Positions 1-64,000 of a DNA stretch of 64,000 nucleotides are shown here, piece after piece. Below the pieces are notes generated by a model. It made no database searches, was not told the DNA's origin, and saw only the letters and a list, made by a program, of their open reading frames with translations. The DNA is from Candidatus Micrarchaeaceae archaeon (lineage in GTDB: Archaea; Micrarchaeota; Micrarchaeia; Micrarchaeales; Micrarchaeaceae): the NCBI GenBank assembly GCA_027310825.1, contig DAIDAC010000003.1, positions 1-64,000 of the forward strand, read 5' to 3'. The position numbers and the translations under genes are program-made. Position 1 is the first letter of the stretch. The number at the start of each line of letters is the position of its first letter.

Positions 1-120
1 ATTAGTACCTATAAACGATTCAATATTGACTACATCACACTGGATAACAATGATACCCCGGATGTCGCTGCTAATGTTCTAGTAGAGACACTCGCCAAAA
101 AAGGTATAATAAGGCGATAA
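1..120 (+). CDS. C-terminal end of an upstream gene (partial)
   Basis: The window opens inside a reading frame that stays open for 39 codons and ends with TAA at 118-120, one base before the Nudix start. The tail has a beta-strand (YITLD), then an amphipathic helix and a basic end (KKGIIRR). This resembles the last strand and helix of small P-loop nucleotide kinases, but too little is present to name a family. The one-base gap to the next gene suggests an operon. Confidence 0.45.
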   Translation: MSTYKRFNIDYITLDNNDTPDVAANVLVETLAKKGIIRR

Positions 121-121
121 C

Positions 122-568
122 GTGCCGGACTACAAGGATCTGTCAAAGCAACTCCTGGCCAAGGCGAAGGTCGATGGCATGGCAGGATGTGCAGTGAGTG
201 GCGTGATACGCGATGGCAACAAGATTCTGATATTGCGAAGGAATCCCGATGACACAAGTCCTGGAATGTACGAGATACCTGGCGGCGGCGTGGAAAAAGG
301 TGAAACTTTAGAAACAGCCCTGATAAGGGAAGTTTGGGAGGAAACGGGACTGCGGGTAACAAGCGTGGATAGCTACATGTCATACTTCGAGTTTGATGGA
401 CACATAGGTAGAGTTCGCGAATTCGATTTCTTTGTTACTGTAGAAAAAGGGGAAGTCAAAATGACTGAGCACGATGACTACGTATGGGTCTCACGTGAAA
501 AGTTATATGACTATCCCATGACAAAAGAGATGCGACATGTTCTTGAGCAGGCATTCGACATGAAGTGA
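122..568 (+). CDS. Nudix hydrolase
   Basis: A 148-residue single-domain Nudix protein with a GTG start one base after the upstream stop. The Nudix box (G-x5-E-x7-REUxEExGU) is intact at about residues 54-77: GGGVEKGE, then REVWEETGL. Family members hydrolyse a nucleoside diphosphate linked to another group, using Mg2+ held by the REVWEE glutamates. Substrate cannot be read from sequence. The next gene, GTP cyclohydrolase II-like, starts four bases downstream, so a role in pyrophosphate removal in riboflavin or purine-derived metabolism is possible. That link is inference. Confidence 0.9.
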   Translation: MPDYKDLSKQLLAKAKVDGMAGCAVSGVIRDGNKILILRRNPDDTSPGMYEIPGGGVEKGETLETALIREVWEETGLRVTSVDSYMSYFEFDGHIGRVREFDFFVTVEKGEVKMTEHDDYVWVSREKLYDYPMTKEMRHVLEQAFDMK

Positions 569-572
569 TACA

Positions 573-1349
573 ATGAAAATCGATGACATAGGTGAATTCT
601 TCAACAATGAATGGCAGAAGCCGTGGGAGAGCGAGCAGAAGATGCGAGAGCAGCTCAAGAAGAACGGCAAAAGCATAGTGGTCGAGCTTGGAAGAACTCC
701 TCTCCCAACTGAGTATGGCGATTGGACTTACATAGTATTCGGCGACAGAACATCCGGGCAGGAACACGACATGATGGTGTATGGCGAACTTGGAAAGGAT
801 GGTCTCAAGAATGGGGAAGACCTTCTTACCAGGCTTCATTCCTCTTGCAGAAGCAGCGAGCTTTTCCATGCGGTCAACTGCGAATGCAGGGAAGAGCTCG
901 AGAAGGCACTCACGCTAATACAGCAGGAGAAGAAAGGAGCTATCGTCTACCTACATCAAGAAGGTGCAGGCAACGGCATAGTCGGCAAGCTCAAGGCATA
1001 CAGCAACCTTTTTGAATGGAAGAATGGCAAGATCGTCCAGAAGACCAATCCAAAAACTGGGAAAGCCGTCAATGTATTCGAAGCCTATGACATGGAGAAC
1101 ATAATCCCAGAGCACAGGGACTTCGAAGTCGTCGGCGCAATGCTGAAGAGCATAGGCGTAAAGTCTGTACGACTTCTTACGAACAATCCCAAAAAAGTCA
1201 ACGGGATAGAAAGTGCAGGAATAAAAGTTAAGCAAGTGGGGCTTCACATTCCCCCGAAGAACGAGATGGTGAAGGCTCATCTAAAGACAAAGGCCACGAT
1301 GTTCGGGCACAAGATATCGGATGATGATATTGAAAACGGCGAGAAATGA
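573..1349 (+). CDS. ribA: GTP cyclohydrolase II-like protein
   Basis: A 258-residue RibA-family protein. GTP cyclohydrolase II opens the GTP imidazole ring, the first step of riboflavin synthesis, with one Zn2+. The zinc-cysteine pattern is visible as HSSC, then NCEC (about residues 90-110). Also present are the GTP-binding HQEG segment, the KAYSN loop with the conserved tyrosine, an RDF motif, and the signature LLTNNPKKV near residue 205. The first 30 residues and the segment around residues 150-170 are less typical. It has no DHBP synthase fusion. It is probably co-transcribed with the Nudix gene. Some archaea use the type III enzyme instead, so activity needs testing. Confidence 0.85.
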   Translation: MKIDDIGEFFNNEWQKPWESEQKMREQLKKNGKSIVVELGRTPLPTEYGDWTYIVFGDRTSGQEHDMMVYGELGKDGLKNGEDLLTRLHSSCRSSELFHAVNCECREELEKALTLIQQEKKGAIVYLHQEGAGNGIVGKLKAYSNLFEWKNGKIVQKTNPKTGKAVNVFEAYDMENIIPEHRDFEVVGAMLKSIGVKSVRLLTNNPKKVNGIESAGIKVKQVGLHIPPKNEMVKAHLKTKATMFGHKISDDDIENGEK

Positions 1350-1354
1350 TCAGA

Positions 1355-2251
1355 TCATTCTCCGACATTCATCACTACGTCGTTTTCTCTCTTCTGCCTT
1401 TCTCTCATCGTGGTGTAAAGAACTTCTCCGAGTGCAATCGACTTGAATCTTACTTGGAACAGCGGGCCCAGTTCGCCGTCTCTGTTTCTCTCGGCTTCCT
1501 TTCTCAGCAAGCGTGATGGTCCCTCCTTCAAAGCCTCTAGCCTTTTTGCATCAGCTTCTGCAGCCTTAACAAGCGGCTCAAGCTCTTTCTCCATCGCATT
1601 AAGCATGTCTATTTCGCTTTGTGTCATTCTGACTCTCGAGAGCCAGTCCCATAAGTAAGTCTCGTTTGTCTCAATAAGCTCATATGTGACCTTTCTTAGC
1701 AATCCCATTGGCCCTGCCGGTGTTATTTTTGTATATACCATTGGTACTGTCTGCCTTTCAATGCTGAAATCGGAGTACTTTCCAAATACGCTATTTGTAG
1801 GATCTGCTAGATAATTTACTCCGTCTATGCTCACCTTGACCCATGCATGGGCTCCGACCATAAGTCTTCCTATAGTAACGAATCCTCCGTCGCTCTCTGC
1901 ATTGAACCCTTCACTTCTAAGCAGTAATATAAGAGCACCAGAGTAATCTCTGCATACTCCTTTCTTGTTTTCTATCACTTCAATTAGGTCAAATCCACGT
2001 GCGTGATTGTCGTCGTAAGTGAAGTACTTGCTCACGAATTCAGAAAGCTTTCTTGCCCTCTCTACGCCGACACTGTCACCGGCAAAGCTCCTTGCCTGTG
2101 CAACGAAAGAACTGAAAATCGGGCTTGAAAGATCTGGTTTGTCGAAAGCGCCAAGGCTCATGTCAACCGGCCGTATATACGTGCCTTTCGGCGGAGTGTA
2201 TGGTGTAGGCGTTGCCGTTCCTGCTCTCGGTGCCATTGTGTTCATTGCCAT
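1355..2251 (-). CDS. Transglutaminase-like protein
   Basis: 298 residues. The central region has a transglutaminase-core papain-like fold signature: Cys in KKGVCRDYSG, His in VGAHAWVKV and Asp in YLADPTNS, in the right order and spacing for a Cys-His-Asp triad. Archaeal members are thought to be proteases or amidases rather than cross-linkers. The C-terminal third is a charged helical region that may form a coiled coil. It has no signal peptide, so it is probably cytoplasmic. It starts four bases after the stop of the unknown gene at 2256-3236 and shares its promoter. Confidence 0.8.
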   Translation of the reverse strand: MAMNTMAPRAGTATPTPYTPPKGTYIRPVDMSLGAFDKPDLSSPIFSSFVAQARSFAGDSVGVERARKLSEFVSKYFTYDDNHARGFDLIEVIENKKGVCRDYSGALILLLRSEGFNAESDGGFVTIGRLMVGAHAWVKVSIDGVNYLADPTNSVFGKYSDFSIERQTVPMVYTKITPAGPMGLLRKVTYELIETNETYLWDWLSRVRMTQSEIDMLNAMEKELEPLVKAAEADAKRLEALKEGPSRLLRKEAERNRDGELGPLFQVRFKSIALGEVLYTTMRERQKRENDVVMNVGE

Positions 2252-2255
2252 GCGA

Positions 2256-3236
2256 TCACATTCTTATTCCAAGCGGCAGTGTATCAACTTCTGCACTTCC
2301 TGCTACCTTTCTGTCTATTTCCATGAATGTAGGTCTAAACTCCGGATCTGCCCATGCTTTGCCTCTTATTATCTGGAAAACGCTTACACTTGGAGCTCCT
2401 GCATACGTCTGCTTCTCCAAAAGAAGCACATCGTCAGGAAGCTCCTTTAGCATTCTTTCGAGAATCTTTTGATTGCCCCTCTCTGCCATGGCGAAAGCCA
2501 GCTCGCTTCCTTCATCTATGTAGTTAGGCTCTCCTGTGCGAGGGTTCATGCCACGCAGTCTTTGTATCTTAAGCAGTTCTGGATGCGAGAACAGATAATC
2601 AGCAGCAATCTTTGCTTCTGCTGCAGATGCGAAAGTTGTACGATTGGCAGTCCAGAAAAGCCCTTCTGCCTGTCCATTGACCGAATTCTGATACCACGAA
2701 TCGCTCTCTGGCACCAGTGTCTTTAGCAGCTTTTCATCGTTTTCTAGGAGTGCAATCCTGAATTGTACAGGTGTCCTTCCCCCAAGAATCGCAGCCTTTA
2801 CGCCAATGCCATTTCCTCCGCCAAGCGCCATAACAGAAGCCATGTCGTCTCTGTTAACGAGTGCGAGCAAAGCCTCTGTACACTGGCTCTCTGCTACTGA
2901 ATATGCCAGTGTTTCCCAGTTCTTTGCAATCGAAAGGACATTGAGAGGCATATGTGCGACTAGTGCAGCTGCATATGGCTCCTTCTTTATCAAACTTTCC
3001 AGCTCTGTGATCGCATCATATCCTTTCTCTGCGATCTTCTCCTGCTCTGGAGTAAGGGCTGCACGCTCTGCCTTTGTCTTGTACATCTCTTCGCGGGCAA
3101 GCGCATCCTTCACAAGCCCGTCTACTCTGTTCTTAATATCGATTCTCAAAGCCGCTCCGATTGGAGCAGGCTCAGTAACTTCGTTCTTCCCCGCCTTGCC
3201 TTCAGAAACTCCTGCAATTGCAGTGTATATTGTCAT
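2256..3236 (-). CDS. Hypothetical helical protein, partner of the transglutaminase-like gene
   Basis: 326 residues, not recognised. After a charged helical N-terminal region, residues from about 110 to 270 show loosely repeated helix-pair stretches (ALLALVNRDD, FRIALLENDEKLLKTL, LAFAMAERGNQKILERML). These look like degenerate ankyrin-type repeats, but no clean consensus can be drawn. No membrane segment or signal peptide. It is first in a two-gene operon with the transglutaminase-like gene, so it could be a partner or substrate-binding subunit; that is inference. Promoter lies at 3266-3279. Confidence 0.65.
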   Translation of the reverse strand: MTIYTAIAGVSEGKAGKNEVTEPAPIGAALRIDIKNRVDGLVKDALAREEMYKTKAERAALTPEQEKIAEKGYDAITELESLIKKEPYAAALVAHMPLNVLSIAKNWETLAYSVAESQCTEALLALVNRDDMASVMALGGGNGIGVKAAILGGRTPVQFRIALLENDEKLLKTLVPESDSWYQNSVNGQAEGLFWTANRTTFASAAEAKIAADYLFSHPELLKIQRLRGMNPRTGEPNYIDEGSELAFAMAERGNQKILERMLKELPDDVLLLEKQTYAGAPSVSVFQIIRGKAWADPEFRPTFMEIDRKVAGSAEVDTLPLGIRM

Positions 3237-3265
3237 TATCCCACCTGTATAGTTTAGTGGGTTTT

Positions 3266-3279
3266 GAGATATTTAAAGG
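3266..3279 (-). promoter_or_regulatory. TATA-type promoter, TTTAAATATC motif
   Basis: On the minus strand this reads CCTTTAAATATCTC, about 30-40 bases before the start at 3236, with an AGGTGG ribosome-binding site between. It matches the TTAAATATC motif seen before several unknown genes in this window. Confidence 0.6.
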
Positions 3280-3334
3280 ATTAGAAAATCAAGAAAACAA
3301 GAAGAAACATTTCGGACTTTCAAAAAGCCCGAGA

Positions 3335-3640
3335 TTAACTCAATGAGATTTCGATCTGCACTGTGTCAGGGACAGGGATTCTCATGACTTGCCTGAGAGC
3401 TTGCTCGCTTCCGTCGATTTCGATGAGCCTCTTGTGGATTCGGAGCTCCCATCTCTCGAAAGTGTGGCTTCCTGTCTTTGCAGGGCTTTTTCTTGTCGAG
3501 TGCTTTATCCTATGGGTAGGAAGAGGAACAGGGCCTTTGCTCTTGACCTGAAGGGTTTGAGCAATTGTCTTTATCTGCTGGGCTATGAGATTGACGTCCT
3601 TTATGGACGTGCTCACCAGCTTGATAACGGCAACGCTCAT
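3335..3640 (-). CDS. rps10: Ribosomal protein S10 (uS10)
   Basis: 101 residues, full length for archaeal S10. It binds 16S rRNA in the 30S head. Typical features are the long loop KGPVPLPTHRIKHSTRKSP, then the ERWELRIHKRLIEI segment and the C-terminal IPVPDTVQIEISL strand. It lies nine bases after EF-1A on the same strand. This is the conserved archaeal tuf-rps10 pairing, so expression is likely coupled. Confidence 0.97.
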   Translation of the reverse strand: MSVAVIKLVSTSIKDVNLIAQQIKTIAQTLQVKSKGPVPLPTHRIKHSTRKSPAKTGSHTFERWELRIHKRLIEIDGSEQALRQVMRIPVPDTVQIEISLS

Positions 3641-3649
3641 CCTATGACC

Positions 3650-4924
3650 TTAGGTCTTTCTTGGCGTTACTTCGAGGATAACTCCTGCCCCGATCGTTTC
3701 TCCCATGTCTCTTACTGCGAATCTTCCTAGTTGTGGGAAATCTGCGAACTTTTCGCATGCTATCGGCTTTGTCGGGGTTATCTTCACTATCGCTATGTCT
3801 CCTGTCTTCAGCGTCTGCGGATTCTTCTCGAGAGTCAGTCCAGTCTTTGGATCCTTCTTTTCGAGCAGATCAGTGAACGTGCATGCCACCTGTGCCGTGT
3901 GTATGTGGAATACTGGTGTGTATCCCTTCGCAATCACGTTTTGGTGGTGGAGAACTATTATCTGAGCTGTGAAGTCCTGCGCTACTGTCGGCGGGTTGTT
4001 CGACGGTCCGATTACGTCTCCTCTCTTTATGTCCTTCTTTTCTAGACCCTTGACCGCGAAGCCGACGTTGTCTCCAGGCTCTGCCTTCTGCAGCTGCTGG
4101 TGGTGCATTTCAATGCTCTTCACTTCGCTCTTTACTCCGCTTGGCATTACAATTATCAAGTCACCAGGCTTCATAACTCCGGTTTCTACTCTTCCTACTG
4201 GAATCGTTCCGAAACCTTGTACTGTGTGTACGTCCTGGACCGGAAGCCTCAATGGCTTGTCTGTCGGCTTTACAGGAACCTTTAGCGAGTCGAGCGCTTC
4301 GAGAAGTGATGGTCCGTTGTACCATGGCATCTTCGGGCTCTTTGTCTTGCAGTTGCTGCCTTCCAGCGCAGAGTATGGTATGTATCCGATTATCGTCTCC
4401 GGCCTGTAACCGAGTGTTTTGAGAAGATCACCCATGATCTTCTTTGTGTCTTCGTACTTCTGCTGCGAGAAGTCTACAGCGTCCATCTTGTTTATTCCGA
4501 TTATTATCTGCTTTATTCCGAGGACGTTTGCAAGTATCGCGTGCTCTCTTGTCTGGGCCTGTAGTCCTTCCTTTGCAGAGCAAATAAGCACTGCTGCGTC
4601 GGACTGGCTTGCTCCAGTAATCATGTTCTTGACGAAGTCCCTGTGTCCAGGTGCGTCTATGATTGTGAAGTAGTACTTGTTCGTCTGGAATTCACGGTGG
4701 GCTATGTCTATTGTGATTCCTCTTTCACGCTCTTCCTTGAGCGAGTCCATAAGGAATGCGAACTCGAAGGTAGGCTTGTTGAACGTCTGGGTAAGCTCTT
4801 TCATGCGGGCCATATCCCTTTCGCCGATTGCTCCTGTTTCGAAGAGCAGTCTTCCTACTGTTGTCGACTTTCCGTGGTCGACGTGACCTATAAAGATCAG
4901 ATTCATGTGTGGTTTGTCTGCCAT
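3650..4924 (-). CDS. tuf: Elongation factor 1-alpha (aEF-1A)
   Basis: 424 residues, usual archaeal length. The GTPase delivers aminoacyl-tRNA to the ribosome. G1 is GHVDHGKST, the effector region is RERGITID, G3 is DAPGH, G4 is NKMD, and domains II and III follow without gaps. The start is set by TATAGGTGTAAACATG: an AGGTG ribosome-binding site followed by ATG. A TATA-like ATTATACTATAT lies just upstream. A second TTTAAATATT box near 5048-5058 could give a leader of about 100 nt. Nothing unusual in the protein. Confidence 0.97.
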
Positions 4925-5083
4925 GTTTACACCTATATAGTATAATGTGATGTATGTTGTGAATCCCTCCGAACGAACGGCTAGGGCTGTGATTAAGCCT
5001 TTTACTATCAGTAAAAAGAGCTTTTTACAAGCAAGTTATCTATCGAATAAATATTTAAAGCTTACTATGGAGTTTGAGCTTAA

Positions 5084-5428
5084 TTAAGCCCTCCTGTGCG
5101 CCCTGAAACGCCTTCCAGAAAGGCTGAATCCTGCATCTCTTAGTCTTTGGTAATCCGGGTGGAACACTGCGCTCCTTCTGTCCTCTTCGACCATGCTTAG
5201 CTCTATGTCTGCCTTGGCCCACGCCTCACGGGCGTCTATTCCGAGGCTTGTGAATCCTTTCTCGAAATTGTCCAAAAGCGAGATAACGTCGGCTTTTCCG
5301 TATCCGACGTCAACTGCAAGCTTCTGTGTCATGTTTCTGAGAGTGCTCTGCTTGTCTATAACGAGTGTTGGAACCTCTTTGTCTCCGCTCTTTGTGATTT
5401 TTGCAGAGGGTCTAAGTGTTTCAGGCAT
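5084..5428 (-). CDS. Small hypothetical protein
   Basis: 114 residues, not recognised. It has an Arg/Lys-rich N-terminus, a central helical region (ISLLDNFEKGFTSLGID, then an Asp/Glu-rich helix), and a very basic C-terminus (SLSGRRFRAHRRA) that could touch nucleic acid. Its promoter at 5456-5469 is a CTTTAAATATCTGG box, the same motif used by the divergent gene at 5560. The gap to EF-1A holds a hairpin (arms TTTTACT/AGTAAAA at 5000-5016) and T-runs on the minus strand that could end its transcript. Confidence 0.6.
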   Translation of the reverse strand: MPETLRPSAKITKSGDKEVPTLVIDKQSTLRNMTQKLAVDVGYGKADVISLLDNFEKGFTSLGIDAREAWAKADIELSMVEEDRRSAVFHPDYQRLRDAGFSLSGRRFRAHRRA

Positions 5429-5455
5429 TTGCTCACGGATTAACCCTTCGCTGAG

Positions 5456-5469
5456 CCAGATATTTAAAG
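5456..5469 (-). promoter_or_regulatory. Promoter, TTTAAATATCTGG motif
   Basis: The minus strand reads CTTTAAATATCTGG about 30-40 bases before the start at 5428. The identical core occurs in the divergent promoter at 5524. Confidence 0.6.
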
Positions 5470-5523
5470 AAGACGGTTTTGGAAAAGTTCCTAATGAAGA
5501 ATTAGGACTTCATAATCAGAACG

Positions 5524-5540
5524 CTTAAATATCAGGATAA
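5524..5540 (+). promoter_or_regulatory. Promoter, TTAAATATCAGGATAA motif
   Basis: CTTAAATATCAGGATAA centred about 30 bases before the ATG at 5560. This is a spacing that would give a leaderless or near-leaderless mRNA. It is one of at least six close copies in the window. Confidence 0.65.
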
Positions 5541-5559
5541 ATCGAGTAGTTTTGATTCT

Positions 5560-5826
5560 ATGGCAAAGCAACGCAGCGTTCCGGGCACGAGCGGGGAAAA
5601 ACCAATGCCGATAACAGAGCTTGCGCGCCTGTATACTATGGTGGCTGCCCACAAAACCCACACTGGTCTAGACATGCCTAGCAAGGAGTTCGACAGGCTT
5701 GTCAGAGAAAAGGCCAAGGAGCTAAGGACCTTCGACATCGAAGCGATCGCCAGGATAAGAAGGCGCGTAGAGAAGGACGTGACGAAGATAGAGCAAGATT
5801 TTAAGTTCTCAACTTCAAAGAAGTAA
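5560..5826 (+). CDS. Small hypothetical helical protein
   Basis: 88 residues, not recognised. Predicted mostly helical and strongly charged, with a heptad-like C-terminal half (IRRRVEKDVTKIEQDF). No zinc or membrane motif. ATG is chosen because the TATA box at 5524 sits at leaderless distance. The 208-residue gene begins seven bases after its stop, so the two are probably one transcript. Both lie directly before the giant repeat protein. Confidence 0.6.
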   Translation: MAKQRSVPGTSGEKPMPITELARLYTMVAAHKTHTGLDMPSKEFDRLVREKAKELRTFDIEAIARIRRRVEKDVTKIEQDFKFSTSKK

Positions 5827-5833
5827 TGGTAAC

Positions 5834-6460
5834 ATGTCATACAGATGCGAACTCTGCAACGACTCTGCCGTAGGGGCACAATCCCACGCAATGCTTGCGC
5901 TCAGGGAGCCTGACAACTACAAAACGCTCATGGAGGAATCTGACCAGTGCCCTGACGTAATAGACAAGATCGTCGAGACCGCGCTTCCAAAAGTGAACGA
6001 GCCGGAATGGTTTGCGCTCGTCGACATGGCCATAAAGCATGTGAAGCTGGCGCACCGCACAATGAGAAGGATAACAGACAAGCTTGTTCCGCTCATGCAG
6101 AGAGAGCAGGCAGAGCTCGACAAGAGGACAAAGCGACTCGACGGCTACAACAAGCTCAGGACAGACGCAAACGTGATACTCAACATGGAGAGCATAGGCT
6201 GGTCTCTGATGCTTCTTCTGGAGCGATGGGATCTTCCAAAGGACGTTGCAGACGGATTCTATCCAATAATACATCCACACGCCAGGGCTACGCTTGCGCA
6301 AAGCGGCTCAGCGCCCGCAGACCTCAGGTCGCTGGCTAGGAGAGAAGTCTCTGCAAGAGAGCTGGCGATATGGTTCAAGGATTCTTTCACGCAAAACTAC
6401 TTCAAGAGCCTGCACTACCGCGAATCTGTTCCAAAGCACGTGCAGAAGCTGGTTTCATAA
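5834..6460 (+). CDS. Hypothetical protein with N-terminal CxxC motif
   Basis: 208 residues, not recognised. It opens with YRCELCNDSAVGAQSHAM, one CxxC pair followed by a conserved-looking His. This resembles the treble-clef start of L28-like proteins, but with no second pair. The rest is helical (residues 35-100 and 120-200) with many Arg and Glu. No membrane segment. It is co-oriented with and seven bases after the 88-residue gene, and about 70 bases before the giant repeat gene, which has its own promoter. Confidence 0.6.
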   Translation: MSYRCELCNDSAVGAQSHAMLALREPDNYKTLMEESDQCPDVIDKIVETALPKVNEPEWFALVDMAIKHVKLAHRTMRRITDKLVPLMQREQAELDKRTKRLDGYNKLRTDANVILNMESIGWSLMLLLERWDLPKDVADGFYPIIHPHARATLAQSGSAPADLRSLARREVSARELAIWFKDSFTQNYFKSLHYRESVPKHVQKLVS

Positions 6461-6498
6461 AAACCGCTGTTTCTGACAATGCGAAGAAAAGCATACAG

Positions 6499-6517
6499 CT
6501 TTAAATATCAGGCAAAT
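6499..6517 (+). promoter_or_regulatory. Promoter of the giant repeat protein
   Basis: CTTTAAATATCAGGCAAAT lies about 28 bases before the ATG at 6531. The distance implies a leaderless transcript and supports ATG 6531 over the in-frame TTG at 6528. Confidence 0.65.
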
Positions 6518-6530
6518 CTGAGTATTTTTG

Positions 6531-9500
6531 ATGACAGAAGAGGAGAAGAAAGTCCAGAGTAGCCCTGAGCATGGCGACGCTAGCACAGAACAAAATGGAG
6601 GCAGCGCGAGCGATGTTCCGGCTAAAGGAAAACCACGGAGATCAAACAAATATCTGAAACACACGGCAGCAGTAATCGATATCTACAAAGAAACACAAAA
6701 GGCTGCAGAGGCGGTTGCTCTTCTATCGCAAAAGGGCATCAATGTGCCGCGCGAATTTATTCTGCGAATCTGGAGAGAGAACAACCTCCAGGCATCAAGA
6801 GACTACGACATCTCACAAAGGAAAAAGTTGACGCCAGAGCAGGAAGCCATACTGATAAGATGCAACGCTGAAAAAAAGTCTACTGTAGATTCAGCAAAGG
6901 AGGTGGGTGTAAATCCAGCAACTGTGTCTAGATTCTGGGCCAGGAAAGGTTTAAAACCGGCTATTCGGAGAAGGATTTTTACCGACGCAGAAAAGGAAAC
7001 GCTATTGAAAGACCACGCAGCTGGGAAAACTGGCGAAGAAGCGGCAAAATCTTTTAAAGTGACTGTGGCATCAGTCTATGCTTTTTGGAGAAGCAGAGGC
7101 CTAAAGCCAAACATCAGGCGCATGGAATCTCTCACTGCAACGCAGCAGGAAATACTTATCAAATGCCACAAAGAAGGAAAAAGTTTGCGTGACAGTGCAA
7201 AAGAAGCTACGACAAACATGACCAAAGTGGCGGAGTTCTGGGAATCGAAAGGATATCCTCCAACACACGCGAATCCAAGAAGGGTCGTAGCAGAAGAAGA
7301 AAAAACAATGATACTCAAAACATTCGAAAGGCTCGGTAGCATAAGCATGACACAAAAAGTGATGGCGGGATCAGGCTTAGGAAGGGACCTAATACGCGCA
7401 ATCGTAGTAGAAAACGGAGGTAAAATAAAGATCGAAGCTCCTCCGGGCACGCACACCAGCAAAGAGGCCGTAGATGCGGCAGTAGAAAAGTTGAGGCAGT
7501 TCTATACAGAGAAAAAACGGTCACCAACAGCCTATGAAGCAGATAAACTTCTTGGTTTAAAGGGCGTCATAAACGCCGCTAACGACAATCTGAGGGCATT
7601 CGGGATAAAAGGGTACAACGACCTGTTAAAGCTGGCAGGTCTACCTTTGAACCGCAATCTCAACAGATTCCTTAAAAAGGAAGACGTAACAGATGCGCTC
7701 GCTGTCCTAAAGCAGTTTTATGACGATAAGAAGGTGCCTCCATGCGAAGATGACGCAAGAGAATTGGGCCTTAGAACCTTCATCGAACACGCACGCGGAG
7801 GGAAATTCGAGCAATTCGGAGTTGGCAGAAGGTTCAATCAAATATTAGAAGCGGCTGGCATACCAGTATTGTTCAGAAAATGGAGGTTCAAAAGCCAAGA
7901 GGACATAGACAACTGCTTTGCGAAGCTAAAGCAATTCTACGATGAACATAAACGTTCGCCAACAGTAGACGATTTAATCAATATGGATCTAAACGGATTC
8001 TACCAGGCTGCAAGGAACGGTAGTTTAGAGCAGTTCGGGATAGAAAAAGGGATAACCTTTGCGGGTCTTCTTAAACGATTGGGACTGCCGGCTGGCAAGG
8101 AATACAAAATCGGCGAGTGGACACAAGAAGAGGTTGACGCTTCAATAGAAAAGCTAAGGCAATTCAAAAAAGAGAAAGGAAACCCACCAACAATCAAAGA
8201 TGCAAGAGCGCTAAGCCTGCGTAAATTCTTCACTGCAGCCGAAGATGGCGAACTAGAAAAATTCGGAATAAAAAAAGATTCGACGCACAATGATGTTCTA
8301 AAGTTTGCAGGTCTACCGGTAAACGTGGATTACGGTAAGTGGTCTACACAGGAAGCCCTTAACGAAGGTCTCGAAGAATTAAAAGCGTTCTACATCGCAA
8401 ACCAAAGGTCTCCGACGCAGTTAGAGACGCATGGACTTGGCTTAGGCGGACTACTCAGCTCTGTGGCAGTTGGGGGGCTAGCGCAATTTGGAATTAGCTG
8501 TTATAACGACCTGCTGAAGGTGGCAGATCTTCCAATAAACAAAGAAGGGAAAAAGTGGACGACAAAAGAGGGCTTGGATGAGGGCCTAAGCAAAATAAGC
8601 GACTTCTACAAAACGCGGGGAAGATCACCTACCGGTGCAGAAGCCACGGCCGAATTGGGCCTCGGTGGGCTTATTAGTTCTGCAGCCCAAGGAACCCTCA
8701 AGCAATTCAACATCTGCAACTACAATGACCTGCTGAAAGCCGCAGGCGCGCCGTTAAACAGACGCAGAAAAGCAAAGAGTAAGGTGACTGCAGACAGATT
8801 TGTAGAATTAGTAAAAGCGGGCATTCCTGTTGCAGAGGCTGCAAAAGAAGCCGCATACGTGCAAGAAACCTCCCTCGCTCCATTCGGAGATGTCGTTGCT
8901 GATGCTTCTGCCGCCGAGCCGGCAAGCAGCAGGATTTCGAGAAAACGCGAAAACCTTTTCTGGCACAAAAGCGAGAATGTCGATGCTGCGCTGACAAGAC
9001 TGAAGAAATTCTTTGAAGACAACGGGCGTTCGCCGACAGTCGGTGATGCGAAGGCAATAGGGCTTGGAGGCCTTGCATCTTCAGCAAGGAACGGAAGGCT
9101 TATTCCGTTCGGGATAAAATCATGGAACGACATTCTTTCAAAGGCGGGCCTTCCATTGAACAGTGAACCGAACAAAATAATAACACAGGAAGAATTGGAC
9201 ACGACAATAAAAACGATCAAGGAATTCCACGCAAAGAACGGCAGGGCGCCAATGACTAAAGAAGCAATATCAATCGGACTTGGCGAGATGATCTCATCGG
9301 CATACAAAGGCGGTCTCAAGGGTTTCGGGATAGCGTCCTGGAACGACCTCCTTGCAAAAGCCGGCGTGCCTGCCAATGTAATAAGGGGCAGATGGGCGAG
9401 CGGGAACGAAGAAGAGGCAAAAAAAGATGCCGATGCAGCAATAACCGCAATCAAGGAATTCCACGCAAAGAACGGCAGGGCACCGACGACAAAGGAGGCG

Positions 9501-12500
9501 CGGTCCCCGCTTGGAATCGGCTGGTTTGCAGACGCAATAATAAGGGGACAGCTCAGGCCGCTGGGCATCAAATCCTGGAACGATGCGCTGAAAAAGGCAG
9601 GCGCTCCGCCAAACTACGAACCGGGAAAATGGCATGATGAAGCACGCGTGAAAGATGCTCTTGCAAAAATAAAGGAACTTTATGAAAAGACAGGAAGGGC
9701 ACCTGAGAGCGGCGAGGTAGAAGAAAAACTCGACATAAAAGGCTTTGCTTCTGCAGCTTACACTGGCGTGCTGGAACCATTTGGCATCAATAGCTGGAAC
9801 GGCGTCCTCAAGAAGCTTGGGATACAGCCGATCAGAGATGAGGGCAGATGGGAAAAGAAGGAGGAAGTCGACAGCGCCCTCGAGAAGCTGAAAAATTTCT
9901 ATACCGAAAAGCAAAAATCTCCAACCATAAAAGATGCGCGCGAAATTGGCCTGGCCAGTTTTGCCGCAGCCGCTTCGAAAAGAGGGGCACTAACACAATT
10001 CGGCATAGACGGCTGGAATGATGTCCTAAGTAAAATAGGTGCGCCTCCTAACATAGAGCACAAAAAATGGCAAGACGAGGCAAATGTAAAGGCGGCTTTA
10101 GCAAAGATAACTGGATTCTACAAACAGAACGGCAGACCGCCTACCCGCGAAGAGGCGGATATAGATTCTGATTTTAAGGGATTCGGTGCTATCGCAGCAA
10201 GCGGCTCATTAAAGCAGTTCGGCATCGAAACCTGGAACGACGCACTTAAGTTGGCCGGAGTGCCGCTCAACCGCGACAAGGAAAAATGGTCTAAAAAAGA
10301 GGAAGTAGACAAAGGAGTAGCATGGGTAAAACAGTTCTACGCCGAGAACAAAAGGTCGCCTACGCAAGATGAGGCAATGGCTACAGGACATGCCGACTTC
10401 TTAGCTGCGGTTAAACAGGGCAAGCTCACTAGAGTTGGAATAAACGCCACAACATGGAATGAACTGCTTTCCTACCTGGAGCTGCCAACTAACATAGAAA
10501 TGAAAAGAGAGTGGAACAGCCAAAAGGCCGTAGATGACATGCTCGAAACGCTAAGGCAATTCTATAGCACCAACAAGCGCGCACCGACACGTCGCGAAAT
10601 AATAGATGACCTGGGCTTCAACAGTTTTGTCCAAGCTGCGCACACAGGCGCGCTTGCGCCGTATGGAGTGCCAAAAGGCAGCAACACCAACGACATAATC
10701 CGCATATCCAGAATCCCGATAAACAGGGAGTCTGCGATATGGACTAACAAAGAAGCGGTAGACAGAGGCCTGGAGACTCTGCGAAAGTTTTACCAAGAGC
10801 ACAAACGCTCGCCGAAGACCTCGGATTTGAGCGATATCGGCCTATATGGATTCTTCCAGTCGGCCGCGCTCGGCAGGCTAAAAGCGTTCGGCATAGGCAA
10901 CTCGTACAATGACCTTCTTAAAGCGGCAGGCCTTCCGACGAATCGAGAATACGGCAAATACGATACCAAAGAGAAAGTCGAGGAAGGCCTTGAAGTTTTG
11001 AGGCAGTTCCACAGAGAGCACGGCAGAGCTCCAACATTCGACGAGGCAACTGCCGAGCCGGGGCTTTCCAATTTACAAGGCGCTGCCAAGCAGGGCTCGC
11101 TGGGGCAATTCGGGATAGGCAAAAAATACAACGATCTCATAAGGGCTGCCGGCATTCCTGTAAACCTCGATTACGGAAAATGGAAGGAGAGAAAAGGGCT
11201 TGACAGGGGGCTTGCAGTGCTGAAAGGGCTATGCACCACGCTTCAAAGAACACCCAAGAAGGAAGAGGCGCTTGAAGCAGGCTTGCAAGGATTTTTCACA
11301 GCAGCATCGAGAGGCGAGTACAAAGAGTTTAACCTTCCGGAAGGAACAACCTTTAACGATCTATTAACGTATGCAAACATTCCTGTCGGCAGGGAAAGCG
11401 GCAAAAGCTCTGAAACTGTTGGGCAGAATGGAGAGCAGATGACTGTATCCCTGGCTCCATTCGGAGATGTTGTTGCTAACGATCTTGCACAATTGGAGGA
11501 CGCTGCAGCAAAAACATTTGCTGGCGAACTGATCTTGAATAAAAACAAGAATCCGGACTGGACAAAGAAAGAGAATGTCGAAATAGCTCTGGAAAGGATC
11601 AGGAAGTTTGACCGGGCAAACGGCAGGCCGCCGACATATATAGAACCACAATCACTCATCTCAGCTCCTTCAAAACGAGCTACAACAAACGGCAATCACC
11701 CTGTTCCGAAAGAAGCGACATGGGTGAACATGCGTTTCTACAAAAGAGACGAGGCATTAAAGCCAACGCAGACTCCGCTCATAATACACAATGCAGAGGT
11801 TCTAGCCGAAACTGCTGTTGCCGCACCTCGGCAAGAAACGGACAGCAGACAGAAGCCGGACTACACTGCGGAAGTGCCTGCAATCCAAAAGCTCAGAAAA
11901 GGGGAGCCGATCACCAAAAAAGAATTGGAGGAGGCAAAGGCATCGAGGCCTGTAATCGCTTCAATGATACTGTTCGAGTCTATGGCCGACAAACTCAAAG
12001 AGCCGATTCTCGACATTGCATCAGGACCAACAAGCCCTGTTGCGCATGCTGCAAAGCTAGTTGGAAAGAGCGTAACATGCATCGACAGGAAGATTTACTA
12101 CTTGGGCATGTTAAGAGAGGAAATCGGAATTAACGAGAACGCCAGCGCAAATGGATATGTGCATGGAAACGCGTTCAGGCTTCCGTTCGCAGATGGATCC
12201 TTCAACACGGTCACATCGAGCTACTTCCTCGACATCTACAGAAACAAAGAGCGAATAGTCCAAGCTCTGTCCGAGATGAGGCGTGTTGCAGCTCCGGACG
12301 GAAAGGTGATCATTGAAGTGACCGAGGCATTCGGCAAATACCTTCCATCGTTGAAGCCAATACTGGAGCAGATCGGCCTTGATGCAACTGTAACGGTCAA
12401 TAGACAGCCATTCGCTGACGACTCAGAGGCGAAGTCTTACGTGCTAGAGTGCGTGCCAGTCCAGCCTGTTGCAATACGGGCAACTGTAGAAAAGATTCCT

Positions 12501-12914
12501 GGAACCGACGTCGCTGTGGTCGAATATCAAGGAAGACCAAAGATTCACATAGTGCCAGAAGAAAAGGAGCACGTTGTGATAGTCAATGTGACAGAAGCGC
12601 TCGACAATCTACCAGAAGCAGCAAGGCATTTCGTAATGCAAACAATACTCGAACCGGTCTCGTGGCGTTTCAACATGAGCGACAGATATGTAGAACATTT
12701 CAAGCAGTACAACAGTATCAGCATAGAAGAGGCATTCGGCCGCCTTGGAGTCAAAGCTGACCTCATAAGGACACAGGTTGTCGGAGACAACTACTGCAAC
12801 GAGCTGGTGCTGAGGATGACGAAGAAGGCGCACGATGAGCTTTACAACACATTCCACGACCACGTGATCAATGCAAGCGCGAGGCACATAGCAAGGAACA
12901 AGAAAAAGGCATGA
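6531..12914 (+). CDS. Giant repeat-array protein with HTH-like units and a SAM-methyltransferase-like domain
   Basis: About 2127 residues. Residues 1-40 are disordered and charged. Residues 42-300 hold about five HTH-like units (for example VDSAKEVGVNPATVSRFW and EAAKSFKVTVASVYAFW). Then come 17 complete ~70-residue repeats (about residues 306-745 and 808-1623) and one half repeat near 1676-1705. Their consensus is a helix, G-R-S-P-T-x-x-E-A, L-G-L, AA-x-x-G-x-L, F-G-I-x-S-W-N-D-L-L, AG-x-P-x-N. This resembles the homing-endonuclease-associated (HNH) repeat. From about residue 1820 a class I methyltransferase-like domain shows motif I (LDIASGPTS), an acidic strand end (CIDRK) and FRLPFADGSFNTV. 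No DPPY or PC motif is present, so an ordinary N6-adenine or C5-cytosine DNA methylase is unlikely. The last ~190 residues are unrecognised. I infer an array that reads nucleic acid, fused to a modifying or SAM-sensing domain. Confidence 0.85.
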   Translation: MTEEEKKVQSSPEHGDASTEQNGGSASDVPAKGKPRRSNKYLKHTAAVIDIYKETQKAAEAVALLSQKGINVPREFILRIWRENNLQASRDYDISQRKKLTPEQEAILIRCNAEKKSTVDSAKEVGVNPATVSRFWARKGLKPAIRRRIFTDAEKETLLKDHAAGKTGEEAAKSFKVTVASVYAFWRSRGLKPNIRRMESLTATQQEILIKCHKEGKSLRDSAKEATTNMTKVAEFWESKGYPPTHANPRRVVAEEEKTMILKTFERLGSISMTQKVMAGSGLGRDLIRAIVVENGGKIKIEAPPGTHTSKEAVDAAVEKLRQFYTEKKRSPTAYEADKLLGLKGVINAANDNLRAFGIKGYNDLLKLAGLPLNRNLNRFLKKEDVTDALAVLKQFYDDKKVPPCEDDARELGLRTFIEHARGGKFEQFGVGRRFNQILEAAGIPVLFRKWRFKSQEDIDNCFAKLKQFYDEHKRSPTVDDLINMDLNGFYQAARNGSLEQFGIEKGITFAGLLKRLGLPAGKEYKIGEWTQEEVDASIEKLRQFKKEKGNPPTIKDARALSLRKFFTAAEDGELEKFGIKKDSTHNDVLKFAGLPVNVDYGKWSTQEALNEGLEELKAFYIANQRSPTQLETHGLGLGGLLSSVAVGGLAQFGISCYNDLLKVADLPINKEGKKWTTKEGLDEGLSKISDFYKTRGRSPTGAEATAELGLGGLISSAAQGTLKQFNICNYNDLLKAAGAPLNRRRKAKSKVTADRFVELVKAGIPVAEAAKEAAYVQETSLAPFGDVVADASAAEPASSRISRKRENLFWHKSENVDAALTRLKKFFEDNGRSPTVGDAKAIGLGGLASSARNGRLIPFGIKSWNDILSKAGLPLNSEPNKIITQEELDTTIKTIKEFHAKNGRAPMTKEAISIGLGEMISSAYKGGLKGFGIASWNDLLAKAGVPANVIRGRWASGNEEEAKKDADAAITAIKEFHAKNGRAPTTKEARSPLGIGWFADAIIRGQLRPLGIKSWNDALKKAGAPPNYEPGKWHDEARVKDALAKIKELYEKTGRAPESGEVEEKLDIKGFASAAYTGVLEPFGINSWNGVLKKLGIQPIRDEGRWEKKEEVDSALEKLKNFYTEKQKSPTIKDAREIGLASFAAAASKRGALTQFGIDGWNDVLSKIGAPPNIEHKKWQDEANVKAALAKITGFYKQNGRPPTREEADIDSDFKGFGAIAASGSLKQFGIETWNDALKLAGVPLNRDKEKWSKKEEVDKGVAWVKQFYAENKRSPTQDEAMATGHADFLAAVKQGKLTRVGINATTWNELLSYLELPTNIEMKREWNSQKAVDDMLETLRQFYSTNKRAPTRREIIDDLGFNSFVQAAHTGALAPYGVPKGSNTNDIIRISRIPINRESAIWTNKEAVDRGLETLRKFYQEHKRSPKTSDLSDIGLYGFFQSAALGRLKAFGIGNSYNDLLKAAGLPTNREYGKYDTKEKVEEGLEVLRQFHREHGRAPTFDEATAEPGLSNLQGAAKQGSLGQFGIGKKYNDLIRAAGIPVNLDYGKWKERKGLDRGLAVLKGLCTTLQRTPKKEEALEAGLQGFFTAASRGEYKEFNLPEGTTFNDLLTYANIPVGRESGKSSETVGQNGEQMTVSLAPFGDVVANDLAQLEDAAAKTFAGELILNKNKNPDWTKKENVEIALERIRKFDRANGRPPTYIEPQSLISAPSKRATTNGNHPVPKEATWVNMRFYKRDEALKPTQTPLIIHNAEVLAETAVAAPRQETDSRQKPDYTAEVPAIQKLRKGEPITKKELEEAKASRPVIASMILFESMADKLKEPILDIASGPTSPVAHAAKLVGKSVTCIDRKIYYLGMLREEIGINENASANGYVHGNAFRLPFADGSFNTVTSSYFLDIYRNKERIVQALSEMRRVAAPDGKVIIEVTEAFGKYLPSLKPILEQIGLDATVTVNRQPFADDSEAKSYVLECVPVQPVAIRATVEKIPGTDVAVVEYQGRPKIHIVPEEKEHVVIVNVTEALDNLPEAARHFVMQTILEPVSWRFNMSDRYVEHFKQYNSISIEEAFGRLGVKADLIRTQVVGDNYCNELVLRMTKKAHDELYNTFHDHVINASARHIARNKKKA
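7450..8765 (+). repeat. Protein repeat block 1 (six ~70-residue units)
   Basis: Six tandem units inside the giant gene, each ending in a block like FGIKGYNDLLKLAGLPLN. Units 2 to 4 are the most divergent, with insertions before the final helix (unit 3 has FGIEKGITFAGLLKRLG). The block ends in an Ala-rich linker containing SLAPFGDVVAD. DNA identity between units is low, so this is an old array at protein level rather than a DNA satellite. Confidence 0.85.
8955..11400 (+). repeat. Protein repeat block 2 (eleven ~70-residue units)
   Basis: Eleven tandem units after the first linker, again ending with a linker containing SLAPFGDVVAN. Units 8 and 9 of the whole array share a nearly unchanged DNA stretch covering IKEFHAKNGRAP (about 9220-9250 and 9450-9482), which points to a recent unit duplication. 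Units 7 to 12 keep the strongest SWND motif. Unit 13 has TTWNELLSYLELP and unit 14 GSNTNDIIRISRIP in place of it. Confidence 0.85.
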
Positions 12915-13156
12915 GCATGAGCAGCAAAGAAAAACAAAAACCACGCAGAGCCGGCGACGATGATCTAGAAAAGAATTGGCTGCCGCCAGGAGCACGCTCG
13001 CTCGGAGTGTTCAGAGACGTCAGCGGCGGCAAAGCAGAGCCTGTCGTTGTCGAAGTGAGCGGAGAAACTGTGGAGCTGCTTAGAAAGGCGCCAAAAAGAG
13101 AAAAGCAAGCAAGAAAAAGCAAGTTTGACAGTTGTCAAACCATACAATCCATTTAA
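12911..13156 (+). CDS. Small basic hypothetical protein overlapping the giant gene
   Basis: 81 residues. ATG 12911 overlaps the giant gene's TGA as ATGA, a typical translational-coupling arrangement. The product is charged: KEKQKPRR near the start, a VVVEVSGETVELL strand-like middle, and a Lys/Arg-rich end. Not recognised. It may be a partner of the giant protein. It has no homologous feature I can name, so a chance reading frame cannot be excluded. Confidence 0.5.
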   Translation: MSMSSKEKQKPRRAGDDDLEKNWLPPGARSLGVFRDVSGGKAEPVVVEVSGETVELLRKAPKREKQARKSKFDSCQTIQSI

Positions 13157-13325
13157 ATACTGTTCTTTCGATTTACTGACGGCGACCAAATGGGCAATGC
13201 GACTTGCTCAATCATAACATATAGGATGCCTTCCGCACCCGAAAGCGTATTCGGGAATCCAAACACAATCCTCGGACTTTTCCTGAAAGCTCTCAGCTTA
13301 AATATCTGGAGCTGCACAGCTCTAT
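13152..13325 (+). other. Intergenic stretch with promoter-like box, hairpin and possible 50-codon frame
   Basis: A TTTAAATACTG box at 13152-13162 lies 38 bases before ATG 13190. That ATG opens a 50-codon frame running to a TAA in the start of the next gene. A perfect hairpin with arms CCCGAA/TTCGGG sits at 13238-13255. The frame has no recognisable features, so this may instead be a small RNA or leader. Neither is proven. Confidence 0.3.
13298..13310 (+). promoter_or_regulatory. Promoter, TTAAATATCTGGA motif
   Basis: TTAAATATCTGGA is 28 bases before ATG 13326, a leaderless spacing that selects that start. Confidence 0.6.
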
Positions 13326-14087
13326 ATGTACACGGGAGATAAAATGGCGTTAACTTCACGAATACCGATAATTGAAGTCAGGGCAGTAACTACTTCTGAG
13401 GAACGTGTGAAGTGCGTGATGGATGCTCTCAGCAGAGTAGAAGGGAGCGAACACGGCACCAGCGATATGCGGGCAACTGTCGCGCTCAGCGAATTGACAT
13501 CGAGCTCTGGTCTGGCCAGGATAGCAACAGAAGAGCTCAAGGCGATACGCGTGCACCTCGGCGAGGTTCAAGAGATACTTAGCAATATAGTAAAAGATTC
13601 AAGTACCGGAAAACTCGACAACCAAGCGCTGGCCAAATATATCGAACAGATCGGCAAGGCAGGAAAGGATCTGCACGACTCTGCGATGACCGTCAGGCTC
13701 GCCATGCAGAACAAAAACATTGGACTCACCGCGCTCGACGACACAGTCCGTGAAGTCATAGCGCTCTATGAAGCTTTACATTTCTACAACTGGAAAGAAA
13801 GTCTCGAGATACGCAAAATAAGCGCGCCTACCGAACTCGCAACAGCCCTGATCGAATGCAGAAGCGACTATGGGCACATGCTGCTTAGCCTATTGTTTGA
13901 TATTGCGTCGGCGCTCGACGGAGTCAGCGCTTCCTCAACAACGCTTTCAAGGATAGCAGACCTCGGCGACGTTGACCTAAACTCGGCGATAATAAAGAAT
14001 CCAAACGCAACTACAGACCTCAGAAACAGGCTAGTGGTCAATGTGCTCGCAAGGATGGGCGTGCAGAACGCAGAGCTTCTCAGATGA
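13326..14087 (+). CDS. Hypothetical helical protein with LRV-like C-terminal unit
   Basis: 253 residues, not recognised. Mostly helical throughout (for example HLGEVQEILSNIVKDSS and EVIALYEALHFYNWKES). Near residues 212-245 the segment LSRIADLGDVDLN, NPNATTDLRNRL looks like a single leucine-rich-variant type repeat (the NPNTP-x-x-L-x-x-LA pattern). No membrane span or signal. The promoter motif is shared with the giant repeat gene and its neighbours, suggesting the cluster is expressed together. An alternative in-frame ATG six codons downstream (MALTSRIP) is possible. Confidence 0.65.
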   Translation: MYTGDKMALTSRIPIIEVRAVTTSEERVKCVMDALSRVEGSEHGTSDMRATVALSELTSSSGLARIATEELKAIRVHLGEVQEILSNIVKDSSTGKLDNQALAKYIEQIGKAGKDLHDSAMTVRLAMQNKNIGLTALDDTVREVIALYEALHFYNWKESLEIRKISAPTELATALIECRSDYGHMLLSLLFDIASALDGVSASSTTLSRIADLGDVDLNSAIIKNPNATTDLRNRLVVNVLARMGVQNAELLR

Positions 14088-14190
14088 AAAACGGTCAGAC
14101 ACAGAAAGGTATTTATAAGGTTCTATTTATAATCAGAGTGTAGTTGCGATAAACGCAGCGCGACCATAACGACGTAAAATTGGTGGAATA

Positions 14191-14265
14191 ATGCAAAAAT
14201 ACGAGAAGCTCCTGATCGCCGAGGACGACGAAGACGACGATGACATGGACGACGAAGACTACTAA
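14191..14265 (+). CDS. 24-residue acidic microprotein
   Basis: ATG 14191 follows a GGTGG ribosome-binding site by six bases. The frame encodes 24 residues: a short amphipathic start (MQKYEKLLIAE), then a run of about 13 residues that are almost all Asp/Glu, ending DEDY. A TATA-like ATTTATAAGG lies near 14110-14120, and a strong T-rich terminator follows the stop at once. The gene thus has promoter, RBS and terminator of its own in an otherwise empty 320-base gap. An acidic tail could mimic nucleic acid or bind basic proteins; that is speculation. Confidence 0.5.
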   Translation: MQKYEKLLIAEDDEDDDDMDDEDY

Positions 14266-14318
14266 GAATTATTTCATTTTTATTTAATTTAAATTTCTTT
14301 TCCTTTTTCCATATTTCA
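14266..14318 (+). terminator. T-rich transcription terminator
   Basis: Directly after the microprotein stop are several runs of four to five T (ATTTTTATTT, TTTCTTTTCCTTTTT). This is typical of archaeal T-tract termination without a hairpin. Confidence 0.6.
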
Positions 14319-14360
14319 AAAGCGGCAAGCCGGCTTCCTATTTTCCCCTATTTAGCAATG

Positions 14361-14371
14361 CTTAAATATCA
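14361..14371 (+). promoter_or_regulatory. Promoter, TTAAATATCA motif
   Basis: CTTAAATATCA starts about 46 bases before ATG 14408, giving a leader of about 20 bases. Confidence 0.55.
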
Positions 14372-14407
14372 TAAAAAGGCATGAATTTCCGATAGAAAAG
14401 GGTTTCA

Positions 14408-15430
14408 ATGTCAGGGGTTGAGAGCACAGCTAGCGCTAGTCAGTCTGCACCAAACGCAGTGATAGCGTTTGCAAAAATGCTGAGAGACGCAGAATCGACG
14501 CCGTCGTCTTCTTCAGTGCAGTTGAGGAATGACATAGTCGACAAGATCTACGATTGTCTAATACAAATCGACGACCCAGCAACACTCGCCGCATCGTGCA
14601 GAGAACTGGTGACTGCCGGACTGCCTGGCGACGTTAAAAGAGCAGATGAAATAATTGGAGAACTGCTGCACCGTTTCGAGATTTCGAAGAGCGAAATGCT
14701 TGATGCTCTGGGCGCATTTCTGCTCGAGAACGTGGCCAAGCGATACAATGCCGGCTTCTCAAGCTTGAGGGACTTTGAAGACGCAGCGACGCCTCTAGAT
14801 AAACTTGGCACACAAGAATTCAGAAATGAGGTCGATAAAATAATGGCCTCTTACGACGCCGCGGTCACTCCGTTCAAGAAAGAGTTCCAAGAATTTGCGA
14901 AGTCGCTTGGCAAAGAGCTGACCGACGAAGCGCTTTCAAGATTGAGCTTTAGCGAGATTGAAGAGCTGTGCGGTAACTACATGCATGAGGGTTATGATAC
15001 ATACAGTAAGGAATCCAACGCTCTGTATAAACGTTTGATGAGTGGAACAAAGAAAGAAGCCGATGCCGCACTAGACCAACTCATCGCCCCAAACATATAC
15101 CATGAGCGAGTAGACAAACATAGCTCAATATTGATGCGATGTCTGGTCGTGATGGGTGATTCTGCTCGTGTAATTGCGAAATTAGTGAAAGAATCGCCCA
15201 ATGTTCGCGAGGCAATACTCAAGCTTTCTTATGCCCTGTCAAAGATGGGCAAAGACTTCAATCTTTCACTGGAACTACTCTCCCAGCTAACCAAGGACGA
15301 GGTTGGTGGATATTGGATATTCGAAATTCATGTAAATGAACTAACAAGTATTCTAAAGTCGGGCAATGTCGCAAAGGTGTTCTCGGTTCAGAGGAAGCTT
15401 AGGCGTGCCCTATCGAGTCTGTTTGGATGA
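14408..15430 (+). CDS. Hypothetical helical protein
   Basis: 340 residues, not recognised. Predicted almost all-helical and acidic, possibly a solenoid. No cysteines in motif arrangement, no membrane segment. N-terminal 35 residues are Ser/Ala-rich and probably disordered. It lies in the lineage-specific cluster, with its own TTAAATATC promoter. The next gene has a separate promoter placed just after this stop. Confidence 0.65.
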   Translation: MSGVESTASASQSAPNAVIAFAKMLRDAESTPSSSSVQLRNDIVDKIYDCLIQIDDPATLAASCRELVTAGLPGDVKRADEIIGELLHRFEISKSEMLDALGAFLLENVAKRYNAGFSSLRDFEDAATPLDKLGTQEFRNEVDKIMASYDAAVTPFKKEFQEFAKSLGKELTDEALSRLSFSEIEELCGNYMHEGYDTYSKESNALYKRLMSGTKKEADAALDQLIAPNIYHERVDKHSSILMRCLVVMGDSARVIAKLVKESPNVREAILKLSYALSKMGKDFNLSLELLSQLTKDEVGGYWIFEIHVNELTSILKSGNVAKVFSVQRKLRRALSSLFG

Positions 15431-15452
15431 ACATCTGGTCGTAACATACGTT

Positions 15453-15463
15453 ATTAAATATCT
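15453..15463 (+). promoter_or_regulatory. Promoter, TTAAATATCT motif
   Basis: ATTAAATATCT about 41 bases before ATG 15495, with GGTGA as ribosome-binding site. This selects 15495 rather than an in-frame ATG inside the preceding gene. Confidence 0.55.
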
Positions 15464-15494
15464 AAGACAGCGCAATTCTATTCAGGGTGACTGG

Positions 15495-15965
15495 ATGGCG
15501 CCTTCGGCTATTATGTCAAAAAGCCAAATCGTCAAATGGCACGATGAGATCATATCTAAATTTGAGACCCACATTGCTGAAAAAGCAGCAAATCTGGGGG
15601 AGCAGGTACCAAGCTCAAAAGAAGTTGTAAGCAGGTACGTTAATGGTTACGAGAAAGCAGTGCGTGAAATCCGCGGAGTGCTGTACGCTTCAACAAGTGT
15701 ATATGGTGCAAAGTTGCAGCCTATTGCTGACGACGCAGAAGAAAAACTGGATTCAGTGATGGTCAAGTTTGAGAAAGCGCTGGATCATGCGCTTGAAACA
15801 AGGAACATATCGGGATTTGATAAAGCAGCATTTGACCTACTGAGAGAAGTCGCTGACACTGTGTTCGACATCAGAGCTGAGACCGCAAAATACAGAGTTG
15901 CAAGCAAGGAAGTGGAACCGCAGAGCATCGACGACTATGTTATGCAGCTAATAGGCGAGAAATAA
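15495..15965 (+). CDS. Hypothetical coiled-coil protein
   Basis: 156 residues from ATG 15495. A longer frame opens at 15366 but would overlap the 3' end of the previous gene, while promoter and GGTGA site both favour 15495. The protein is helical with heptad-like stretches (ADDAEEKLDSVMVKFEKAL and the ETAKYRVASKEVE region). Not recognised. It is the last of the run of unknown genes before the HtrA-like protease. Confidence 0.6.
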   Translation: MAPSAIMSKSQIVKWHDEIISKFETHIAEKAANLGEQVPSSKEVVSRYVNGYEKAVREIRGVLYASTSVYGAKLQPIADDAEEKLDSVMVKFEKALDHALETRNISGFDKAAFDLLREVADTVFDIRAETAKYRVASKEVEPQSIDDYVMQLIGEK

Positions 15966-16004
15966 CTAGAGGCCTTTTAGTTTTAATTGTCATAACTCAT
16001 TCTT

Positions 16005-16949
16005 ATGCCATTAACGGAGCTCGAGAAGAAGATAACAGGTGCTGTAGAGGAGCTTGGCAAAAGCGTAGTCGTGATAAAGAATGTCCAGGCGATGCAGCAG
16101 ACTCCATACGGAACAATGCCAATCGGAGGCTCCGGCTCCGGCTTCATAATCGACACAAACGGAAACGTTGTAACAAACTTCCACGTCATTGCGAACGCAA
16201 AGCAAGTGGAAGTGATCCTTCGCGACGGAAGGGTGTTCAACGCAACAGTCGTCGGCGGAGACAAAGCGACCGACATCGCGCTTCTGAAGATCGAAGGGAC
16301 TAATCTTCCTGCGGTTAAGCTTGGCGATTCTGAAAAGCTGAAGGTCGGGCAGATGGCGCTCGCAATCGGCAATGCTCTCGATCTTCCTGGTGCACCAACT
16401 GTTTCAACTGGAGTTATCAGCGCGCTCGGACGTCCTCTTCCGTGGGCAGACTTCATTTTCGAAGGGCTTATTCAGACAGATGCTGCAATCAACCCTGGCA
16501 ACAGCGGAGGACCGCTCGCTGACCTAGATGGCAATGTTGTCGGAATCAACACTGCCATGATCCCTTATGCACAAGGGCTTGGTTTCTCGATTCCTATAAA
16601 CACTGTCAAATCAGTAGTAGAGCAGATACTTGAAAAGGGCCACGTTGTCCGGCCTATGCTTGGTGTGCTTGTAGCTGGCCTAAATCCTATGATAACGCAG
16701 AGGTTCAACATCCACGCCAAAGAAGGGGCGCTTGTCACAAACGTTGCCCCTGGAAGCCCTGCCCACAAAGCAGGCATGAAAGAGCTAGATGTGATAACAA
16801 AGATAGGCCAGTTCGACGTAAAGACGACGAAAGACCTGATTGTCGCCCTCTCGAAGCTGCCTATCAACCAATCCGTTGATGTAAAGTTCGTTAGGGGCAA
16901 CTCCGAACATAGCACAAAGCTCACGCTTGTCGAGGCGAAAGGTATATAA
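16005..16949 (+). CDS. HtrA/DegP-like serine protease without signal peptide
   Basis: 314 residues: a trypsin-like protease domain (about 10-205) followed by one PDZ domain (about 220-305). Catalytic His lies in VVTNFHVIA, Asp in ATDIALLKI and Ser in NPGNSGGPL, all intact. HtrA proteins degrade or chaperone misfolded proteins, with the PDZ binding exposed C-termini. The first residues ([10 protein letters not shown]) are charged and helical, with no signal peptide or membrane anchor. This copy should therefore be cytoplasmic, unlike most bacterial HtrA. It sits just before Cdc48, another quality-control factor. Confidence 0.93.
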
Positions 16950-17008
16950 GGGACAAGTCAGTAAAGAAATTACTGCTCGGGAAACTGAGCCACGTTTATA
17001 TTTATAAG

Positions 17009-19174
17009 ATGGTCGGAATGGCTGACGGAATAGAACTAACTGTCGCTGGAGCGCTCGTCACTGATGACGGCAGATGGCTTGCTAGAATAGATAGCAAAGC
17101 GAGGAAGCTTCTCAACGTCATATCCGGAGACATAATCGAGATAAAGGGCAAGCGAAGGTCTACAGCAGCAATCGTCTGGCAGGCGCACCAGCAGGACGAA
17201 GGACTCGACTTCATAAGAATTGACGGTTACATAAGGCAGAACATAGGAGTTGGAATAGGCGACAAGGTCTTCGTGAAGAAGGCAGAGGTCGCAGATGCAG
17301 AAAGGATCATTCTCGCTCCTCCTCCGAACCAGAAGGCGCCTATCTCGCCTGACTTCTCCGAGTACGCGAAGAACAAGCTAGAGGACAAGCCATTGGTAAA
17401 GGGAGACGCAATCCCAATTGCTATGTTCGGTTACGTTTTCACATTCGTCGTTGCACAGGTGACTCCGCACGGAGTAGTCCGCGTCGGAAGAAACACCGAA
17501 GTAGTAGTCAAGACAGAGCCGGTTTCCGACTCTATGGTAAGAATCGGAGAAGTCCACTACGAAGACATCGGTGGACTGAAGACCGAGATCCAAAAGATAA
17601 GAGAGATGGTAGAACTTCCTATCCGTTACCCAGAACTATTCGAGCGACTTGGCATAGAGCCTCCGAAGGGAGTGCTTCTCTACGGCGCTCCAGGAACAGG
17701 AAAGACTCTGCTTGCGAAGGCAGTCGCCAACGAAAGCGACGCACACTTCATCGACATCTCCGGTCCAGAACTTGTAAGCAAGTTCGTAGGAGAGAGCGAA
17801 GAGAAACTGCGAGAAATATTCAACGAGGCGAAGGAAAAGGCGCCGACAGTAATCTTCATGGACGAAATCGACGCTATCGCCCCGAAGAGAGAAGAAGCAA
17901 CCAACGAAGTAGAGCGAAGAATGGTTTCACAGCTGCTTACACTTATGGACGGCATGGCATCACGTGGACAAGTAATTGTCATAGGAGCCACGAACCGTCA
18001 GAACGCCATTGACCCTGCACTCAGACGTCCGGGCAGATTCGACAGAGAAATGGAAATCGGAGTTCCTGACAGAAACTCCAGAAAGGAAATACTTCAAATC
18101 CACACAAGAAACATGCCGCTCGCGAAGGACGTCAGCATAGACGAACTCGCAGACATGACACACGGCTACACCGGTGCAGACATAACTGCACTTGTCAGAG
18201 AAGCGGCAATGGCGTCGCTGAGACATGTCATCCCGAAGATTATCGACAAGAAATCTATTCCAAACGAACTTCTGCTAAGCCTCAACGTAAAGAGAGTCGA
18301 CTTTACAGAAGCATTGGGAGCAGTACAGCCATCTGCTCTCAGAGAAGTGTTCGTAGAGCGTCCAAACGTCCATTGGAGCGACGTCGGAGGGCTTGAAGAC
18401 ACAAAGAAGCAGCTCAAAGAGGCAGCAGAACTTCCAATCAAGAACCCTCAGGCATTTGAAAAGATGGGAATACGTCCAGTCCGAGGAATACTTCTTGTAG
18501 GCGCTCCAGGAACTGGAAAGACATTGCTCGCGAGGGCAGTTGCAACAGAGAGAGAATCAAACTTTATATCTATCAAGGGGCCAGAACTCCTCAGCAAATA
18601 CGTCGGAGAAAGCGAGAAGGCGGTCCGTGAAGTATTCAGAAAGGCAAAGATGGCAGCGCCTTGTATCATATTCATAGACGAAATCGACTCAATCACCTCT
18701 GTAAGAAGCGCAGAAGGCGAAGGATCAATGGTTACAGAGAGAGTAGTCGACACGCTTCTAACTGAAATGGACGGGCTTCAGGAAATGAAGAACGTTCTTG
18801 TGCTCGCAGCGACGAACAGGCCAGACATGATTGATCCGGCCCTGCTGCGTCCAGGAAGATTCGACAAAATCATAGAGATACCGCTTCCAGACGAGCCTAC
18901 AAGATTTGCAATATTCAAAGTGCACACAAAGCGCATGCCGCTTTCGAAGGATGTCAGCCTCGAAGAACTCGCAAAGCAGACGGAGAACTACACCGGTGCA
19001 GAGATCGAGAACATAATAAGAGAAGCAGGCATGAACGCGATACGTGCACAGAGAACTATTGTAACAAAAGCGGATTTTGTTCAAGCATTCAACGAAATAA
19101 AACCTGCGATACCGAAAGAGGTAGCGGAAAGGATCCGCCGCTTCAAGGAGGAGCCGGAAATGATGTACAGATAA
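17009..19174 (+). CDS. cdc48: Cdc48/VCP-type AAA ATPase
   Basis: 721 residues in the standard order: N-domain with double-psi barrel (about 1-180), D1 AAA (about 190-420), D2 AAA (about 465-700). Both Walker A sites are intact ([10 protein letters not shown] twice). So are both Walker B sites ([10 protein letters not shown] and [10 protein letters not shown]), and the arginine-finger regions (RRPGRFDRE and LRPGRFDKI). It unfolds proteins, often feeding the proteasome. It ends in EEPEMMYR, close to the tail seen in other archaeal Cdc48. A TATA-like TTTATATTTATAAG overlaps the start, so ATG 17018 (MADGIEL) is an alternative. Confidence 0.97.
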
Positions 19175-19199
19175 TTCTTATGCTAAATTAGGTGAGTCA

Positions 19200-19619
19200 T
19201 TGAAGATAGTTTACTCAGACCCAAAATCAGGACGAAGCGGACAGATGGAGCTTCCAGCAGACAAAGCAGCGCCACTCATGAACAAGAAGATAGGAGAGGA
19301 GTTCGATGCTTCATTCATAGGCCTTACTGGCTACAAGCTGAAGATAACAGGAGGCAGCGACAAGTCAGGATTCCCGATGGAGAAAAGCATAGATGGAACT
19401 GCAAAGGTAAGGATACTCCGTGAAGTCGCATCTTCTGGGAGGCAGAAGGGACAGCGCACACGCATGACAAGGCGCGGCAACATGATAACTGCCGATACAG
19501 AACAGGTCAACACGATAATAATAGAGCAGGGAGAAAAAAGCCTAGACGAGCTATTCCCGAAGAAGGAGAAGGCAGAGAAGCCAAAGGCTGAAGCGGCGCC
19601 GGAAAAGGGTAAGAAGTGA
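19200..19619 (+). CDS. rps6e: Ribosomal protein S6e (eS6)
   Basis: 139 residues with a TTG start after an AGGTGA ribosome-binding site. The eS6 core is clear: KIVYSDPKSGRS, GLTGYKLKITGG, SDKSGFPM and the RRGNMIT segment. The C-terminus is a Lys/Ala/Glu-rich tail of about 25 residues. The stop overlaps the GTG start of aIF2-gamma (GTGA), so the two are translationally coupled. This S6e-aIF2-gamma order is common in archaea. Confidence 0.95.
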   Translation: MKIVYSDPKSGRSGQMELPADKAAPLMNKKIGEEFDASFIGLTGYKLKITGGSDKSGFPMEKSIDGTAKVRILREVASSGRQKGQRTRMTRRGNMITADTEQVNTIIIEQGEKSLDELFPKKEKAEKPKAEAAPEKGKK

Positions 19620-20860
19620 TTACGCTGCCAGGAGAAAAGATCGATAATCTAAGGCAGAGCGTCCTCAACATAGGGACTCTTGGGCACATCGACCACGGAA
19701 AGACTACTCTGACGAGGGCGATAACCGGAGTTTGGACTGACAGGCACAGCGAATCCTTGAAAAGAAACATGACGATAAAGCTTGGCTATGCGGACGCAGT
19801 GATAAAGAAATGCCCGAACTGCAAGGGCACAGACGCTTTCACAACACAAGAAAAGTGCCCCAACTGCAAGAGCAAGACCGAGCCGCTAATGAGAATATCT
19901 CTGTTAGATGCGCCTGGACACGAAACACTCATGGCAACAGCAATATCAGGAGCAAGCGTGATCGACGGAATACTTTTTGTAATCGCGGCGAACGAGCCAT
20001 GCCCGATGCAGCAGACCAAGGAACACCTGATGATAATCAACATACTTGGAATCAAGAATGTCATAATAGTCCAGAGCAAAGTCGACATAGTCGGAAAAGA
20101 AGGAGCTAGGAAACACTACAACCAGATCAAGGAATTCGTAAAGGGCAGCGTTATAGAGAACGCACCGATCATTCCTGTCATGACAAACCACAACATAAAT
20201 GTCGATGTTATACTAGAAAGGATATCTAACATGCCGAGGCCGACTCGCGACACCACTTCCAATCCTGCAATGTACATAGTGCGATCATTCGATGTCAACA
20301 AGCCAGGCACCGATGCGACAAAGCTTGTCGGCGGAGTGATCGGCGGAGCTATAGTAAAGGGGCGATTCAAGGTCGGCGACGAAATTGAGATAAGGCCAGG
20401 CGCAAAGATCCCTACAAAAGGCGCGAAGAAGGAGTCTTACACGCCTCTCATAACAACAATAGTGAAGATGAGCAATGGCAGCGAAGGCATAAACGAAGCG
20501 CAGCCTGGCGGCCTGATCGGAATATCTACGGAAGTAGACCCCGCATTCAGCAAAGCAGACGGACTTGTCGGCAACATGGTAGGTCACGTTGGAAAACTTC
20601 CAGAGGCTCTCAACGGATTCACATTCAAGTACTTCAAGCTCGACAGAACAGACATTCCAGAGCAAGCGATGAAGGAGAACGAGCCGCTTGTCATGGGGGT
20701 GGGAACTGCCACTGCTATCGGATACATAAAGAAAGTCAAGAAAGACACGATTGAAGTGGAACTAAAGAGGCCGGTCGCAGCAGAAAAGGGATCAAAGCTT
20801 GCAGTGATGAGGAACCTGGGACAGAGATGGAGGCTTACGGGATGGGGAACACTGATGTGA
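19616..20860 (+). CDS. eif2g: Translation initiation factor aIF2 subunit gamma
   Basis: 414 residues with a GTG start overlapping the S6e stop. The GTPase subunit binds initiator tRNA with alpha and beta. G1 is GHIDHGKTTL, G3 is DAPGHETLM, G4 is QSKVD. The aIF2-gamma zinc ribbon is present as two CPNC motifs around residues 64-86. Domains II and III continue to the normal end (GQRWRLTGWG). No alpha or beta subunit lies in this window. Confidence 0.97.
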   Translation: MITLPGEKIDNLRQSVLNIGTLGHIDHGKTTLTRAITGVWTDRHSESLKRNMTIKLGYADAVIKKCPNCKGTDAFTTQEKCPNCKSKTEPLMRISLLDAPGHETLMATAISGASVIDGILFVIAANEPCPMQQTKEHLMIINILGIKNVIIVQSKVDIVGKEGARKHYNQIKEFVKGSVIENAPIIPVMTNHNINVDVILERISNMPRPTRDTTSNPAMYIVRSFDVNKPGTDATKLVGGVIGGAIVKGRFKVGDEIEIRPGAKIPTKGAKKESYTPLITTIVKMSNGSEGINEAQPGGLIGISTEVDPAFSKADGLVGNMVGHVGKLPEALNGFTFKYFKLDRTDIPEQAMKENEPLVMGVGTATAIGYIKKVKKDTIEVELKRPVAAEKGSKLAVMRNLGQRWRLTGWGTLM

Positions 20861-20864
20861 GCCA

Positions 20865-21419
20865 ATGCAGGGAATGTCCGACGATGCAAAGCTGGTTTTC
20901 AAAGGCGTCAATTTCGAGATATATCAATGGCAGCAGAAGCTGTTCGACGGATCTAATGCTACTTTTGAAAGGGCGAAGGTCAGAGACAGTGTCCATACTA
21001 TTGCAACTGTCGGCAAAAAGGTAATAATGCTGGAGGAGATGCAGCCTGGTTGGAAGACTCCGCGCATCGGGCTTCCAGGCGGAATCGTCGACCACGAAGG
21101 AGAGAAGCCGATCGATGCGGCGAAGAGAGAACTTCTTGAAGAGACTGGCATGCAGTCTGACGACTGGGAGCCATACGTTTCTGATCTTGGCATGGTGTAC
21201 AGGGTAAGCTACGACCGATACTACTTCATAGCAAGAAACTGCATGAGCGTAGCCGAGCCAAAGCCGGACGCAGGAGAAAAGATAAAGGTCCATTTGCTCT
21301 CTGTGGAAGAAATGGCCGACAACATAACCCAGAAATGGCGTTATGCGCCAAAAGAGTTCTGGGAACTGAAATACGATTCCGAAAAGAAAAAGGCGTTTGA
21401 AAAACTGCTGTTCGGTTAA
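20865..21419 (+). CDS. Nudix hydrolase (ADP-ribose pyrophosphatase-like)
   Basis: 184 residues, ATG five bases after the aIF2-gamma stop. The Nudix box is complete near residues 68-90 (GGIVDHEGE, then RELLEETGM). The preceding region (VHTIATVGKKVIMLEEMQPG) resembles ADP-ribose pyrophosphatases, where this strand pairs subunits; substrate remains inference. Its 3' end overlaps the convergent DHH gene by four bases. Probably co-transcribed with S6e and aIF2-gamma. Confidence 0.88.
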   Translation: MQGMSDDAKLVFKGVNFEIYQWQQKLFDGSNATFERAKVRDSVHTIATVGKKVIMLEEMQPGWKTPRIGLPGGIVDHEGEKPIDAAKRELLEETGMQSDDWEPYVSDLGMVYRVSYDRYYFIARNCMSVAEPKPDAGEKIKVHLLSVEEMADNITQKWRYAPKEFWELKYDSEKKKAFEKLLFG

Positions 21420-22465
21420 CGCTTCTCTTTCTTGACTCCTTTCTTTGCAAGCGTCACCAATTTCTCGATGAGTGCAGTCTTTTCATTCTTTGTCAACTTC
21501 TCTTTGACTCCGAATCCGGATGCCTGTGGGTGTCCCCCGCCGTGCATAGCCCTGGATATCGCAGAGCTGTCGATTCCAACATCGCTTCTTACGCTGGAGT
21601 GGCCGCTCTTCTCATTTATGTAAATTGCGATAGGTGCCCTAAACTGCTTTTGCATTGTTATGCAGGCTTCTTGGTTGTTTATCTTTGTAGAGAAACCTAT
21701 CGCCACGCGCATTCCTTTCACATCTTTGACTACTACCGTTTTTAGCAGCTTTTTCAGGTATGGCCGCGTTTCCTTGAGATATTGTTTGTTAACATCGTCT
21801 ATGAATTTGCTGTGAAGTCCACCATGTGCAACAACATCCACGAACTTCCTCAGCTTTGGATTCGCTATGTTGTCTCCGCCACCCAGATACTTTATAACGT
21901 GAGACAACTTGTCCACAAGAGCTCTGTCGCCCTTCGACCACACCTTCCACTCGTTCATCGGTTTTGTGAACTTTCTTCCATTCTTCAGCCTGCAGTACTT
22001 ATGTCTGAACACGCATGTGTCGACGAAGTCCCCGGCGTGTGTTATCCTGACGAGCTCATCAGAGTATTTGTCGTGCGGGCACAGCATTTCGTAAACAAGA
22101 TCTGTTCCGCACAGCTCTATCTCTCCATTGACAAGAATGTCGCAGACAGGGGCAAGCTGCTCCACTTCCTGTTCCGTCCACGGGTGGTGATCAAGCCAGA
22201 TTACATAGTTTCCCTTCGTCTTGAAAATGTGCAGCGCATCGCGTATTTTCTGGACATTCCTTTCGTTCATTCCAAAATCAGAGATGATCAGAAGATTTCC
22301 CCTTCCCGGAATCTTTTTTATCAACGCTACGTTGTCGTCAAGCATTTTTCCGTCGTAATCGGCAAAGAACACCTGGCTGAGCGGAATCTTGAAGAATCTG
22401 ACCAGCAGCGCGGCGCTTCCCATGCCGTCCATGTCTGCTCCATGGGTTATGTTGTATATCTTCAT
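21416..22465 (-). CDS. DHH/DHHA1 phosphoesterase
   Basis: About 349 residues from ATG 22465, which overlaps the AspRS stop as ATGA; an upstream in-frame start would lie within aspS. The DHH domain has HGADMDGMGSAA, SDFGMNE and WLDHHPWTE. The DHHA1 domain has the GGGHPQASGFG motif. Metal-binding Asp and His residues are all present. Family members are RecJ-like nucleases, oligoribonucleases or cyclic-dinucleotide phosphodiesterases; which one applies cannot be said. The Lys-rich C-terminus (KKGVKKEKR) may bind nucleic acid. Confidence 0.9.
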   Translation of the reverse strand: MKIYNITHGADMDGMGSAALLVRFFKIPLSQVFFADYDGKMLDDNVALIKKIPGRGNLLIISDFGMNERNVQKIRDALHIFKTKGNYVIWLDHHPWTEQEVEQLAPVCDILVNGEIELCGTDLVYEMLCPHDKYSDELVRITHAGDFVDTCVFRHKYCRLKNGRKFTKPMNEWKVWSKGDRALVDKLSHVIKYLGGGDNIANPKLRKFVDVVAHGGLHSKFIDDVNKQYLKETRPYLKKLLKTVVVKDVKGMRVAIGFSTKINNQEACITMQKQFRAPIAIYINEKSGHSSVRSDVGIDSSAISRAMHGGGHPQASGFGVKEKLTKNEKTALIEKLVTLAKKGVKKEKR

Positions 22466-23748
22466 GGTGTGAGCCTCTTTCGGTCTCTTGGGAACAGCGC
22501 ACATTCTCTGATGTTCTTTGCTCCGGTTATCTGCATTGCAAGCCTCTCAAGCCCCACGCTCCATCCTGCGTGAGGCGGAGCTCCGCATCTGAATGCGTTT
22601 ATGTAGAACTCAAACGCCTTCGGGTTAAGCTTTCTCTTCTTCAGCGCCTCTATGAGCATTTCCGGATCGTGGATACGCTGCGCACCGCTAGATATCTCAA
22701 GCCCTTTGTATATGTAGTCGAAGCTGTTAGAATATTCCGGATCGTCTTTCTTAGGCATCGAGTAGAACGCCCTTATCGCAGTCGGGTAATCCTTTATCAC
22801 AACCGCATCTCCGAACACTTCCTGCACCGCCTTTTCGTGCTCCTTCGAGAAGTCGTGGCCCATTTCTATCTTATGCCCTTTCTTCTGCAGGCCTTTTATG
22901 ACCTGTTCGTATGTAACTATCTTTGCTTCTGGTATATCGAGCTTCGCCCCCAGTGTTTCAAGATCGACTTTGTTTTCCTCCTTTACAGCAGTGACAATAT
23001 GCTTTACTGTGTCGACAAGTATCTTTATCACGTCATCTGCATCTGCGAATCCCATCTCTATGTCCATCTGCGTAACTTCAGTTAGGTGTGATGTTGTGTT
23101 AGACTTTTCTGCCCTGAAGACCGGCATTATCATGACAGGGTTCAACCCGCCGATGACTGCGAGCTGTTTGTAAAGCTGCGGGGACTGCGCAAGGTACGCG
23201 CTCTTCTCGAAATATGCGACTGGGAAAAGGTCGCTTCCTCCTTCGCTAGACTCCGCTATTATGCATGGAGTCCTTATCTGCTGGAATCCTTTCTTCGTAA
23301 GCGTGCTCATGAATGTGTTGAGAATAGTCGATTCGATGTTGAATATCGCGCTTGTCTCCATTCTTCTTATGTCCACATATCTGTTGTCAAGCCTGACGTC
23401 GATTTCTGCTGGCACTTTCCCTGTTACCTCAAATGGTATCGGCGCTGAGATCGGATTTAGGTTTGTCACTACTGTAGGTATTATTTCGTAGCCTTTCTTC
23501 GCCTCCTTCGACGCCTTTACCCTGCCTTTTACTGAAATAACGCTCTCCTTTGGCAGCGACATCGCCTTAAGTATCGAGTCGTCAACGTCTCCCTTCTTTC
23601 CTATGACCTGCACTGTGCCTGTTCTGTCTCTCAGAATTAGGAATGTGATCTTAGCTGTCTCTCTTACTTCGTGCACCCAACCAGCTAACGTGACTTCCTT
23701 TCCGTCCATATCGCTGGTTATCTCGTTGACGTAGTGTGTCCTGAGCAT
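22462..23748 (-). CDS. aspS: Aspartyl-tRNA synthetase (archaeal type)
   Basis: 428 residues, class IIb. The N-terminal OB fold binds the anticodon (VTLAGWVHEVRETAK). The catalytic domain contains FRAEKSNTTSHLTE (motif 2) and GWSVGLERLAMQITG, then ECALFPRD (motif 3). The length and lack of insertions match the archaeal/eukaryotic AspRS. Whether it is discriminating, or also charges tRNA-Asn, cannot be decided by eye. The DHH gene follows in an ATGA overlap. An AsnRS assignment is the main alternative. Confidence 0.93.
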   Translation of the reverse strand: MLRTHYVNEITSDMDGKEVTLAGWVHEVRETAKITFLILRDRTGTVQVIGKKGDVDDSILKAMSLPKESVISVKGRVKASKEAKKGYEIIPTVVTNLNPISAPIPFEVTGKVPAEIDVRLDNRYVDIRRMETSAIFNIESTILNTFMSTLTKKGFQQIRTPCIIAESSEGGSDLFPVAYFEKSAYLAQSPQLYKQLAVIGGLNPVMIMPVFRAEKSNTTSHLTEVTQMDIEMGFADADDVIKILVDTVKHIVTAVKEENKVDLETLGAKLDIPEAKIVTYEQVIKGLQKKGHKIEMGHDFSKEHEKAVQEVFGDAVVIKDYPTAIRAFYSMPKKDDPEYSNSFDYIYKGLEISSGAQRIHDPEMLIEALKKRKLNPKAFEFYINAFRCGAPPHAGWSVGLERLAMQITGAKNIRECALFPRDRKRLTP

Positions 23749-23853
23749 GTTCGCACCAAAGAGTAGAGCTTAGAATGGTATCTTTATATCCCTTTAGATG
23801 AGCCATTAATCCTTAATAAGCTTGTCGTTCAAAATACATGTTGTGGAGATGGG

Positions 23854-24261
23854 ATGGCAGATAAGGTATCCGACCTGATGGACGTCAAGCTTGTAGCGAT
23901 AGCACCATCGGCTACGATCAAGAGCGCAGTCACATTGATAAAGAATTCGAACATCGACCTCATTCCAGTTGTCGAGAACGGGAAGCTGATCGGAGTGATC
24001 TACGAAGACGATGTGCTCAGCTACATAGAGAAGTTTGGTACCGCTGCAGAGAAAGAACAAGTAAAGAAGATATCGATGCCACCGTTCTTCACAGAAGCCA
24101 ACTCAAAGATATCCGATGCCGCAAAGGTTGTAATCGACAACGATCTCAACAGACTGCCTGTAGTCGACTCGAAGAAGAACATGAGATGCGTAGGCATAGT
24201 AACTTCTACAGAACTACTTCTATACGCTGCAAAGGAAAAAAATCCAAAGAAAAAGAAGTAA
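23854..24261 (+). CDS. Two-CBS-domain protein
   Basis: 135 residues consisting of two CBS motifs: about 5-60 (VSDLMDVKLVAIAP, then GKLIGVIYEDDVLSY) and about 70-125 (KISMPPFFTEANS, then VGIVTSTELLLYA). CBS pairs bind adenosyl ligands such as AMP, ATP or SAM and act as energy or metabolite sensors. No effector domain is fused. It is divergent from AspRS; the start follows a GGAGATGGGATG stretch. The target is unknown. Confidence 0.9.
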   Translation: MADKVSDLMDVKLVAIAPSATIKSAVTLIKNSNIDLIPVVENGKLIGVIYEDDVLSYIEKFGTAAEKEQVKKISMPPFFTEANSKISDAAKVVIDNDLNRLPVVDSKKNMRCVGIVTSTELLLYAAKEKNPKKKK

Positions 24262-24285
24262 AGAATAAAATAAACTGTACTGGCT

Positions 24286-24597
24286 TCACTTCACCAGAAC
24301 TATGTGAATCGCGCTTACCTTTGACTTCGAGCCGTCTTCGTTCATCAACTCTTCCGAAGAAGTCCTTATGCTCTTTTCCCTCAACGCTGGAAGGAACCTA
24401 TTGAGGACTATCTCCTTCACGTCGACAGCCTTTGATATCGAGTTGCCCCGCGCCTTTATTGCAACCTCCGGGATTCCGCTGTTGAACTGCGTGACCACTG
24501 CAAGCACGTAATTCATTGTCGGCTTTTTTCCTATGTAGATTATGTTCTCAGCCCCCACTTCATTCTGTTCCATTCCTGTGCGTTGGTCGCCCATCAT
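24286..24597 (-). CDS. albA: Alba-family chromatin/RNA-binding protein
   Basis: 103 residues, standard Alba fold. Visible are [15 protein letters not shown], then [15 protein letters not shown] and NRFLP, with the typical C-terminal strand (SAIHIVLVK). The lysine in IYIGKKP is the residue acetylated in Sulfolobus Alba. It coats DNA or RNA as dimers. The first 14 residues are extra and probably flexible. Converges with the CBS gene. Confidence 0.95.
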
Positions 24598-24668
24598 GCC
24601 ATCACTAATTGTTAGAATTGTAAAACAATGTATTTAATGCTTTCACATCATTTCGTTCAGAATGATTC

Positions 24669-25532
24669 TCACGCCGTTCTCTTTATCGTCGCAATCTCTT
24701 TTTTCGCGTCAATCTCAACTCCAAGCTCTTTCATCCTGTAGAGCGGATATGCTATCGATATGTTCTTGAGAAGAAGGAGCTCTCTTTCTATTCCTGCCTT
24801 TTTCGCGGCAGCCATCTCCGCATCTATCGATCTCGCAATAAGCCTCAGCAGGTTCTGTGTTATCGCCTTCAATTTCTCTTCGCCGATGAGATGTCCCCTC
24901 ACTACAAGCTCTGCTTCACGCTCTCCGAATTCCTCCACCGCCTCTTTTTTGTAGAACGCCTTTCCGAAGTTCCTCATGTATTCCTGCGAAACTGGATAGA
25001 ATGCCTTGTACATCACATAGCCGAAAGGCCTTGCGTACGAATAATTGAGAAGGAGCTTCTTTGTGATTATTCTTTCGTTCCAATCTGTCAACCCTTCAAC
25101 GTAGTCGAACACATCCTTCAGCTCTTCTGTCGCGTCGCCGAGCTTGAAGCCCAATCCTTCGATCAGATTTTTTATAGCACGCGCCCTCTTGCTCTCGATG
25201 TCCGCCATAAGGAGGAAGTGGTGCTCGTGAAGAGGGATTCTGTCGCTCCTGTTTGTCGCCCACGCCCTCGATATCTGGCCTATCCTCTCCTCTCCATAGT
25301 AGCACAGGTCAAGCAGGTGTGCGATCTGCACCTTGCTGAATCGCTTTCCGTTAGGGAGCACTACCTCATTCTTTGTTATTGCGCCCTTCTTTCTGCCGAA
25401 GAGTAGGAAGCTCATGGCATATTTTACCATCTTCGCATCTCCGCCCTTGAGGTAGTCGAGTATGTACTCCTTCATCCACGGAGGCGCGCCGTTCTTCCTC
25501 AGAACAGCATCTACTATTGCTCCCTTGATCAT
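24669..25532 (-). CDS. Hypothetical all-helical protein, possibly ferritin-like
   Basis: About 287 residues from ATG 25532, preceded by a GAGGTG ribosome-binding site (a GTG two codons upstream is possible). Long helices carry EHHFLLMADIESK (about residues 100-112), DWNERIITKKLL and YKAFYPVSQEYMRNFG. The Glu/His content is suggestive of a ferritin-like di-iron bundle, but the paired ExxH motifs are not convincing. It overlaps by spacing the surface-protein gene of the PadR/ABC operon (10 bases) and is probably its last gene. Function unknown. Confidence 0.6.
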   Translation of the reverse strand: MIKGAIVDAVLRKNGAPPWMKEYILDYLKGGDAKMVKYAMSFLLFGRKKGAITKNEVVLPNGKRFSKVQIAHLLDLCYYGEERIGQISRAWATNRSDRIPLHEHHFLLMADIESKRARAIKNLIEGLGFKLGDATEELKDVFDYVEGLTDWNERIITKKLLLNYSYARPFGYVMYKAFYPVSQEYMRNFGKAFYKKEAVEEFGEREAELVVRGHLIGEEKLKAITQNLLRLIARSIDAEMAAAKKAGIERELLLLKNISIAYPLYRMKELGVEIDAKKEIATIKRTA

Positions 25533-25541
25533 TTTCACACC

Positions 25542-27149
25542 TCACTTTTTCTTTTGCGTGGGGATCTTAATAATCCCTCTCTTGTACGCGACCACCACTG
25601 CTATTATTATAATGACAACGACAGCGATGTATGTATAGTCGTTAGATCCGGAGCTGCTGCTTCCAGTGCCGGCAACGCTAACGAAGTAGTTGTTGGAGCC
25701 GAAGTACTGCTGCGTCGTGTATCCGTTTGGCTGCCTCCACTGCTCGTACAGAGTCACAGGATAGCTTCCGGTGTTTCCGTGGCTGTCTATGTTCACATAG
25801 AACGTTGCGTTGACAGACTGCCCTGGATTCAGCTGTGCTATGTAGTAGTTTGCATTGACCGGGCTTACTGGGAACACGGTCTGCAGGTTTACCGACAGCT
25901 GCTGCGCCGGCTCGCTGCCAGTGTTCTTTATCGTGTATGTTATAGCCTGGTATGCACCGCCTGCAGTAAGGGCGCTGCTCACTCCTGTCACTGTGAATAT
26001 GGAAGAAGATTGCAGGTTCACAGGAATGTACTGTATCGTCGAAATGTTCTTCTGGTAGTTTATGTTTCTGTAAGAGAGCGAAACAGGCATTGTGTAGTTT
26101 GTAAAGTTTGCATTGCTGCTCGCGCTTATGAATACGCTGACAGTTTTGCTCTGTCCTGCTGGGAGGGTTCCTACATAGAAGTTTGTAGCTGCACCGGATA
26201 CGCTGAGCGCTCCAGTGCTAAGGAACTTTACCGACAGGTTCTTCGCATCCCCGTAGCCTATGTTCTGCACCAGAACAGTAAGCGTCTGGTTTGAACCTGC
26301 ATAGAGCTGGCTCGGGCTTGCGCTTTCAACGCTTGCCACTATGTTCGGCGAGCTTGGCACAAAGCTGAGCGGAATGTTCGAAGGATAACTGTAGTTCTTT
26401 CCGTCCTGCGCAGTGTAGCTTATTCTGACAGGAATCGTTACGTTTCCGATTGGAAGCTGCGCCGATGTCTGAAGCGTGAGCTGCGCAGCTCCGGTAGATC
26501 CGGCTGCAACTATTCCGAAGTTTGTCCTCGGGGATCCGTATGGCGTGAAGTATGTAGAGTTGAGAACTATGACAGATAGGTTTCTTGCTGTGTCTGTTCC
26601 TGTGTTTATCATGCCGAGCTGGACTGTTGACTGGCCTCCAGGGGTTATCTGGCCTACTGGCGAAGCTGTCAGCTGTATGTTTGGTGTGCCGTATACGTAG
26701 AAGCTTATCGGGCTCGTGCTTGTTCCTGGGAGTGTTTCAGAAGCGTAAGACGTCTCGTAGGTTCCGACCACATCAAGTGTATACTCTCCGGCAGCGAGCG
26801 TTGATGGAAGGTGCAGGTGTGTTGTAAACACGTCGCCGCTCACTCCGCCGTATTGGCCTGTGCCAACTGTGCCTATCAGGTATGACGCAGCCGGCGACAC
26901 ATTTATTATCGCGCTAGACGACGTTAGCTGCAAGTTGACGTTCTGCAATGCAGAGTCGTATGAATTGTACAGCTGGAAATTTATCGTTATGTTGCTGCCT
27001 GCTATTATCGGCTGCGGGGTTATGCCTAGGTTGTAGACGGAAAGCGCGTCGTCTATGGCTGCGACCTGCGCATGCGACACTGCTGGCGCCAGAGCAACCA
27101 GCATCAACACAGCCAGCATCATCGATCCTCCGAACTTTTCATTCTTCAT
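25542..27149 (-). CDS. Exported CARDB/NEW3-like surface protein with C-terminal anchor
   Basis: About 535 residues from ATG 27149, chosen because GGTGTAAAC precedes it as for EF-1A; a start nine codons upstream is possible. A signal peptide (LAVLMLVALAPAVSHAQ) is followed by about four to five Ig-like beta domains of the CARDB/S-layer COG1361 type. Recurring signatures are LYAGSNQTLTVLVQNIG, TPGGQSTVQLGMINTG and LPAGQSKTVSVF. Near the C-terminus is one membrane helix (IAVVVIIIIAVVVAYK) with a basic tail. It is the gene after the ABC permease, so it may be an extracellular partner of that transporter. Confidence 0.85.
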   Translation of the reverse strand: MKNEKFGGSMMLAVLMLVALAPAVSHAQVAAIDDALSVYNLGITPQPIIAGSNITINFQLYNSYDSALQNVNLQLTSSSAIINVSPAASYLIGTVGTGQYGGVSGDVFTTHLHLPSTLAAGEYTLDVVGTYETSYASETLPGTSTSPISFYVYGTPNIQLTASPVGQITPGGQSTVQLGMINTGTDTARNLSVIVLNSTYFTPYGSPRTNFGIVAAGSTGAAQLTLQTSAQLPIGNVTIPVRISYTAQDGKNYSYPSNIPLSFVPSSPNIVASVESASPSQLYAGSNQTLTVLVQNIGYGDAKNLSVKFLSTGALSVSGAATNFYVGTLPAGQSKTVSVFISASSNANFTNYTMPVSLSYRNINYQKNISTIQYIPVNLQSSSIFTVTGVSSALTAGGAYQAITYTIKNTGSEPAQQLSVNLQTVFPVSPVNANYYIAQLNPGQSVNATFYVNIDSHGNTGSYPVTLYEQWRQPNGYTTQQYFGSNNYFVSVAGTGSSSSGSNDYTYIAVVVIIIIAVVVAYKRGIIKIPTQKKK

Positions 27150-27179
27150 GTTTACACCATTCAAACGCAAATTCATAAA

Positions 27180-28322
27180 TTATTCTATCGTGCTCTTGAA
27201 CATCCTCATGCTTAACAGCACCATGATGATGACGAACACTCCAAGTATGGCGAAATCCCACAACGCGGTGTTGAGAGGATATACTCCCTGCACGATAACG
27301 TCCCTGAGACCCTCTACTGCATATGTTGCAGGATTGATTACGCTGATCGGGTAGAGCCATGACGGGAGCGCCTGCGTTGGCAGTATCCCCCCGCTCAGGA
27401 ACCAAGTCGGAAGGGCAAAGACCTGCGACGCTATGGCGAAAACCTCTACCTTCTTTATCCTTGTGGCTAGCATGATTGCAAGCGAAGTGAATCCTACAGA
27501 AAGTATCATCGCTATCAATATGATTGGTATAAGGCCGACGATTCCCATGGCTATGCTAGAGCCGAGAGCGACTCCCACTATAATTGCTATCGCTGCATAG
27601 AGCACGGACTGGAGTGCGCCAGCGACAAGTTTTCCTAGCACTATCGCATTCTTGTTTATTGGGGCCACAAGGAACGTCTTCAGGTTTCCGAACTGCCTGT
27701 CTGTTATCAGCGACATTCCTGTCCCGAACATCGATCCGAATATTACCACCATGGGAATTATCCCGCCGAAAAGGAAGTCCTTGTAGTTGCCTCCTGCTCC
27801 GCCGATGGGGACTGCCTGCGAGCTCTGGATCTGCTGCTGCGGCAGATATGTTGTTGCTTGATAATTGTTCTTTTGAGCTGTAAACTGGTTGACCGCATTT
27901 TGTATTGCAGGAAGAGTTTCCTGTGCAAGCGTCAGCTGTCCGCTGCTATAGTATATTACTACGCTCGGGTTGCCGTTGGCCAGGTGCGGGAAGCTGGGCA
28001 GTATGACTACTACGAAGTTTATCGCCCCGTTGTTAAGATTTTGCAGGGCTGTTTGCTGGTCTGTTATCGACTGCACATAAAGAGTGGTGCTTAGTTGAAG
28101 CGTGTTTATGAATTGGCTTGCCTGCACGTTGCCGGCATAGTTGACGATGTCCATCGGAACCTTCGACACTGTCTGGCCAAGGTTTCCGAAGAAGAGAAGT
28201 ATGACAAACGGGAATATCGCTGACCTGATGAGGTTTGTCCTAAGGTTGCTTCTGAAGATGGCCAGCTCACGCCCGGCTATCGAAAGCGTGTCTTCAAGCA
28301 ACGTATTCTTGTGGTCTTCCAT
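27180..28322 (-). CDS. ABC-2 type transporter permease
   Basis: 380 residues from ATG 28322, which shares one base with the ATPase stop (TGATG). It has an N-terminal membrane segment (SAIFPFVILLFFGNLG), a large external loop (about 60-200) and five further hydrophobic helices, including the ABC-2 signature region GMSLITDRQFGNLKTFLVAPI. This is the DrrB/YhgE-type architecture of exporters. The large loop is rich in Gln and Asn. The gene is in an operon with its ATPase and a PadR regulator. Confidence 0.92.
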   Translation of the reverse strand: MEDHKNTLLEDTLSIAGRELAIFRSNLRTNLIRSAIFPFVILLFFGNLGQTVSKVPMDIVNYAGNVQASQFINTLQLSTTLYVQSITDQQTALQNLNNGAINFVVVILPSFPHLANGNPSVVIYYSSGQLTLAQETLPAIQNAVNQFTAQKNNYQATTYLPQQQIQSSQAVPIGGAGGNYKDFLFGGIIPMVVIFGSMFGTGMSLITDRQFGNLKTFLVAPINKNAIVLGKLVAGALQSVLYAAIAIIVGVALGSSIAMGIVGLIPIILIAMILSVGFTSLAIMLATRIKKVEVFAIASQVFALPTWFLSGGILPTQALPSWLYPISVINPATYAVEGLRDVIVQGVYPLNTALWDFAILGVFVIIMVLLSMRMFKSTIE

Positions 28323-29311
28323 CAGTTCGCACCTCCTCTCATTCTTGTCCATGTGGATACCGCTTCGCCAGTCGTATCCCTCATTCCAGAGCCTGTCAGC
28401 TTCATGAAAACGTCATCGAGCGTCGGCTGGTGCATCCCTATGGAGAGCACGCTAATCCCTTCACGCTCAAAGTCTTTTGTAATTCTTGCGAATGTCTCCT
28501 GCGCCTTCTTGTTCAGCGGAGCGTCGACTTTCTGCGCGCTTATTGTTGTGGTGAGGCCGAATTTTGTCTTCAGTATCTTGGCAATTTTCTCTATCTCTCC
28601 AGGCTCGGTGACTATCTCTAGCACAGCTTCTACCCCAACAAGCTTCTTCAGCTCCGATGGCGTCCCCATCGCAATTATTTTTCCATGATCTATTACTGCT
28701 ATCCTATCGCAGAGTTCATCAGCTTCTTCAAGATACTGGGTAGTCATTATGATAGTTGTGCCGCGCTTTCGCAGCTCGTGTATTCTTTGCCACATGTGTG
28801 ACCTGTTCTGGACGTCGAGTCCCGTGGTCGGTTCGTCGAGCACAAGTATCCTCGGTTCCTGTATCATCGCCTTCACAAGGCCAAGCCTCCTTTGCATTCC
28901 GCCGGAGTATGTGCCTGCCCTCTGCTCGGCGAACTTTGTTAGGTCAGCGTCAGCGAGTGCGTGGTTTACCCTTTTGTCTATCTCGCTCTCTTTTACATGA
29001 TATAGCTGAGCAAAAAGCTGAAGGTTCTGCTTTCCTGTCAGGTCTGGTTCGACGACTGTCTCCTGCGTCATTAGCCCTATCATCTGCTTTATCCTCTCTT
29101 TGTTTTTAACGTTGTCAAGGCCCGCAACCTTTATCGACCCTGATGTCGGGATCAGCAGCGACAGAAGCATATTTATTATTGTGGTTTTTCCTGCACCGTT
29201 CGGTCCGAGAAGGCCGAATATCTCCCCGTCATCGATGTTGAGCGAAACGTTGTTCACTGCGGTGAAGTCGCCGAACTTCTTTGTAAGACTCTTTATGTCA
29301 ATAATGCTCAT
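28322..29311 (-). CDS. ABC transporter ATP-binding protein (DrrA-like)
   Basis: 329 residues. Walker A is GPNGAGKTT, the signature is YSGGMQRRLGL, Walker B is ILVLDEPTTGLD, and the switch His lies in TTQYLEEADE. The C-terminal ~90 residues match the extra domain of DrrA-like drug-exporter ATPases. It starts in an ATGA overlap with PadR and ends in a TGATG overlap with the permease, so all three are tightly coupled. Likely an exporter of drugs, lipids or cell-surface material. Confidence 0.95.
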   Translation of the reverse strand: MSIIDIKSLTKKFGDFTAVNNVSLNIDDGEIFGLLGPNGAGKTTIINMLLSLLIPTSGSIKVAGLDNVKNKERIKQMIGLMTQETVVEPDLTGKQNLQLFAQLYHVKESEIDKRVNHALADADLTKFAEQRAGTYSGGMQRRLGLVKAMIQEPRILVLDEPTTGLDVQNRSHMWQRIHELRKRGTTIIMTTQYLEEADELCDRIAVIDHGKIIAMGTPSELKKLVGVEAVLEIVTEPGEIEKIAKILKTKFGLTTTISAQKVDAPLNKKAQETFARITKDFEREGISVLSIGMHQPTLDDVFMKLTGSGMRDTTGEAVSTWTRMRGGAN

Positions 29312-29646
29312 TCGAACAACCCAGATATCTGCTTCATCGTCTCCTTCTGTATCTTTCGCGCTGACGACAAGACTGCATCACCCCGCTTTGTTATTTTGTA
29401 GTATTTCTTCGTACGGCCATCCTCGCTCTTAGTCGTTACGCTGATGTAGCCGCTCTGCTCGAGCGATTTTATCGTGTTGTAGACGTCGTTCTTTATATCA
29501 TCGCCGAAGAACTTTGCGAAATGCCCTTTGCTGAACTCTTTCATCAGACCATAGGAATAGACCGGGCCCTGCTTGATCCTGACGAGTATCCTCATGCGCA
29601 GAATCATTCGCTTTAGCTCCTTCCCGAAGTAATTGTCCTTCAACAC
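29308..29646 (-). CDS. PadR-family transcriptional regulator
   Basis: 112 residues. The winged-helix shows the family pattern: the YSYGLMKEF helix, VYNTIKSLEQSGYISV, the wing SEDGRTKKYYKITKRGD, and a C-terminal dimer helix. PadR repressors commonly control their own operon with an adjacent exporter and release on ligand binding. A large palindrome lies directly upstream at 29669-29692, fitting autoregulation. Confidence 0.9.
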   Translation of the reverse strand: MLKDNYFGKELKRMILRMRILVRIKQGPVYSYGLMKEFSKGHFAKFFGDDIKNDVYNTIKSLEQSGYISVTTKSEDGRTKKYYKITKRGDAVLSSARKIQKETMKQISGLFE

Positions 29647-29668
29647 ACCCCCTGATAGTTTGAATTAA

Positions 29669-29692
29669 ATATAGTTTAAAGTTAAACTATAT
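29669..29692 (-). promoter_or_regulatory. Palindromic operator over the PadR operon promoter
   Basis: Perfect inverted repeat with 11-base arms (ATATAGTTTAA/TTAAACTATAT) and a two-base spacer. It is 23 bases before the PadR start and includes TATA-like sequence. A third partial copy of the half-site (ATAGTTTGAA) lies at about 29655-29664. Binding of the PadR dimer here would block the promoter. Confidence 0.65.
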
Positions 29693-29706
29693 AAGGCTTT
29701 CGCTGC

Positions 29707-29741
29707 ACTTCGGATTAAAAAGAAAGAAAAAGAGAATGAAA
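29707..29741 (-). terminator. T-rich terminator after dnaG
   Basis: On the minus strand, right after the DnaG stop, the sequence reads TTCTCTTTTTCTTTCTTTTT, a typical archaeal T-tract terminator. Confidence 0.5.
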
Positions 29742-31226
29742 TCAGAGCTTTCCGTGCTCCTTTGTGTAGATCAGCATGCCTTCGAACGTCCTCGTTATCT
29801 GGTTCGCCTTCATGCCATAGATCTCGCGGGCTCCGAACTTGAATGCAAGCTCTATCAGTCGCTGCGTGACCACTCCATCGAACACAATCGAATGTATGCC
29901 CTTGGTGTCCTGCACTGCCTGGACAAGCTCTCTTACAGGTATCTCTGTTATGAGGGAACCGCTGCTGTCGAACAGCCTTCCTCTAAGCGTGTTGTGCAGT
30001 TCGTCTAGCGCGCTAATCATGGATGGATTCGGCATTCCTGGCGAAGACGGCGGTGCGCTTCTCTGTTGCAGAGAAGGTATCCCTCTCATCGGATCGCTGT
30101 TGGTTCTTGAAGAGCTCCTCAGATCCTTTATGTCGAGGTCATCTGTCATGAAGCTTTCCTCCTCTCGCTGTGGTGAAGGCCTTCCCGAATTCGAAAGGTT
30201 GTTCATTATCGCAGTAGGGCTTAATATCTGGGACTGCTGGTTGCTCTGGCCAGACGAAGCCGAAGCCTGCTGTTGCTGCTGTACTGCTTGCTGCTGCAGC
30301 GGCCTTGCCGACGATATCGGCCTGTTGTTGAACTGCTGCCTCTGCGGCTGAGCCGCTTCGTTCCTGAACTTCTGCTCTCCGGTCATTTTCTTCTGTCCCG
30401 GGAACATCTGGTCGATTGGAACTCTCGATCTCAACGCTTTGATTATCTCTTTTCTTGTAAGCTCCTCTACCTCTTTTCCGTCCGGAGCCCTTGCAATGAA
30501 GTCGATGTCGCCGACGTTCATTATGCTCTTGAGGATTATGTCTCCGCCACGGTCTCCGTCAAGGAACAGGGTTGTGTCCTTTGCCTTGATTAGGTCTACG
30601 ATGGTCTTCGGCACAGTTCCTGCAGCTCCTCCTATGGATATGCAGTTGGCTATGTCGCTCTTGAGGAGAGCGATGACGTCAGCTCTTCCCTCTACAAGTA
30701 TTATCTCTTCGCTGCTGTCGATTTCCGGACCTGCCGCAAGCTTTTCTGCTCCGTATTCGATGACTACGCTCTGCTTCACGTCAACTTCTACCAGCTCGCT
30801 GATCTCTCTGCTGTCTGGTATCTCTGTTTGAAGAAGGTTCTTGACAAGCTCCTTTGCCCTTGCCACTATCTTGTTGCGCTTGTCGCTTCTTGTGTCCTCT
30901 ATCTTTTCAATCTTGAAATGTGTTTCGAACGGACCTACTCTGTCAACCGATTCGATCGCAGCTGCAAGTATGCAGGTCTCTACTCTTCCCAACGAGCTTG
31001 GGAGATGGAGCTTTCCGTTAGTCCTGTTTCCCATGCTCCTTGTGTCGATTTCTATTCTGCCGATTTTGCCGTTCTTCTGGAGCTCTCTCAGGTCGAGGTC
31101 GCTGCCCAAAAGGCCTTCTGTCTGCCCGAAAACTGCTCCGATAATGTCCGGCTTTTCAACCAAGCCCGATATGTCGAAAGTAGCTTCTACCATGTACTTT
31201 ACAATGTCTATGTATGTTTTTGCCAT
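29742..31226 (-). CDS. dnaG: Archaeal DnaG (Toprim, exosome-associated)
   Basis: About 494 residues from MAKTYID at 31226. The Toprim core has Glu in IILVEGRADV and the acidic pair in LFLDGDRGG, both intact. The N-terminal domain fits archaeal DnaG, which associates with the RNA exosome and has primase-like activity in some species. From about residue 280 to 410 is a long low-complexity linker rich in Gln, Ser, Pro and Asn, ending in a short conserved C-terminal domain (ELHNTLRGRLFDSSG onwards). The linker is long for the family. Confidence 0.93.
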   Translation of the reverse strand: MAKTYIDIVKYMVEATFDISGLVEKPDIIGAVFGQTEGLLGSDLDLRELQKNGKIGRIEIDTRSMGNRTNGKLHLPSSLGRVETCILAAAIESVDRVGPFETHFKIEKIEDTRSDKRNKIVARAKELVKNLLQTEIPDSREISELVEVDVKQSVVIEYGAEKLAAGPEIDSSEEIILVEGRADVIALLKSDIANCISIGGAAGTVPKTIVDLIKAKDTTLFLDGDRGGDIILKSIMNVGDIDFIARAPDGKEVEELTRKEIIKALRSRVPIDQMFPGQKKMTGEQKFRNEAAQPQRQQFNNRPISSARPLQQQAVQQQQQASASSGQSNQQSQILSPTAIMNNLSNSGRPSPQREEESFMTDDLDIKDLRSSSRTNSDPMRGIPSLQQRSAPPSSPGMPNPSMISALDELHNTLRGRLFDSSGSLITEIPVRELVQAVQDTKGIHSIVFDGVVTQRLIELAFKFGAREIYGMKANQITRTFEGMLIYTKEHGKL

Positions 31227-31516
31227 TAATGTCACTTTTTGTGCGGCGTTGCCGCTGTTGTCAAAATGCGACAGAATGAGGCTGGTTTACACTACGCTTT
31301 ATTCAACTTTACGGCTTGCAACAATGGGTTGCAGTCGAGGAAGATACTTCAAAATCCTTTTTGGAGTATAAAGACGCATGTGATATACCTGAGTCATTTG
31401 TAACTTTTTGACGAATAAGTATGCGTTGAATAGATATATAAAGATATCCTACCGGTTTCTACGAATCCGTCGAAAACGCTAAATATCTCCAACTTCGCAT
31501 ATATGCCGGCGTAACC
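31227..31516. other. Divergent intergenic region between dnaG and a repeat-family gene
   Basis: About 290 bases with no convincing reading frame. A small hairpin (GCGGC/GCCGC) lies near 31241-31253, and a CTAAATATCTCC box at 31479-31490 is the promoter of the gene at 31517. An AT-rich TAGATATATAAAGATAT near 31432-31448 could be another TATA site. I see no C/D-box or tRNA-like structure. Confidence 0.4.
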
Positions 31517-32671
31517 ATGCCACAAAAGTCAAGTCCTGAAAAACAGGCCCAAAAGGGGGATGTTCTTGCAAAGGAAGCCGAAGGAATGGTGCGGTATTTC
31601 ATAGACAGGAACGGAAGGATTCCGAATGAGAACGAGGCTCTGTCCCAGCTCCACCTCGGCGCTTTCATAGAGAGGCAGAAGCGCGAGGGATCAAGCTATG
31701 GGGCATTCATAAGATCCCTACACACCGGCAGGCTTCTTAGAGGCAGGAGCCTTGAAGAGGTCGAGCGAATGCTTGGCGAGATCAAGACAACAATTGAAAA
31801 ATTCCAGAAAGAGCAGTTCAGGCTCCCCACATCATCGGAAATGACAAAATTGCATAGCGATACAATGCAGAAGGTTGCCAAAGGCGCGCTATGGTCCATG
31901 GGGATATTCGAATACAATGATATCATAGGCTACTTCGGCATTAGGCCGCAGAGCAGAGAGGACTTCAGGCTTGCACGCCTTGCCACGCATGCAGTCGAAT
32001 CAGTGAAACAGCTCCGCGAGCGCGTTCCAAATGCATTTGTAGACGAGCGCAAGGTGCGGGAGCTAGGCAACGGTTCATTTTTGTATGAACTGAGGCACAA
32101 AAGCTACTCACATCTAAACATTAACGGCTTCGACGATTTCCTAAAACTGATCGGCATTGAGCAGCCGGTAGCGAAGCCAGTTGCGCTGAAGAGGAAGCAT
32201 TATAGGATAGGCGACAAGCCCAACCCTAGCGCCATCTACCAGCCCCACGGAGCCGCAGCTGCCTATCTGAACTTCTGCAAAGAGCGCGGGCGCATTCCTA
32301 CGATGGAAGAGATGAAGGAGCAGCTGAACATGGGCAGCATAATCCAACGCGCCGATTCAGGCCAGCTTGCATCTAAGGGCATAATGAACTTCCAAGGATT
32401 CCTGTCTATGCTCCGCGCAAGGACAGAGCTTGCTCTTGAGGAATTCTGGACTACTGAAGCAGGAATGGCAGAGGCACAGAGGAGAGTGCGCGCCCACGCA
32501 TCGGCGCAGAAGAAGGTTGTCACCACGCAGCAGATGGTGGACGAGCTGCACCTGCTGCCATTCATTCGCAAGAACCCAGTCGAAAGATTGGGCTTCACAA
32601 CATGGAGCGCGTTCGCGCGCAAGCTTTCAGAGGATGAACTACAGCTAAAACCGCAGGATGATGGAGCGTGA
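31517..32671 (+). CDS. Second repeat-family protein (about five divergent units)
   Basis: 384 residues of the same repeat family as the giant protein, but more diverged. Recognisable pieces are DRNGRIPNENEA, LHLGAFIERQ, FRLPTSSEMTKL, SMGIFEYNDIIGYFGI, NINGFDDFLKLIGI, ERGRIPTMEEM and LGFTTWSAFARKL. These give about five helix-GRxPT-FG-xx-N/D-LL modules. There is no methyltransferase or HTH block. The charged first 20 residues are probably disordered. Its promoter carries the CTAAATATC motif. Presumably nucleic-acid-binding if the family is. Confidence 0.75.
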   Translation: MPQKSSPEKQAQKGDVLAKEAEGMVRYFIDRNGRIPNENEALSQLHLGAFIERQKREGSSYGAFIRSLHTGRLLRGRSLEEVERMLGEIKTTIEKFQKEQFRLPTSSEMTKLHSDTMQKVAKGALWSMGIFEYNDIIGYFGIRPQSREDFRLARLATHAVESVKQLRERVPNAFVDERKVRELGNGSFLYELRHKSYSHLNINGFDDFLKLIGIEQPVAKPVALKRKHYRIGDKPNPSAIYQPHGAAAAYLNFCKERGRIPTMEEMKEQLNMGSIIQRADSGQLASKGIMNFQGFLSMLRARTELALEEFWTTEAGMAEAQRRVRAHASAQKKVVTTQQMVDELHLLPFIRKNPVERLGFTTWSAFARKLSEDELQLKPQDDGA

Positions 32672-32759
32672 TACGACGCCTGCCAAGTGCCGGACAATCT
32701 ATTTATATTATGTTTGGTGAACAATAGTGGCGCAATGCAGTAACATTGTGTGATCAAAA

Positions 32760-33575
32760 ATGGCGAAAGAAAACCTCTATCTGGTAAAGATGGGAGGCAG
32801 CAGCATAACCGACACAACAAAAGAAAAGGTTGCGAAAAGAGAAGTTATAGCTCGTCTGCTAACCGAGATCAACAACGCGAAGAAGAACAGCAACGCAAAG
32901 ATAATAATAGGCCACGGAGCCGGATGCTTCGGCCACAACCAGGCAAAGAGATACAACGTGAGCAGCGGGCTAAAGGACAACGAGAGCGTGAAGGGAGCAA
33001 CTCTGACAAGAGAAGCTGTCCAGGAACTAAACAAGATAGTAGTCGACGCCGGCATAGAGCTCGGGCTTCCTGTGCTTGGATTCTCGCCGTCTGGATTTGC
33101 GGTCTGCAAGAGCAAGAAGATAGTAGACGGAATGACATCTCCGCTTTCTCATTCGATCGGCAACGGATTCCTTCCGATTGTGCACGGAGACGTGATGACT
33201 GACCTTGACCAGGGAGCAAGCATAGCGTCAACAGAAGAGGTATTTCGATTTGTATCATCGCAGATGAAGCCTGACAAAATCGTGTTGGGCACAGACACTG
33301 ACGGGGTTTTCGACAGCAATCCGCAGACAAACCCGAACGCAAAGCTTATCGAATTCATAGATGGAAAGAACATAGCCTATGCAATGGAATGCGCAGGCGG
33401 CGCAACAAAGACCGACGTCACAGGCGGAATGCATTCCAAGCTGGCGATCCTTTACGACATGGTGAAGTCGACAGGAGCTACCGGCTACATTGTCAACTGC
33501 AGCAAGCCTGGAGTGGTAGAAGCTGTCCTTTCAGGAAGAGAGAAGGACGTTAAGTGCACAGTGGTAAAGCCATAA
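32760..33575 (+). CDS. ipk: Isopentenyl phosphate kinase-like amino-acid-kinase-family protein
   Basis: 271 residues. The amino-acid-kinase fold shows the N-terminal lysine in LVKMGGSSITD, then IIIGHGAGCFGH (the family usually has GGGSFGH, with the substrate His retained), DVMTDLDQGA and LGTDTDGVF. The TKTDVTGGMHSKL segment is the ADP-binding loop. It phosphorylates isopentenyl phosphate to IPP in the archaeal mevalonate route, fitting the GGGP synthase at 59195. The VKGATLTREAVQELN segment also fits the family. Confidence 0.87.
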   Translation: MAKENLYLVKMGGSSITDTTKEKVAKREVIARLLTEINNAKKNSNAKIIIGHGAGCFGHNQAKRYNVSSGLKDNESVKGATLTREAVQELNKIVVDAGIELGLPVLGFSPSGFAVCKSKKIVDGMTSPLSHSIGNGFLPIVHGDVMTDLDQGASIASTEEVFRFVSSQMKPDKIVLGTDTDGVFDSNPQTNPNAKLIEFIDGKNIAYAMECAGGATKTDVTGGMHSKLAILYDMVKSTGATGYIVNCSKPGVVEAVLSGREKDVKCTVVKP

Positions 33576-33635
33576 CTTTTTCTGACTACTATAAGTTATA
33601 AATATTTCCAAGGCTGAAAGGAACGAAGTGAAATA

Positions 33636-34439
33636 ATGGCGACACCGAGGAACGGCAACAGAATCACAGCCGTGGCTTCTTCTATTCCGACCGCTAATCT
33701 GAAAAGAGACGAGCGGCCGAGAGAGCTGGTGAGGAGAGAGTCGGTAGCAACAGCTCCGGTTCAGAAAAGAGAGGAAAGGCAGGCAAATTATGTCATCACG
33801 TGCGAGCCGCGCGAAGCGATCGAGCAGGCTGTAAAAAGGATCCAATTGTTCTACAAAGCATACGAAAGGTCGCCGACCGCCAGGGAAGCGATAACAGAGC
33901 TCAGGATCGGCAGCATTATCACTTCTGCGAACGCTGGCAGGTTCAAGGATCTAGGGGTAGAGAAGTGGAACGATATTCTGACGTTGGCTGGAGTTCCTGT
34001 AAACCTGGCAAGGAACCAATGGACAACGGAGAAGGCCGTCAAGGAGGTAACTACAGCAATCAAGGATTTTTACTTTAAGAATGGAAGGGCGCCGAGCAGC
34101 AAAGACGACGCCATAGAACTTGGCATAATCAGCATTATCGGCCCGATGTACCGTGGTGCTCTGAGGAAGTTTGGAATAATGTCCTGGAACGACCTCCTTA
34201 GAAAAGCTGGCGTGCCCCTGAACAAGCCACACACACGGATTACAAAGGAGAGGGTAGACGATGCGATCAAGAAGATGCAGAGGTTCAAATCAGAAAATGG
34301 CAGAATGCCGTCGACAAACGAGTTCCGCTTCAACCTTGGCCTCAATGGAATCTTCACGGCGATTTGCAGAGGCTATCTGAAGCAGTTCGGAATTGCATCG
34401 TGGAAAGACCTAGTCACAGTCGCAGAGAACGCAATTTAA
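33636..34439 (+). CDS. Third repeat-family protein (three canonical units)
   Basis: 267 residues. After about 45 flexible Arg-rich residues there are three clean units of the giant protein's repeat. Landmarks are ERSPTAREA and VEKWNDILTLAGVPVN, GRAPSSKDDA and IMSWNDLLRKAGVPLN, then GRMPSTNEF and IASWKDLVTVAENA. It has no catalytic domain. This is the simplest member, and the best template for defining the repeat. Promoter: TTATAAATATTT at 33594-33605, about 36 bases before the ATG. Confidence 0.8.
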   Translation: MATPRNGNRITAVASSIPTANLKRDERPRELVRRESVATAPVQKREERQANYVITCEPREAIEQAVKRIQLFYKAYERSPTAREAITELRIGSIITSANAGRFKDLGVEKWNDILTLAGVPVNLARNQWTTEKAVKEVTTAIKDFYFKNGRAPSSKDDAIELGIISIIGPMYRGALRKFGIMSWNDLLRKAGVPLNKPHTRITKERVDDAIKKMQRFKSENGRMPSTNEFRFNLGLNGIFTAICRGYLKQFGIASWKDLVTVAENAI

Positions 34440-34522
34440 AAATCCGAAAACTTCGACATTTGACACTAGGATATAGGAAGGCTTATATATTTCCTAAAAT
34501 GAAACGTTTTGCAGTGAATGAG

Positions 34523-35005
34523 ATGACAGTAACTAGAGATAGCACAAGGCAGACACGCAGCCCAGAAGCATTGGTAAGAACAGAGTCAAAGCCGTTGAAG
34601 GTAGTTCCGGGCATTGTAGGCGGCAAGAGAGTCAATGTGGTTGTTGCTGAGAACGGTGCAGTGGCCTGTTTAGTAGATGTTGAAACTGGAAAGTCTGTTG
34701 CAATACCACAGGGAGATTCAAATGTTGGGCCGATAGTGACATTATCAGCAAAGCCTATAGAAGGAGCAATCATAACAACGGAGGAGCAGCTCGTAGGCCT
34801 TGCCAGAACATTGTCGAAGTACGGAAAACCAACGACGACTCTGCTTCAAAGCCAGAAGGGCCTCACCTTCGGAGAAGGAAAGAGCAAGAGGGTAGCCGCA
34901 ATAATGAAAGACGGCGTAGACGAATCGAGTCCGATAAGCCACATATGGTTCATAGAGAACGGGCAGAGGTTTGAGGATAAGATCGTAGAGGAACTGTTTG
35001 ATTAA
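34523..35005 (+). CDS. Hypothetical protein
   Basis: 160 residues from ATG 34523. In-frame starts at 34499 and 34364 exist, but the TATA box (CTTATATATTTCC at 34482-34494) would place transcription start after them. The protein is mixed alpha/beta with valine-rich strands (NVVVAENGAVACLVDVETG) and an acidic C-terminus. Not recognised. The stop overlaps the convergent hjc end by four bases. Confidence 0.6.
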   Translation: MTVTRDSTRQTRSPEALVRTESKPLKVVPGIVGGKRVNVVVAENGAVACLVDVETGKSVAIPQGDSNVGPIVTLSAKPIEGAIITTEEQLVGLARTLSKYGKPTTTLLQSQKGLTFGEGKSKRVAAIMKDGVDESSPISHIWFIENGQRFEDKIVEELFD

Positions 35006-35412
35006 ACCTCAATTGGTTTTGAACTGGAGCCGACGATGTGCTCCAGCTTTCTTCCTATTTTTATTGCATTTTTCTTCGTTACCGTGTAGTTCTTTTCTGT
35101 TTTGTTCATCTCAGCCATTGCGATGAAATACCAAGCGCCTCCAGGCATTCTCCAAGCCATGTAAGTGTCCATTCCGCTGTTGTCTCGCCAAGCGCAGAGG
35201 GCGTTGTACTTCTCATGGTCGATGGAAAGGCTTCCATTGTCCCACGCCTTTGACTCGAACGCCATTCCCTTTTTGCCCTTGAACGCGACTATGTCTGGAG
35301 GGCTTGTCGGGTTGACCCCTGAGCCTGCGCTTCTCATTACAGAGTAGCCTATGCTGTACAAATAGTTGAGGAGTTCGCGTTCTGCCCTGGCTCCTTTGTT
35401 ATATCGTGTCAT
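35002..35412 (-). CDS. hjc: Holliday junction resolvase Hjc
   Basis: 136 residues from ATG 35412 (MTRYNKGARAE); an upstream start eight codons away is less likely. It has the archaeal resolvase nuclease core: KGARAERELLNYL with the first Glu, PPDIVAF with the Asp, and the ExK pair in AFESKAW. A dimer cleaves four-way junctions during recombination. It lies directly downstream of the Hef-like helicase on the same strand, with a 46-base gap. Confidence 0.92.
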   Translation of the reverse strand: MTRYNKGARAERELLNYLYSIGYSVMRSAGSGVNPTSPPDIVAFKGKKGMAFESKAWDNGSLSIDHEKYNALCAWRDNSGMDTYMAWRMPGGAWYFIAMAEMNKTEKNYTVTKKNAIKIGRKLEHIVGSSSKPIEV

Positions 35413-35458
35413 TGAGGTCGCGATACTGTAGAGCAATTAATTGATTTAAGTCTTGCTG

Positions 35459-37009
35459 TCAGAGCGTGCTCTGCTTTCCATGGTCGTTTGTGTCCTTGTA
35501 AGCTAGCGTCGACTGGATCTTCAGCACAAGCTCTCTCATCCTTTTCTCCTTCGCTCTTCCTATCATGAGATAGGTTTCGTCTTTCGTAGCCTTTGTAACG
35601 AAGATCAGCACTTCGCCGAAACTGATTCGCCCTGCTCTGCCCTTCCTTTGGATGTTTCTTATCTCGCTAGCCACAGGTTCGTAGAACATTACCACGTCAA
35701 CGCTAGGTATGTCGAGTCCTTCTTCTGCAATCGATGTTGCGACTAGCGCCCTGAACTTCTTGTCCCTGAAGTCCTGGATCACTTGCTGCTGGCTCGCCTG
35801 CGTAACTCCGTCCTTTTTTCCTACGAAAGAGTGTGCACTGATTCCGTTGTGGTTCAGAAGATCTGTGAGCTTCTTTATCGTCGATCTGTACTGCGCGAAT
35901 ATTATCATGCTGTTGCTCGGATACTCTTTCTTTATCGTGTTGACTATCTGGAACATCTTCGGATGCTCGAATCCCTGCGCAAGCGCATCCATCGCCACTT
36001 TGTTCGCCAGCACGACATTAGGATTCGCAAGTATGCCCTGCACCGCCCTGCTCTTCGTGTCCCTGTTCTTCAGCGACTCTATGTAGCTGACGAATGGGTA
36101 GAGCCCTTCGCAGGTGACAAGGTCGTATGCGTGGACCAGATCGAGCACGTAGACGTAGCTGTTCATCGCCGAGAACTTGTAGCTTGGAGCCTGTATCCTC
36201 TTTATGTTGTCGCCTATTTCTAGAAGACGGCCTTTCGGAAGGGTCTCGAAGTTGTTGGAGTAGCTAAGCCCTTTGTGGTAGAGCTTTCCCAGATGCTCTT
36301 CTATTACCGGTCTCAGATGGTTAGCCACTTCGTTTATCTCTGGAGTTTTGTCGACGTAGTATGTCTTTATCGCCTTCCCCATCACGTAGGGCTCGACATC
36401 AGGATCAGACGATATCCTTATCTCTATGTTCTCTATTCCAAGGATCTGCACAAGCTCGTTTATCTTCTCGCGCTTGCTTCCTGGCGATGCAGTCAGGCCT
36501 AGCAGCTGGATTCCTCGTGTTTTGCATTCGTCAGCTATGTGGGTGTATGCATATTTTCCTGCCGCTCTATGGCATTCGTCAAAGATGACGATTCCCACAT
36601 CGTCCAAATTCAATCTTCCTGCTTTTATGTCGTTTGATATTGTCTGCGGAGTAGCAGCGATTACCTTTGCATTGTCTTCTATCTCCTTCCTTTTTGAAGC
36701 GCTTGTTGTTCCTGTGAGAAGCGGCATGCGCTCTTTCTCCACCTTTAGGAGAGCCTCGAGCGACTTGTGGTGCTGTTCGCTGAGGGGCTTTGTTGGAGCA
36801 AGGATTATTGCCTTCTTTCCGTTGTGGAGGACAGCCGCCATCGCAAAAATGGCTATGAGCGTTTTTCCCAAGCCTGTAGGCAGCACTACAAGCGTATTCT
36901 TTCCGGTGTACACGCTCTTTATGATGTTGATCTGGTAGGATCTGGGCTCAATCTGCGAGGTGTCGACAAGCCTGTCATATGGGCTCAGCTCGCTCCACGA
37001 AGGATTCAT
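35459..37009 (-). CDS. hef: Hef/FANCM-type helicase without nuclease domain
   Basis: 516 residues, the helicase half of Hef only. Motif I is VLPTGLGKT, motif II is FDECH, motif III is LGLTASPG, and motif VI is IQRKGRAGR. The insert domain between the RecA folds is present (about 220-330). The C-terminal XPF-type nuclease and HhH of euryarchaeal Hef are absent: the protein ends about 60 residues after motif VI. It remodels stalled forks and junctions; cleavage may come from the neighbouring Hjc. Confidence 0.9.
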   Translation of the reverse strand: MNPSWSELSPYDRLVDTSQIEPRSYQINIIKSVYTGKNTLVVLPTGLGKTLIAIFAMAAVLHNGKKAIILAPTKPLSEQHHKSLEALLKVEKERMPLLTGTTSASKRKEIEDNAKVIAATPQTISNDIKAGRLNLDDVGIVIFDECHRAAGKYAYTHIADECKTRGIQLLGLTASPGSKREKINELVQILGIENIEIRISSDPDVEPYVMGKAIKTYYVDKTPEINEVANHLRPVIEEHLGKLYHKGLSYSNNFETLPKGRLLEIGDNIKRIQAPSYKFSAMNSYVYVLDLVHAYDLVTCEGLYPFVSYIESLKNRDTKSRAVQGILANPNVVLANKVAMDALAQGFEHPKMFQIVNTIKKEYPSNSMIIFAQYRSTIKKLTDLLNHNGISAHSFVGKKDGVTQASQQQVIQDFRDKKFRALVATSIAEEGLDIPSVDVVMFYEPVASEIRNIQRKGRAGRISFGEVLIFVTKATKDETYLMIGRAKEKRMRELVLKIQSTLAYKDTNDHGKQSTL

Positions 37010-37101
37010 GGTATGGAATGTGTCGGCAGGGTTTATAACCTCTTTTGCAGGAGAGCATAATCCATTAAATAGTTTTCACTTCATTAGCTATCTGCATTCG
37101 T

Positions 37102-37175
37102 GCCACAGTAGCTTAACCTGGGTAAGCGTCCCGCTGAAGACGGGAAGATTGCTGGTTCAAATCCGGCCTGTGGCA
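37102..37175 (+). tRNA. tRNA-Phe (GAA)
   Basis: Complete cloverleaf: acceptor GCCACAG/CTGTGGC, D-stem GCTT/AAGC, anticodon stem TCCCG/CGGGA with loop CTGAAGA (anticodon GAA), T-arm with TTCAAAT, discriminator A. No CCA is encoded and no intron is seen. Confidence 0.96.
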
Positions 37176-37240
37176 TTTCTATTCCTTTTACGATAGCTTT
37201 AAGTATTTATTTAAGTATAAATATGTTTACTTAAGTAAAA
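37172..37240 (+). repeat. Direct repeat R1 with promoter and palindrome
   Basis: About 69 bases beginning at the last bases of tRNA-Phe. It closely matches 37760-37829 (one indel, few substitutions). It contains CGATAGCTTTAA, TTTATTTAAGTATAAAT and the perfect palindrome TTTACTTAAGTAAA. It ends 25 bases before the gene at 37266, so it is that gene's promoter region. Confidence 0.75.
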
Positions 37241-37265
37241 ATTATATATCCAATAAGGTGGGAGA

Positions 37266-37550
37266 ATGGCCGTGAACATACCTATGGAAAAACGGGATAA
37301 AATCTATGCCGAGCTTGACAAGTTTTTAAAGGAGAAGATTGGTGACAACGGCTATGCTCTAATTTTCGTTTACGCAGCCGGCGAAATTGAAGGCGATAGT
37401 GGCAAGGGGCTTAGGACTGATTTGATGTCCCACACGCTAACTAATTTAAATGAGCACTCCCCATTAGTATCGTGGCAAGGCATATTGTCTAGCTTGGCAG
37501 AAGAGTTCAATAAGCTATCTGACCAGTATGGATTGCCAGAACCAAAGTGA
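37266..37550 (+). CDS. Small hypothetical protein
   Basis: 94 residues, not recognised. A charged N-terminal helix (EKRDKIYAELDKFLKEK) is followed by a strand (YALIFVYAAG) and two helices. ATG follows GGTGGGAG. No homologue can be named. With the next gene it forms a two-gene unit enclosed by repeats R1 and R2. Confidence 0.6.
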   Translation: MAVNIPMEKRDKIYAELDKFLKEKIGDNGYALIFVYAAGEIEGDSGKGLRTDLMSHTLTNLNEHSPLVSWQGILSSLAEEFNKLSDQYGLPEPK

Positions 37551-37554
37551 TGAG

Positions 37555-37734
37555 ATGACTAGACATATAATCGGATCAAGGGAAGATCTGAGAAAAATGC
37601 TCAAGAGCGGCATTCTCGCATACCTCCGTAACTTTAAGCTCCCAAAAAACATGAAAGTTATCAGGCACACTGAAAAGGTAGTGGATGGCGTGACTGGTAC
37701 AACTACGGAATACACAATCACACATTCTCGCTAA
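37555..37734 (+). CDS. Very small hypothetical protein
   Basis: 59 residues from ATG 37555, five bases after the previous stop; an ATG at 37528 overlapping the previous gene is the alternative. Basic N-terminal half (REDLRKMLKSGILAYLRNFKL) and a beta-rich end (TGTTTEYTITHS). Not recognised. R2 begins 26 bases after the stop. Confidence 0.5.
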   Translation: MTRHIIGSREDLRKMLKSGILAYLRNFKLPKNMKVIRHTEKVVDGVTGTTTEYTITHSR

Positions 37735-37759
37735 GTCGAGTTCTTGGTAACAACAAACC

Positions 37760-37829
37760 GGCATTTCTATTTCTCTATGCGATAGCTTTAAATATTTATT
37801 TAAGTATAAATTCATTTACTTAAGTAAAA
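37760..37829 (+). repeat. Direct repeat R2 with promoter and palindrome
   Basis: Second copy of R1: the GGCATTTCTATT start, CGATAGCTTTAAATATTT, then AAGTATAAAT and the same TTTACTTAAGTAAA palindrome. It ends 12 bases before the first pilin-like gene. R1 and R2 therefore likely bind the same regulator and control both transcription units. Confidence 0.75.
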
Positions 37830-37841
37830 GCTCGTGTTCAT

Positions 37842-38051
37842 TTGAAAGCGCAGATAGTGTTCGAGACGTTGGTGATGCTTGCAATCGCATCCTCTCTTGC
37901 CGCGATGCTGCTCTGGGCAGGAAGCGCGTACTCGTCTAGGGCCTTCCAGGCAAGAACAAATTTGTCGAATGGAATAGGCGCTGCTGCGAACGATCTGAAC
38001 AACAGCGTTGCGTTCGCAGGCCAGTACGGAATATTTGTGGTGGGGCATTGA
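37842..38051 (+). CDS. Pilin-like protein 1
   Basis: 69 residues with a TTG start. The N-terminus is MKAQIVFETL followed by a ~20-residue hydrophobic helix. This matches the archaeal class III (type IV pilin-like) signal: a very short basic leader, Gln at +1, Glu at +5. EppA-like peptidases cut before the Q. The mature protein is tiny and may be a pilin or an assembly subunit. Its stop overlaps the next start (TTGA). Confidence 0.75.
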   Translation: MKAQIVFETLVMLAIASSLAAMLLWAGSAYSSRAFQARTNLSNGIGAAANDLNNSVAFAGQYGIFVVGH

Positions 38052-38413
38052 AGGCTCAGATGGCAAGCATGGAGCTTATGATTGCACTATTGGCTTATTC
38101 GGTGCCATTCTCGATATTCCTGATCACTTCATCGCTTTCTTATTCCTCGCTCGCGTCTTCGTATCTTTCAGAGAGCAAAATTGTGTCTGTCAACTCAAGG
38201 GTCCAAGATGTGGTGTCGTCTTCAGAGAGCGCAAACCTAGGTGTGCACCAGTTAGAGAGCCTTCTGAACAATTCAATAGGGAACCATTATGCTCTTCTGC
38301 CTGCTTCTTCTGTATTCACGGCTTACAACGGCACATTGCTGCTCTCGAGGCTCGTCGTGCTCAATAGGACTATCTATCGATTAGAGGTGTATGGAAATGA
38401 AACTGCAAAGTAG
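38048..38413 (+). CDS. Pilin-like protein 2
   Basis: 121 residues, TTG start overlapping the previous stop. It starts MKAQMASMELMIALLAY: class III-type leader, then a hydrophobic helix. The rest is Ser/Asn-rich with beta character and possible N-glycosylation sequons (NNS, NGT, NRT). Overlaps the next gene. Exported, cell-surface. Confidence 0.72.
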   Translation: MKAQMASMELMIALLAYSVPFSIFLITSSLSYSSLASSYLSESKIVSVNSRVQDVVSSSESANLGVHQLESLLNNSIGNHYALLPASSVFTAYNGTLLLSRLVVLNRTIYRLEVYGNETAK

Positions 38414-39689
38414 CATCGAATTTCTTGCGATACTGTCAGGAGTCGCAATCTTCTGCGTAGCTGTGCTCGGATTGTATATATCATTCAACCACAGCCAGAA
38501 GTCGGAGTACTCTGCGTTGGACAACTACACTGCAATAAACCCCCAAAGCAACACCTCGTCAGTAGCTTCAGGAGGAATTTACCTTTACGGATCCATCCCA
38601 AGCCAGATACTCATCAACAAAAGCAATAACTTCGAAGTTCTGTTGTCATATCCCTCGGACTACAAAGTTGCAAAGGTCACTGCGACATCGGGCACGACAA
38701 TATTGCCTTCTCAGTATGGCACTCTTAACTATTCTCCAATCGATGTGCTCTCATTCTCTGCGCTTCCATCAAAGGTTGGTCCAGTAAGTATCAACATCAC
38801 AGCAGAGTTCGTGTCGCAGAATTCCACAGTCGACAAAAGCGTCACGCTGCAGAGCTTTGCGGCGCTTTCAGGAAGCGGTGGGACAAACGGCACAGCAGAG
38901 TTCAACGTCAAGCTGGTGCGGAACAACGAGAGCATAATATATCCCCTCCAGAAGCCAGCCGGAATAGACAGGTTTTCCACGCTTAATCACTGCGCTTGGT
39001 ACGACTTCTGGGGCAACAGAGAAGGTGTCGACGGCCAATGCGGCTCCTACAATGCATGGGGCTTTGTTGTCGGCGATGGATCGTGCAATTGGTGGAGAGG
39101 AACCTACGATAGATATTACTGCATTTATCCTGGAGCAACAGGAACTAACGAGATTGGCATAGGCACCAACGACAGTGCACACTTCAATACAACATTATAC
39201 CTGCGGAATTCATCGTCGCTGTACACCGCGAACCTTTCGAGCGCTAACGAGTCTTCGTCGCTGTTCAAAAGCGGCTCTGTGACAGGTTCTGCTAGCTCGA
39301 ACGGCGTTTTCTTCCAGCCAATAGCTCCGTATCCGTACTACACATATGCAGTATTGCAGAGTTCTCAGGGCACAACCATAGTCCCGCTAAGCAACTACAG
39401 CAGATATTCTACAAACGTGTCGCAGCTCGAGAGCACGCTCAAGCTCTACAACAACAGCGGAGTGTCTGGCCAGACCTTTCAGTATGTGATGTCAGGAATC
39501 GCCTTCGCAAATCAATCAGAGGAAGGATTGGTCAACGCCAAAGCGGTGAGCAACGGATGCAGCATAAGCGGCCTTTCGTTTGTCTGCAAGCCGGCAACCC
39601 CATTCGAATACACAATTGACGTCGCAATAGACAACTCTACGGCAAACCAGTCTGTTCCGTATCTTGGCTCAGTGATAAACATAAAGTGA
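38397..39689 (+). CDS. Large pilin-like surface protein
   Basis: About 430 residues from ATG 38397 (an ATG two codons upstream is possible). The leader MKLQSSIEFLAIL fits the class III motif Q-x-S-x-E-x-x-x-L exactly. The long extracellular part has many Asn-x-Ser/Thr sites. Around residues 195-250 is a Cys/Trp-rich module (CAWYDFWGN, then CNWWRGTYDRYYC), suggestive of a disulphide-stabilised binding domain. As the largest member of the set it could be the adhesive tip. That is inference. Confidence 0.75.
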   Translation: MKLQSSIEFLAILSGVAIFCVAVLGLYISFNHSQKSEYSALDNYTAINPQSNTSSVASGGIYLYGSIPSQILINKSNNFEVLLSYPSDYKVAKVTATSGTTILPSQYGTLNYSPIDVLSFSALPSKVGPVSINITAEFVSQNSTVDKSVTLQSFAALSGSGGTNGTAEFNVKLVRNNESIIYPLQKPAGIDRFSTLNHCAWYDFWGNREGVDGQCGSYNAWGFVVGDGSCNWWRGTYDRYYCIYPGATGTNEIGIGTNDSAHFNTTLYLRNSSSLYTANLSSANESSSLFKSGSVTGSASSNGVFFQPIAPYPYYTYAVLQSSQGTTIVPLSNYSRYSTNVSQLESTLKLYNNSGVSGQTFQYVMSGIAFANQSEEGLVNAKAVSNGCSISGLSFVCKPATPFEYTIDVAIDNSTANQSVPYLGSVINIK

Positions 39690-39693
39690 TTAC

Positions 39694-40086
39694 GTGAAGG
39701 CCCAGTTTGCGCTCATGGAATCTTTTGCATCAATCGTGCTTCTGGCCGTTGCAGGCTCAGCTATCGCAGGTCTATCAGCGACAACAAATCCAGGAAAGAC
39801 ATACTCGAGCATAGAATCTTCTAATCTCGTGTTCGACTTTCCCGCTATTGTGAATTTGAATTCAACTGTTGCTGGTTGCCTTGCAAACCTGACCTACGGA
39901 TGTTCTTCCGGCATATTCTCTGAACTGGATCAAGCATACGGCTTGAGCTACTCCCAGATTACTGTCGGAAACAGGAGCGAATCTTCTGGACTGTTGTCAT
40001 TGTGCAAGAATTCGCAAACAGTCTGCACGCCAATAGCCATAAACAAAACTTATTCCGTGGCGTGCCTATACTTTTGCAGTGGTTGA
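39694..40086 (+). CDS. Pilin-like protein 3
   Basis: 130 residues, GTG start four bases after the previous stop. It starts MKAQFALMESFASIVLLAVAG: again Q at +1, Glu nearby, then a hydrophobic helix. Several cysteines in the mature part (AGCLANLTYGCS, LCKNSQTVCT, ACLYFCS) may form disulphides outside the cell. The next gene starts directly after its stop. Confidence 0.72.
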   Translation: MKAQFALMESFASIVLLAVAGSAIAGLSATTNPGKTYSSIESSNLVFDFPAIVNLNSTVAGCLANLTYGCSSGIFSELDQAYGLSYSQITVGNRSESSGLLSLCKNSQTVCTPIAINKTYSVACLYFCSG

Positions 40087-40377
40087 ATGGGCTTCTTCGG
40101 CATCCTGTTGATGGTGACTACATTTTTCTCGTTGATGGTAGTATCAAGCTTTTCTAATCTAATTTCAAATGCGTCTGCACTGAATAACGTCACTACAAAC
40201 TATGCACAACTGGCAAGAATTGAGTCGATGCAGGCAATGCTGCGTGGTTCGCAAGTGAATTCTACTTTGATAAACACAACTGCAGTAGCAGACGGAATGT
40301 CGATAAGCATATTCAATAACACCGAAATATTCTCCGATGCCGGTGGAAGCACCTACTATATGGCGATGCCTAGATGA
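40087..40377 (+). CDS. Small membrane-anchored surface protein
   Basis: 96 residues. It opens with a hydrophobic helix (FGILLMVTTFFSLMVV) without the MKAQ leader. Then comes an Asn/Ser/Thr-rich extracellular part with NAS, NVT and NST sites. It is the last gene of the pilin-like operon. It could be a minor pilin whose leader has diverged, or an anchor. Confidence 0.65.
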   Translation: MGFFGILLMVTTFFSLMVVSSFSNLISNASALNNVTTNYAQLARIESMQAMLRGSQVNSTLINTTAVADGMSISIFNNTEIFSDAGGSTYYMAMPR

Positions 40378-40381
40378 GATA

Positions 40382-40424
40382 TATACCATATAACCGTAAA
40401 GTATTTATATATCTATATGGTATA
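40382..40424 (+). promoter_or_regulatory. Inverted-repeat operator at the vapBC promoter
   Basis: Arms TATACCATATA (40382-40392) and TATATGGTATA (40414-40424) are perfect complements around a TATA-like GTATTTATATATC. The right arm ends eight bases before the antitoxin ATG. It is typical of toxin-antitoxin autoregulation. Confidence 0.65.
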
Positions 40425-40432
40425 ATATATTC

Positions 40433-40681
40433 ATGGTCAAAACAACAATAATGCTGGACAACCAGCTTTACAAAGAGCTTATCAACGAGGCGATAAGAGA
40501 GTACGGCAGCACTAGAAAGCTATCTGTGCTGATAAACAGAAAGCTTAGACAGGCAGGAACCATGGCAAAAACGTCGAAAGTTAAGAGAGTCACGATCAAA
40601 CTCGGTAGAAAACTAAATGAGAAAGAGCTCGAACGTGCAATTGAGAAGGGCTGGAGTGAGGGGGTAAAATGGAGTGCGTAA
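40433..40681 (+). CDS. VapB-like antitoxin
   Basis: 82 residues. The N-terminus (VKTTIMLDNQLYKELINEA) looks like a ribbon-helix-helix: one strand, then two helices. The basic middle is followed by KLGRKLNEKELERAIEKGW, which probably wraps the toxin. It overlaps the PIN gene by 13 bases, as is usual for vapBC. The operator upstream supports DNA binding. Confidence 0.82.
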   Translation: MVKTTIMLDNQLYKELINEAIREYGSTRKLSVLINRKLRQAGTMAKTSKVKRVTIKLGRKLNEKELERAIEKGWSEGVKWSA

Positions 40682-41070
40682 TAGACACGAACGCTTTGGT
40701 ATACGAGATGATCGAGGATTCAGAACATCACGCCGAGGCAGTGTCCACTTTCAATAAGATAGAACATCGTGTCATACCTAGCGTAGTCATTGAAGAACTA
40801 GTCCACGTGCTAAAACAGTTAGACGTCAAAGAAGAAATCATAAGAAAAAAACTGGAAGAGATATTAAGTGATGAAGGGACTGAGATAGCACCGGTCACTG
40901 CTGCTAATATCGAGGGGGCAGCAAACTTGATTGCATCTCACAGTGTTTCATTTAGGAGATTTAATGACAAACTAGTTCTTTCTGTTGCAAGGACTGGAGG
41001 ACTTCCACTCTTCACGTTCGATAAAGACCTTTTGAGTCAATGCAGAAAAGAGAACATCAAAAATCCATAA
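40669..41070 (+). CDS. VapC-like PIN-domain toxin
   Basis: 133 residues. PIN-domain acidic residues are visible: Asp in CVIDTNALVY, Glu in VVIEELVHVL, Asp in RFNDKLVLSVA, and Asp in FTFDKDLL. VapC toxins are Mg2+-dependent RNases that often cut tRNA or rRNA. The gene ends exactly where the opposite-strand tRNA-Val begins, so the pair may have inserted beside that tRNA. Confidence 0.88.
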   Translation: MECVIDTNALVYEMIEDSEHHAEAVSTFNKIEHRVIPSVVIEELVHVLKQLDVKEEIIRKKLEEILSDEGTEIAPVTAANIEGAANLIASHSVSFRRFNDKLVLSVARTGGLPLFTFDKDLLSQCRKENIKNP

Positions 41071-41142
41071 TGGGCCCGAAGGGAATCGAACCCCTGGTCT
41101 TTCCCGTGTGAAGGGAACGTCTTACCATTCGACTACGGGCCC
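41071..41142 (-). tRNA. tRNA-Val (CAC)
   Basis: Minus-strand cloverleaf: acceptor GGGCCCG/CGGGCCC, D-arm GTC/GAC, anticodon stem TTCCC/GGGAA with loop TTCACAC (anticodon CAC), T-loop TTCGATT, discriminator A. No intron and no encoded CCA. D- and T-arms are nearly identical to the Val (GAC) gene at 61790. Confidence 0.95.
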
Positions 41143-41198
41143 GCGAATTAAGATATGCCGATTAGATTAAAATACTCTCTGTCGTTCAAATATATTGT

Positions 41199-41747
41199 AT
41201 GTCGAAGTTTTATACTGGAAGAGGGGACGACGGTTCTACTGGCACAATGGGAAGTGCGAGGATGAACAAGGACAGCAAGCTAGCCTGCGCCCTTGGCGAT
41301 GTGGACGAGCTCAACAGCGTGATCGGAGTTGCGCTGGCAAACCTTACTGATGAACACGTGTCTAGAGGGCTCAAAGTAATCCAAGACAAGCTGTTCAAAA
41401 TCGGAGCAGAGCTCTCGTCGTCTGTAGAAGGCGGCATAAAGCCTGAATTCTCTTTGTCAAAGGAAGACATCAGAGAGCTCGAAAGCTCAATCGACTCGAT
41501 ATCGGCGAAACTTCCTCCACTCAAGAAGTTCGTGCTTCCGGGAGGTACAGCCGGTGCATCAAACCTCCACCTCGCGCGGTCTGTTGCAAGAAGAGCAGAA
41601 CGATCTGTAATCGCATTTTCATCAGAGGCGAAGATCAGCGAGAGCATGAAGGCTTATCTCAACAGACTGTCTTCATACTTTTTCGTTGCAGCTCTTTATG
41701 TGAACAAAGAACAAGGGGTAGAAGAGGACAATCCTACATACGGTTAA
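41199..41747 (+). CDS. Cob(I)alamin adenosyltransferase (PduO type)
   Basis: 182 residues, PduO-type five-helix bundle. Signatures are FYTGRGDDGSTG (ATP-binding N-terminus), GDVDELNS, FVLPGG, and HLARSVARRAERSV with LNRLSSYFFVAALY. It transfers the adenosyl group of ATP to cobalamin. No other B12 gene or B12-dependent enzyme is in this window. Ends directly against the convergent scpB. Confidence 0.92.
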   Translation: MSKFYTGRGDDGSTGTMGSARMNKDSKLACALGDVDELNSVIGVALANLTDEHVSRGLKVIQDKLFKIGAELSSSVEGGIKPEFSLSKEDIRELESSIDSISAKLPPLKKFVLPGGTAGASNLHLARSVARRAERSVIAFSSEAKISESMKAYLNRLSSYFFVAALYVNKEQGVEEDNPTYG

Positions 41748-42215
41748 TCAGAAATTGAAGTACTCCTTGAACTTGAGGGTTGTCTCGAGCTTCTTTGTGC
41801 GGCCGCTTGCCTTTGCCGTTATGAAGTCCTTTTCCTTCAGTTCCTTGAGGTAATCGTATGTCGCGCTTCCGAATGTCTTGACGACAGCGCTCTGTAGCAC
41901 AGGTTCGTTCTTGCTGACAAACGCCAGTATTCTCATTGCTCCTTTTGTGAGCTCTGGAGTCCCTGCGAGCGAACTGACCCTGCTTGCGTATGGTTCCTTC
42001 ACGCTTAGTATGTATTTGTCGCCGATTTTGAAGACTCCCAACGAACTCTGGTTCTTCTCGTAATCGTTTGTAAGCTCTGTAAGCATTGTTGTGACTGCTC
42101 CCACGGAAGCCACTCCTATCGCCTGTGAAATCTCAGACGCGCTCATCGCCTTTCCTGAAACGAACAGCGCAGCTTCAACAAGCCTTTTGTAGTCGATGCT
42201 CTGAAGACCTTCCAT
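41748..42215 (-). CDS. scpB: Segregation and condensation protein ScpB
   Basis: 155 residues with the two winged-helix layout of ScpB: VEAALFVSGKAMSASEISQAIG at the start, then KEPYASRVSSLA and ELTKGAMRILAFVSKNEPV. It acts as a kite subunit on the ScpA kleisin in the SMC complex. It starts directly after the scpA stop. Confidence 0.92.
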   Translation of the reverse strand: MEGLQSIDYKRLVEAALFVSGKAMSASEISQAIGVASVGAVTTMLTELTNDYEKNQSSLGVFKIGDKYILSVKEPYASRVSSLAGTPELTKGAMRILAFVSKNEPVLQSAVVKTFGSATYDYLKELKEKDFITAKASGRTKKLETTLKFKEYFNF

Positions 42216-42950
42216 TCAATTACCGGATACCCTTATGAAAATCTCGTCGAAGAATCGCTCCTGCGCTATTGCTATTCTGTCCTTGTGGGCAAGGAACAGG
42301 AGCGGTATAAAGAGATCGAGTAGAATGCTTTCTGTGTTGCTGAAGGTATTTGCAAGGTTTGCGAATGTCGTGATTCCTTCTTTGTCTAGGTTTCCCTTCA
42401 CCATCTCGAGGACGTGCTCTATCTTCTGGTCAATGTCCTCTTTGTTGATCGTGAACTGCATCGGTATGTTGTGCTCCTTTATGAGAAGCTCTCTCTTCTG
42501 CTTAAGCTTAATTGCGTCGTCAAGAGCGACCATGAGTTCAGTGAGAGTGACCCTCTTGTTAGGTTGCATCCTCAGCCTTGGAATCAGCGGAGGAACCTCC
42601 GGAATTACCCTCGGCGCAGTCGGCTCGTAGACCTCTTCTGGCTCAGGGATCTCGAATACATTGAGAGTGTCGCTCTTCAATCTAAGCAGTATGGAAGCTG
42701 CAAGGATTATGTTTGCAGGAACGTGAAGATCCAGCACCTTCATGCGCTTCACAGCATCGATATAGCCGTCGACAACCTTCTGTATGTCTATGTTCCATGG
42801 ATCTAGCTGGTTTGTCTCGACAAGCTCGACTAGAAGCTCTCTCCATGTGGCCTCCTTTACGAATTCCTCCATGCTAAGCTGGCGCCCTTCCTGGCTCTGG
42901 CTGAGTGCCGGCACTGTCAGCGTGTCCGTTGTCGTCGTAGGGGTCGCCAT
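42216..42950 (-). CDS. scpA: Segregation and condensation protein ScpA (kleisin)
   Basis: 244 residues from ATG 42950 (an upstream in-frame start would begin inside the promoter). The kleisin N-terminus has ATWRELLVELVETNQLDPWNIDI, then the DLHVPANIILAASILLRLKS helix. The C-terminal winged helix has FANLANTFSNTESILLDLFIPLLFLAH. It bridges SMC heads with ScpB. A Ser/Thr-rich first 20 residues is extra. Divergent from the Toprim gene. Confidence 0.92.
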   Translation of the reverse strand: MATPTTTTDTLTVPALSQSQEGRQLSMEEFVKEATWRELLVELVETNQLDPWNIDIQKVVDGYIDAVKRMKVLDLHVPANIILAASILLRLKSDTLNVFEIPEPEEVYEPTAPRVIPEVPPLIPRLRMQPNKRVTLTELMVALDDAIKLKQKRELLIKEHNIPMQFTINKEDIDQKIEHVLEMVKGNLDKEGITTFANLANTFSNTESILLDLFIPLLFLAHKDRIAIAQERFFDEIFIRVSGN

Positions 42951-42962
42951 ATTTACCCTGTT

Positions 42963-43020
42963 AGTCGCCTGTAAACGATAGATATATAATAGCAAAAGTA
43001 TTTATTTGATATAGGCGACT
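42963..43020. promoter_or_regulatory. Divergent promoter with inverted repeat
   Basis: AGTCGCCT at 42963-42970 and AGGCGACT at 43013-43020 form a perfect inverted repeat around two TATA-like boxes (GATATATAAT and GTATTTATTTGATA). Each arm lies just before a start codon, so both mRNAs may begin with the same AGGCGACT element. Confidence 0.45.
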
Positions 43021-43023
43021 GGC

Positions 43024-43413
43024 ATGAAGGGTGGCACCCTCGAGAGGCTCAAGAAACGAGCGCTTCAGGGCATTCTCGAGAAGCTGGAACACGGCATAGT
43101 CATCGTAGAGGGAAAGCACGATGTCGAAACCCTGAGAAAACTAGGAATTTCATCCATAGCGTACGCCAACTTCATAGCGGGCAACATAAACACCACTCTT
43201 CTAAACACAGGAATGATGTTCTACGTGATGATGGATGCAGACAAGGGCGGAGAGGACAAGAGGGAAAAGGTGGTCTTGCTTCTGTCTGGCATGGACAACG
43301 GCATCGACTACGACACAGAGACAGGAAGGCGTTTCCTGAAAATGCTTGGGATAACGTCGGTGGAGCAGGCATACGGCAGAGTAACGCAGGTAATGAACGA
43401 GTATAGAGACTGA
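43024..43413 (+). CDS. Small Toprim-domain protein
   Basis: 129 residues, essentially a lone Toprim domain. Catalytic Glu lies in GIVIVEGKHDVETL, and the acidic DxD in YVMMDADKGGE. Small Toprim proteins of this size in archaea resemble the UPF0292 and RNase M5-type families. Function is not known; RNA or DNA strand cleavage is plausible. Convergent with trm5, sharing no overlap. Confidence 0.82.
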   Translation: MKGGTLERLKKRALQGILEKLEHGIVIVEGKHDVETLRKLGISSIAYANFIAGNINTTLLNTGMMFYVMMDADKGGEDKREKVVLLLSGMDNGIDYDTETGRRFLKMLGITSVEQAYGRVTQVMNEYRD

Positions 43414-44454
43414 CTACCTTCTCAACTCATAATCGACGACAAACTCTGCGCCTTTCGCAGAATACGGCCTCGCGATTCTTGTGTTGACAATTTTTATTTT
43501 GTAACCGCTATCTTTTGCATGGTCCGAAAGCCTCTTTTTTATCAGATTTAACCCCTCGTCGAGATGTGCGAAGACATAGAGATGCACCAAGGCCCTTTTC
43601 TTTGCGATTGAGCGTATCGAGTCTAGGTACTCAAGGCTTGTAGTCGGCATTGGCACGATTATCCTGTCAAAGTTTTTGTGCTTTCCTTTCGCGAACGCTT
43701 TGACGTCCTTTTTCACTGCAGTTGCATTCTTCACTTTGTTGAGTTTTATGTTTTCTAGAGCAAGCTTGTGTGCGTACGGATTCAGCTCAACGTTTACAAC
43801 ACTCGCTTTCGGGTTCGCCTTGGCTATCTCAATGGTAAAAGGTCCGATTCCCCCAAACAGCACCGCAACGTCCTCTTTTTTCTTCGACAGATTCACAATC
43901 CTCATTCGCTCGTGTCCCAGTCTGTTTGAGAAGAACGTCTTTCTGACGTCGAACCTGAATGTGCATCCGTTCTCTTTGTACATCGCGATGTAGTTCTTTT
44001 CTCCCGCAACGATCCTGAATTTCCTTGTTCTGAACTTTCCTGACACTGCCCCCTCCTTTGCAACCACCGTTTTGACGTGCGAATGTATCTGCATTATCAC
44101 TCTCGCGATTCTCTTCTCCTTTTTCATCAGGCTTTCCGGCACATCAATTATCGCAATGTTTCCCAGCAGGTCGTATCCCTTGACCATCTCTTCGTATTCC
44201 CCATTTGTCAGAATGTCCCTCAAACTCTCTCTGTAATTCGGGTTTTTCTTCGAAGTCTCCTTTCCTGCTCTTTCTATGACATCGGCGCCCCTTCCAAAAA
44301 GCTTTTTAATTGTTGCCCTACTAATATCTTGCATTGGAAACAACACATAGCTGTCGCTATGTTCTATCGCTGCGTGTTTGTCGAGGAGAGATTCACGCAC
44401 CAATTTCCTTTTTGCCTGTTCGGCAAGCTCTTTGCGAACCTTTAAGTATTGCAT
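43414..44454 (-). CDS. trm5: tRNA (guanine37-N1)-methyltransferase Trm5
   Basis: 346 residues from MQYLKVR at 44454. It has the THUMP-like N-terminal half, then TRKFRIVAGEKNY, FDVRKTFFSNRLGHER and a class I Rossmann methyltransferase with VAVLFGGIGPFTIEIAK (motif I) and VNVELNPYAHKLA. The usual NPP-like motif reads VPMPTTSLEYL. Trm5 makes m1G37, which prevents +1 frameshifting. Full length for aTrm5b-like enzymes. Confidence 0.9.
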   Translation of the reverse strand: MQYLKVRKELAEQAKRKLVRESLLDKHAAIEHSDSYVLFPMQDISRATIKKLFGRGADVIERAGKETSKKNPNYRESLRDILTNGEYEEMVKGYDLLGNIAIIDVPESLMKKEKRIARVIMQIHSHVKTVVAKEGAVSGKFRTRKFRIVAGEKNYIAMYKENGCTFRFDVRKTFFSNRLGHERMRIVNLSKKKEDVAVLFGGIGPFTIEIAKANPKASVVNVELNPYAHKLALENIKLNKVKNATAVKKDVKAFAKGKHKNFDRIIVPMPTTSLEYLDSIRSIAKKRALVHLYVFAHLDEGLNLIKKRLSDHAKDSGYKIKIVNTRIARPYSAKGAEFVVDYELRR

Positions 44455-44499
44455 AGAACAACGGAACAATAACGGAAAGATATTATTTAAAGTGGTATA

Positions 44500-44949
44500 G
44501 TGTACTTCGTTGTAAAGGTCACATCAGGTCAAGAGAGAATCGCAGCAAATATGCTGCAGAACAAAGCATCTAAGGTAGACCTTCCGATCTACTCCGTAAT
44601 TGTGATCGAAGGAATGCGCGGCTATATCATAATAGAAGCAGAAGACGAGCTCTCCTGCCGACAATTCATAACAAAAGAGCACAATGTCAAGGGCATGCTT
44701 GGAAAATCCCTCAGCGATGACGAGATAAACAAGCTGGTCCAGGTCAAGACATTCGCCCAGGACATAGAGAAGGGCGACACTGTCGAATTCACGACTGGTC
44801 CGTTCAAGGGATACAAGGCGAAGGTCCTCAAGGTTGACGACCTCAAGAGCGACATCACCGTCGAACTCATGGACGTAGTCGTTCCGATTCCTATCACGAC
44901 CAAAATGAACACGGCGAAAGTGATTCAGAAAGCTGAGAAAGCAGAATAA
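44500..44949 (+). CDS. spt5: Transcription elongation factor NusG/Spt5
   Basis: 149 residues with a GTG start. NGN domain (FVVKVTSGQERIAANML) and one KOW domain (GDTVEFTTGPFKGYKAKVLKV) are both present. Spt5 binds the RNA polymerase clamp and aids processivity. It comes 17 bases before rpl11, the conserved archaeal spt5-rpl11 order. Confidence 0.95.
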   Translation: MYFVVKVTSGQERIAANMLQNKASKVDLPIYSVIVIEGMRGYIIIEAEDELSCRQFITKEHNVKGMLGKSLSDDEINKLVQVKTFAQDIEKGDTVEFTTGPFKGYKAKVLKVDDLKSDITVELMDVVVPIPITTKMNTAKVIQKAEKAE

Positions 44950-44966
44950 TTAATCAAGGTGTAGAC

Positions 44967-45434
44967 ATGGCAGAAGTAATGATATCGGGACTCATCGAAG
45001 GAGGGGCAGCAACTGGAGGTCCGCCATTCGGACCGGCTCTTGGTCCGCTCGGAGTCCCAGTCAACAACATAATCGCAGAGATAAACAACAAGACAAAAGC
45101 ATTCGCAGGAATAAAAATCCCTGTAAAGGTTTTCGTTAATCCAGACACAAAGGAATTCCGGGTAGAAGTTGGCGCACCGCCGACAAGCGCACTGATTCTC
45201 AAAGAACTTGGCGCAGCTTCCGGAGCAAAGACCAAAGACGAAGTCATCGGAAACCTTTCCATCGAGCAGATCAAGAAGATCGCGAAGTCGAAAGAGGCAA
45301 CGATCTACGGCAAGGACATGGCCGACCGGGTCAAGCAGGTTCTCGGAACTTGCAAGAGCATGGGCGTGAAATGCGAGAATGAAGACCCTCGTGTCATCAT
45401 AAAAAAGATCAACGCGAAAGAATTGAAGGTATAA
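44967..45434 (+). CDS. rpl11: Ribosomal protein L11 (uL11)
   Basis: 155 residues. It binds the GTPase-associated region of 23S rRNA. Features are the proline-rich GPPFGPALGPLGV, KIPVKVFVNP, GAPPTSALI and the C-terminal rRNA-binding domain. An AAGGTG ribosome-binding site precedes the ATG. The usual downstream genes (L1, L10, L12) do not follow. Instead come a T-rich terminator and the mobile element. Confidence 0.97.
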   Translation: MAEVMISGLIEGGAATGGPPFGPALGPLGVPVNNIIAEINNKTKAFAGIKIPVKVFVNPDTKEFRVEVGAPPTSALILKELGAASGAKTKDEVIGNLSIEQIKKIAKSKEATIYGKDMADRVKQVLGTCKSMGVKCENEDPRVIIKKINAKELKV

Positions 45435-45438
45435 CCGC

Positions 45439-45470
45439 TCTTTTTATTTTTTAATTCTTTTCCTTTTCCC
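45439..45470 (+). terminator. T-rich terminator after rpl11
   Basis: Five bases after the L11 stop, runs of T (TTTTTATTTTTT, TTCTTTTCCTTTT) form a strong archaeal terminator. Confidence 0.6.
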
Positions 45471-45505
45471 CTAGCAAAAAGCCGAAATATGTGGGAACTC
45501 TTTAA

Positions 45506-45516
45506 TAGCTAAACCG
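45506..45516 (+). repeat. Left 11-bp flanking direct repeat (target duplication)
   Basis: TAGCTAAACCG, identical to 51450-51460. It abuts the left inverted repeat with no gap. Confidence 0.85.
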
Positions 45517-45570
45517 GCTTTGTATAAAAACTCACGTTTGTACAAGAAGTCGGAAGGTTGTATAAAAAGT
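45517..45570 (+). repeat. Left element end: inverted repeat and three iterons
   Basis: The 12-bp terminal repeat overlaps the first of three related 12-mers in the same orientation: TGTATAAAAACT (45521-45532), TGTACAAGAAGT (45539-45550) and TGTATAAAAAGT (45559-45570). Spacing is 18 and 20 bases, about two helical turns. Probably transposase-binding sites. Confidence 0.75.
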
Positions 45571-45616
45571 CGTTTCTTCGATAGTTTTATATAATAAGTA
45601 AATGTTATAGGTTATT

Positions 45617-46792
45617 ATGGCTCCTATCGAGTTTCCTTTTGAGGATTTACCAGAGGGATTAGTAGAGGAAATGTTGCAAAGATCAAAGCAAATAAGTACT
45701 GCGATGACTACTCAATTTGGTAAAATTTATGAACAAAAAGATGCTATAATTAAAACACTGAATGAGGCGCATATGTTGCATAATATAACAGATTTACCTA
45801 CGCCTGCAATATATCCAACTTCATCAGGTGTTGATGGAGCATATGCTGTGGAAAGGTTGGTTTCTACTGATTTTGCTTGTGTGGCTGGTGTTGCAGTGGA
45901 AGGCCTAACACCTCCAGGCCCAGAAAAAAGATATTGGCCAAAACCACGCTTTTTTTCACACATTGATTTGGTCTCTCACAATGAAGCAACCTCACAAATA
46001 CTTAGGGGTATGTCAGTAAACATAGAACTACAGTTAGCAGTTCATGCACCGCACGACGTAGTCTTTTTAGACGGGTCTTTACTAACATATGGTATATTCC
46101 TAAATAATGCAACGGTAGCTTTTAACGATGCCCCTGACAACTTAAAAGATATATTCGTCAATGGTAAAGCTGCAGAAAATGAAGATAAAATAAGATTCCC
46201 TTCATTTTTAGATTGTTTAAATGCATACAAAACCATCTTGGCTTCCGTGAGGACAGACAAGATATTTGTTGCTCTGCCTAAATATACAACAAAGAATGAA
46301 GTTTGCCAAAAATTAGGAATGCAAAATTATGAGGATAGAAGTCTGCTTAATTTTGTTCTAAAGGCCAACGAATACATTGGTCCATTAGAACTAACAAGCG
46401 AAGTACATATTAAGGTACCATCTGGGATATCGAATTCAGAGCAGATCAAATCACTAATAACTGAGATTACGACGATCCTTTTCCCAAAAATTAGAATATT
46501 TTATTATAGGCCTTCCGCATTCATGCCAGTAATAAGGTTAGAAGTGCCTGAATCTGTTGCAAATAACAAGGGCCGATTATCTATACTGTTTAAGGCTTTA
46601 CAAATTCAATGTGTGAGCCCTTCAATAATGGAACCGTATCCGTTGTACCTTGCAGATAGAATGGTAAAGCATTTATCAACCGCACTTCCAGCAATAAGAC
46701 GATCAGCAACTCAAGAATTGGCTGAGACATGGAAAGGAGACATTGGAGATGTATCTCTCGCAACTCATGGTTATAGAACAGAATGGGGATGA
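45617..46792 (+). CDS. nurA: NurA-domain nuclease
   Basis: 391 residues. NurA-fold signatures: first catalytic Asp in SSGVDGAYAVERL (about residue 75) and the second acidic motif FLDGSLLTYG (about residue 152). A C-terminal part has IRLEVPESVANN. NurA is a 5'-3' nuclease that works with the HerA ring translocase in DNA end resection. The downstream gene is HerA, overlapping by four bases. A TATA box (TTTATATAA at 45586-45594) lies about 27 bases before the ATG. Unlike the usual archaeal locus, no mre11 or rad50 is adjacent. Confidence 0.85.
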   Translation: MAPIEFPFEDLPEGLVEEMLQRSKQISTAMTTQFGKIYEQKDAIIKTLNEAHMLHNITDLPTPAIYPTSSGVDGAYAVERLVSTDFACVAGVAVEGLTPPGPEKRYWPKPRFFSHIDLVSHNEATSQILRGMSVNIELQLAVHAPHDVVFLDGSLLTYGIFLNNATVAFNDAPDNLKDIFVNGKAAENEDKIRFPSFLDCLNAYKTILASVRTDKIFVALPKYTTKNEVCQKLGMQNYEDRSLLNFVLKANEYIGPLELTSEVHIKVPSGISNSEQIKSLITEITTILFPKIRIFYYRPSAFMPVIRLEVPESVANNKGRLSILFKALQIQCVSPSIMEPYPLYLADRMVKHLSTALPAIRRSATQELAETWKGDIGDVSLATHGYRTEWG

Positions 46793-48540
46793 AAATGACC
46801 GACGAAATTAAAAAAACTGTTGATAACGGTGAAAGGATAGGTGTTATTGGTTCACCTTCATCAACAGCTAATATAACTGTTGATGTATTAGAAACCGCAA
46901 TGAACAAAAAATTGGTTGGTAATCTATGTATATTTGGTTATCAACAGGAAAATGCTGACAATTTTGCTCTGGGCCAAATTGTGGAAGTAAGCATGAGAAA
47001 TGTTTGGGCCGAAGACCCTACAATGAGGGGCCTTATAAGGCAGAGAGGTAGTGTACCTCCAATTACAGAGAAACAGGATGTACATGTGGCTGATATGATG
47101 ACAAGTGCCGTTTTCTCTGTAAACAACGATAAAATAGGTCAAAGTATGCTTGGAACTGTTCCATCAACTGGCACCAATGTAAAGCTAATTGATGAAACCA
47201 TAATGGATAGGTTATTTTTAGATTATAAAAATAAATTATTTTATTTAGGGAAGGTTTATGGTACAAATATCAGAATGCCGATGTGGCTGAATAATTTTGG
47301 TTCCGTTGAAACCGGTGGTGCAGGAGAGGCCTATCATATAGGAATATTTGGTAAGACTGGTTCAGGTAAATCAAGGCTCGCTGAAATGATGATGCTGGGA
47401 TACGCAAAACACAAAGAGATGTCTATCCTAATATTAGACCCTCAATCACAATTTTCCTTAGACTTAGGAGGAGAAGATTCTAAAATAAAGACGCTATTAG
47501 CCAAGATTGGTAAACCCGTGAAGATTTTCCATATCAAAAATGTAGTTCTTGATAGTCCAACCCTCTTTAGAGATATTCTTGCCCGCTCTAATTTCTGGGA
47601 AGGATTGGTTAGAAGTGAAGAATACAGAATAAAAGCTGGAGACATAATGTGGGAGTATTTGAGACCCTTAATGGTAAGTAAGCAAGTTGATTTATTCCAT
47701 ATGTACAAGAAAGAACAATTTAAAATTATCTGGGATAAAATCTTCAGCAACGAAACCTACTTAGGACGTGTATATAGCAAAAGTTATGCGAAGGAGTACA
47801 AAGAGGCTCTTGATGCTGAAGGGGCTTTTGAGTCATACTATGAACGCTGGGTTCGTGTAGCTAAGTTATTTACGTGGGAAGAAAGAGGTGTCGGTAATAC
47901 TGCAATAACAGTAAATAAACTGATTAATGAGGAATTTTTGGACACAACGGGGCCAATGCCAATCGTGGTGGTTGATTTATCTAAGGAAGGAGCGCCTGAA
48001 GGAGTACTGTGGGATGAAAGAATACAAGCATTAATAATAAACAGGGTTCTTGAAAAACTAACACAAGCCGCAGAGGATTATTACAAGAGTAAAAAACTTC
48101 TAAATAGTCTTGTTATAATTGATGAAGCACATAGGCTTGCTCAAAGAGAAAGAACGGAAGAAGCAGAATTTGAATTAGTAAAACAGACACTCATAGATGC
48201 AGTTAGAACTACAAGGAAATATGGTTTGGGTTGGATGTTTATAAGTCAGACTTTATCAAGTTTATCAAGGGATATAATAGATCAACTTAGAGTACAAATA
48301 TTTGGTTTTGGTTTGGCGTGGGGTTTGGAAAGGAATGCATTGCGTGAGTTAATAGGCGGCCAAGAAGAAGTAATGGGTTTATACCAATCATTCAGAGATC
48401 CACAGACCTTCCTAAATGATAAACCAAAATGGCAATTTATGGCGAAAGGGCCAATTTCTCCATTATCTTTTGCAGAAGCACCCCTGTTCTTTGATGCATT
48501 AGATCTATTTGGAGATTTCTTAACTGTAAACTTCAAATAA
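46789..48540 (+). CDS. herA: HerA-type hexameric DNA translocase
   Basis: About 583 residues from ATG 46789 (ATGA overlap with nurA; ATG 46783 is possible). An N-terminal HAS beta-barrel (to about 150) is followed by a FtsK/HerA ATPase. Walker A is GIFGKTGSGKSRLAE, Walker B is LVIIDEAHRLAQ, and an arginine-finger region lies near DAVRTTRKYGLGW. It pumps DNA through a hexamer and drives NurA. The whole gene is AT-rich compared with the host, suggesting transfer with the element. Confidence 0.9.
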   Translation: MKMTDEIKKTVDNGERIGVIGSPSSTANITVDVLETAMNKKLVGNLCIFGYQQENADNFALGQIVEVSMRNVWAEDPTMRGLIRQRGSVPPITEKQDVHVADMMTSAVFSVNNDKIGQSMLGTVPSTGTNVKLIDETIMDRLFLDYKNKLFYLGKVYGTNIRMPMWLNNFGSVETGGAGEAYHIGIFGKTGSGKSRLAEMMMLGYAKHKEMSILILDPQSQFSLDLGGEDSKIKTLLAKIGKPVKIFHIKNVVLDSPTLFRDILARSNFWEGLVRSEEYRIKAGDIMWEYLRPLMVSKQVDLFHMYKKEQFKIIWDKIFSNETYLGRVYSKSYAKEYKEALDAEGAFESYYERWVRVAKLFTWEERGVGNTAITVNKLINEEFLDTTGPMPIVVVDLSKEGAPEGVLWDERIQALIINRVLEKLTQAAEDYYKSKKLLNSLVIIDEAHRLAQRERTEEAEFELVKQTLIDAVRTTRKYGLGWMFISQTLSSLSRDIIDQLRVQIFGFGLAWGLERNALRELIGGQEEVMGLYQSFRDPQTFLNDKPKWQFMAKGPISPLSFAEAPLFFDALDLFGDFLTVNFK

Positions 48541-48542
48541 TT

Positions 48543-49661
48543 TTAGTTCAATAAAGAATATTGTTCTTTTTTGAAGGAAAGATAGCTCTGATCTCTTTCT
48601 ACCCTTTTAATTATCCACCTATTTATGATATATTCAGAAATATCATCAACGCCATTCTTTTTGAATAACCTAAGTCTTTTATCTTGACCCAAAATATATT
48701 CTTTCCAATTATTCCCAAATGGTATAATAAAAATTTCTCTCTTAATGCCGTGATACAATAAATCTTGTGAAAGACCTAAATCTTTTAGTACACCCTTGAC
48801 AGCGACCCTCCTATTTCTAATTCCAGTACCCCATTCTTTTCGTTTACCACCCACTTCAAGCGCTGTAGCAGAATCATATAATTTTTCATACATTCCATTC
48901 ATGAACTGGAATTCTCCCGAGCCTCCAGTCCAACCAGCATGTATATACTCAGTTCCTCCAGGTATTTTTATTCTATCATACATAGAACTTCTTCCGTATG
49001 CAGATGTTGTAGTTATTGCCGCAATATTTTTCTTGAATATTCTGCCACTTATTATTGCCCTACTACCAAAATATTTATTTCTGAAATCATTGTAGATCCT
49101 TTTTGATCCAACCAAAGATGCAACTAACTTTCCACCTAAAACGGAATTATATGGAGGTACAGCCCCTATTACAAAACCATCCATTAGGCATTTTAAATTC
49201 GTTGCCTTTGTTTGATTATCCCAACCAATGCAAGAATCCCTATCTTTTAAAGCATAAACAGGATCTGCAAGGCCGATTATACCTATTAACTTGTCGTTGT
49301 TTTTATCCATAACCAAATATCTCAAACGTCTCCCATATCCTGCTGAAATCGGTATTGACCAATGAAGTTTAACCCACCTGAATAGTGTGGACTGTTCTTC
49401 TGACTTTACAGTAATTAATTTTGGAGCTATTTCTGAAGGATTAATATCAGATCCATCTGCTATGAAATCGTATAATAAGGATTTTTCATTTTTTTCGATT
49501 AGTTTTTTATTCTTCAAGATAATATGATTACGAGCCATACTATTAAGTTTTCTAAGCCTCTCTTTTGTAGGATTTCTGAAATTCAGATGACCATTTTTAT
49601 GTTGGAAACCCTGCCTTTTTAACGTATCAAGTATCTCTTTTTTTGTAATCTTATTCAACAT
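48543..49661 (-). CDS. DruA-like (DUF4338) protein
   Basis: 372 residues. The central part matches the DUF4338 family, as I recall its signature: RRLRYLVMDKNNDKLIGIIG, LKDRDSCIGWDNQ, a hydrophobic MDGFVIGAVPPYN, then TTTSAYGRSSMYDRI. DUF4338 is DruA of the Druantia anti-phage systems, and also occurs on mobile elements. The N-terminal 110 residues are helical and may bind DNA. It converges on herA with a two-base gap. No DruE helicase is present, so this is not a standard Druantia locus. The exact biochemical activity of the family is not known to me. Confidence 0.7.
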   Translation of the reverse strand: MLNKITKKEILDTLKRQGFQHKNGHLNFRNPTKERLRKLNSMARNHIILKNKKLIEKNEKSLLYDFIADGSDINPSEIAPKLITVKSEEQSTLFRWVKLHWSIPISAGYGRRLRYLVMDKNNDKLIGIIGLADPVYALKDRDSCIGWDNQTKATNLKCLMDGFVIGAVPPYNSVLGGKLVASLVGSKRIYNDFRNKYFGSRAIISGRIFKKNIAAITTTSAYGRSSMYDRIKIPGGTEYIHAGWTGGSGEFQFMNGMYEKLYDSATALEVGGKRKEWGTGIRNRRVAVKGVLKDLGLSQDLLYHGIKREIFIIPFGNNWKEYILGQDKRLRLFKKNGVDDISEYIINRWIIKRVERDQSYLSFKKEQYSLLN

Positions 49662-49729
49662 CTAAATCAATAATGCTTAATATCAAGACTTTTTAGGCCT
49701 TTCTCTATATGGCATTACTTTTGCTTCTC

Positions 49730-49897
49730 TTACTCGACGAACACCCTGATTAGCACATCCTTCCCGATGAATTCAGTCAACTTGGGATTTCTTAGGCTTA
49801 CACTCCCATACTCATACTTCTTGATCGCACCGCCTACTAACTTCTTCTTGTCGAAGGACTTGCTAACCCGAACCCTGAAAGTTCCTATTTGTCGCAT
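49730..49897 (-). CDS. 55-residue protein divergent from the transposase
   Basis: Short frame with a basic start (VRVSKSFDKKKL) and a beta-rich end (YEYGSVSLRNPKL, then EFIGKDVLIRVFVE). The -FIGKDVLI- ending resembles small transposon-encoded DUF2080/AbrB-like proteins that accompany some archaeal IS transposases. A TATA-like ATATATCTTTTC is on its minus strand upstream, back to back with the transposase promoter. It could regulate the transposase. Confidence 0.5.
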   Translation of the reverse strand: MRQIGTFRVRVSKSFDKKKLVGGAIKKYEYGSVSLRNPKLTEFIGKDVLIRVFVE

Positions 49898-50013
49898 AAA
49901 CCCACGAGTATATTCTACTTAGAAAAGATATATAAACCCCTCGGTATTCTAATTAGAATATAGTAAGGTATATATATTTAATCGTCTATATTCTATATAG
50001 AAGAGGTGTCTAA

Positions 50014-51204
50014 ATGAACACAAGAAAACAGAAAGGAGAACAGATTGCGAAGACCTGCCAGATAGAAAGAAAGGGCTTCGAGAAGTGGCTTGTGCCGAGC
50101 CAGTCAGGTAAGGGGATATACACAGTAAGTAGAGCAGGCGAAGGCTTCAAATGTAGCTGCCCTGACTTCGAGGTGCGACAGCAGCCCTGCAAGCACGTTT
50201 ATGCTGTGGAAATCAAGGTACTGCGATGGTTTGACAATCAAGGCAATGAGACAATGATAACGATAAAGAAGACGTATACGCAAGACTGGCCAGCCTACGA
50301 CAAGAGCCAGAAAGAGGAGAAGATCAGGTTCATGGAGCTATTCAAGGACTTAGCGGAGAGCGTGGAAGAGCCAACATACAGCTTTGGAAGGCCTAAGACA
50401 CCAATAAGGGATATGTTGTTCGCCTCGGGCTTGAAGGTCTATACTCAATTCTCGCTGAGGCGTTTCATGTCAGATTTGAGCATAGCTAAGGAGAAGGGCT
50501 TCGTAGCTCACAATCCCAGCTTCACAGCAGTAGGCCAGTTCATGCAGAAGGAGAGCCTTACGCCCATACTGATTAGACTTGTGCAACTATCAGCATTACC
50601 ATTGAAGAGTATCGAAAAGGACTTTGCAATAGACAGCAGTGGTTTCAGGACTACGAGGTTCAACCAGTATTGCAAGGAAACTCACAGGACGAAGCAAGAG
50701 CATGAATGGATCAAGTGCCATATCATGTGCGGTGTGAAGACCAACATCATAACGGCGGTCGAAGTAGGCACAGAAAACCATAGTGCCGACAATCCGCAGT
50801 TCATACCGCTTGTGAATGCGACGCACAGCAATGGATTCGAGATACAAGAGGTCTCTGCTGACAAAGCCTACGTTTCAAGGAATAACATGGAAGCTGTGCA
50901 TCAGGTCGGCGGTATGCCATACATACCTTTCAAGAGCAACTCCACACAGAAAGGCCTTGGTAGCACTACTTGGCGAAAGATGTTCTACTACTTCAAGTTC
51001 TACAACGAGGAGTTCATGAATCACTACCATAAAAGAAGCAATGTCGAGACGACCTTCTTTATGATAAAGGCGAAATTCAACGACGTGCTGAAAAGTAAGA
51101 GTAGAACGGCACAGATTAATGAAATGCTGTTGAAGGTGTTGTGTCACAATATTGTCGTCGTGATTCAGAGCATTAATGAATTAGGAATTAAACCAACTAT
51201 GTAA
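50014..51204 (+). CDS. DDE transposase with N-terminal SWIM zinc finger
   Basis: 396 residues. A SWIM finger (CSCPDFEVRQQPCKHV, about residues 48-63) is followed by a DDE core: Asp in FAIDSSGF (about 209), Asp in VSADKAYVSRNN (about 286), and Glu in RSNVETTFFMIKAKF (about 345). All are intact, so it looks active. A GAGGTG ribosome-binding site and AT-rich TATA boxes precede the ATG. SWIM-DDE enzymes occur in archaeal ISNCY-type elements. It sits 245 bases from the right inverted repeat and is the best candidate to move the whole element. Confidence 0.9.
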   Translation: MNTRKQKGEQIAKTCQIERKGFEKWLVPSQSGKGIYTVSRAGEGFKCSCPDFEVRQQPCKHVYAVEIKVLRWFDNQGNETMITIKKTYTQDWPAYDKSQKEEKIRFMELFKDLAESVEEPTYSFGRPKTPIRDMLFASGLKVYTQFSLRRFMSDLSIAKEKGFVAHNPSFTAVGQFMQKESLTPILIRLVQLSALPLKSIEKDFAIDSSGFRTTRFNQYCKETHRTKQEHEWIKCHIMCGVKTNIITAVEVGTENHSADNPQFIPLVNATHSNGFEIQEVSADKAYVSRNNMEAVHQVGGMPYIPFKSNSTQKGLGSTTWRKMFYYFKFYNEEFMNHYHKRSNVETTFFMIKAKFNDVLKSKSRTAQINEMLLKVLCHNIVVVIQSINELGIKPTM

Positions 51205-51367
51205 TGTAAATTTGGATCAATAATCCTATCACTAAGGCGACAAGACCACCTATCAAGAATCCCCAGTACTTCTGATTTTTCATGTTATAGCTAACAACAG
51301 CTCCGCCTATAACTCCAATTCCAAAATCCTGAATCAACTGACCTAACTGTATCCATGTCGGCAACAT
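51197..51367 (-). CDS. 56-residue membrane protein at the element's right end
   Basis: Two hydrophobic segments (FGIGVIGGAVVSY and WGFLIGGLVALVIGLLI) separated by a short KNQK turn. ATG 51367 follows GGTG and a TATA-like GATATTATATT. Tail-to-tail overlap of eight bases with the transposase stop. Unknown; it may be a phage-type or regulatory small membrane protein. Confidence 0.5.
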   Translation of the reverse strand: MLPTWIQLGQLIQDFGIGVIGGAVVSYNMKNQKYWGFLIGGLVALVIGLLIQIYIT

Positions 51368-51387
51368 TCAAACACCAATATAATATC

Positions 51388-51449
51388 TGTACAAAAAGTA
51401 ATTTAGATGTATAAGAAGTAGACCTCATAGACAGCTATTTATACAAAGC
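51388..51449 (+). repeat. Right element end: two iterons and inverted repeat
   Basis: TGTACAAAAAGT (51388-51399) and TGTATAAGAAGT (51408-51419) match the left-end iterons, 20 bases apart and in the same absolute orientation. They are followed by the terminal repeat TTTATACAAAGC in inverted orientation. Confidence 0.75.
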
Positions 51450-51460
51450 TAGCTAAACCG
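51450..51460 (+). repeat. Right 11-bp flanking direct repeat
   Basis: TAGCTAAACCG, exact copy of 45506-45516, immediately outside the right inverted repeat. Five bases further begins a host promoter. Confidence 0.85.
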
Positions 51461-51464
51461 AAAT

Positions 51465-51483
51465 GTTTAAATATCAGGATAAT
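51465..51483 (+). promoter_or_regulatory. Distal promoter, TTTAAATATCAGGATAAT motif
   Basis: GTTTAAATATCAGGATAAT, the fullest match to the shared motif. It is about 155-175 bases before the coiled-coil gene. Any transcript from it would begin near 51490 and include the hairpin pair at 51509-51554. Confidence 0.6.
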
Positions 51484-51508
51484 ATGAGAAGGTAGCAATA
51501 CAGGGTGC

Positions 51509-51554
51509 TGCATTCGAGAGGAGAGTCGAATGCAAAACGGATTTAAAAAATCCG
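51509..51554 (+). ncRNA. Candidate structured leader or small RNA with two hairpins
   Basis: First hairpin: arms TGCATTCGA/TCGAATGCA, loop of eight (51509-51534). Second: CGGATT/AATCCG, loop of five (51538-51554). Both stems are perfect. They lie between two copies of the same promoter, in a stretch with no open frame. A free small RNA or a regulatory leader fits; there is no sequence family match I can name. Confidence 0.4.
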
Positions 51555-51588
51555 AAAAACCAATCAGAAAATTCAGAAAATTAAAAGG

Positions 51589-51607
51589 ATTTAAATATTA
51601 GGAAAAT
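51589..51607 (+). promoter_or_regulatory. Proximal promoter of the coiled-coil gene
   Basis: ATTTAAATATTAGGAAAAT, about 45 bases before ATG 51640, with AGGTG as ribosome-binding site. Second tandem copy of the shared motif. Confidence 0.6.
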
Positions 51608-51639
51608 CAGGGTCATAGTAACAATCAATAGGTGTAAAA

Positions 51640-54249
51640 ATGTCATTGTCATTCGCAAGCAGGAGAGCAGGAAAAGAGTACCGCAATTTGGCGACTTCAT
51701 ACACTGGTATGTATGCAGTTAACAGCACTGTTCTTAAGGGAACAGACACGGCCACTGGTCTACAGAAGACCTCAGCATGGGACGCAAGATTCCCGGATTC
51801 TGGCCTTGTTGTTGTAAAGAATGGGCTAGACTACGCGCTTGCAGATTTCGATAATCTAATTAAGGAATGGGCAACAAACGGCACAGTTCCTGAAGAGGTA
51901 AAGAAAAGGCTTGAAACGGTCAAGGATACATTTATAGCAAAGCATAAGCAAAACCCGAACGCAGCTTTCAGATATCTCGACGCACAGGTGAACAAGGCAC
52001 ACAAGATGCTTGATGCGAAGTACCCAGGATGGCACTTTGACACCGATGTAATCGAAGCAGCACAGGGAAGAGAGCAGCTCGCAGCACTTAACTACAGACT
52101 AGAAAAAGCGCTCGAACACCATGCTGCAAGGCACGGAACACTTAATTCTCCTGCAGTTCCTCAGTACAGAGGATGGAGAACAGCTTACCAAGAATATTGG
52201 ATGAACAGAAGGGCAGACACGCTAAAGAACCAGGCAATAACATACACACAGGTTCAACCAGTTGCAGGCGCTGCTCCAACAAAGAAGGCAGATTGGTTTA
52301 CACTCAGAAGGTCTATGCAAAGCATGCTCATAGCCATGTCGATAGTAGATCTGGCTCGCGTGCTCAGAGAGGCAGACGATCCAGCAAAGACTCCTGGAAC
52401 CACAAAGCAGATTGTCGAGAACAGGGCAATCACATATGTTCAAACGGATCTTCCAAACCTGCTCAAGAATGAGACAAGCAGAAATAGGCTTGTGATGCTA
52501 TATAATTACTTCCAGCAACACCAGGCATTGTTCCCTGCACAGAATCAGCAACAGAACCAACAGCAGCAGCAACAGCAGAATAACAATCAGCAACAGAACC
52601 AGCAACAGCAGAACCAGCAGCAGAACAACAACCAGCAACAGCAGCAACAGAACCAGCAGAGGCCTCCATCTAACATACCGGAGCCTCAGTACCTTGTATT
52701 GCTGACTCCTAACTCGGCAGAGCCTACGGCTCTCCAGAGCCAGGTAGCGGCTGCGAACCAGCTCGCGCTCAAGGCGAACTCTGCGCTCGGAGATGCATGG
52801 AAGAAGAAGGTAGATGCTGCAGATCTTGCAACAAAGGCAGGCGTAGCAGAAGCGGTCCAGCTTGTAGAAGAGACTGGCGTAGACGCATTCAAGCAGTTGA
52901 TAAAGATAGCTCTCGGCAAGCCAGTAGACCTGGACGTTCCAAGGACACCGCAAGATGCAGTGGACGTGAGAACCATAGACCAGCAGGCCGAGCTTGTAAG
53001 GCAGCTGCTCAATGTAATGAACACCAAAATACAGGAAGCCGACTCGGAAGCGCAGAAGCTCCAGACCGCGGCAACAACGGCGAAGAACGAGGCGGACGAC
53101 GCAAAGGTCGCGCTCGAGACACTGCAGAAGAAGATAACTGCGCTCGAAGGAATGTTGGCTGGAGGACAGGCGCTCACATCATCGCAGCAGGACACTCTTG
53201 TAAAGAAGGCAAAGCTGTTGAAGGAGGCAACCGATGACTCGACAGACAAGGGCAAGGCATCGCAGAAAGCCGGCGACGCTGCGCTCATAGCGACATCGTA
53301 TGCCCAGGACATTAGGAAGGGCTACGACAGGCTCATGGCAGTGCACAATGCACACATGCAGAGGGTAGTCGGCGCGCTGAAGGCGGCACAGCCAAACGAG
53401 AAGAAGATAACAGTAGCTTGGAACCCGAACATGACCGTTGTAGCGCTCGATGACCTGAAGGACAAGCTCGACACCACAATGACGATAGTCAAGGACTTCT
53501 CCAAGAACGACAAGGACACGGCAGTCGACCTCAGGGCGAAGGCCACTACGGCCGAGGCAGAGGCGAAGCAGCTGCAGACAGACGCAGAAACCGCAGTCGC
53601 CGCCGCAAAGAAGGCGGTCGATGCAACTAACGCCGCACGCACAGCCGCAGGAATGCTGAGGAGCCCGCCGCAGGGAGGCAACAACGCCAACCCGAGCGCG
53701 GGGATAGTCCCGGTACCGCTTGCCCCGAACTTGGTAAGCGCAATGCAGCTCGGACTCCAATACGGAGGAGTATGGAAGCAGCTTGCCGACCAGAATGCAG
53801 CAAAGACGCCAAGGCCAAAAGGATTCGGCGGAAAGAAAAAGGCGCAGCAGCAGGCAGACGCAATGCAGGCAGCTGACGACCAGGAGCAGCGCCAAAAAGC
53901 GGCAGCAAAGCCTATCGTAATCCAGCAGTCGCAGAACCCTGCAAACATGCAGAGATTCCAGCAGGGAACAACGCTCTCGCAGATAATGCAGGAAGCGGGC
54001 TTTGCGAACATGACAGAAGCCGACGTCGTTGGGATGATATACGAGAACGAGATAGTAGCTGCTTACAACAAGATTGTCGAAGAGACAAAGCAGGTCGGCC
54101 TCGCAGAGGTGATAGCAGTAAGGGCTACACAAGAGGCTAACGGCAAGCCGATAAGCCCAGACACAGTTGTCGCAGCGATAAACAGATTGAGGGTAGAAGC
54201 ACCGCAGCGCCTATTGGTGGCTCCACTTGCAAGCGGAGCCGGCCCATAA
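51640..54249 (+). CDS. Large helical protein with Q/N-rich tract
   Basis: 869 residues, not recognised. Residues 1-295 are a mixed, mostly helical region. Residues 301-340 are a pure Gln/Asn run. Residues 360-680 are an Ala/Lys/Glu-rich coiled coil (KLQTAATTAKNEADDAKVAL and similar). The tail is Gln/Ala-rich and ends in a small helical domain. No signal peptide or membrane helix. It begins behind two tandem promoters and precedes another coiled-coil giant, so the two may form a structural pair. It is the first host gene after the mobile element. Confidence 0.7.
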   Translation: MSLSFASRRAGKEYRNLATSYTGMYAVNSTVLKGTDTATGLQKTSAWDARFPDSGLVVVKNGLDYALADFDNLIKEWATNGTVPEEVKKRLETVKDTFIAKHKQNPNAAFRYLDAQVNKAHKMLDAKYPGWHFDTDVIEAAQGREQLAALNYRLEKALEHHAARHGTLNSPAVPQYRGWRTAYQEYWMNRRADTLKNQAITYTQVQPVAGAAPTKKADWFTLRRSMQSMLIAMSIVDLARVLREADDPAKTPGTTKQIVENRAITYVQTDLPNLLKNETSRNRLVMLYNYFQQHQALFPAQNQQQNQQQQQQQNNNQQQNQQQQNQQQNNNQQQQQQNQQRPPSNIPEPQYLVLLTPNSAEPTALQSQVAAANQLALKANSALGDAWKKKVDAADLATKAGVAEAVQLVEETGVDAFKQLIKIALGKPVDLDVPRTPQDAVDVRTIDQQAELVRQLLNVMNTKIQEADSEAQKLQTAATTAKNEADDAKVALETLQKKITALEGMLAGGQALTSSQQDTLVKKAKLLKEATDDSTDKGKASQKAGDAALIATSYAQDIRKGYDRLMAVHNAHMQRVVGALKAAQPNEKKITVAWNPNMTVVALDDLKDKLDTTMTIVKDFSKNDKDTAVDLRAKATTAEAEAKQLQTDAETAVAAAKKAVDATNAARTAAGMLRSPPQGGNNANPSAGIVPVPLAPNLVSAMQLGLQYGGVWKQLADQNAAKTPRPKGFGGKKKAQQQADAMQAADDQEQRQKAAAKPIVIQQSQNPANMQRFQQGTTLSQIMQEAGFANMTEADVVGMIYENEIVAAYNKIVEETKQVGLAEVIAVRATQEANGKPISPDTVVAAINRLRVEAPQRLLVAPLASGAGP
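52540..52659 (+). repeat. CAR/AAY trinucleotide tract encoding poly-Gln/Asn
   Basis: 40 consecutive Gln or Asn codons (CAG, CAA, AAC, AAT mixed). The mixture of synonymous codons suggests selection on the protein rather than a fresh slippage event. Confidence 0.85.
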
Positions 54250-54344
54250 GCGGGCTATTTGCATCTGCACTCGAGCGTTGCTAAGCCTAAAGCAGGCTTG
54301 GCCGGCGCACCTGTCTGTCGACGGAACATCGCAAGGTGATGGGC

Positions 54345-57065
54345 ATGAGTAGCATACCGAGATATGTTGTGGCTGTTCCGAAAAAGGAGCGAAAGCCGCT
54401 AGACCTGTCTACCTTGGCGACGGCGATAAACTCGCTTGTCCCGTTCTGCGAATTGAACAATAAGCTCTCAGCCGGAGGGCTGGACAAAGACCAGAAGGAA
54501 GATGCCTTTAATGAGTTCACGGCTGCAATAGGGATAGACGTCCGTGTGCCGGCTGACGCCACAGAACATGTGCTGGCAGAGCTGAAGCACAGGAACCCGG
54601 CAATGGTCAATGCCGCGTCTACGGTGCAAAGGCTGTTCGAAAAGACGCAGAAGTTAGACGAGTACCTGCTTTCAAAATGCGACACTCCACAAGCAGACCA
54701 AGTTCTTGTCGGAAGGTCTGCGGAAAGGGACTACATAGCGCTCAGGTCCTTTGAGGTTTTCTTTGACAGCAGGGAAAAAGCAAAGGGCGACAAGGCAAAG
54801 CTCGAGCAGGCATTCCACGATCTTTGTGCGACGCTGTCATATTCAAACCTTAAAGAGGATTTCGTCCTTGCCCAGTACGGCAGGTTCGAACAGTCTGTAG
54901 AAGAGAATTTCGGCATGCACGCATTCGCGCTCATCGACATAATCGAGCCAACGCTTTTGGAACTGAATAGGTTCTGCACAAAAGACATGGAGCCGGTGGT
55001 GAGAGAGGCCACAGTCGCGGCAGAACTCGCAAAGCAGAACCTTACGCGCGAGCAGCTCTTCGAGCAGAGCGCAGACGAGGATTTCGAAAGCGTGCACCAG
55101 AGGGTGGAATTCCTATCGCGTGCAGTGTCCGGATTCACGATTCAGTTAAACGAGGCAAAGGATCCCGCCACGGCGCAGAGGCTTTATGCGGATCTGCAGC
55201 GGGCAAGGGCAGAGCTCGAGCAGCTCAAGAAGAGCTACAACATCGCTGCAGAGCACGAACTTGCAGGGACTCAGCCGAAGCAGCAGCAAAAGCAATCCGG
55301 CCCTACGGAAAAAGAAAAAGCGGCACTGGCATTCGAGGCACTGCAGAAGGAACTTGCTGCATATCAGATAAACCAACCATTGTGGGACGAGGCAGACAGA
55401 TACGACTACTCGATCAACGGTTATCTCAGCACGCACAAGGCTGCAGACGGGCACAATCTGCTGCACGCTGACCTCGAGAAGCTTTCCGACGATCCGGCCG
55501 CTGCGGGGATTGCAGGGAAAGAGCGCGATGCCGCTTTGGTTAAGCTCTCGGCCAGGCTAAATGAGATCAAGGCCATGCCTGTACCAGACATGGCCAAATG
55601 GTTCGCCGACAACGAGGTGCGGCTCAAGGCGATGCTCACCGAGCAGTCACACCTGCGGAAGACCATAGCATATTACAAAATACTCGCCGATGTCGTCGAG
55701 AAAAGGACAAAGAAAGAGAAGGCAGCCGAAGAAAAGGCCAAAGCATCCAATGCCGACCAGCTGAAGGAGCGCGCAGACTTCGAACAAATGAAAGCATGGC
55801 TTTCCAAATGGTCGATGGACACCACTTCATGGCAGCACCTAAACGAAATGCAGTCGAAGGTCGAGGCTTTTGCCAAATCTACCGGACAGACGCTAGAGGC
55901 GATAGGGGAGAAATCTGTGACCCCGGCTCGCGTGGCGGCAGCCAGGAAGGAGATGGATGAGGCGACAGGCAGATTCAACACGATGTTCAAGAAATACATA
56001 GATCTGGCAAGCAAACTCGACCAGGCATGGGCGACCTCCAACCAAATACAGCTTGAGACCGCGCTGAAGCAGGAAGAGCTTCTGCAGCAAACGTTCAACT
56101 ATTATTCGCTTCTTTCCGCAGTCGTTGATGTAGCTGTCCAAGAGCGGGCAATAAAGGAACAGCAGATTGAGGAGGCGGCTAGCAAACTTGAGGGGATAGA
56201 ACAGTCGATAAAAGACCACAGAACAAGGCTTGATGCACTTAAGAAAGAAAACGAAGCGCAGGAAAAAACACTCGAAAGAGCGAAAGAGCTATTGGCGGTG
56301 AGCGAGGCAGAGGTATCTACTGGGCTCAAGGAAATCGACGACTTTATGGAAACCGAGATAGCTGCAAAGCTTTCTTCGACGCGGGAAAAGATCAAGGAAC
56401 TGGCGAAGGCATCCGATGGGACATCGCAGGACGTCGCGCTCAAGGACGCTGAGATTGCCGCACAAAAAGTCCAAACCGGCGGCGAGGGCGTAGAAACCCT
56501 GGAGGCGGAGATAAAAGGAATATCCGATGCAATAAAACAGCTTAAAGGAACAAGGGCCCAGGGGCCAAGAGAGTCTGCGCAGAAGCAGCTCGCCGATGCA
56601 CAGTCAAGGCTCAAGATCGCCAAAGCCGTGGCTGCAAACGAGCAGGAGGCCGCCGCGCTTAAAAAGAGGCAGCGCGAGATCGACGACGAGGTCACAAAAC
56701 AGCAGGATCTCGTCGCAAAGATGGCAGCGCACAACCTGAAAAGAAAATCGCCGAATCTGTCGACGGAAGGCATGGCGGGAAGCTATCGCGCAGAGACTAT
56801 GAGCCTGTTTAATCTTGTAGCGTCCGAGGAGCCGAAGTCGCTTCTGGAAAAGAAGCAAAGCGGGTTGCAGGCGCAGATCCGTCAGAAGGGCGAGAGCGCC
56901 AAGCTTGTAGCCGAAATCGAGGCGAAGCTCGCAGCAATGAAAAAGGAGAGAATCACCCTCGAGAAGGAAGCAGAAGAACAGGAGAAATCGGCCAATCTGC
57001 TGAGGACCGACCTGGACGCGAAGACCGCCGCCCTGCTTAGGGTTGGCTTTGGCCCAAAGACGTGA
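54345..57065 (+). CDS. Large coiled-coil protein
   Basis: About 906 residues from ATG 54345 with AAGGTGAT as ribosome-binding site; GTG 54336 and ATG 54339 are in-frame alternatives. A helical N-terminal region (to about 240) is followed by long coiled coils around 260-350, 420-540 and 600-900, with an SMC/Rad50-like look. However, it has no Walker motifs or hinge, so it is not an ATPase. No membrane segment. It follows the Q/N-tract gene by 95 bases, which include a hairpin (AAGCCT/AGGCTT at 54283-54299). Likely a scaffold or cytoskeletal element; function unknown. Confidence 0.68.
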   Translation: MSSIPRYVVAVPKKERKPLDLSTLATAINSLVPFCELNNKLSAGGLDKDQKEDAFNEFTAAIGIDVRVPADATEHVLAELKHRNPAMVNAASTVQRLFEKTQKLDEYLLSKCDTPQADQVLVGRSAERDYIALRSFEVFFDSREKAKGDKAKLEQAFHDLCATLSYSNLKEDFVLAQYGRFEQSVEENFGMHAFALIDIIEPTLLELNRFCTKDMEPVVREATVAAELAKQNLTREQLFEQSADEDFESVHQRVEFLSRAVSGFTIQLNEAKDPATAQRLYADLQRARAELEQLKKSYNIAAEHELAGTQPKQQQKQSGPTEKEKAALAFEALQKELAAYQINQPLWDEADRYDYSINGYLSTHKAADGHNLLHADLEKLSDDPAAAGIAGKERDAALVKLSARLNEIKAMPVPDMAKWFADNEVRLKAMLTEQSHLRKTIAYYKILADVVEKRTKKEKAAEEKAKASNADQLKERADFEQMKAWLSKWSMDTTSWQHLNEMQSKVEAFAKSTGQTLEAIGEKSVTPARVAAARKEMDEATGRFNTMFKKYIDLASKLDQAWATSNQIQLETALKQEELLQQTFNYYSLLSAVVDVAVQERAIKEQQIEEAASKLEGIEQSIKDHRTRLDALKKENEAQEKTLERAKELLAVSEAEVSTGLKEIDDFMETEIAAKLSSTREKIKELAKASDGTSQDVALKDAEIAAQKVQTGGEGVETLEAEIKGISDAIKQLKGTRAQGPRESAQKQLADAQSRLKIAKAVAANEQEAAALKKRQREIDDEVTKQQDLVAKMAAHNLKRKSPNLSTEGMAGSYRAETMSLFNLVASEEPKSLLEKKQSGLQAQIRQKGESAKLVAEIEAKLAAMKKERITLEKEAEEQEKSANLLRTDLDAKTAALLRVGFGPKT

Positions 57066-57135
57066 CAGATAAGGCTTTTTGTCGCCTTTTTATAGCTTGC
57101 CAATCCATATAATTTGAATAAATAACGTCTAGAGG

Positions 57136-58077
57136 GTGCCATATCTGGCCAACGAGCACAAGTTCATAAAAGGTGTCATATTCCGGCTTGTAAAGAGCCA
57201 TATAGCCGGGTCTACTCTCAGCTCTGTGCTTGAAGAGGCGAGGAGCAACAACATAAACGGAATGAGGACAACGATAACATTCCTCAACAACGGGGTCAAC
57301 GACCCGGCAAAGGCGAGGTACAACGCAAACACATATGTGCAGATAGCAAGGCAGACCTCAAGGCTGCATCTCAACGCCGCGGTATCCGTCAGAATAAGCC
57401 AGCTCGGCTACAAGGTCAACAACGAGACATTCGAGAAATGCATGACAGACCTGATCGGAGTGGCCAGGGAGAACGGAACCCCTGTATGGATAGAGGCGGA
57501 GAGCGACATAGGGATGCAGGAGCTTTTCGACGTCTACAGGACATACAGGAAATCATACCAGAACCTCGGCATAGAAGTTCCGGTATGGTATCCGATAGAG
57601 GTCGGCACCATAAGGAAGTATTTCAAGCCGAAGGACACAGTAAAATTGACAACATACGCTTATCCGGACCCGAACCTAGCCACTGAAAACGAGGAAGAGA
57701 GGTCCAAGAAGAAGGGCAAGACATCAAGCAAAGACACCCCTTTCAAGCTGATGCTAAACAGCTACATAACGAACACCGCCAAGCTCCTCCAGGCAGGGGT
57801 GAACGTAGTTGTCCTCGACAGCGATGAGAAGACGATTGCGAAGATCGCAGGCTTCAGCAAGGAATACAAAAAGCATTTAATATTTGAACTGCCACTAGGC
57901 TACAGCAAGGGATGGCTGAAAAAGCTCGCTAAGACGAAGGCGAGCCTGAGCGTTTACACTCCGTATGGAAAGGACTGGGGCAACTATGTGATAAACAAGC
58001 TGACGATAAAGCACGGGCACATAAGAGGGTTTGCAGAGAAGGTGCTTGCAGAGAAAGATGAGATCGATGAAGAGTAA
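57136..58077 (+). CDS. Proline-dehydrogenase-like TIM-barrel protein lacking key residues
   Basis: 313 residues, GTG start. The order of motifs follows proline dehydrogenase: SHIAGSTLSSVLEEA, LHLNAAVSVRISQLG, VWIEAESD, VKLTTYAYPDP and YTPYGKDWGNYVINKL. Family positions that bind proline or flavin differ. VKLS is VRIS, IDME is IEAE, KGAY is TYAY, and the RRxxE carboxylate clamp after the PYGxxW motif is NKLTI. The fold therefore seems kept but proline oxidation looks unlikely. It may be a different oxidoreductase or a non-enzyme. It overlaps the next gene by 11 bases. Confidence 0.65.
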   Translation: MPYLANEHKFIKGVIFRLVKSHIAGSTLSSVLEEARSNNINGMRTTITFLNNGVNDPAKARYNANTYVQIARQTSRLHLNAAVSVRISQLGYKVNNETFEKCMTDLIGVARENGTPVWIEAESDIGMQELFDVYRTYRKSYQNLGIEVPVWYPIEVGTIRKYFKPKDTVKLTTYAYPDPNLATENEEERSKKKGKTSSKDTPFKLMLNSYITNTAKLLQAGVNVVVLDSDEKTIAKIAGFSKEYKKHLIFELPLGYSKGWLKKLAKTKASLSVYTPYGKDWGNYVINKLTIKHGHIRGFAEKVLAEKDEIDEE

Positions 58078-59176
58078 AAGCGGCGCTGCGAAGGGCCAGA
58101 AGAAAATAGCGAAGCCAAAGGCAGCGAAGCAGAAACAAAAGCCATTGCCGGCAAGGAAGCAGGTCGATCTTGTCACCGGCGGAGCGTCCGGCATAGGGGT
58201 AAGGCTTGTCAGCAAGCTTCTCGAAAGAGGGGATGAAGTCCGAGTGCTTATCTACATAAGGCCTGGAGTGAGCAGCATGGATATCCTTCAGCGGCTTCCG
58301 AGAGGGATCATTCCGTACAAGACAGACATAACGCTAAGCCAGCCAGAAAACAAGAAAGTTCTCGACGATGCATGCACCGGAGTCGACAATGTATTCCATC
58401 TTGCGGCAGTTACAGATCTCGACGACACTGCCACATACGACCGATTCATAAATGTTAACGTGGTAGGAACAGAAAATGTTCTGAGGGCTTGCATCGACAG
58501 CAATCCGCCAGAGCACCAGATACGTTTCATCTACCTCAGCAGCATATCGGTGTACGGAAACAAGCGAAGAGGGGAGATACTCACAGAAGATTCTGAGACA
58601 AGGCCATCTTCTGGCTACGGTGAGACAAAGCTCATGGCAGAGAGAGTTGTGCAATCGTTCGGCGATGCGCACGCAAACCTCCGCTACACAATACTCAGGG
58701 CAGCGAACATGTATGGGCCTAATTACGTCAGATCGTTCAACAAAGTTTTCAAGCACATAAAAGAGCAACACCTTCCTTATGTAGGAAAGGGCGACAACCA
58801 CATAACGCTTGTGCACGTAGACGACGTCTCGAAGGCGATAATCATGTCGCTTGACAACCAGACTTCAGTCGGCAAAATCTACATAGTTTCAGACGGCCAG
58901 CCATACACCCTAAGGCAGCTGTTCGACAGGGCTGCGACAGATCTCAATGTTCCTCCACCACAGAAGTCTGTGCCTTCTGTGCTTGCAAAGCTGGGGGCGA
59001 AGCGTCTCAACATAGGAAGGGCAGAGCTCGAGTACCTTCTCAGCGACAGGCTTCTGAGCATAGACAAAATAAAGAGAGAGTTAAACTTCATACCGGAACA
59101 CAACATAGACACGGAAAGCAAGAAGCTGACAGAGGAATTCCTCAAGAGCTATGTGCCAAAGCACATGGAGAAATGA
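58067..59176 (+). CDS. NAD-dependent epimerase/dehydratase (extended SDR)
   Basis: About 369 residues from ATG 58067 (ATG 58058 is also possible); both overlap the previous gene. A Lys-rich first 35 residues precede the Rossmann glycine motif (VTGGASGIG). Further on are NVFHLAAVTD, then YLSSISVYG with the catalytic Ser, and YGETK with the YxxxK pair. It resembles sugar-nucleotide epimerases and 3-beta-HSD-type SDRs. Substrate unknown. Possible link to surface glycans or lipid tails, given the GGGP synthase next to it. Confidence 0.85.
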   Translation: MKSKSGAAKGQKKIAKPKAAKQKQKPLPARKQVDLVTGGASGIGVRLVSKLLERGDEVRVLIYIRPGVSSMDILQRLPRGIIPYKTDITLSQPENKKVLDDACTGVDNVFHLAAVTDLDDTATYDRFINVNVVGTENVLRACIDSNPPEHQIRFIYLSSISVYGNKRRGEILTEDSETRPSSGYGETKLMAERVVQSFGDAHANLRYTILRAANMYGPNYVRSFNKVFKHIKEQHLPYVGKGDNHITLVHVDDVSKAIIMSLDNQTSVGKIYIVSDGQPYTLRQLFDRAATDLNVPPPQKSVPSVLAKLGAKRLNIGRAELEYLLSDRLLSIDKIKRELNFIPEHNIDTESKKLTEEFLKSYVPKHMEK

Positions 59177-59194
59177 TTACACTAAGTTGATTTT

Positions 59195-59983
59195 ATGAAA
59201 ACAGGAAAAGTTGAACTTTACATCAATGAGATGCTCCAAACGAAAGGGGCATTGTTCTTCTCCCTTATCGACCCCGTCGACTACGACAGCCCCGACGACG
59301 CTATAAAAACGGCGAAGGCGACTGTCGACGGCGGAGCAGACATAGTTTGCCTGGGAGGCAGCAGCGGTGCACAGGGAGAGCTTCTTGACCTAGTCGGCAA
59401 GGGCATAAAGGACATAATAGATGTTCCTCTTGTGCTATTCCCCGGAAACATGGCAACGATAACGAAGAATGCAGACGCAATATACTTCTTGTCGCTTCTC
59501 AACTCGAGGAATCCATACTGGCATGTTCAGGCGCAGATGCTTGGAGCACCAGTAATCAGGTCTGCGGGGATAGAGCCGATACCGACCAGCTACATACTTG
59601 TACATCCAGGAGGCACAGCAGGCTGGGTGGGTGACGTAAACCTTGTCCCGAGGGAGAAGCCAAAAATCGCGGCTGCGCTTGCGCTGACAGGCCAGTATTT
59701 CGGACACAGACTTACTTTGATGGACACAGGGTCAAACCCGAAGCTGCAGAACTCCGGCCACATACCTAACGAGATGATAAAGGCAGTGCGGTCCGTCACA
59801 GACATACCGCTCATAGCAGCCGGTGGAGTCACTACTCCGAAAGAGCTTCGCGAAGTGCTGGCAAGCGGCGCAGATGCTGTGCAGATAGGCACAGCTTTCG
59901 AGGGGGACGTGGGCGAGGTGGCAAAGAAAGCCAAGGCGTTCGCAGAGATCTTCAAGGAAGAGGGCGCGAAGAAGCTGAAGTGA
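59195..59983 (+). CDS. Geranylgeranylglyceryl phosphate synthase
   Basis: 262 residues, PcrB-like TIM barrel. Seen are FSLIDPVDYD, GADIVCLGGSSG, VLFPGN, FLSLLNSRNPYW, the substrate-binding GSNPKLQNSGHIP and AAGGVTTPKEL, then DAVQIGTAFEGD. It joins geranylgeranyl diphosphate to glycerol-1-phosphate, the first ether bond of archaeal lipids. This supports an archaeal source and complements isopentenyl phosphate kinase at 32760. Confidence 0.93.
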   Translation: MKTGKVELYINEMLQTKGALFFSLIDPVDYDSPDDAIKTAKATVDGGADIVCLGGSSGAQGELLDLVGKGIKDIIDVPLVLFPGNMATITKNADAIYFLSLLNSRNPYWHVQAQMLGAPVIRSAGIEPIPTSYILVHPGGTAGWVGDVNLVPREKPKIAAALALTGQYFGHRLTLMDTGSNPKLQNSGHIPNEMIKAVRSVTDIPLIAAGGVTTPKELREVLASGADAVQIGTAFEGDVGEVAKKAKAFAEIFKEEGAKKLK

Positions 59984-59984
59984 C

Positions 59985-60893
59985 ATGCGCAGCATAAACA
60001 GCCAGGAATTGGGCATCCTTGTCGACGAACTCGCAGGCATTTCCGGATTCTACATAGACAGATTCTACGAGATAGACGAAGGAAGGTTCAGGCTAAAGGT
60101 AAGCAAAAAAGGGGAGCAGGCGAACCTGCAGATAATACTTTCGCGTGCGATCGGCAGAACCGACTATGTCGAGACAAGGGAGAAGCCGACAGACTTCGCA
60201 GTCGCGACAAGAAAAAGAATAGAGGGATTCATGATAGACAGCGTTACGCAATTAAACGGCGACAGAATTGTGGTCATTGCTCTGCACAAGGGAGAATCGC
60301 ACGTCAATATAATACTGGAGATGTTCGGAAAGGGCAATTTCATAATCACAGACGAGCAAAAAATGATAACGCTTGCATACGATGCACACGAATACAAGGA
60401 CAGGAGCATAAAGCCAGGCCTGGAATACATGCCGCCGCCGAAGTCGACGGCTCCTGCAAGCAAAGATCGCGTTCTAAAGCCGACAATATTCAGGAACAAA
60501 GAAGGAAAAGCGGTCGACTACTCATTTTTCGACGACAAAAAAGAGGGATTTGTAGCAGAGCACCCAGAATCTTTCCAGAAAATGTTGGATATATTCTGCC
60601 ACGATAACCCGATGGAGGCCAAAAAGGAGCAGACTTCGCACGAAAAGCTGATAGAGGAGATCAACGCAAGCATAGCAAAGCAGCAAAAGATACTAGACAG
60701 TCTAGATGCGGAGATAGCGAAGAACAAGGAAATGGGAGACAAGCTCTTCAAGAATATCGCAGTCCTCAACGAAATGCTCAAGGCCGCTAGAGAGAACAAG
60801 AGGGTGACGAAAGAAGAGCTGCAACAGCGCACTAAAATAAAGGTATTAAATGTTGACTTGAAAGATAAGACAGTCACAGTAGAGGTGGAATGA
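59985..60893 (+). CDS. Truncated NFACT/RqcH-like protein
   Basis: 302 residues, starting one base after the GGGP synthase stop. The NFACT-N domain is clear (INSQELGILVDELAGISGF, GDRIVVIALHKG, EMFGKGNFIITD). It is followed by a coiled coil (about 220-285: KQQKILDSLDAEIAKNKEMG). The NFACT-R domain, which binds ribosome and tRNA in RqcH (usual length near 600), is missing. The stop overlaps the rnz start, so it is not simply cut off by the window. Either a real short form or a split protein. Confidence 0.75.
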   Translation: MRSINSQELGILVDELAGISGFYIDRFYEIDEGRFRLKVSKKGEQANLQIILSRAIGRTDYVETREKPTDFAVATRKRIEGFMIDSVTQLNGDRIVVIALHKGESHVNIILEMFGKGNFIITDEQKMITLAYDAHEYKDRSIKPGLEYMPPPKSTAPASKDRVLKPTIFRNKEGKAVDYSFFDDKKEGFVAEHPESFQKMLDIFCHDNPMEAKKEQTSHEKLIEEINASIAKQQKILDSLDAEIAKNKEMGDKLFKNIAVLNEMLKAARENKRVTKEELQQRTKIKVLNVDLKDKTVTVEVE

Positions 60894-61786
60894 TGACATT
60901 CAATATTGTATTCTTGGGAACTGGCGGCTCCATGCCTACAAAGGATAGAGGGCTTCCTGCAGTTTCTGTGGAGCACGAAGGAGAAATGCTGCTCTTCGAC
61001 TGCGGAGAAGGCACCCAGATGCAGGCAATGCGCTTCGGCGTCAATCTCTCGAAGCTCAGGGCGATATTCGTAACTCACACGCACGGAGACCATGTGATCG
61101 GCATAGCCGGCCTTGTAAGAACTCTGGCGATCAGCAAAAGGCAAGCCCCGCTCCGAATCTTTGTTCCAAAGGGAGAGGAGAAAATGATATTGTCGCTTCT
61201 GACATTTGACAGGGCGATAATCGACTATCCCATTGTCATCGAAGGAATCGGCGCAGGAACCGTGTACAAGGGCAAGGATTTCACAGTCAGCGCGTTCAAG
61301 CTAAGCCACAGCGTTCCTACGGTTGGATATGTTCTTAAGGAGAACGACAGGCCGAAGTTCATCAAGGAAAAGTGCATCAGGCTCGGGATAAAGGGCGTGA
61401 TGTTCCAGGAACTTATAAAGAAAGGATATGTCATGGTGAAGGGAAAAAGGATAAAGCTTGCAGATGTGTCGACGAAAACAGTAGGGAAGAAGATGGTTTA
61501 TGCAACCGACACGAGGCCTACGCAGGCGACTGTCACCGCAGCGAAAGACGCGGATCTTCTGATCCACGAATCAAGTTTCGCGCACGAACACCACGAAAGG
61601 GCGAAAGAGCGGTCGCACTCCACCGCAAGGGAAGCGGCCCACATAGCCAAAAAAGCGAGGGTGAAGATGCTGGTGCTATTCCACATAAGCGCTAGGTACA
61701 AGGCTCACGGGCAGCACATAAGCGATGCAAAGGAAGTATTTAAGAATTCTCAGGCAGCAAAAGATGGTCTAAGGATAACAATCTAG
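60890..61786 (+). CDS. rnz: Ribonuclease Z
   Basis: 298 residues, metallo-beta-lactamase fold. Metal motif: THTHGDHVIG. Other landmarks are FLGTGGSMPT at the start, HSVPTVGYVL, VYATDTRPT, HESSFAHEHHE (the flexible-arm region) and VLFHISARY. It cuts the 3' trailer of tRNA precursors. It ends three bases before tRNA-Val (GAC) on the same strand, an apt neighbour. ATGA overlap with the upstream gene. Confidence 0.94.
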   Translation: MMTFNIVFLGTGGSMPTKDRGLPAVSVEHEGEMLLFDCGEGTQMQAMRFGVNLSKLRAIFVTHTHGDHVIGIAGLVRTLAISKRQAPLRIFVPKGEEKMILSLLTFDRAIIDYPIVIEGIGAGTVYKGKDFTVSAFKLSHSVPTVGYVLKENDRPKFIKEKCIRLGIKGVMFQELIKKGYVMVKGKRIKLADVSTKTVGKKMVYATDTRPTQATVTAAKDADLLIHESSFAHEHHERAKERSHSTAREAAHIAKKARVKMLVLFHISARYKAHGQHISDAKEVFKNSQAAKDGLRITI

Positions 61787-61789
61787 CAC

Positions 61790-61861
61790 GGGCTCGTAGT
61801 CGAATGGTAAGACGTCACGTTGACAACGTGAAGATCAGGGGTTCGATTCCCTTCGGGCCCA
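61790..61861 (+). tRNA. tRNA-Val (GAC)
   Basis: Acceptor GGGCTCG/CGGGCCC (one G-T), D-arm GTC/GAC, anticodon stem TCACG/CGTGA with loop TTGACAA (anticodon GAC), T-loop TTCGATT, discriminator A. No intron and no encoded CCA. Confidence 0.95.
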
Positions 61862-61878
61862 TTTTCATTGTGAGTATC

Positions 61879-62469
61879 ATGGCAGATAAAAACGGAATAA
61901 CTCTTTTGCACACTGCACTAATAATTTATTTAATCGGAATAATCCTGAACGCTGCCGCTAGCCTGACTATTGGCGCGTACGGTTTTCTGTTCGGTCTCAG
62001 CGTATACGGATCATACAGCTTGACAACCTTCACGTCGCAGTTGGGCTTGGTTCTATCGGTTATAGCCCTATTCTTCATGAGAAAAGGGTTTAAGGCGCTG
62101 CAACTTGGCAAAGCATGGTACAATATCGGTGCACAAGGCGCAACAGTGCAAATGCCCGGCGTTGTACTCATCTTGATAGGCACTGCGATAACTGCAAGTA
62201 TACTTTCCGCAAGCGCCGGAGCGGGGATATCCACCGCAGCAAACAATTTATCGTTGGCAGGGATAGGGATCACATTTCTCGGTTATGCTCTGTACTTTTT
62301 AGGGAGCATTCTTGTGGCGGTCGGCTTTTCAAGACTCGGTGCCGACAACTCTAATGGCATACTCAAGGCAGGGGGTGTGCTTTATGTTATATTCAATTTC
62401 CTTGGAGTGCTGTTGCTATTGTCTGGCATACACGGACTTGTGAAAAGAGGCGTTAAAGGCAAGAATTAA
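61879..62469 (+). CDS. DUF973-like membrane protein
   Basis: 196 residues from ATG 61879; the longer frame upstream runs through the tRNA and is rejected. Five hydrophobic segments, about residues 10-35, 45-70, 95-115, 125-150 and 165-190 (for example VVLILIGTAITASIL, VLYVIFNFLGVLLLLSGI). A region like SRLGADNSNGILKAGGVL fits the archaeal DUF973 family. Function unknown. Confidence 0.75.
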   Translation: MADKNGITLLHTALIIYLIGIILNAAASLTIGAYGFLFGLSVYGSYSLTTFTSQLGLVLSVIALFFMRKGFKALQLGKAWYNIGAQGATVQMPGVVLILIGTAITASILSASAGAGISTAANNLSLAGIGITFLGYALYFLGSILVAVGFSRLGADNSNGILKAGGVLYVIFNFLGVLLLLSGIHGLVKRGVKGKN

Positions 62470-62500
62470 ATACCTGGAAAATGTATTTCGGAGTGATAAC

Positions 62501-63457
62501 ATGGAAAGAGTATTGTTGACTGGTGCGACTGGCTTTATAGGGCAGGAACTTCTCAAGCGGCTTTCGACCGGGGAGAACAAAGAGAAGTACGAGGTACACG
62601 CGCTACAGAGGTATGTAACTGGAAGATATTCTCTAGACAGGGGAAGCACAGTAATGCACTATGCCAACCTTACCGATTACTCCGCGATAAAGCGAATAAT
62701 AAAGGACGTCCTTCCTGACTATGTTCTCCACATAGCTGCGATAAGCCCTGTAAGCTTCAGCTTCGACCACTATGTCGAAGTGGGAGAAGTCGACTACATA
62801 GCAACGACAAACCTTGCTGAGACCTGCTACAGAGAAGTTCCGAACTTCAAGCAGTTCCTTTTTGCGTCGACAAGCGAGACATATGGGCTGACAGCGAAGA
62901 CTAAGAACGACATACTCACAGAAGATTCGATGCCTTCTCCGAACAGCCCATACGCGGTTGCAAAGGCCGCATGCGACATGTATCTAAGGTACATGGGACT
63001 CGCATACGATTTCCCATACACCCTCGTAAGGCCGTTCAACACGTACGGAAGAAAAGACAACACACACTTTTTCATAGAAAGGACAATAACGCAGATGCTC
63101 AAAGGAGAATCAGTAAACCTTGGCGACCCTGCCGCAGTGAGGGACTGGGTTTATGTCGACGACCATGTTGACATTTATCTAAAGGCCCTCGGCAACAAGA
63201 AGGCGATTGGCCAGGCCATTCAGGCGTGCTCCGGCAAGGGCTACACCACAAAGGAAACTGCAGAGATAATTGCAAAGCTCACTGGCTACAAGGGATCAAT
63301 CAACTGGAATGCAACTCCTCCAAGGCCTCTCGACGCAAAGGTGCTGATCGGAGACAACAGGAAGGCGAAGGAACTCATAGGCTGGACTCCGAAGTACACG
63401 CTAGAAGAGGGCCTGAAGAAAACAATCGAGTATTGGCGAACCAAGTCCTCGAAGTAA
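62501..63457 (+). CDS. Sugar-nucleotide epimerase/dehydratase (GDP-mannose 4,6-dehydratase-like)
   Basis: 318 residues, extended SDR. The glycine motif is LTGATGFIGQEL. Then VLHIAAISPVSFSF, the catalytic Thr/Ser with TSETYGLTA, and the YxxxK in SPYAVAK. LVRPFNTYGRKDNTHF and DPAAVRDWVYVDDH are typical of NDP-sugar 4,6-dehydratases and epimerases. Likely makes precursors for surface glycans. It is preceded by a TTAAATACCTGGAAAAT box at 62466-62482, near the shared promoter motif. Confidence 0.9.
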   Translation: MERVLLTGATGFIGQELLKRLSTGENKEKYEVHALQRYVTGRYSLDRGSTVMHYANLTDYSAIKRIIKDVLPDYVLHIAAISPVSFSFDHYVEVGEVDYIATTNLAETCYREVPNFKQFLFASTSETYGLTAKTKNDILTEDSMPSPNSPYAVAKAACDMYLRYMGLAYDFPYTLVRPFNTYGRKDNTHFFIERTITQMLKGESVNLGDPAAVRDWVYVDDHVDIYLKALGNKKAIGQAIQACSGKGYTTKETAEIIAKLTGYKGSINWNATPPRPLDAKVLIGDNRKAKELIGWTPKYTLEEGLKKTIEYWRTKSSK

Positions 63458-63481
63458 AAAGAAAATAAAAAGAAATTTTTA

Positions 63482-63922
63482 TCAACGCGGTCCTTCCGGA
63501 AGGTTGAAATTCTGCTCAAAGAGCTTCTCCACAAAAACAACAAGACCGCCCTCTTTCCTTATGAACTCCCTTGCTCCCTCTTCGAAATTCGCCCTTCTTT
63601 CTGCGTACGCTGTAAATGAATTCAAGAAAGCTGAAACCAGCAGCATGCATCCATCCCTTCGGCCTTCTATTCCGGCTTGCACCTCCTCGGGGTTTGCGAT
63701 AAGGTCTCTCAGCACGTCTATTCTGCTTCCAAGCTCTGCCCTGTATGCTTTTTCTACTGATCCGTAATCAAGCACGTCTGCAACACCCTCGAGCGCCAGT
63801 GCTGTTGCACCTAGTCGCATATCTCTGAGTTGCTCCACGATTGGCGCCGTAAGCTCTCTGTAAGATGTAAAAGGCGTCTCTATTCTTCTTGCCATTCTTG
63901 CTGCTCCCATTAATCTAGTCAT
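63482..63922 (-). CDS. Small hypothetical helical protein
   Basis: 146 residues, not recognised; helical, with TALALEGVADVLDYGSV and a C-terminal charged helix ending FNLPEGPR. No membrane segment. Starts at ATG 63922 (further in-frame ATGs at codons 5 and 10). Convergent with the epimerase; the AT-rich gap between them could serve as a terminator for both. Confidence 0.55.
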   Translation of the reverse strand: MTRLMGAARMARRIETPFTSYRELTAPIVEQLRDMRLGATALALEGVADVLDYGSVEKAYRAELGSRIDVLRDLIANPEEVQAGIEGRRDGCMLLVSAFLNSFTAYAERRANFEEGAREFIRKEGGLVVFVEKLFEQNFNLPEGPR

Positions 63923-63944
63923 ATAAATCCGGCATCAGTGTGTT

Positions 63945-63963
63945 TTATATAATATTTAAATCT
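63945..63963 (-). promoter_or_regulatory. Promoter of the last gene
   Basis: The minus strand has ATTTAAATATTATATAAA about 25-40 bases before ATG 63922, a strong TATA region. Confidence 0.5.
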
Positions 63964-64000
63964 TACTTTCTGGACGATTCGCCACAGAGCGTGAGCGCCT

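Follow-up and report, generated by a model that had tools for sequence, protein, structure and literature searches.

A 2127-residue archaeal protein combining an HTH region, a long repeat array and a methyltransferase-like domain

Introduction

What purpose might be served by a long array of small repeats placed between an HTH region and a methyltransferase-like domain in a single archaeal protein? The question is raised by protein A, encoded in DNA from a Candidatus Micrarchaeaceae archaeon; the window is the whole 64,000-nucleotide stretch that was analysed. PF18780 arrays, to which a sequence-only reading had likened these repeats, occur in archaea, bacteria and phages. That reading had gone further, and proposed by analogy with TALE and PPR proteins that each unit reads one site so as to target nucleic-acid modification.

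Results

Organization of the protein A gene

The open reading frame spans 6528–12914 on the forward strand, with a TTG codon first and then an ATG at 6531; counted from the ATG it encodes 2127 aa with no internal stops, and its length is well beyond chance expectation. Its G+C content (48.6%, with a GC3 of 50%) resembles that of neighbouring housekeeping genes, and a foreign origin by composition was ruled out. The single frame, together with the unit and domain matches, bears out the initial description of an HTH, repeat and SAM-domain protein, and Pfam gives no match in the tail, which had been described as of no known kind (Table 1). We found no near relatives of the full-length protein in the genome-contig, viral-contig and phage collections searched, and no PADLOC family (anti-phage defence models) for either protein A or protein D at E <= 0.01.

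Table 1. Coordinates of protein A, its parts and two related proteins in the window.
Feature	Position	Strand	Basis
Protein A, 2127 aa: HTH region, repeat array, methyltransferase, tail	6531..12914	+	single open frame
N-terminal HTH region, aa 40-302	6648..7436	+	self-profile units, sub-threshold Pfam, PHROG
Three clear tandem HTH units, aa 100-245	6828-7265	+	self-profile
Array part 1: units 1-6	7437..8765	+	unit HMM, alignment
Linker 1, with SLAPFGDVVA element at 8871-8911	8766..8945	+	sequence comparison
Array part 2: units 7-17	8946..11402	+	unit HMM, alignment
Linker 2, with second SLAPFGDVVA element at 11448-11488	11403..11543	+	sequence comparison
Half unit 18, first half only	11544..11654	+	unit HMM 20.9 bits, model positions 4-34
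Predicted methyltransferase module with upstream helix (AIQKL...)	11871..12491	+	Pfam; kin to G120, G278 proteins
Methyltransf_11 core	12009-12314	+	Pfam
C-terminal tail, no recognised domain	12492..12911	+	Pfam match absent
Protein B, 384 aa, with some four degenerate units of protein A's family	31517..32671	+	unit HMM; two of the units also in the genome-wide unit search
Protein C, 267 aa, three units of protein A's family	33636..34439	+	unit HMM 58-71 bits each

The N-terminal region had been thought to hold about five HTH-like units. Three of these are clear by self-profile (aa 100–147, 151–197 and 201–245), and the other two, at about aa 42–90 and 255–303, are weaker; a PHROG HTH DNA-binding family covers aa 42–135 (E 2e-4) and a PHROG D5-like regulator also matches the region (E 6e-8), whereas the matches to HTH_23 and Sigma70_r4_2 at the N-terminus are both sub-threshold.

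The unit HMM recovers the 17 complete repeats that had been counted from the letters (81–98 bits each) as well as the half unit. Units are about 73 aa long (72–79 aa), with a mean pairwise identity of 36% (range 24–53%). A linker of about 60 aa splits the array after unit 6, and another lies upstream of the half unit; the SLAPFGDVVA element is common to both, with 83% DNA identity over 41 nt, and no further copies were found elsewhere in the genome. Duplication of single units and of blocks within the gene appears to be how such arrays grew. The duplicated linker and half unit would also suit a decaying or selfish leftover, in which an array derived from a homing element was duplicated and caught by chance beside a metabolic methyltransferase, with no function specific to the array; arguing against this, all 2127 codons are intact with host-like composition, and core residues are kept in nearly all units (P30 in 17 of 17; N61, G50 and P70 each in 16 of 17).

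Relationship of the unit to PF18780

PF18780 (HNH_repeat) scores 107.8 bits summed over the whole of protein A, against a cut-off of 26. The summed score is weak if taken alone, since unrelated families also sum on the array (PMBR, 57 bits), and when units are compared singly with the PF18780 HMM none of them, nor any other stretch of protein A, passes. A PF18780 search of the organism's own genome likewise gave no single unit above threshold, and we infer that the units are far diverged from this family. Profile-profile comparison of the protein A units with bona fide PF18780 units from Bacillus and haloarchaea nevertheless gave 97.1% over 56 columns (P 5.9e-11), and a wider unit set gave 96.1% against PF18780. 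The summed score and the profile match together sustain the proposed likeness to the homing-endonuclease-associated repeat, and these comparisons make the unit a relative of PF18780 that has diverged and is longer. We found no functional study of PF18780 in the literature searched and no solved structure of a relative, and nucleic-acid binding by PF18780 is itself presumed.

Predicted structure, charge and variability of the units

A three-unit model was predicted with good local confidence (pLDDT 89) as four-helix beads, but the packing of one unit on the next is uncertain in it (pTM 0.56). A PDB fold search with the unit model gave no match at E <= 0.001, and no TALE, PPR or other solenoid. 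In the viral fold library BFVD the best match is an uncharacterised siphovirus protein (E 8e-3, probability 1.00, TM 0.41), which we treat as a lead only; several helicases and proteins with the helicase-associated domain are among the weak matches. Net charge ranges from -4 to +6 per unit; the units are mildly basic and several are near neutral, compared with +90 for a Bacillus 15-unit array.

Is the array a modular reader with one unit per site, directing modification of nucleic acid? It is long, at 17 units, and within the folded core variation is greater from the GRxPT motif to FGI, where 12 of 23 columns lie above 2.3 bits of entropy (compared with 5 of 18 columns in helix 1 and 4 of the 18 that follow FGI); the related Bacillus array has a strongly conserved scaffold, and most of its variation falls immediately upstream of the FGSFN motif, which would suit a reader. 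In protein A, however, variable columns number 27 of 72 and are scattered across much of the unit, and at a mean identity of 36% we saw no conserved scaffold with a few hypervariable positions. The variable unit length, the interruption after unit 6, the spread of unit charges, the fold search and a methyltransferase without DNA-methyltransferase motifs (see below) all point the same way. The one-unit-per-site analogy is not supported by these observations, and we consider a TALE- or PPR-like reader very improbable.

The methyltransferase domain

Methyltransf_11 matches aa 1827–1928 over its full profile (positions 1–95 of 95, E 4.9e-11), and the SAM-binding motif is LDIASGPTSPVAHAA, with LDIASGPT as the motif region and CIDRK as the acidic loop. 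The SAM-methyltransferase-like domain recognised earlier is thus confirmed by family match and motif, and protein A is predicted to carry a methyltransferase domain of class I. Its best family match is to the UbiE/MenG type (TIGR01934, E 1e-12). The DNA-methyltransferase motifs [DNS]PP[YFW] and PC are absent from the domain and the tail, and no DNA base methyltransferase family (N6A/N4C, C5) appears in the Pfam or NCBIfam output for protein A; neither the motifs nor the UbiE/MenG-type match supports the targeted nucleic-acid modification that had been suggested. The structural model of this domain is poor (pLDDT 44), and the substrate class is not readable from it.

A similar methyltransferase follows unrelated arrays

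What is new here is that a similar predicted methyltransferase module follows two arrays unrelated to that of protein A, one of 12 x 84 aa (in a 1821-aa protein) and one of 5 x 55 aa (in an 819-aa protein), in genomes G120 and G278 of the same order. With the upstream helix included, the protein A module aligns over about 200 aa with that of G120 at 6.5e-19 (30% identity) and with that of G278 at 6.4e-13 (25%). In the methyltransferase tree protein A and G120 are sisters with support of 100/98, and grouping of G278 with these two is neither rejected nor established (p-AU 0.35). The repeats of G120 and G278 were compared with the protein A units, and homology was ruled out. Arrays appear to have been swapped as modules ahead of the methyltransferase, a hint that targeting may work by mixing and matching. 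A bolder proposal is that small-genome archaea have an enzyme family in which one methyltransferase module is aimed by interchangeable, evolvable N-terminal arrays of at least three unrelated types, these serving as extended surfaces for nucleic-acid recognition that choose the site of methylation; we regard this as quite unlikely. The 84-aa repeat looks alpha/beta and has no known DNA-binding relatives.

Distribution and partners of the unit

There are 39 unit matches in this 0.98-Mb genome, in four proteins, including a paralogue of protein A that consists almost wholly of 16 units; in the unit tree, protein A units group with those of protein C and G004. Scans of genome contigs and viral contigs with the unit pattern gave no confirmed match. 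Of 164 genomes in the order only 13 have any such unit, as do 2 of 14 within the genus, and this patchy spread and the degenerate state of protein B are consistent with the leftover explanation introduced above. We judge it unlikely given the intact frame, the retained core and the similar methyltransferase behind two other intact arrays.

In related archaea the unit is attached to an SF2 helicase (G232, which bears a C-terminal unit), an AAA-type ATPase (a weak Pfam match) or a tandem HTH array, and in haloarchaeal plasmid proteins an HNH nuclease accompanies PF18780-type units, in agreement with the expectation that this kind of repeat occurs with DNA-acting proteins. The unit proteins are all basic (pI 8.5–10.1). 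These properties bear on a further alternative, that DNA binding is confined to the N-terminal HTH region and the array serves as a protein-protein or structural scaffold on which a complex is organised around the methyltransferase. The near-neutral units fit such a scaffold, as does the occurrence of three unrelated arrays ahead of similar methyltransferases, the alpha/beta-looking one among them; PF18780 kinship, the recurrent association with nucleases, helicases and HTH arrays, and the basic character of all the unit proteins fit it poorly, and we consider it somewhat unlikely.

As to gene neighbours, EF-1alpha lies close to both protein A and the G164 unit protein, and a DEAD-type helicase lies near proteins B and C, with another adjoining the G055 ATPase-unit protein. 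Functional linkage from these common neighbours was dropped, two coincidences in about eight loci being insufficient.

Discussion

The explanation that we favour, and to which we give about an even chance, is that protein A serves as a large scaffold which binds nucleic acid and so positions a UbiE-like methyltransferase. DNA, or structured RNA, would be bound along a long stretch by the HTH triplet together with the four-helix units of the array, many weak contacts summing across units, and the bound array would keep the methyltransferase at that place. As the domain is UbiE/Methyltransf_11-like, it may act on a bound protein, an RNA or a small molecule and not on a DNA base. We counted in favour of the binding scaffold the PF18780 kinship, the nuclease, helicase, ATPase and HTH partners, the N-terminal HTH array, the basic unit proteins, the confidently predicted four-helix fold, the helicase-type matches in the viral library, the clustering of protein A units with those of protein C and G004, the kinship of the G120 and G278 methyltransferases with that of protein A behind unrelated arrays, and the sisterhood of the protein A and G120 methyltransferases; the mild unit charge, the lack of a significant PDB fold match, the unsettled position of G278 in the methyltransferase tree and the poor methyltransferase model count against it.

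Protein A, its 16-unit paralogue and the three-unit protein C form a tractable set in which nucleic-acid binding can be tested unit by unit. If three different arrays do aim similar methyltransferases, such modular targeting would be new in design, and if they do not, protein A is still an unusual case of array growth in a genome of less than 1 Mb.

Comparison with known systems

Protein A resembles UbiE/MenG-type enzymes (Methyltransf_11/25) in its SAM-binding region, its CIDRK loop and its TIGR01934 match, although that match reaches only 47.7 bits against a cut-off of 158, and protein A differs in being fused to an HTH region and array and in having its own tail. PF03457 (HA, the helicase-associated domain of SF2 helicases including giant-virus ones) is likewise a small repeat on DNA-acting enzymes, but scores only 17.7 bits on protein A, below its cut-off of 28.4.

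With PF18780 arrays protein A shares long tandem organization and the core motif GRxPT..E ... FG(I).(W/F/Y)N..L..AGL.P.N. Its units are longer, at about 73 aa compared with about 57–60 aa, with a longer helix-3 stretch, and have FGI.(x)N where PF18780 proteins have FGS(W/F)N. Protein A carries a predicted methyltransferase and no nuclease domain detectable by Pfam, whereas the Halomontanus PF18780 proteins are HNH endonucleases with 6–7 units (WP_317176023.1, WP_337653229.1). The nuclease linkage is an association rather than a requirement for PF18780, and the Bacillus arrays, in hypothetical proteins of 14–15 units from Bacillus subtilis plasmids (WP_259608181.1, WP_242304685.1), also have none. 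Unlike protein A, which has no such match, the Bacillus PF18780 array matches the middle of TIGR04096, a DNA phosphorothioation-associated putative methyltransferase family, best at positions 193–239 and with 130 bits summed over three stretches, short of the cut-off of 150 for that family; there may therefore be a precedent, in a DNA-modification setting, for a PF18780-like stretch next to a putative methyltransferase.

Architecture of protein A

Protein A is encoded by a frame that is open throughout its 2127 codons, and what the sequence-only reading observed in it is confirmed, with its interpretation partly supported. A profile built from A's own units recovers the 17 complete units (81–98 bits each) and the half unit at the positions first read; the units are 72–79 aa long with a mean identity of 36%. 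About five HTH-like units had been counted before the array, of which three in tandem are clear (aa 100–245); the rest are weaker HTH-like stretches flanking these on both sides. The SAM-methyltransferase-like domain noticed after the array is a Methyltransf_11 domain (aa 1827–1928). The array is broken by a linker after unit 6, and a second linker lies just before the half unit; the two copies of the SLAPFGDVVA linker element are 83% identical over 41 nt of DNA, no further copy is present anywhere in the genome, and the pair resembles the trace that a block duplication would leave.

The best profile for the methyltransferase is UbiE/MenG-like, and on inspection its sequence contains neither the [DNS]PP[YFW] motif nor the PC motif that mark DNA base methyltransferases. 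A protein, RNA or small molecule is at least as likely a substrate as DNA, and the predicted model of the domain is of too poor a quality to favour any of them.

Coordinates of genes and elements in the window and in other genomes
Feature	Location	Strand	Content
EF-1alpha gene paired with A	window 3650–4924
Protein A	window 6531–12914	+	unit-array gene
SLAPFGDVVA element, first copy	window 8871–8911	+
SLAPFGDVVA element, second copy	window 11448–11488	+
Protein B	window 31517–32671		unit protein
Protein C	window 33636–34439		unit protein
DEAD-type helicase	window 35459–37009
Protein D	other contig of A's genome		1219 aa; 16 units, little besides
EF-1alpha gene, second genome	L068:3802–5070
Paired unit-array gene	L068:5724–7409
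G120 protein	L087:5783–11248	+	1821 aa; 12 units of 84-aa repeat, methyltransferase, tail
G278 protein	L088:832–3291	-	819 aa; five units of 55-aa repeat, methyltransferase, tail
G187 protein	L089:487–3714		1075 aa
Bacillus subtilis plasmid arrays	L075:5749–8364; L074:7737–10208		14–15 units, bona fide PF18780

Identity and fold of the unit

The proposed likeness of the repeat to the homing-endonuclease-associated repeat (PF18780, HNH_repeat) is borne out by profile-profile comparison of A's units with Bacillus plasmid and haloarchaeal units (97%, P 6e-11), whose own proteins match PF18780 clearly (E 5e-109 to 5e-244), and this is firm evidence that the unit is related to that family. The Pfam HNH_repeat model, which had been suggested as a check, sums to 107.8 bits over the whole protein but passes with no single unit, and unrelated Pfam families likewise sum up weakly over the array. 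The unit is longer than PF18780, and has FGI.(x)N where that family has FGS(W/F)N.

AlphaFold2, given three units and an alignment of 12 blocks, predicts four helices per unit; the modelled fold of the single unit appears trustworthy (pLDDT 89), but the packing between units does not (pTM 0.56). A PDB fold search gave no match. In a viral library the best lead (E 8e-3) is an uncharacterised protein of a siphovirus, and weaker matches there include several helicases and helicase-associated-domain proteins.

Distribution and gene neighbourhoods

The genome of A (0.98 Mb in 15 contigs, with archaeal EF-1alpha and Hjc proteins) holds 39 unit matches, spread over proteins A, B, C and D. Units are present in only 13 of the 164 genomes of the order and, with a narrower profile, in 9/295 genomes of a phylum-wide sample. 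In other genomes some arrays stand alone (G004, G164, G210), and some units are attached to further domains: the L022 protein, of 845 aa, has two units at its C-terminus and an AAA-type ATPase domain that Pfam matches weakly, the L071 protein is an SF2 helicase that ends in one unit, and in L070 an HTH array comes after a single unit. In the unit tree A's units largely cluster with those of C and G004, and the grouping thus fits array growth inside genes. In two genomes from different families EF-1alpha has a unit-array gene close by, and units lie near a DEAD-type helicase in both the window and L022; each recurrence possibly reflects positional orthology, or possibly chance.

Different arrays before similar methyltransferases

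Queried with A's C-terminal part, the order yields many ordinary small methyltransferases and two long proteins, from G120 and G278, which with A are the only long array-methyltransferase proteins found; a phylum-wide search (1e-11 limit) added only ordinary-sized proteins. Similarity to A extends over some 200 aa and takes in an upstream helix that bears a common AIxKL stretch, at 30% identity for G120 (E 6e-19) and 25% for G278 (E 6e-13) in pairwise comparison. A tree that includes other archaeal methyltransferases pairs A with G120 as sisters (support 100/98); the G278 branch is long, and placing it with this pair is neither established nor rejected by the test (p-AU 0.35). Comparison of the three repeat types showed no relation. 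The G120 repeat matches no Pfam or PHROG family, and that of G278 carries the motif ..GLxGKSPxELR.. The G278 array gene adjoins two FtsZ-like genes, judging from the translations. In the G187 protein an apparent SNF2-type helicase, judged by eye, precedes a methyltransferase domain matching the same profile.

Taken singly, the parts of A are of known kinds; what is unusual is their combination, the size of the protein for a genome this small, and the apparent swapping of modules before a similar methyltransferase, all undescribed as far as the tools show.

Possible nucleic-acid binding and comparison with modular readers

We infer the function of A: it would bind nucleic acid through its HTH region and array. 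Pointers to nucleic-acid binding are the HTH region, the kinship of the unit with PF18780, the partner domains of the units and the basic pI (8.5–10.1 in all unit proteins). The case for the suggested one-unit-per-site code is weak, since variable positions are spread over 27 of 72 columns, the charge per unit ranges from -4 to +6 and the array is interrupted. The Bacillus subtilis plasmids with the 14–15-unit PF18780 arrays carry more arrays nearby, and Bacillus and Geobacillus phages have related arrays. In the plasmid arrays the scaffold is near-constant, much more so than in A, and variation is concentrated just before the FGSFN motif, and they would therefore be a better place to seek a code than A, and are a better candidate modular reader.

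Follow-up and report, generated by a model that had tools for sequence, protein, structure and literature searches.

The proteins P0001 and P0002, encoded close together in a contig of Candidatus Micrarchaeaceae archaeon, are in our reading stand-alone arrays of PF18780-type repeats, built of four-helix, helix-turn-helix-like units, that bind double-stranded DNA, probably with sequence selectivity, and act by binding alone; we consider this fairly probable. DNA recognition by the arrays is supported indirectly by the fusion partners of related units, the predicted fold, the basic charge of the proteins and the placement of the variation between units. The helix that would read the bases and the cellular role of P0001 and P0002 are what we infer.

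The window, that is, the whole stretch of DNA analysed, comprises positions 1–64,000 of contig DAIDAC010000003.1, and the archaeal coordinates below refer to it. The two array genes and the features between them are as follows.

31517..32671, + strand: P0001, 384 residues; stand-alone array of four diverged units and a weak fifth; predicted pI 9.5
32760..33575, + strand: gene of the amino-acid-kinase family between P0001 and P0002; context only
33592..33606, + strand: A+T-rich, TATA-like stretch agttataaatatttc upstream of P0002; found by eye only
33636..34439, + strand: P0002, 267 residues; low-confidence basic N-terminal tail (about residues 1–55), then three canonical units; predicted pI 10.1

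Both array reading frames are open at these coordinates. The product of the gene between them matches the Pfam family AA_kinase (E 1.6e-33), which fits its naming as isopentenyl phosphate kinase in the preliminary description of this DNA. The gene lies 88 bases from P0001 and 60 bases from P0002, near enough that both could share a transcript with it. Each of the two is also preceded, as judged by eye, by a TATA-like sequence and may have a promoter of its own. The kinase gene was matched in 33 of the 60 relatives searched, and its neighbourhood in the seven relatives examined has essentially nothing else in common with the window. Further downstream, positions 46001–50000 of the window are A+T-rich, with a G+C content of 0.34–0.38 against about 0.48 around them.

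The genome holds two longer members of the family. One is in the window.

6528..12914, + strand: P0003, 2128 residues; N-terminal part HTH-like; 17 complete units plus a partial one; UbiE-like methyltransferase domain (residues 1817–1932)
7467..11405, + strand: main array of P0003, 17 full units (residues 314–1626)

The partial unit of P0003 (11580–11646, residues 1684–1706) comes after the main array and ends past the motif R-P-P-T, just before the methyltransferase part. The other member, on contig C11, has 1219 residues and 16 units, and shows no other Pfam domain above cut-off save profiles that overlap the repeat. The HTH-like N-terminal part and the UbiE-like methyltransferase are found in P0003 alone among the four paralogues. 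Pfam gives no methyltransferase and no HTH domain above cut-off for P0001 and P0002, as had been proposed for these two short proteins. Apart from the repeat, no domain is recognisable in either, and the HNH catalytic domain (PF01844) has no Pfam match in P0001, P0002, P0003 or the C11 protein.

The units were delimited with a profile built from the 17 full units of P0003 only and run against P0001 and P0002. In P0002 it finds three units with high significance.

33819..34022, + strand: P0002 unit 1 (residues 62–129); 62.7 bits, i-E 1.7e-18
34038..34238, + strand: P0002 unit 2 (residues 135–201); 63.0 bits, i-E 1.4e-18
34254..34427, + strand: P0002 unit 3 (residues 207–264); 50.9 bits, i-E 8e-15

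In P0001 the same profile matched four stretches, two of them strongly. With a second profile, from which the units of P0001 itself had been left out, the whole protein scores 116 bits, a value reached by none of 500 shuffles of P0001, the maximum of which was 5.4. The scores, shuffles and predicted helices of the individual units are listed here.

31559..31732, + strand: P0001 unit 1 (residues 15–72); 24.5 bits, 0 of 500 shuffles; helices 7–32, 38–43, 48–56 and 61–67
31766..31960, + strand: P0001 unit 2 (residues 84–148); 33.8 bits, 0 of 500 shuffles; helices 79–100, 106–112, 114–121 and 133–139
31964..32170, + strand: P0001 unit 3 (residues 150–218); 25.1 bits, 0 of 500 shuffles; helices 147–169, 177–182, 186–193 and 205–211
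32234..32428, + strand: P0001 unit 4, the best preserved (residues 240–304); 50.6 bits, 0 of 500 shuffles; helices 243–257, 263–268, 273–280 and 292–298
32429..32668, + strand: P0001 possible unit 5, strongly diverged (residues 305–384); 5.1 bits, reached by 2 of 500 shuffles; modelled helices 314–331, 337–342, 347–352 and 363–375; aligned by eye

The count of three canonical units in P0002 given in the preliminary description is thus borne out by a profile derived from P0003 (i-E 8e-15 to 1.4e-18). Its "about five diverged units" in P0001 stands for four, all above every shuffle, while the fifth is marginal.

The repeat corresponds to the Pfam family PF18780 (HNH_repeat, model length 54), for which the curated cut-off is a whole-protein score of 26 bits. 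P0002 (31.5 bits), P0003 (107.8 bits) and the C11 protein (33.2 bits) score above it. P0001, at 13.2 bits, lies below it and by sequence is joined to the family only via the paralogue profile. A profile comparison of the archaeal units with those of array proteins from Bacillus plasmids gave a probability of 93% and, for a single pair, an E value of 3.4e-7.

The arrays differ greatly in size (17 units and a fragment in P0003, 16 in the C11 protein, four to five in P0001 and three in P0002) and their units have diverged far from one another. The median identity of units within an array is 38% in P0003, 34% in P0002, 28% in the C11 protein and 17% in P0001. Each unit of P0003 is nearest to another P0003 unit, with a nucleotide identity of at most 60%; the units of P0002 are nearest to P0003 in two of three cases and those of P0001 to the C11 protein in three of four. 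From this pattern of low identity within arrays, the four arrays appear to be old and to have grown largely separately, and P0001 and P0002 are, on their sequences, not a recent pair. A recent tandem origin of one from the other was considered and rejected, the median identity between their units being 22%. The earlier statements about the family therefore hold with one qualification: three members do lie inside 28 kb (P0003, P0001 and P0002 span 6528 to 34439), and a further member exists in the genome, contrary to what would have refuted the preliminary description, whereas the "two short paralogues", both of which match the paralogue profile, are not close to each other. The suggested expansion in this lineage with varied array length also agrees with the data, since the genome, of 975 kb and 91.6% complete, has about 41 units in four array proteins, while the proteins of the carriers examined among its relatives have between one and about seven units each.

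AlphaFold models of both proteins consist of repeated four-helix units, five in P0001 (pLDDT 83, pTM 0.50) and three in P0002 (pLDDT 82, pTM 0.47). The input alignments were paralogous slices in which the repeats were already in register, and the arrangement of the units relative to one another in the models is not to be trusted because the pTM values are low. No solved structure of the unit and no experiment on it was found: a search of the PDB by sequence gave nothing below E 0.3, and a Foldseek search of the PDB with the P0002 model gave no match below E 1. When this model was realigned to solved structures, DsrC ranked best (Z 5.8), followed by TetR-type HTH proteins (Z up to 5.2), including DNA-bound EilR, and LexA (Z up to 3.4), all below the level that the tool regards as informative; the tool itself warns that the DsrC and TetR alignments may reflect merely a common helical arrangement. 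Among viral predicted structures, Foldseek matched the P0002 model to phage proteins of unknown function and to giant-virus SF2 helicases, with E values of 0.008–0.1. The reading of the models that we favour is of a helix-turn-helix-like unit of four helices.

Related units are found joined to a variety of DNA-acting enzymes. In haloarchaeal plasmid proteins, six to seven PF18780 units precede a C-terminal HNH nuclease. Tyrosine recombinases with two N-terminal units (PF00589 Phage_integrase, E 2.3e-17) occur in the phylum of a Heimdallarchaeota locus, which was the one locus found by scanning genome contigs; five such recombinases of about 450 residues were seen, with the two HNH_repeat units identified by Pfam in L110 and L111 and by eye in L112, L117 and L118. 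The Heimdallarchaeota protein itself (JAAFKI010000132.1, L106:5467–7182) carries six units, and its C-terminal region resembles a PD-(D/E)XK nuclease, on a by-eye motif and a weak match to RmuC (E 0.0012). An SF2 helicase is joined to related units in G228 and, by eye, in L114, and in a protein of 434 residues (L096:3362–4666) one HNH_repeat-like unit is joined to repeated HTH_38 domains. The array partner in G055 is an AAA-like protein, its AAA matches being below cut-off. DNA binding by P0001 and P0002 is thus suggested by the association of their repeat with DNA-acting partners, together with the resemblance of fold.

The case for sequence selectivity comes from the placement of the variation. 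Across the 40 units of the archaeal genome compared, the polar columns of the predicted helix 2–3 region (residues 81–105 of P0002) have a mean entropy of 3.13 bits against 2.58 bits for the other polar columns (permutation p 0.008); for single arrays the difference has p 0.004 in P0003 and is not significant in the C11 protein (p 0.15). The region was picked after the entropy table had been seen and the columns depend on one another, which tilts the p values towards the hypothesis, and the variation in this genome extends over many surface positions instead of being limited to a few. The arrays of Bacillus plasmids have near-identical PF18780 units, differ in length between related plasmids and have a site-specific integrase and an HTH gene upstream.

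L152:7737-10211: Bacillus plasmid array, 824 residues, 14 units
L155:3749-6367: Bacillus plasmid array, 872 residues, 12 units
L156:4019-6979: Bacillus plasmid array, 986 residues, 13 units

The units were counted with a single regular expression, and among 25 distinct ones the 43-residue core is near-constant, more than 2 bits being found only at positions 15, 18, 24, 25, 26 and 28. By analogy, positions 24–28 would correspond to the beginning of helix 3, which would place four variable positions where the recognition helix is expected. The pattern is stronger than that of the archaeal genome; it does not map position by position onto the archaeal unit, which has extra residues at the expected recognition helix.

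The repeat is sporadic among relatives of the archaeon. Of 301 genomes of the phylum, 8 matched the first profile of the unit and 13 a broader one, these 13 being the genome of the window and 12 relatives; within the genus only one of 13 other genomes (G004) carries it. The 301 genomes yielded no orthologue of either P0001 or P0002. Scans of viral contigs confirmed no close relatives. At the limits set, phages gave no match to P0002, P0003 or the C11 protein, and plasmids none to P0002; the plasmid and phage relatives were found with P0003 and the Bacillus array protein as queries. Array genes in relatives adjoin a Hef-like helicase and a GlyRS-like gene (G055), and EF1A with a small ribosomal-type ORF (G177), as in the source genome; loci from other genera (L091, L095 and L092, compared with the window and L017) likewise have array genes near the Hef-like helicase, EF1A and GlyRS-like genes. 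The coincidences have p values of about 0.02–0.06 in a crude simulation of random gene order, which assumed 1000 genes of which 50% are shared and was applied to coincidences picked after seeing them, and the sharing of neighbours could be by chance. We therefore do not claim orthologous array loci across genera. Orthology gains no support from the closest sequences either, the array of G177 being nearer to the C11 protein than to P0003.

On the proposed mechanism, several units in a row would contact successive stretches of DNA, the number of units setting the footprint and the residues of helices 2 and 3 the sequence preference. Neither P0001 nor P0002 carries a nuclease, recombinase or methyltransferase domain, so their effect would come from occupancy, in the role of transcriptional regulators or architectural proteins of the chromosome. 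Each array may, plausibly, have a target of its own, as the preliminary description expected. A more far-reaching proposal, which we offer tentatively and would not ourselves presume to be correct, is that PF18780-type units form a modular DNA-reading system found in archaea, in phages and on Bacillus plasmids: variable residues of helix 3 in each unit would read a short stretch of bases, the length of the array would set that of the target, and the stand-alone versions expanded in this archaeon would serve as regulators.

The arrays might instead bind DNA or RNA without selectivity, packaging the chromosome or forming a nucleic-acid scaffold, in which case unit number would determine affinity and not target length. 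The basic character of both proteins is as expected for this, as are the spread of variation over many exposed positions in the archaeal genome, the result for the C11 protein and the lack of orthologues found to be under selection for a fixed target. Such binding is nevertheless unlikely, since related units sit on enzymes that require targeting (HNH nucleases and tyrosine recombinases) and it does not explain the fixed framework and few variable helix positions of the Bacillus arrays. Could the genes be functionless, degenerate remnants of mobile elements, homing endonucleases or integrases that have lost their catalytic domain? The occurrence in 13 of 301 genomes, the related arrays with catalytic domains on plasmids and the strong divergence of P0001 would suit such an origin, but the reading frames of all four genes are open and intact over 267 to 2128 codons, the G+C content of the region is that of its surroundings, and framework residues are kept in four separate arrays whose units have a median identity of about 35% or less, unlike in recent decay; we regard it as very improbable. 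Alpha-helical repeats often bind proteins or RNA, and these could too, but a protein-protein or RNA-binding scaffold that merely resembles a DNA-binding fold is the least probable reading, for although the solved structures that rank best are sulfur carriers of the DsrC type, which are not DNA-binding, the units have DNA-acting enzymes as fusion partners in several unrelated contexts.

Selective DNA binding by stand-alone arrays may be set against several known systems. The Pfam repeat itself is already known, and public plasmid records contain array proteins, most of them labelled hypothetical or HNH endonuclease; a modelling paper names PF18780 in a listing, without a function (PMC8078820), and no paper found in the literature searched, which covers few subscription journals, suggests that the family has a recognition function. 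The archaeal unit shares with PF18780 the tandem arrangement and the conserved R-x-P, G and aromatic-N/D-x-L-L positions; it is longer (spacing of about 72 residues in P0003 against 54 in the Pfam model) and is without the HNH domain. The haloarchaeal plasmid HNH endonucleases likewise have tandem units, with the C-terminal nuclease that is absent from P0001 and P0002. Closest in organisation are the arrays of Bacillus subtilis and B. velezensis plasmids (WP_259608181.1 and relatives, annotated as hypothetical), which also stand alone and vary in length, with at least 12 PF18780-type units; there, however, the units are near-identical, and in the source genome the median identity within an array is only 17–38%. 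Giant-virus SF2 helicases with arrays of the helicase associated domain PF03457 (HA) are among the best Foldseek matches of the P0002 model, at a weak E 0.02–0.1. P0003 matches PF03457 weakly (E 0.0046, 17.7 bits, below the curated cut-off of 28.4), the family is not listed for P0001 or P0002, and these two, unlike the viral proteins, have no helicase. The likeness to TAL effectors and TALE-like proteins is in idea only: tandem units, variable length and variation at defined positions, the last strong in the Bacillus arrays. The archaeal units are of about 60–72 residues against about 33–35, no sequence match was seen, and the variation extends beyond two positions; a published screen for TALE-like repeats was restricted to repeats of 30–43 residues, shorter than the archaeal units (PMC5472282).

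The unusual features are how many stand-alone arrays a small archaeal genome (<1 Mb) contains, and the longer and more diverged unit. If DNA is read unit by unit, the family would be another modular DNA-binding system, with HTH-like units rather than TALE or zinc-finger ones, and the near-identical arrays of the Bacillus plasmids would render the recognition code directly testable. It would also account for the unusually high density of repeat genes in this archaeon, whose genome is smaller than 1 Mb. A hypothetical protein akin to the Bacillus array is also encoded by Geobacillus virus E3 (L158:3034–4572), with PemK-like genes and a putative immunity gene three genes away.
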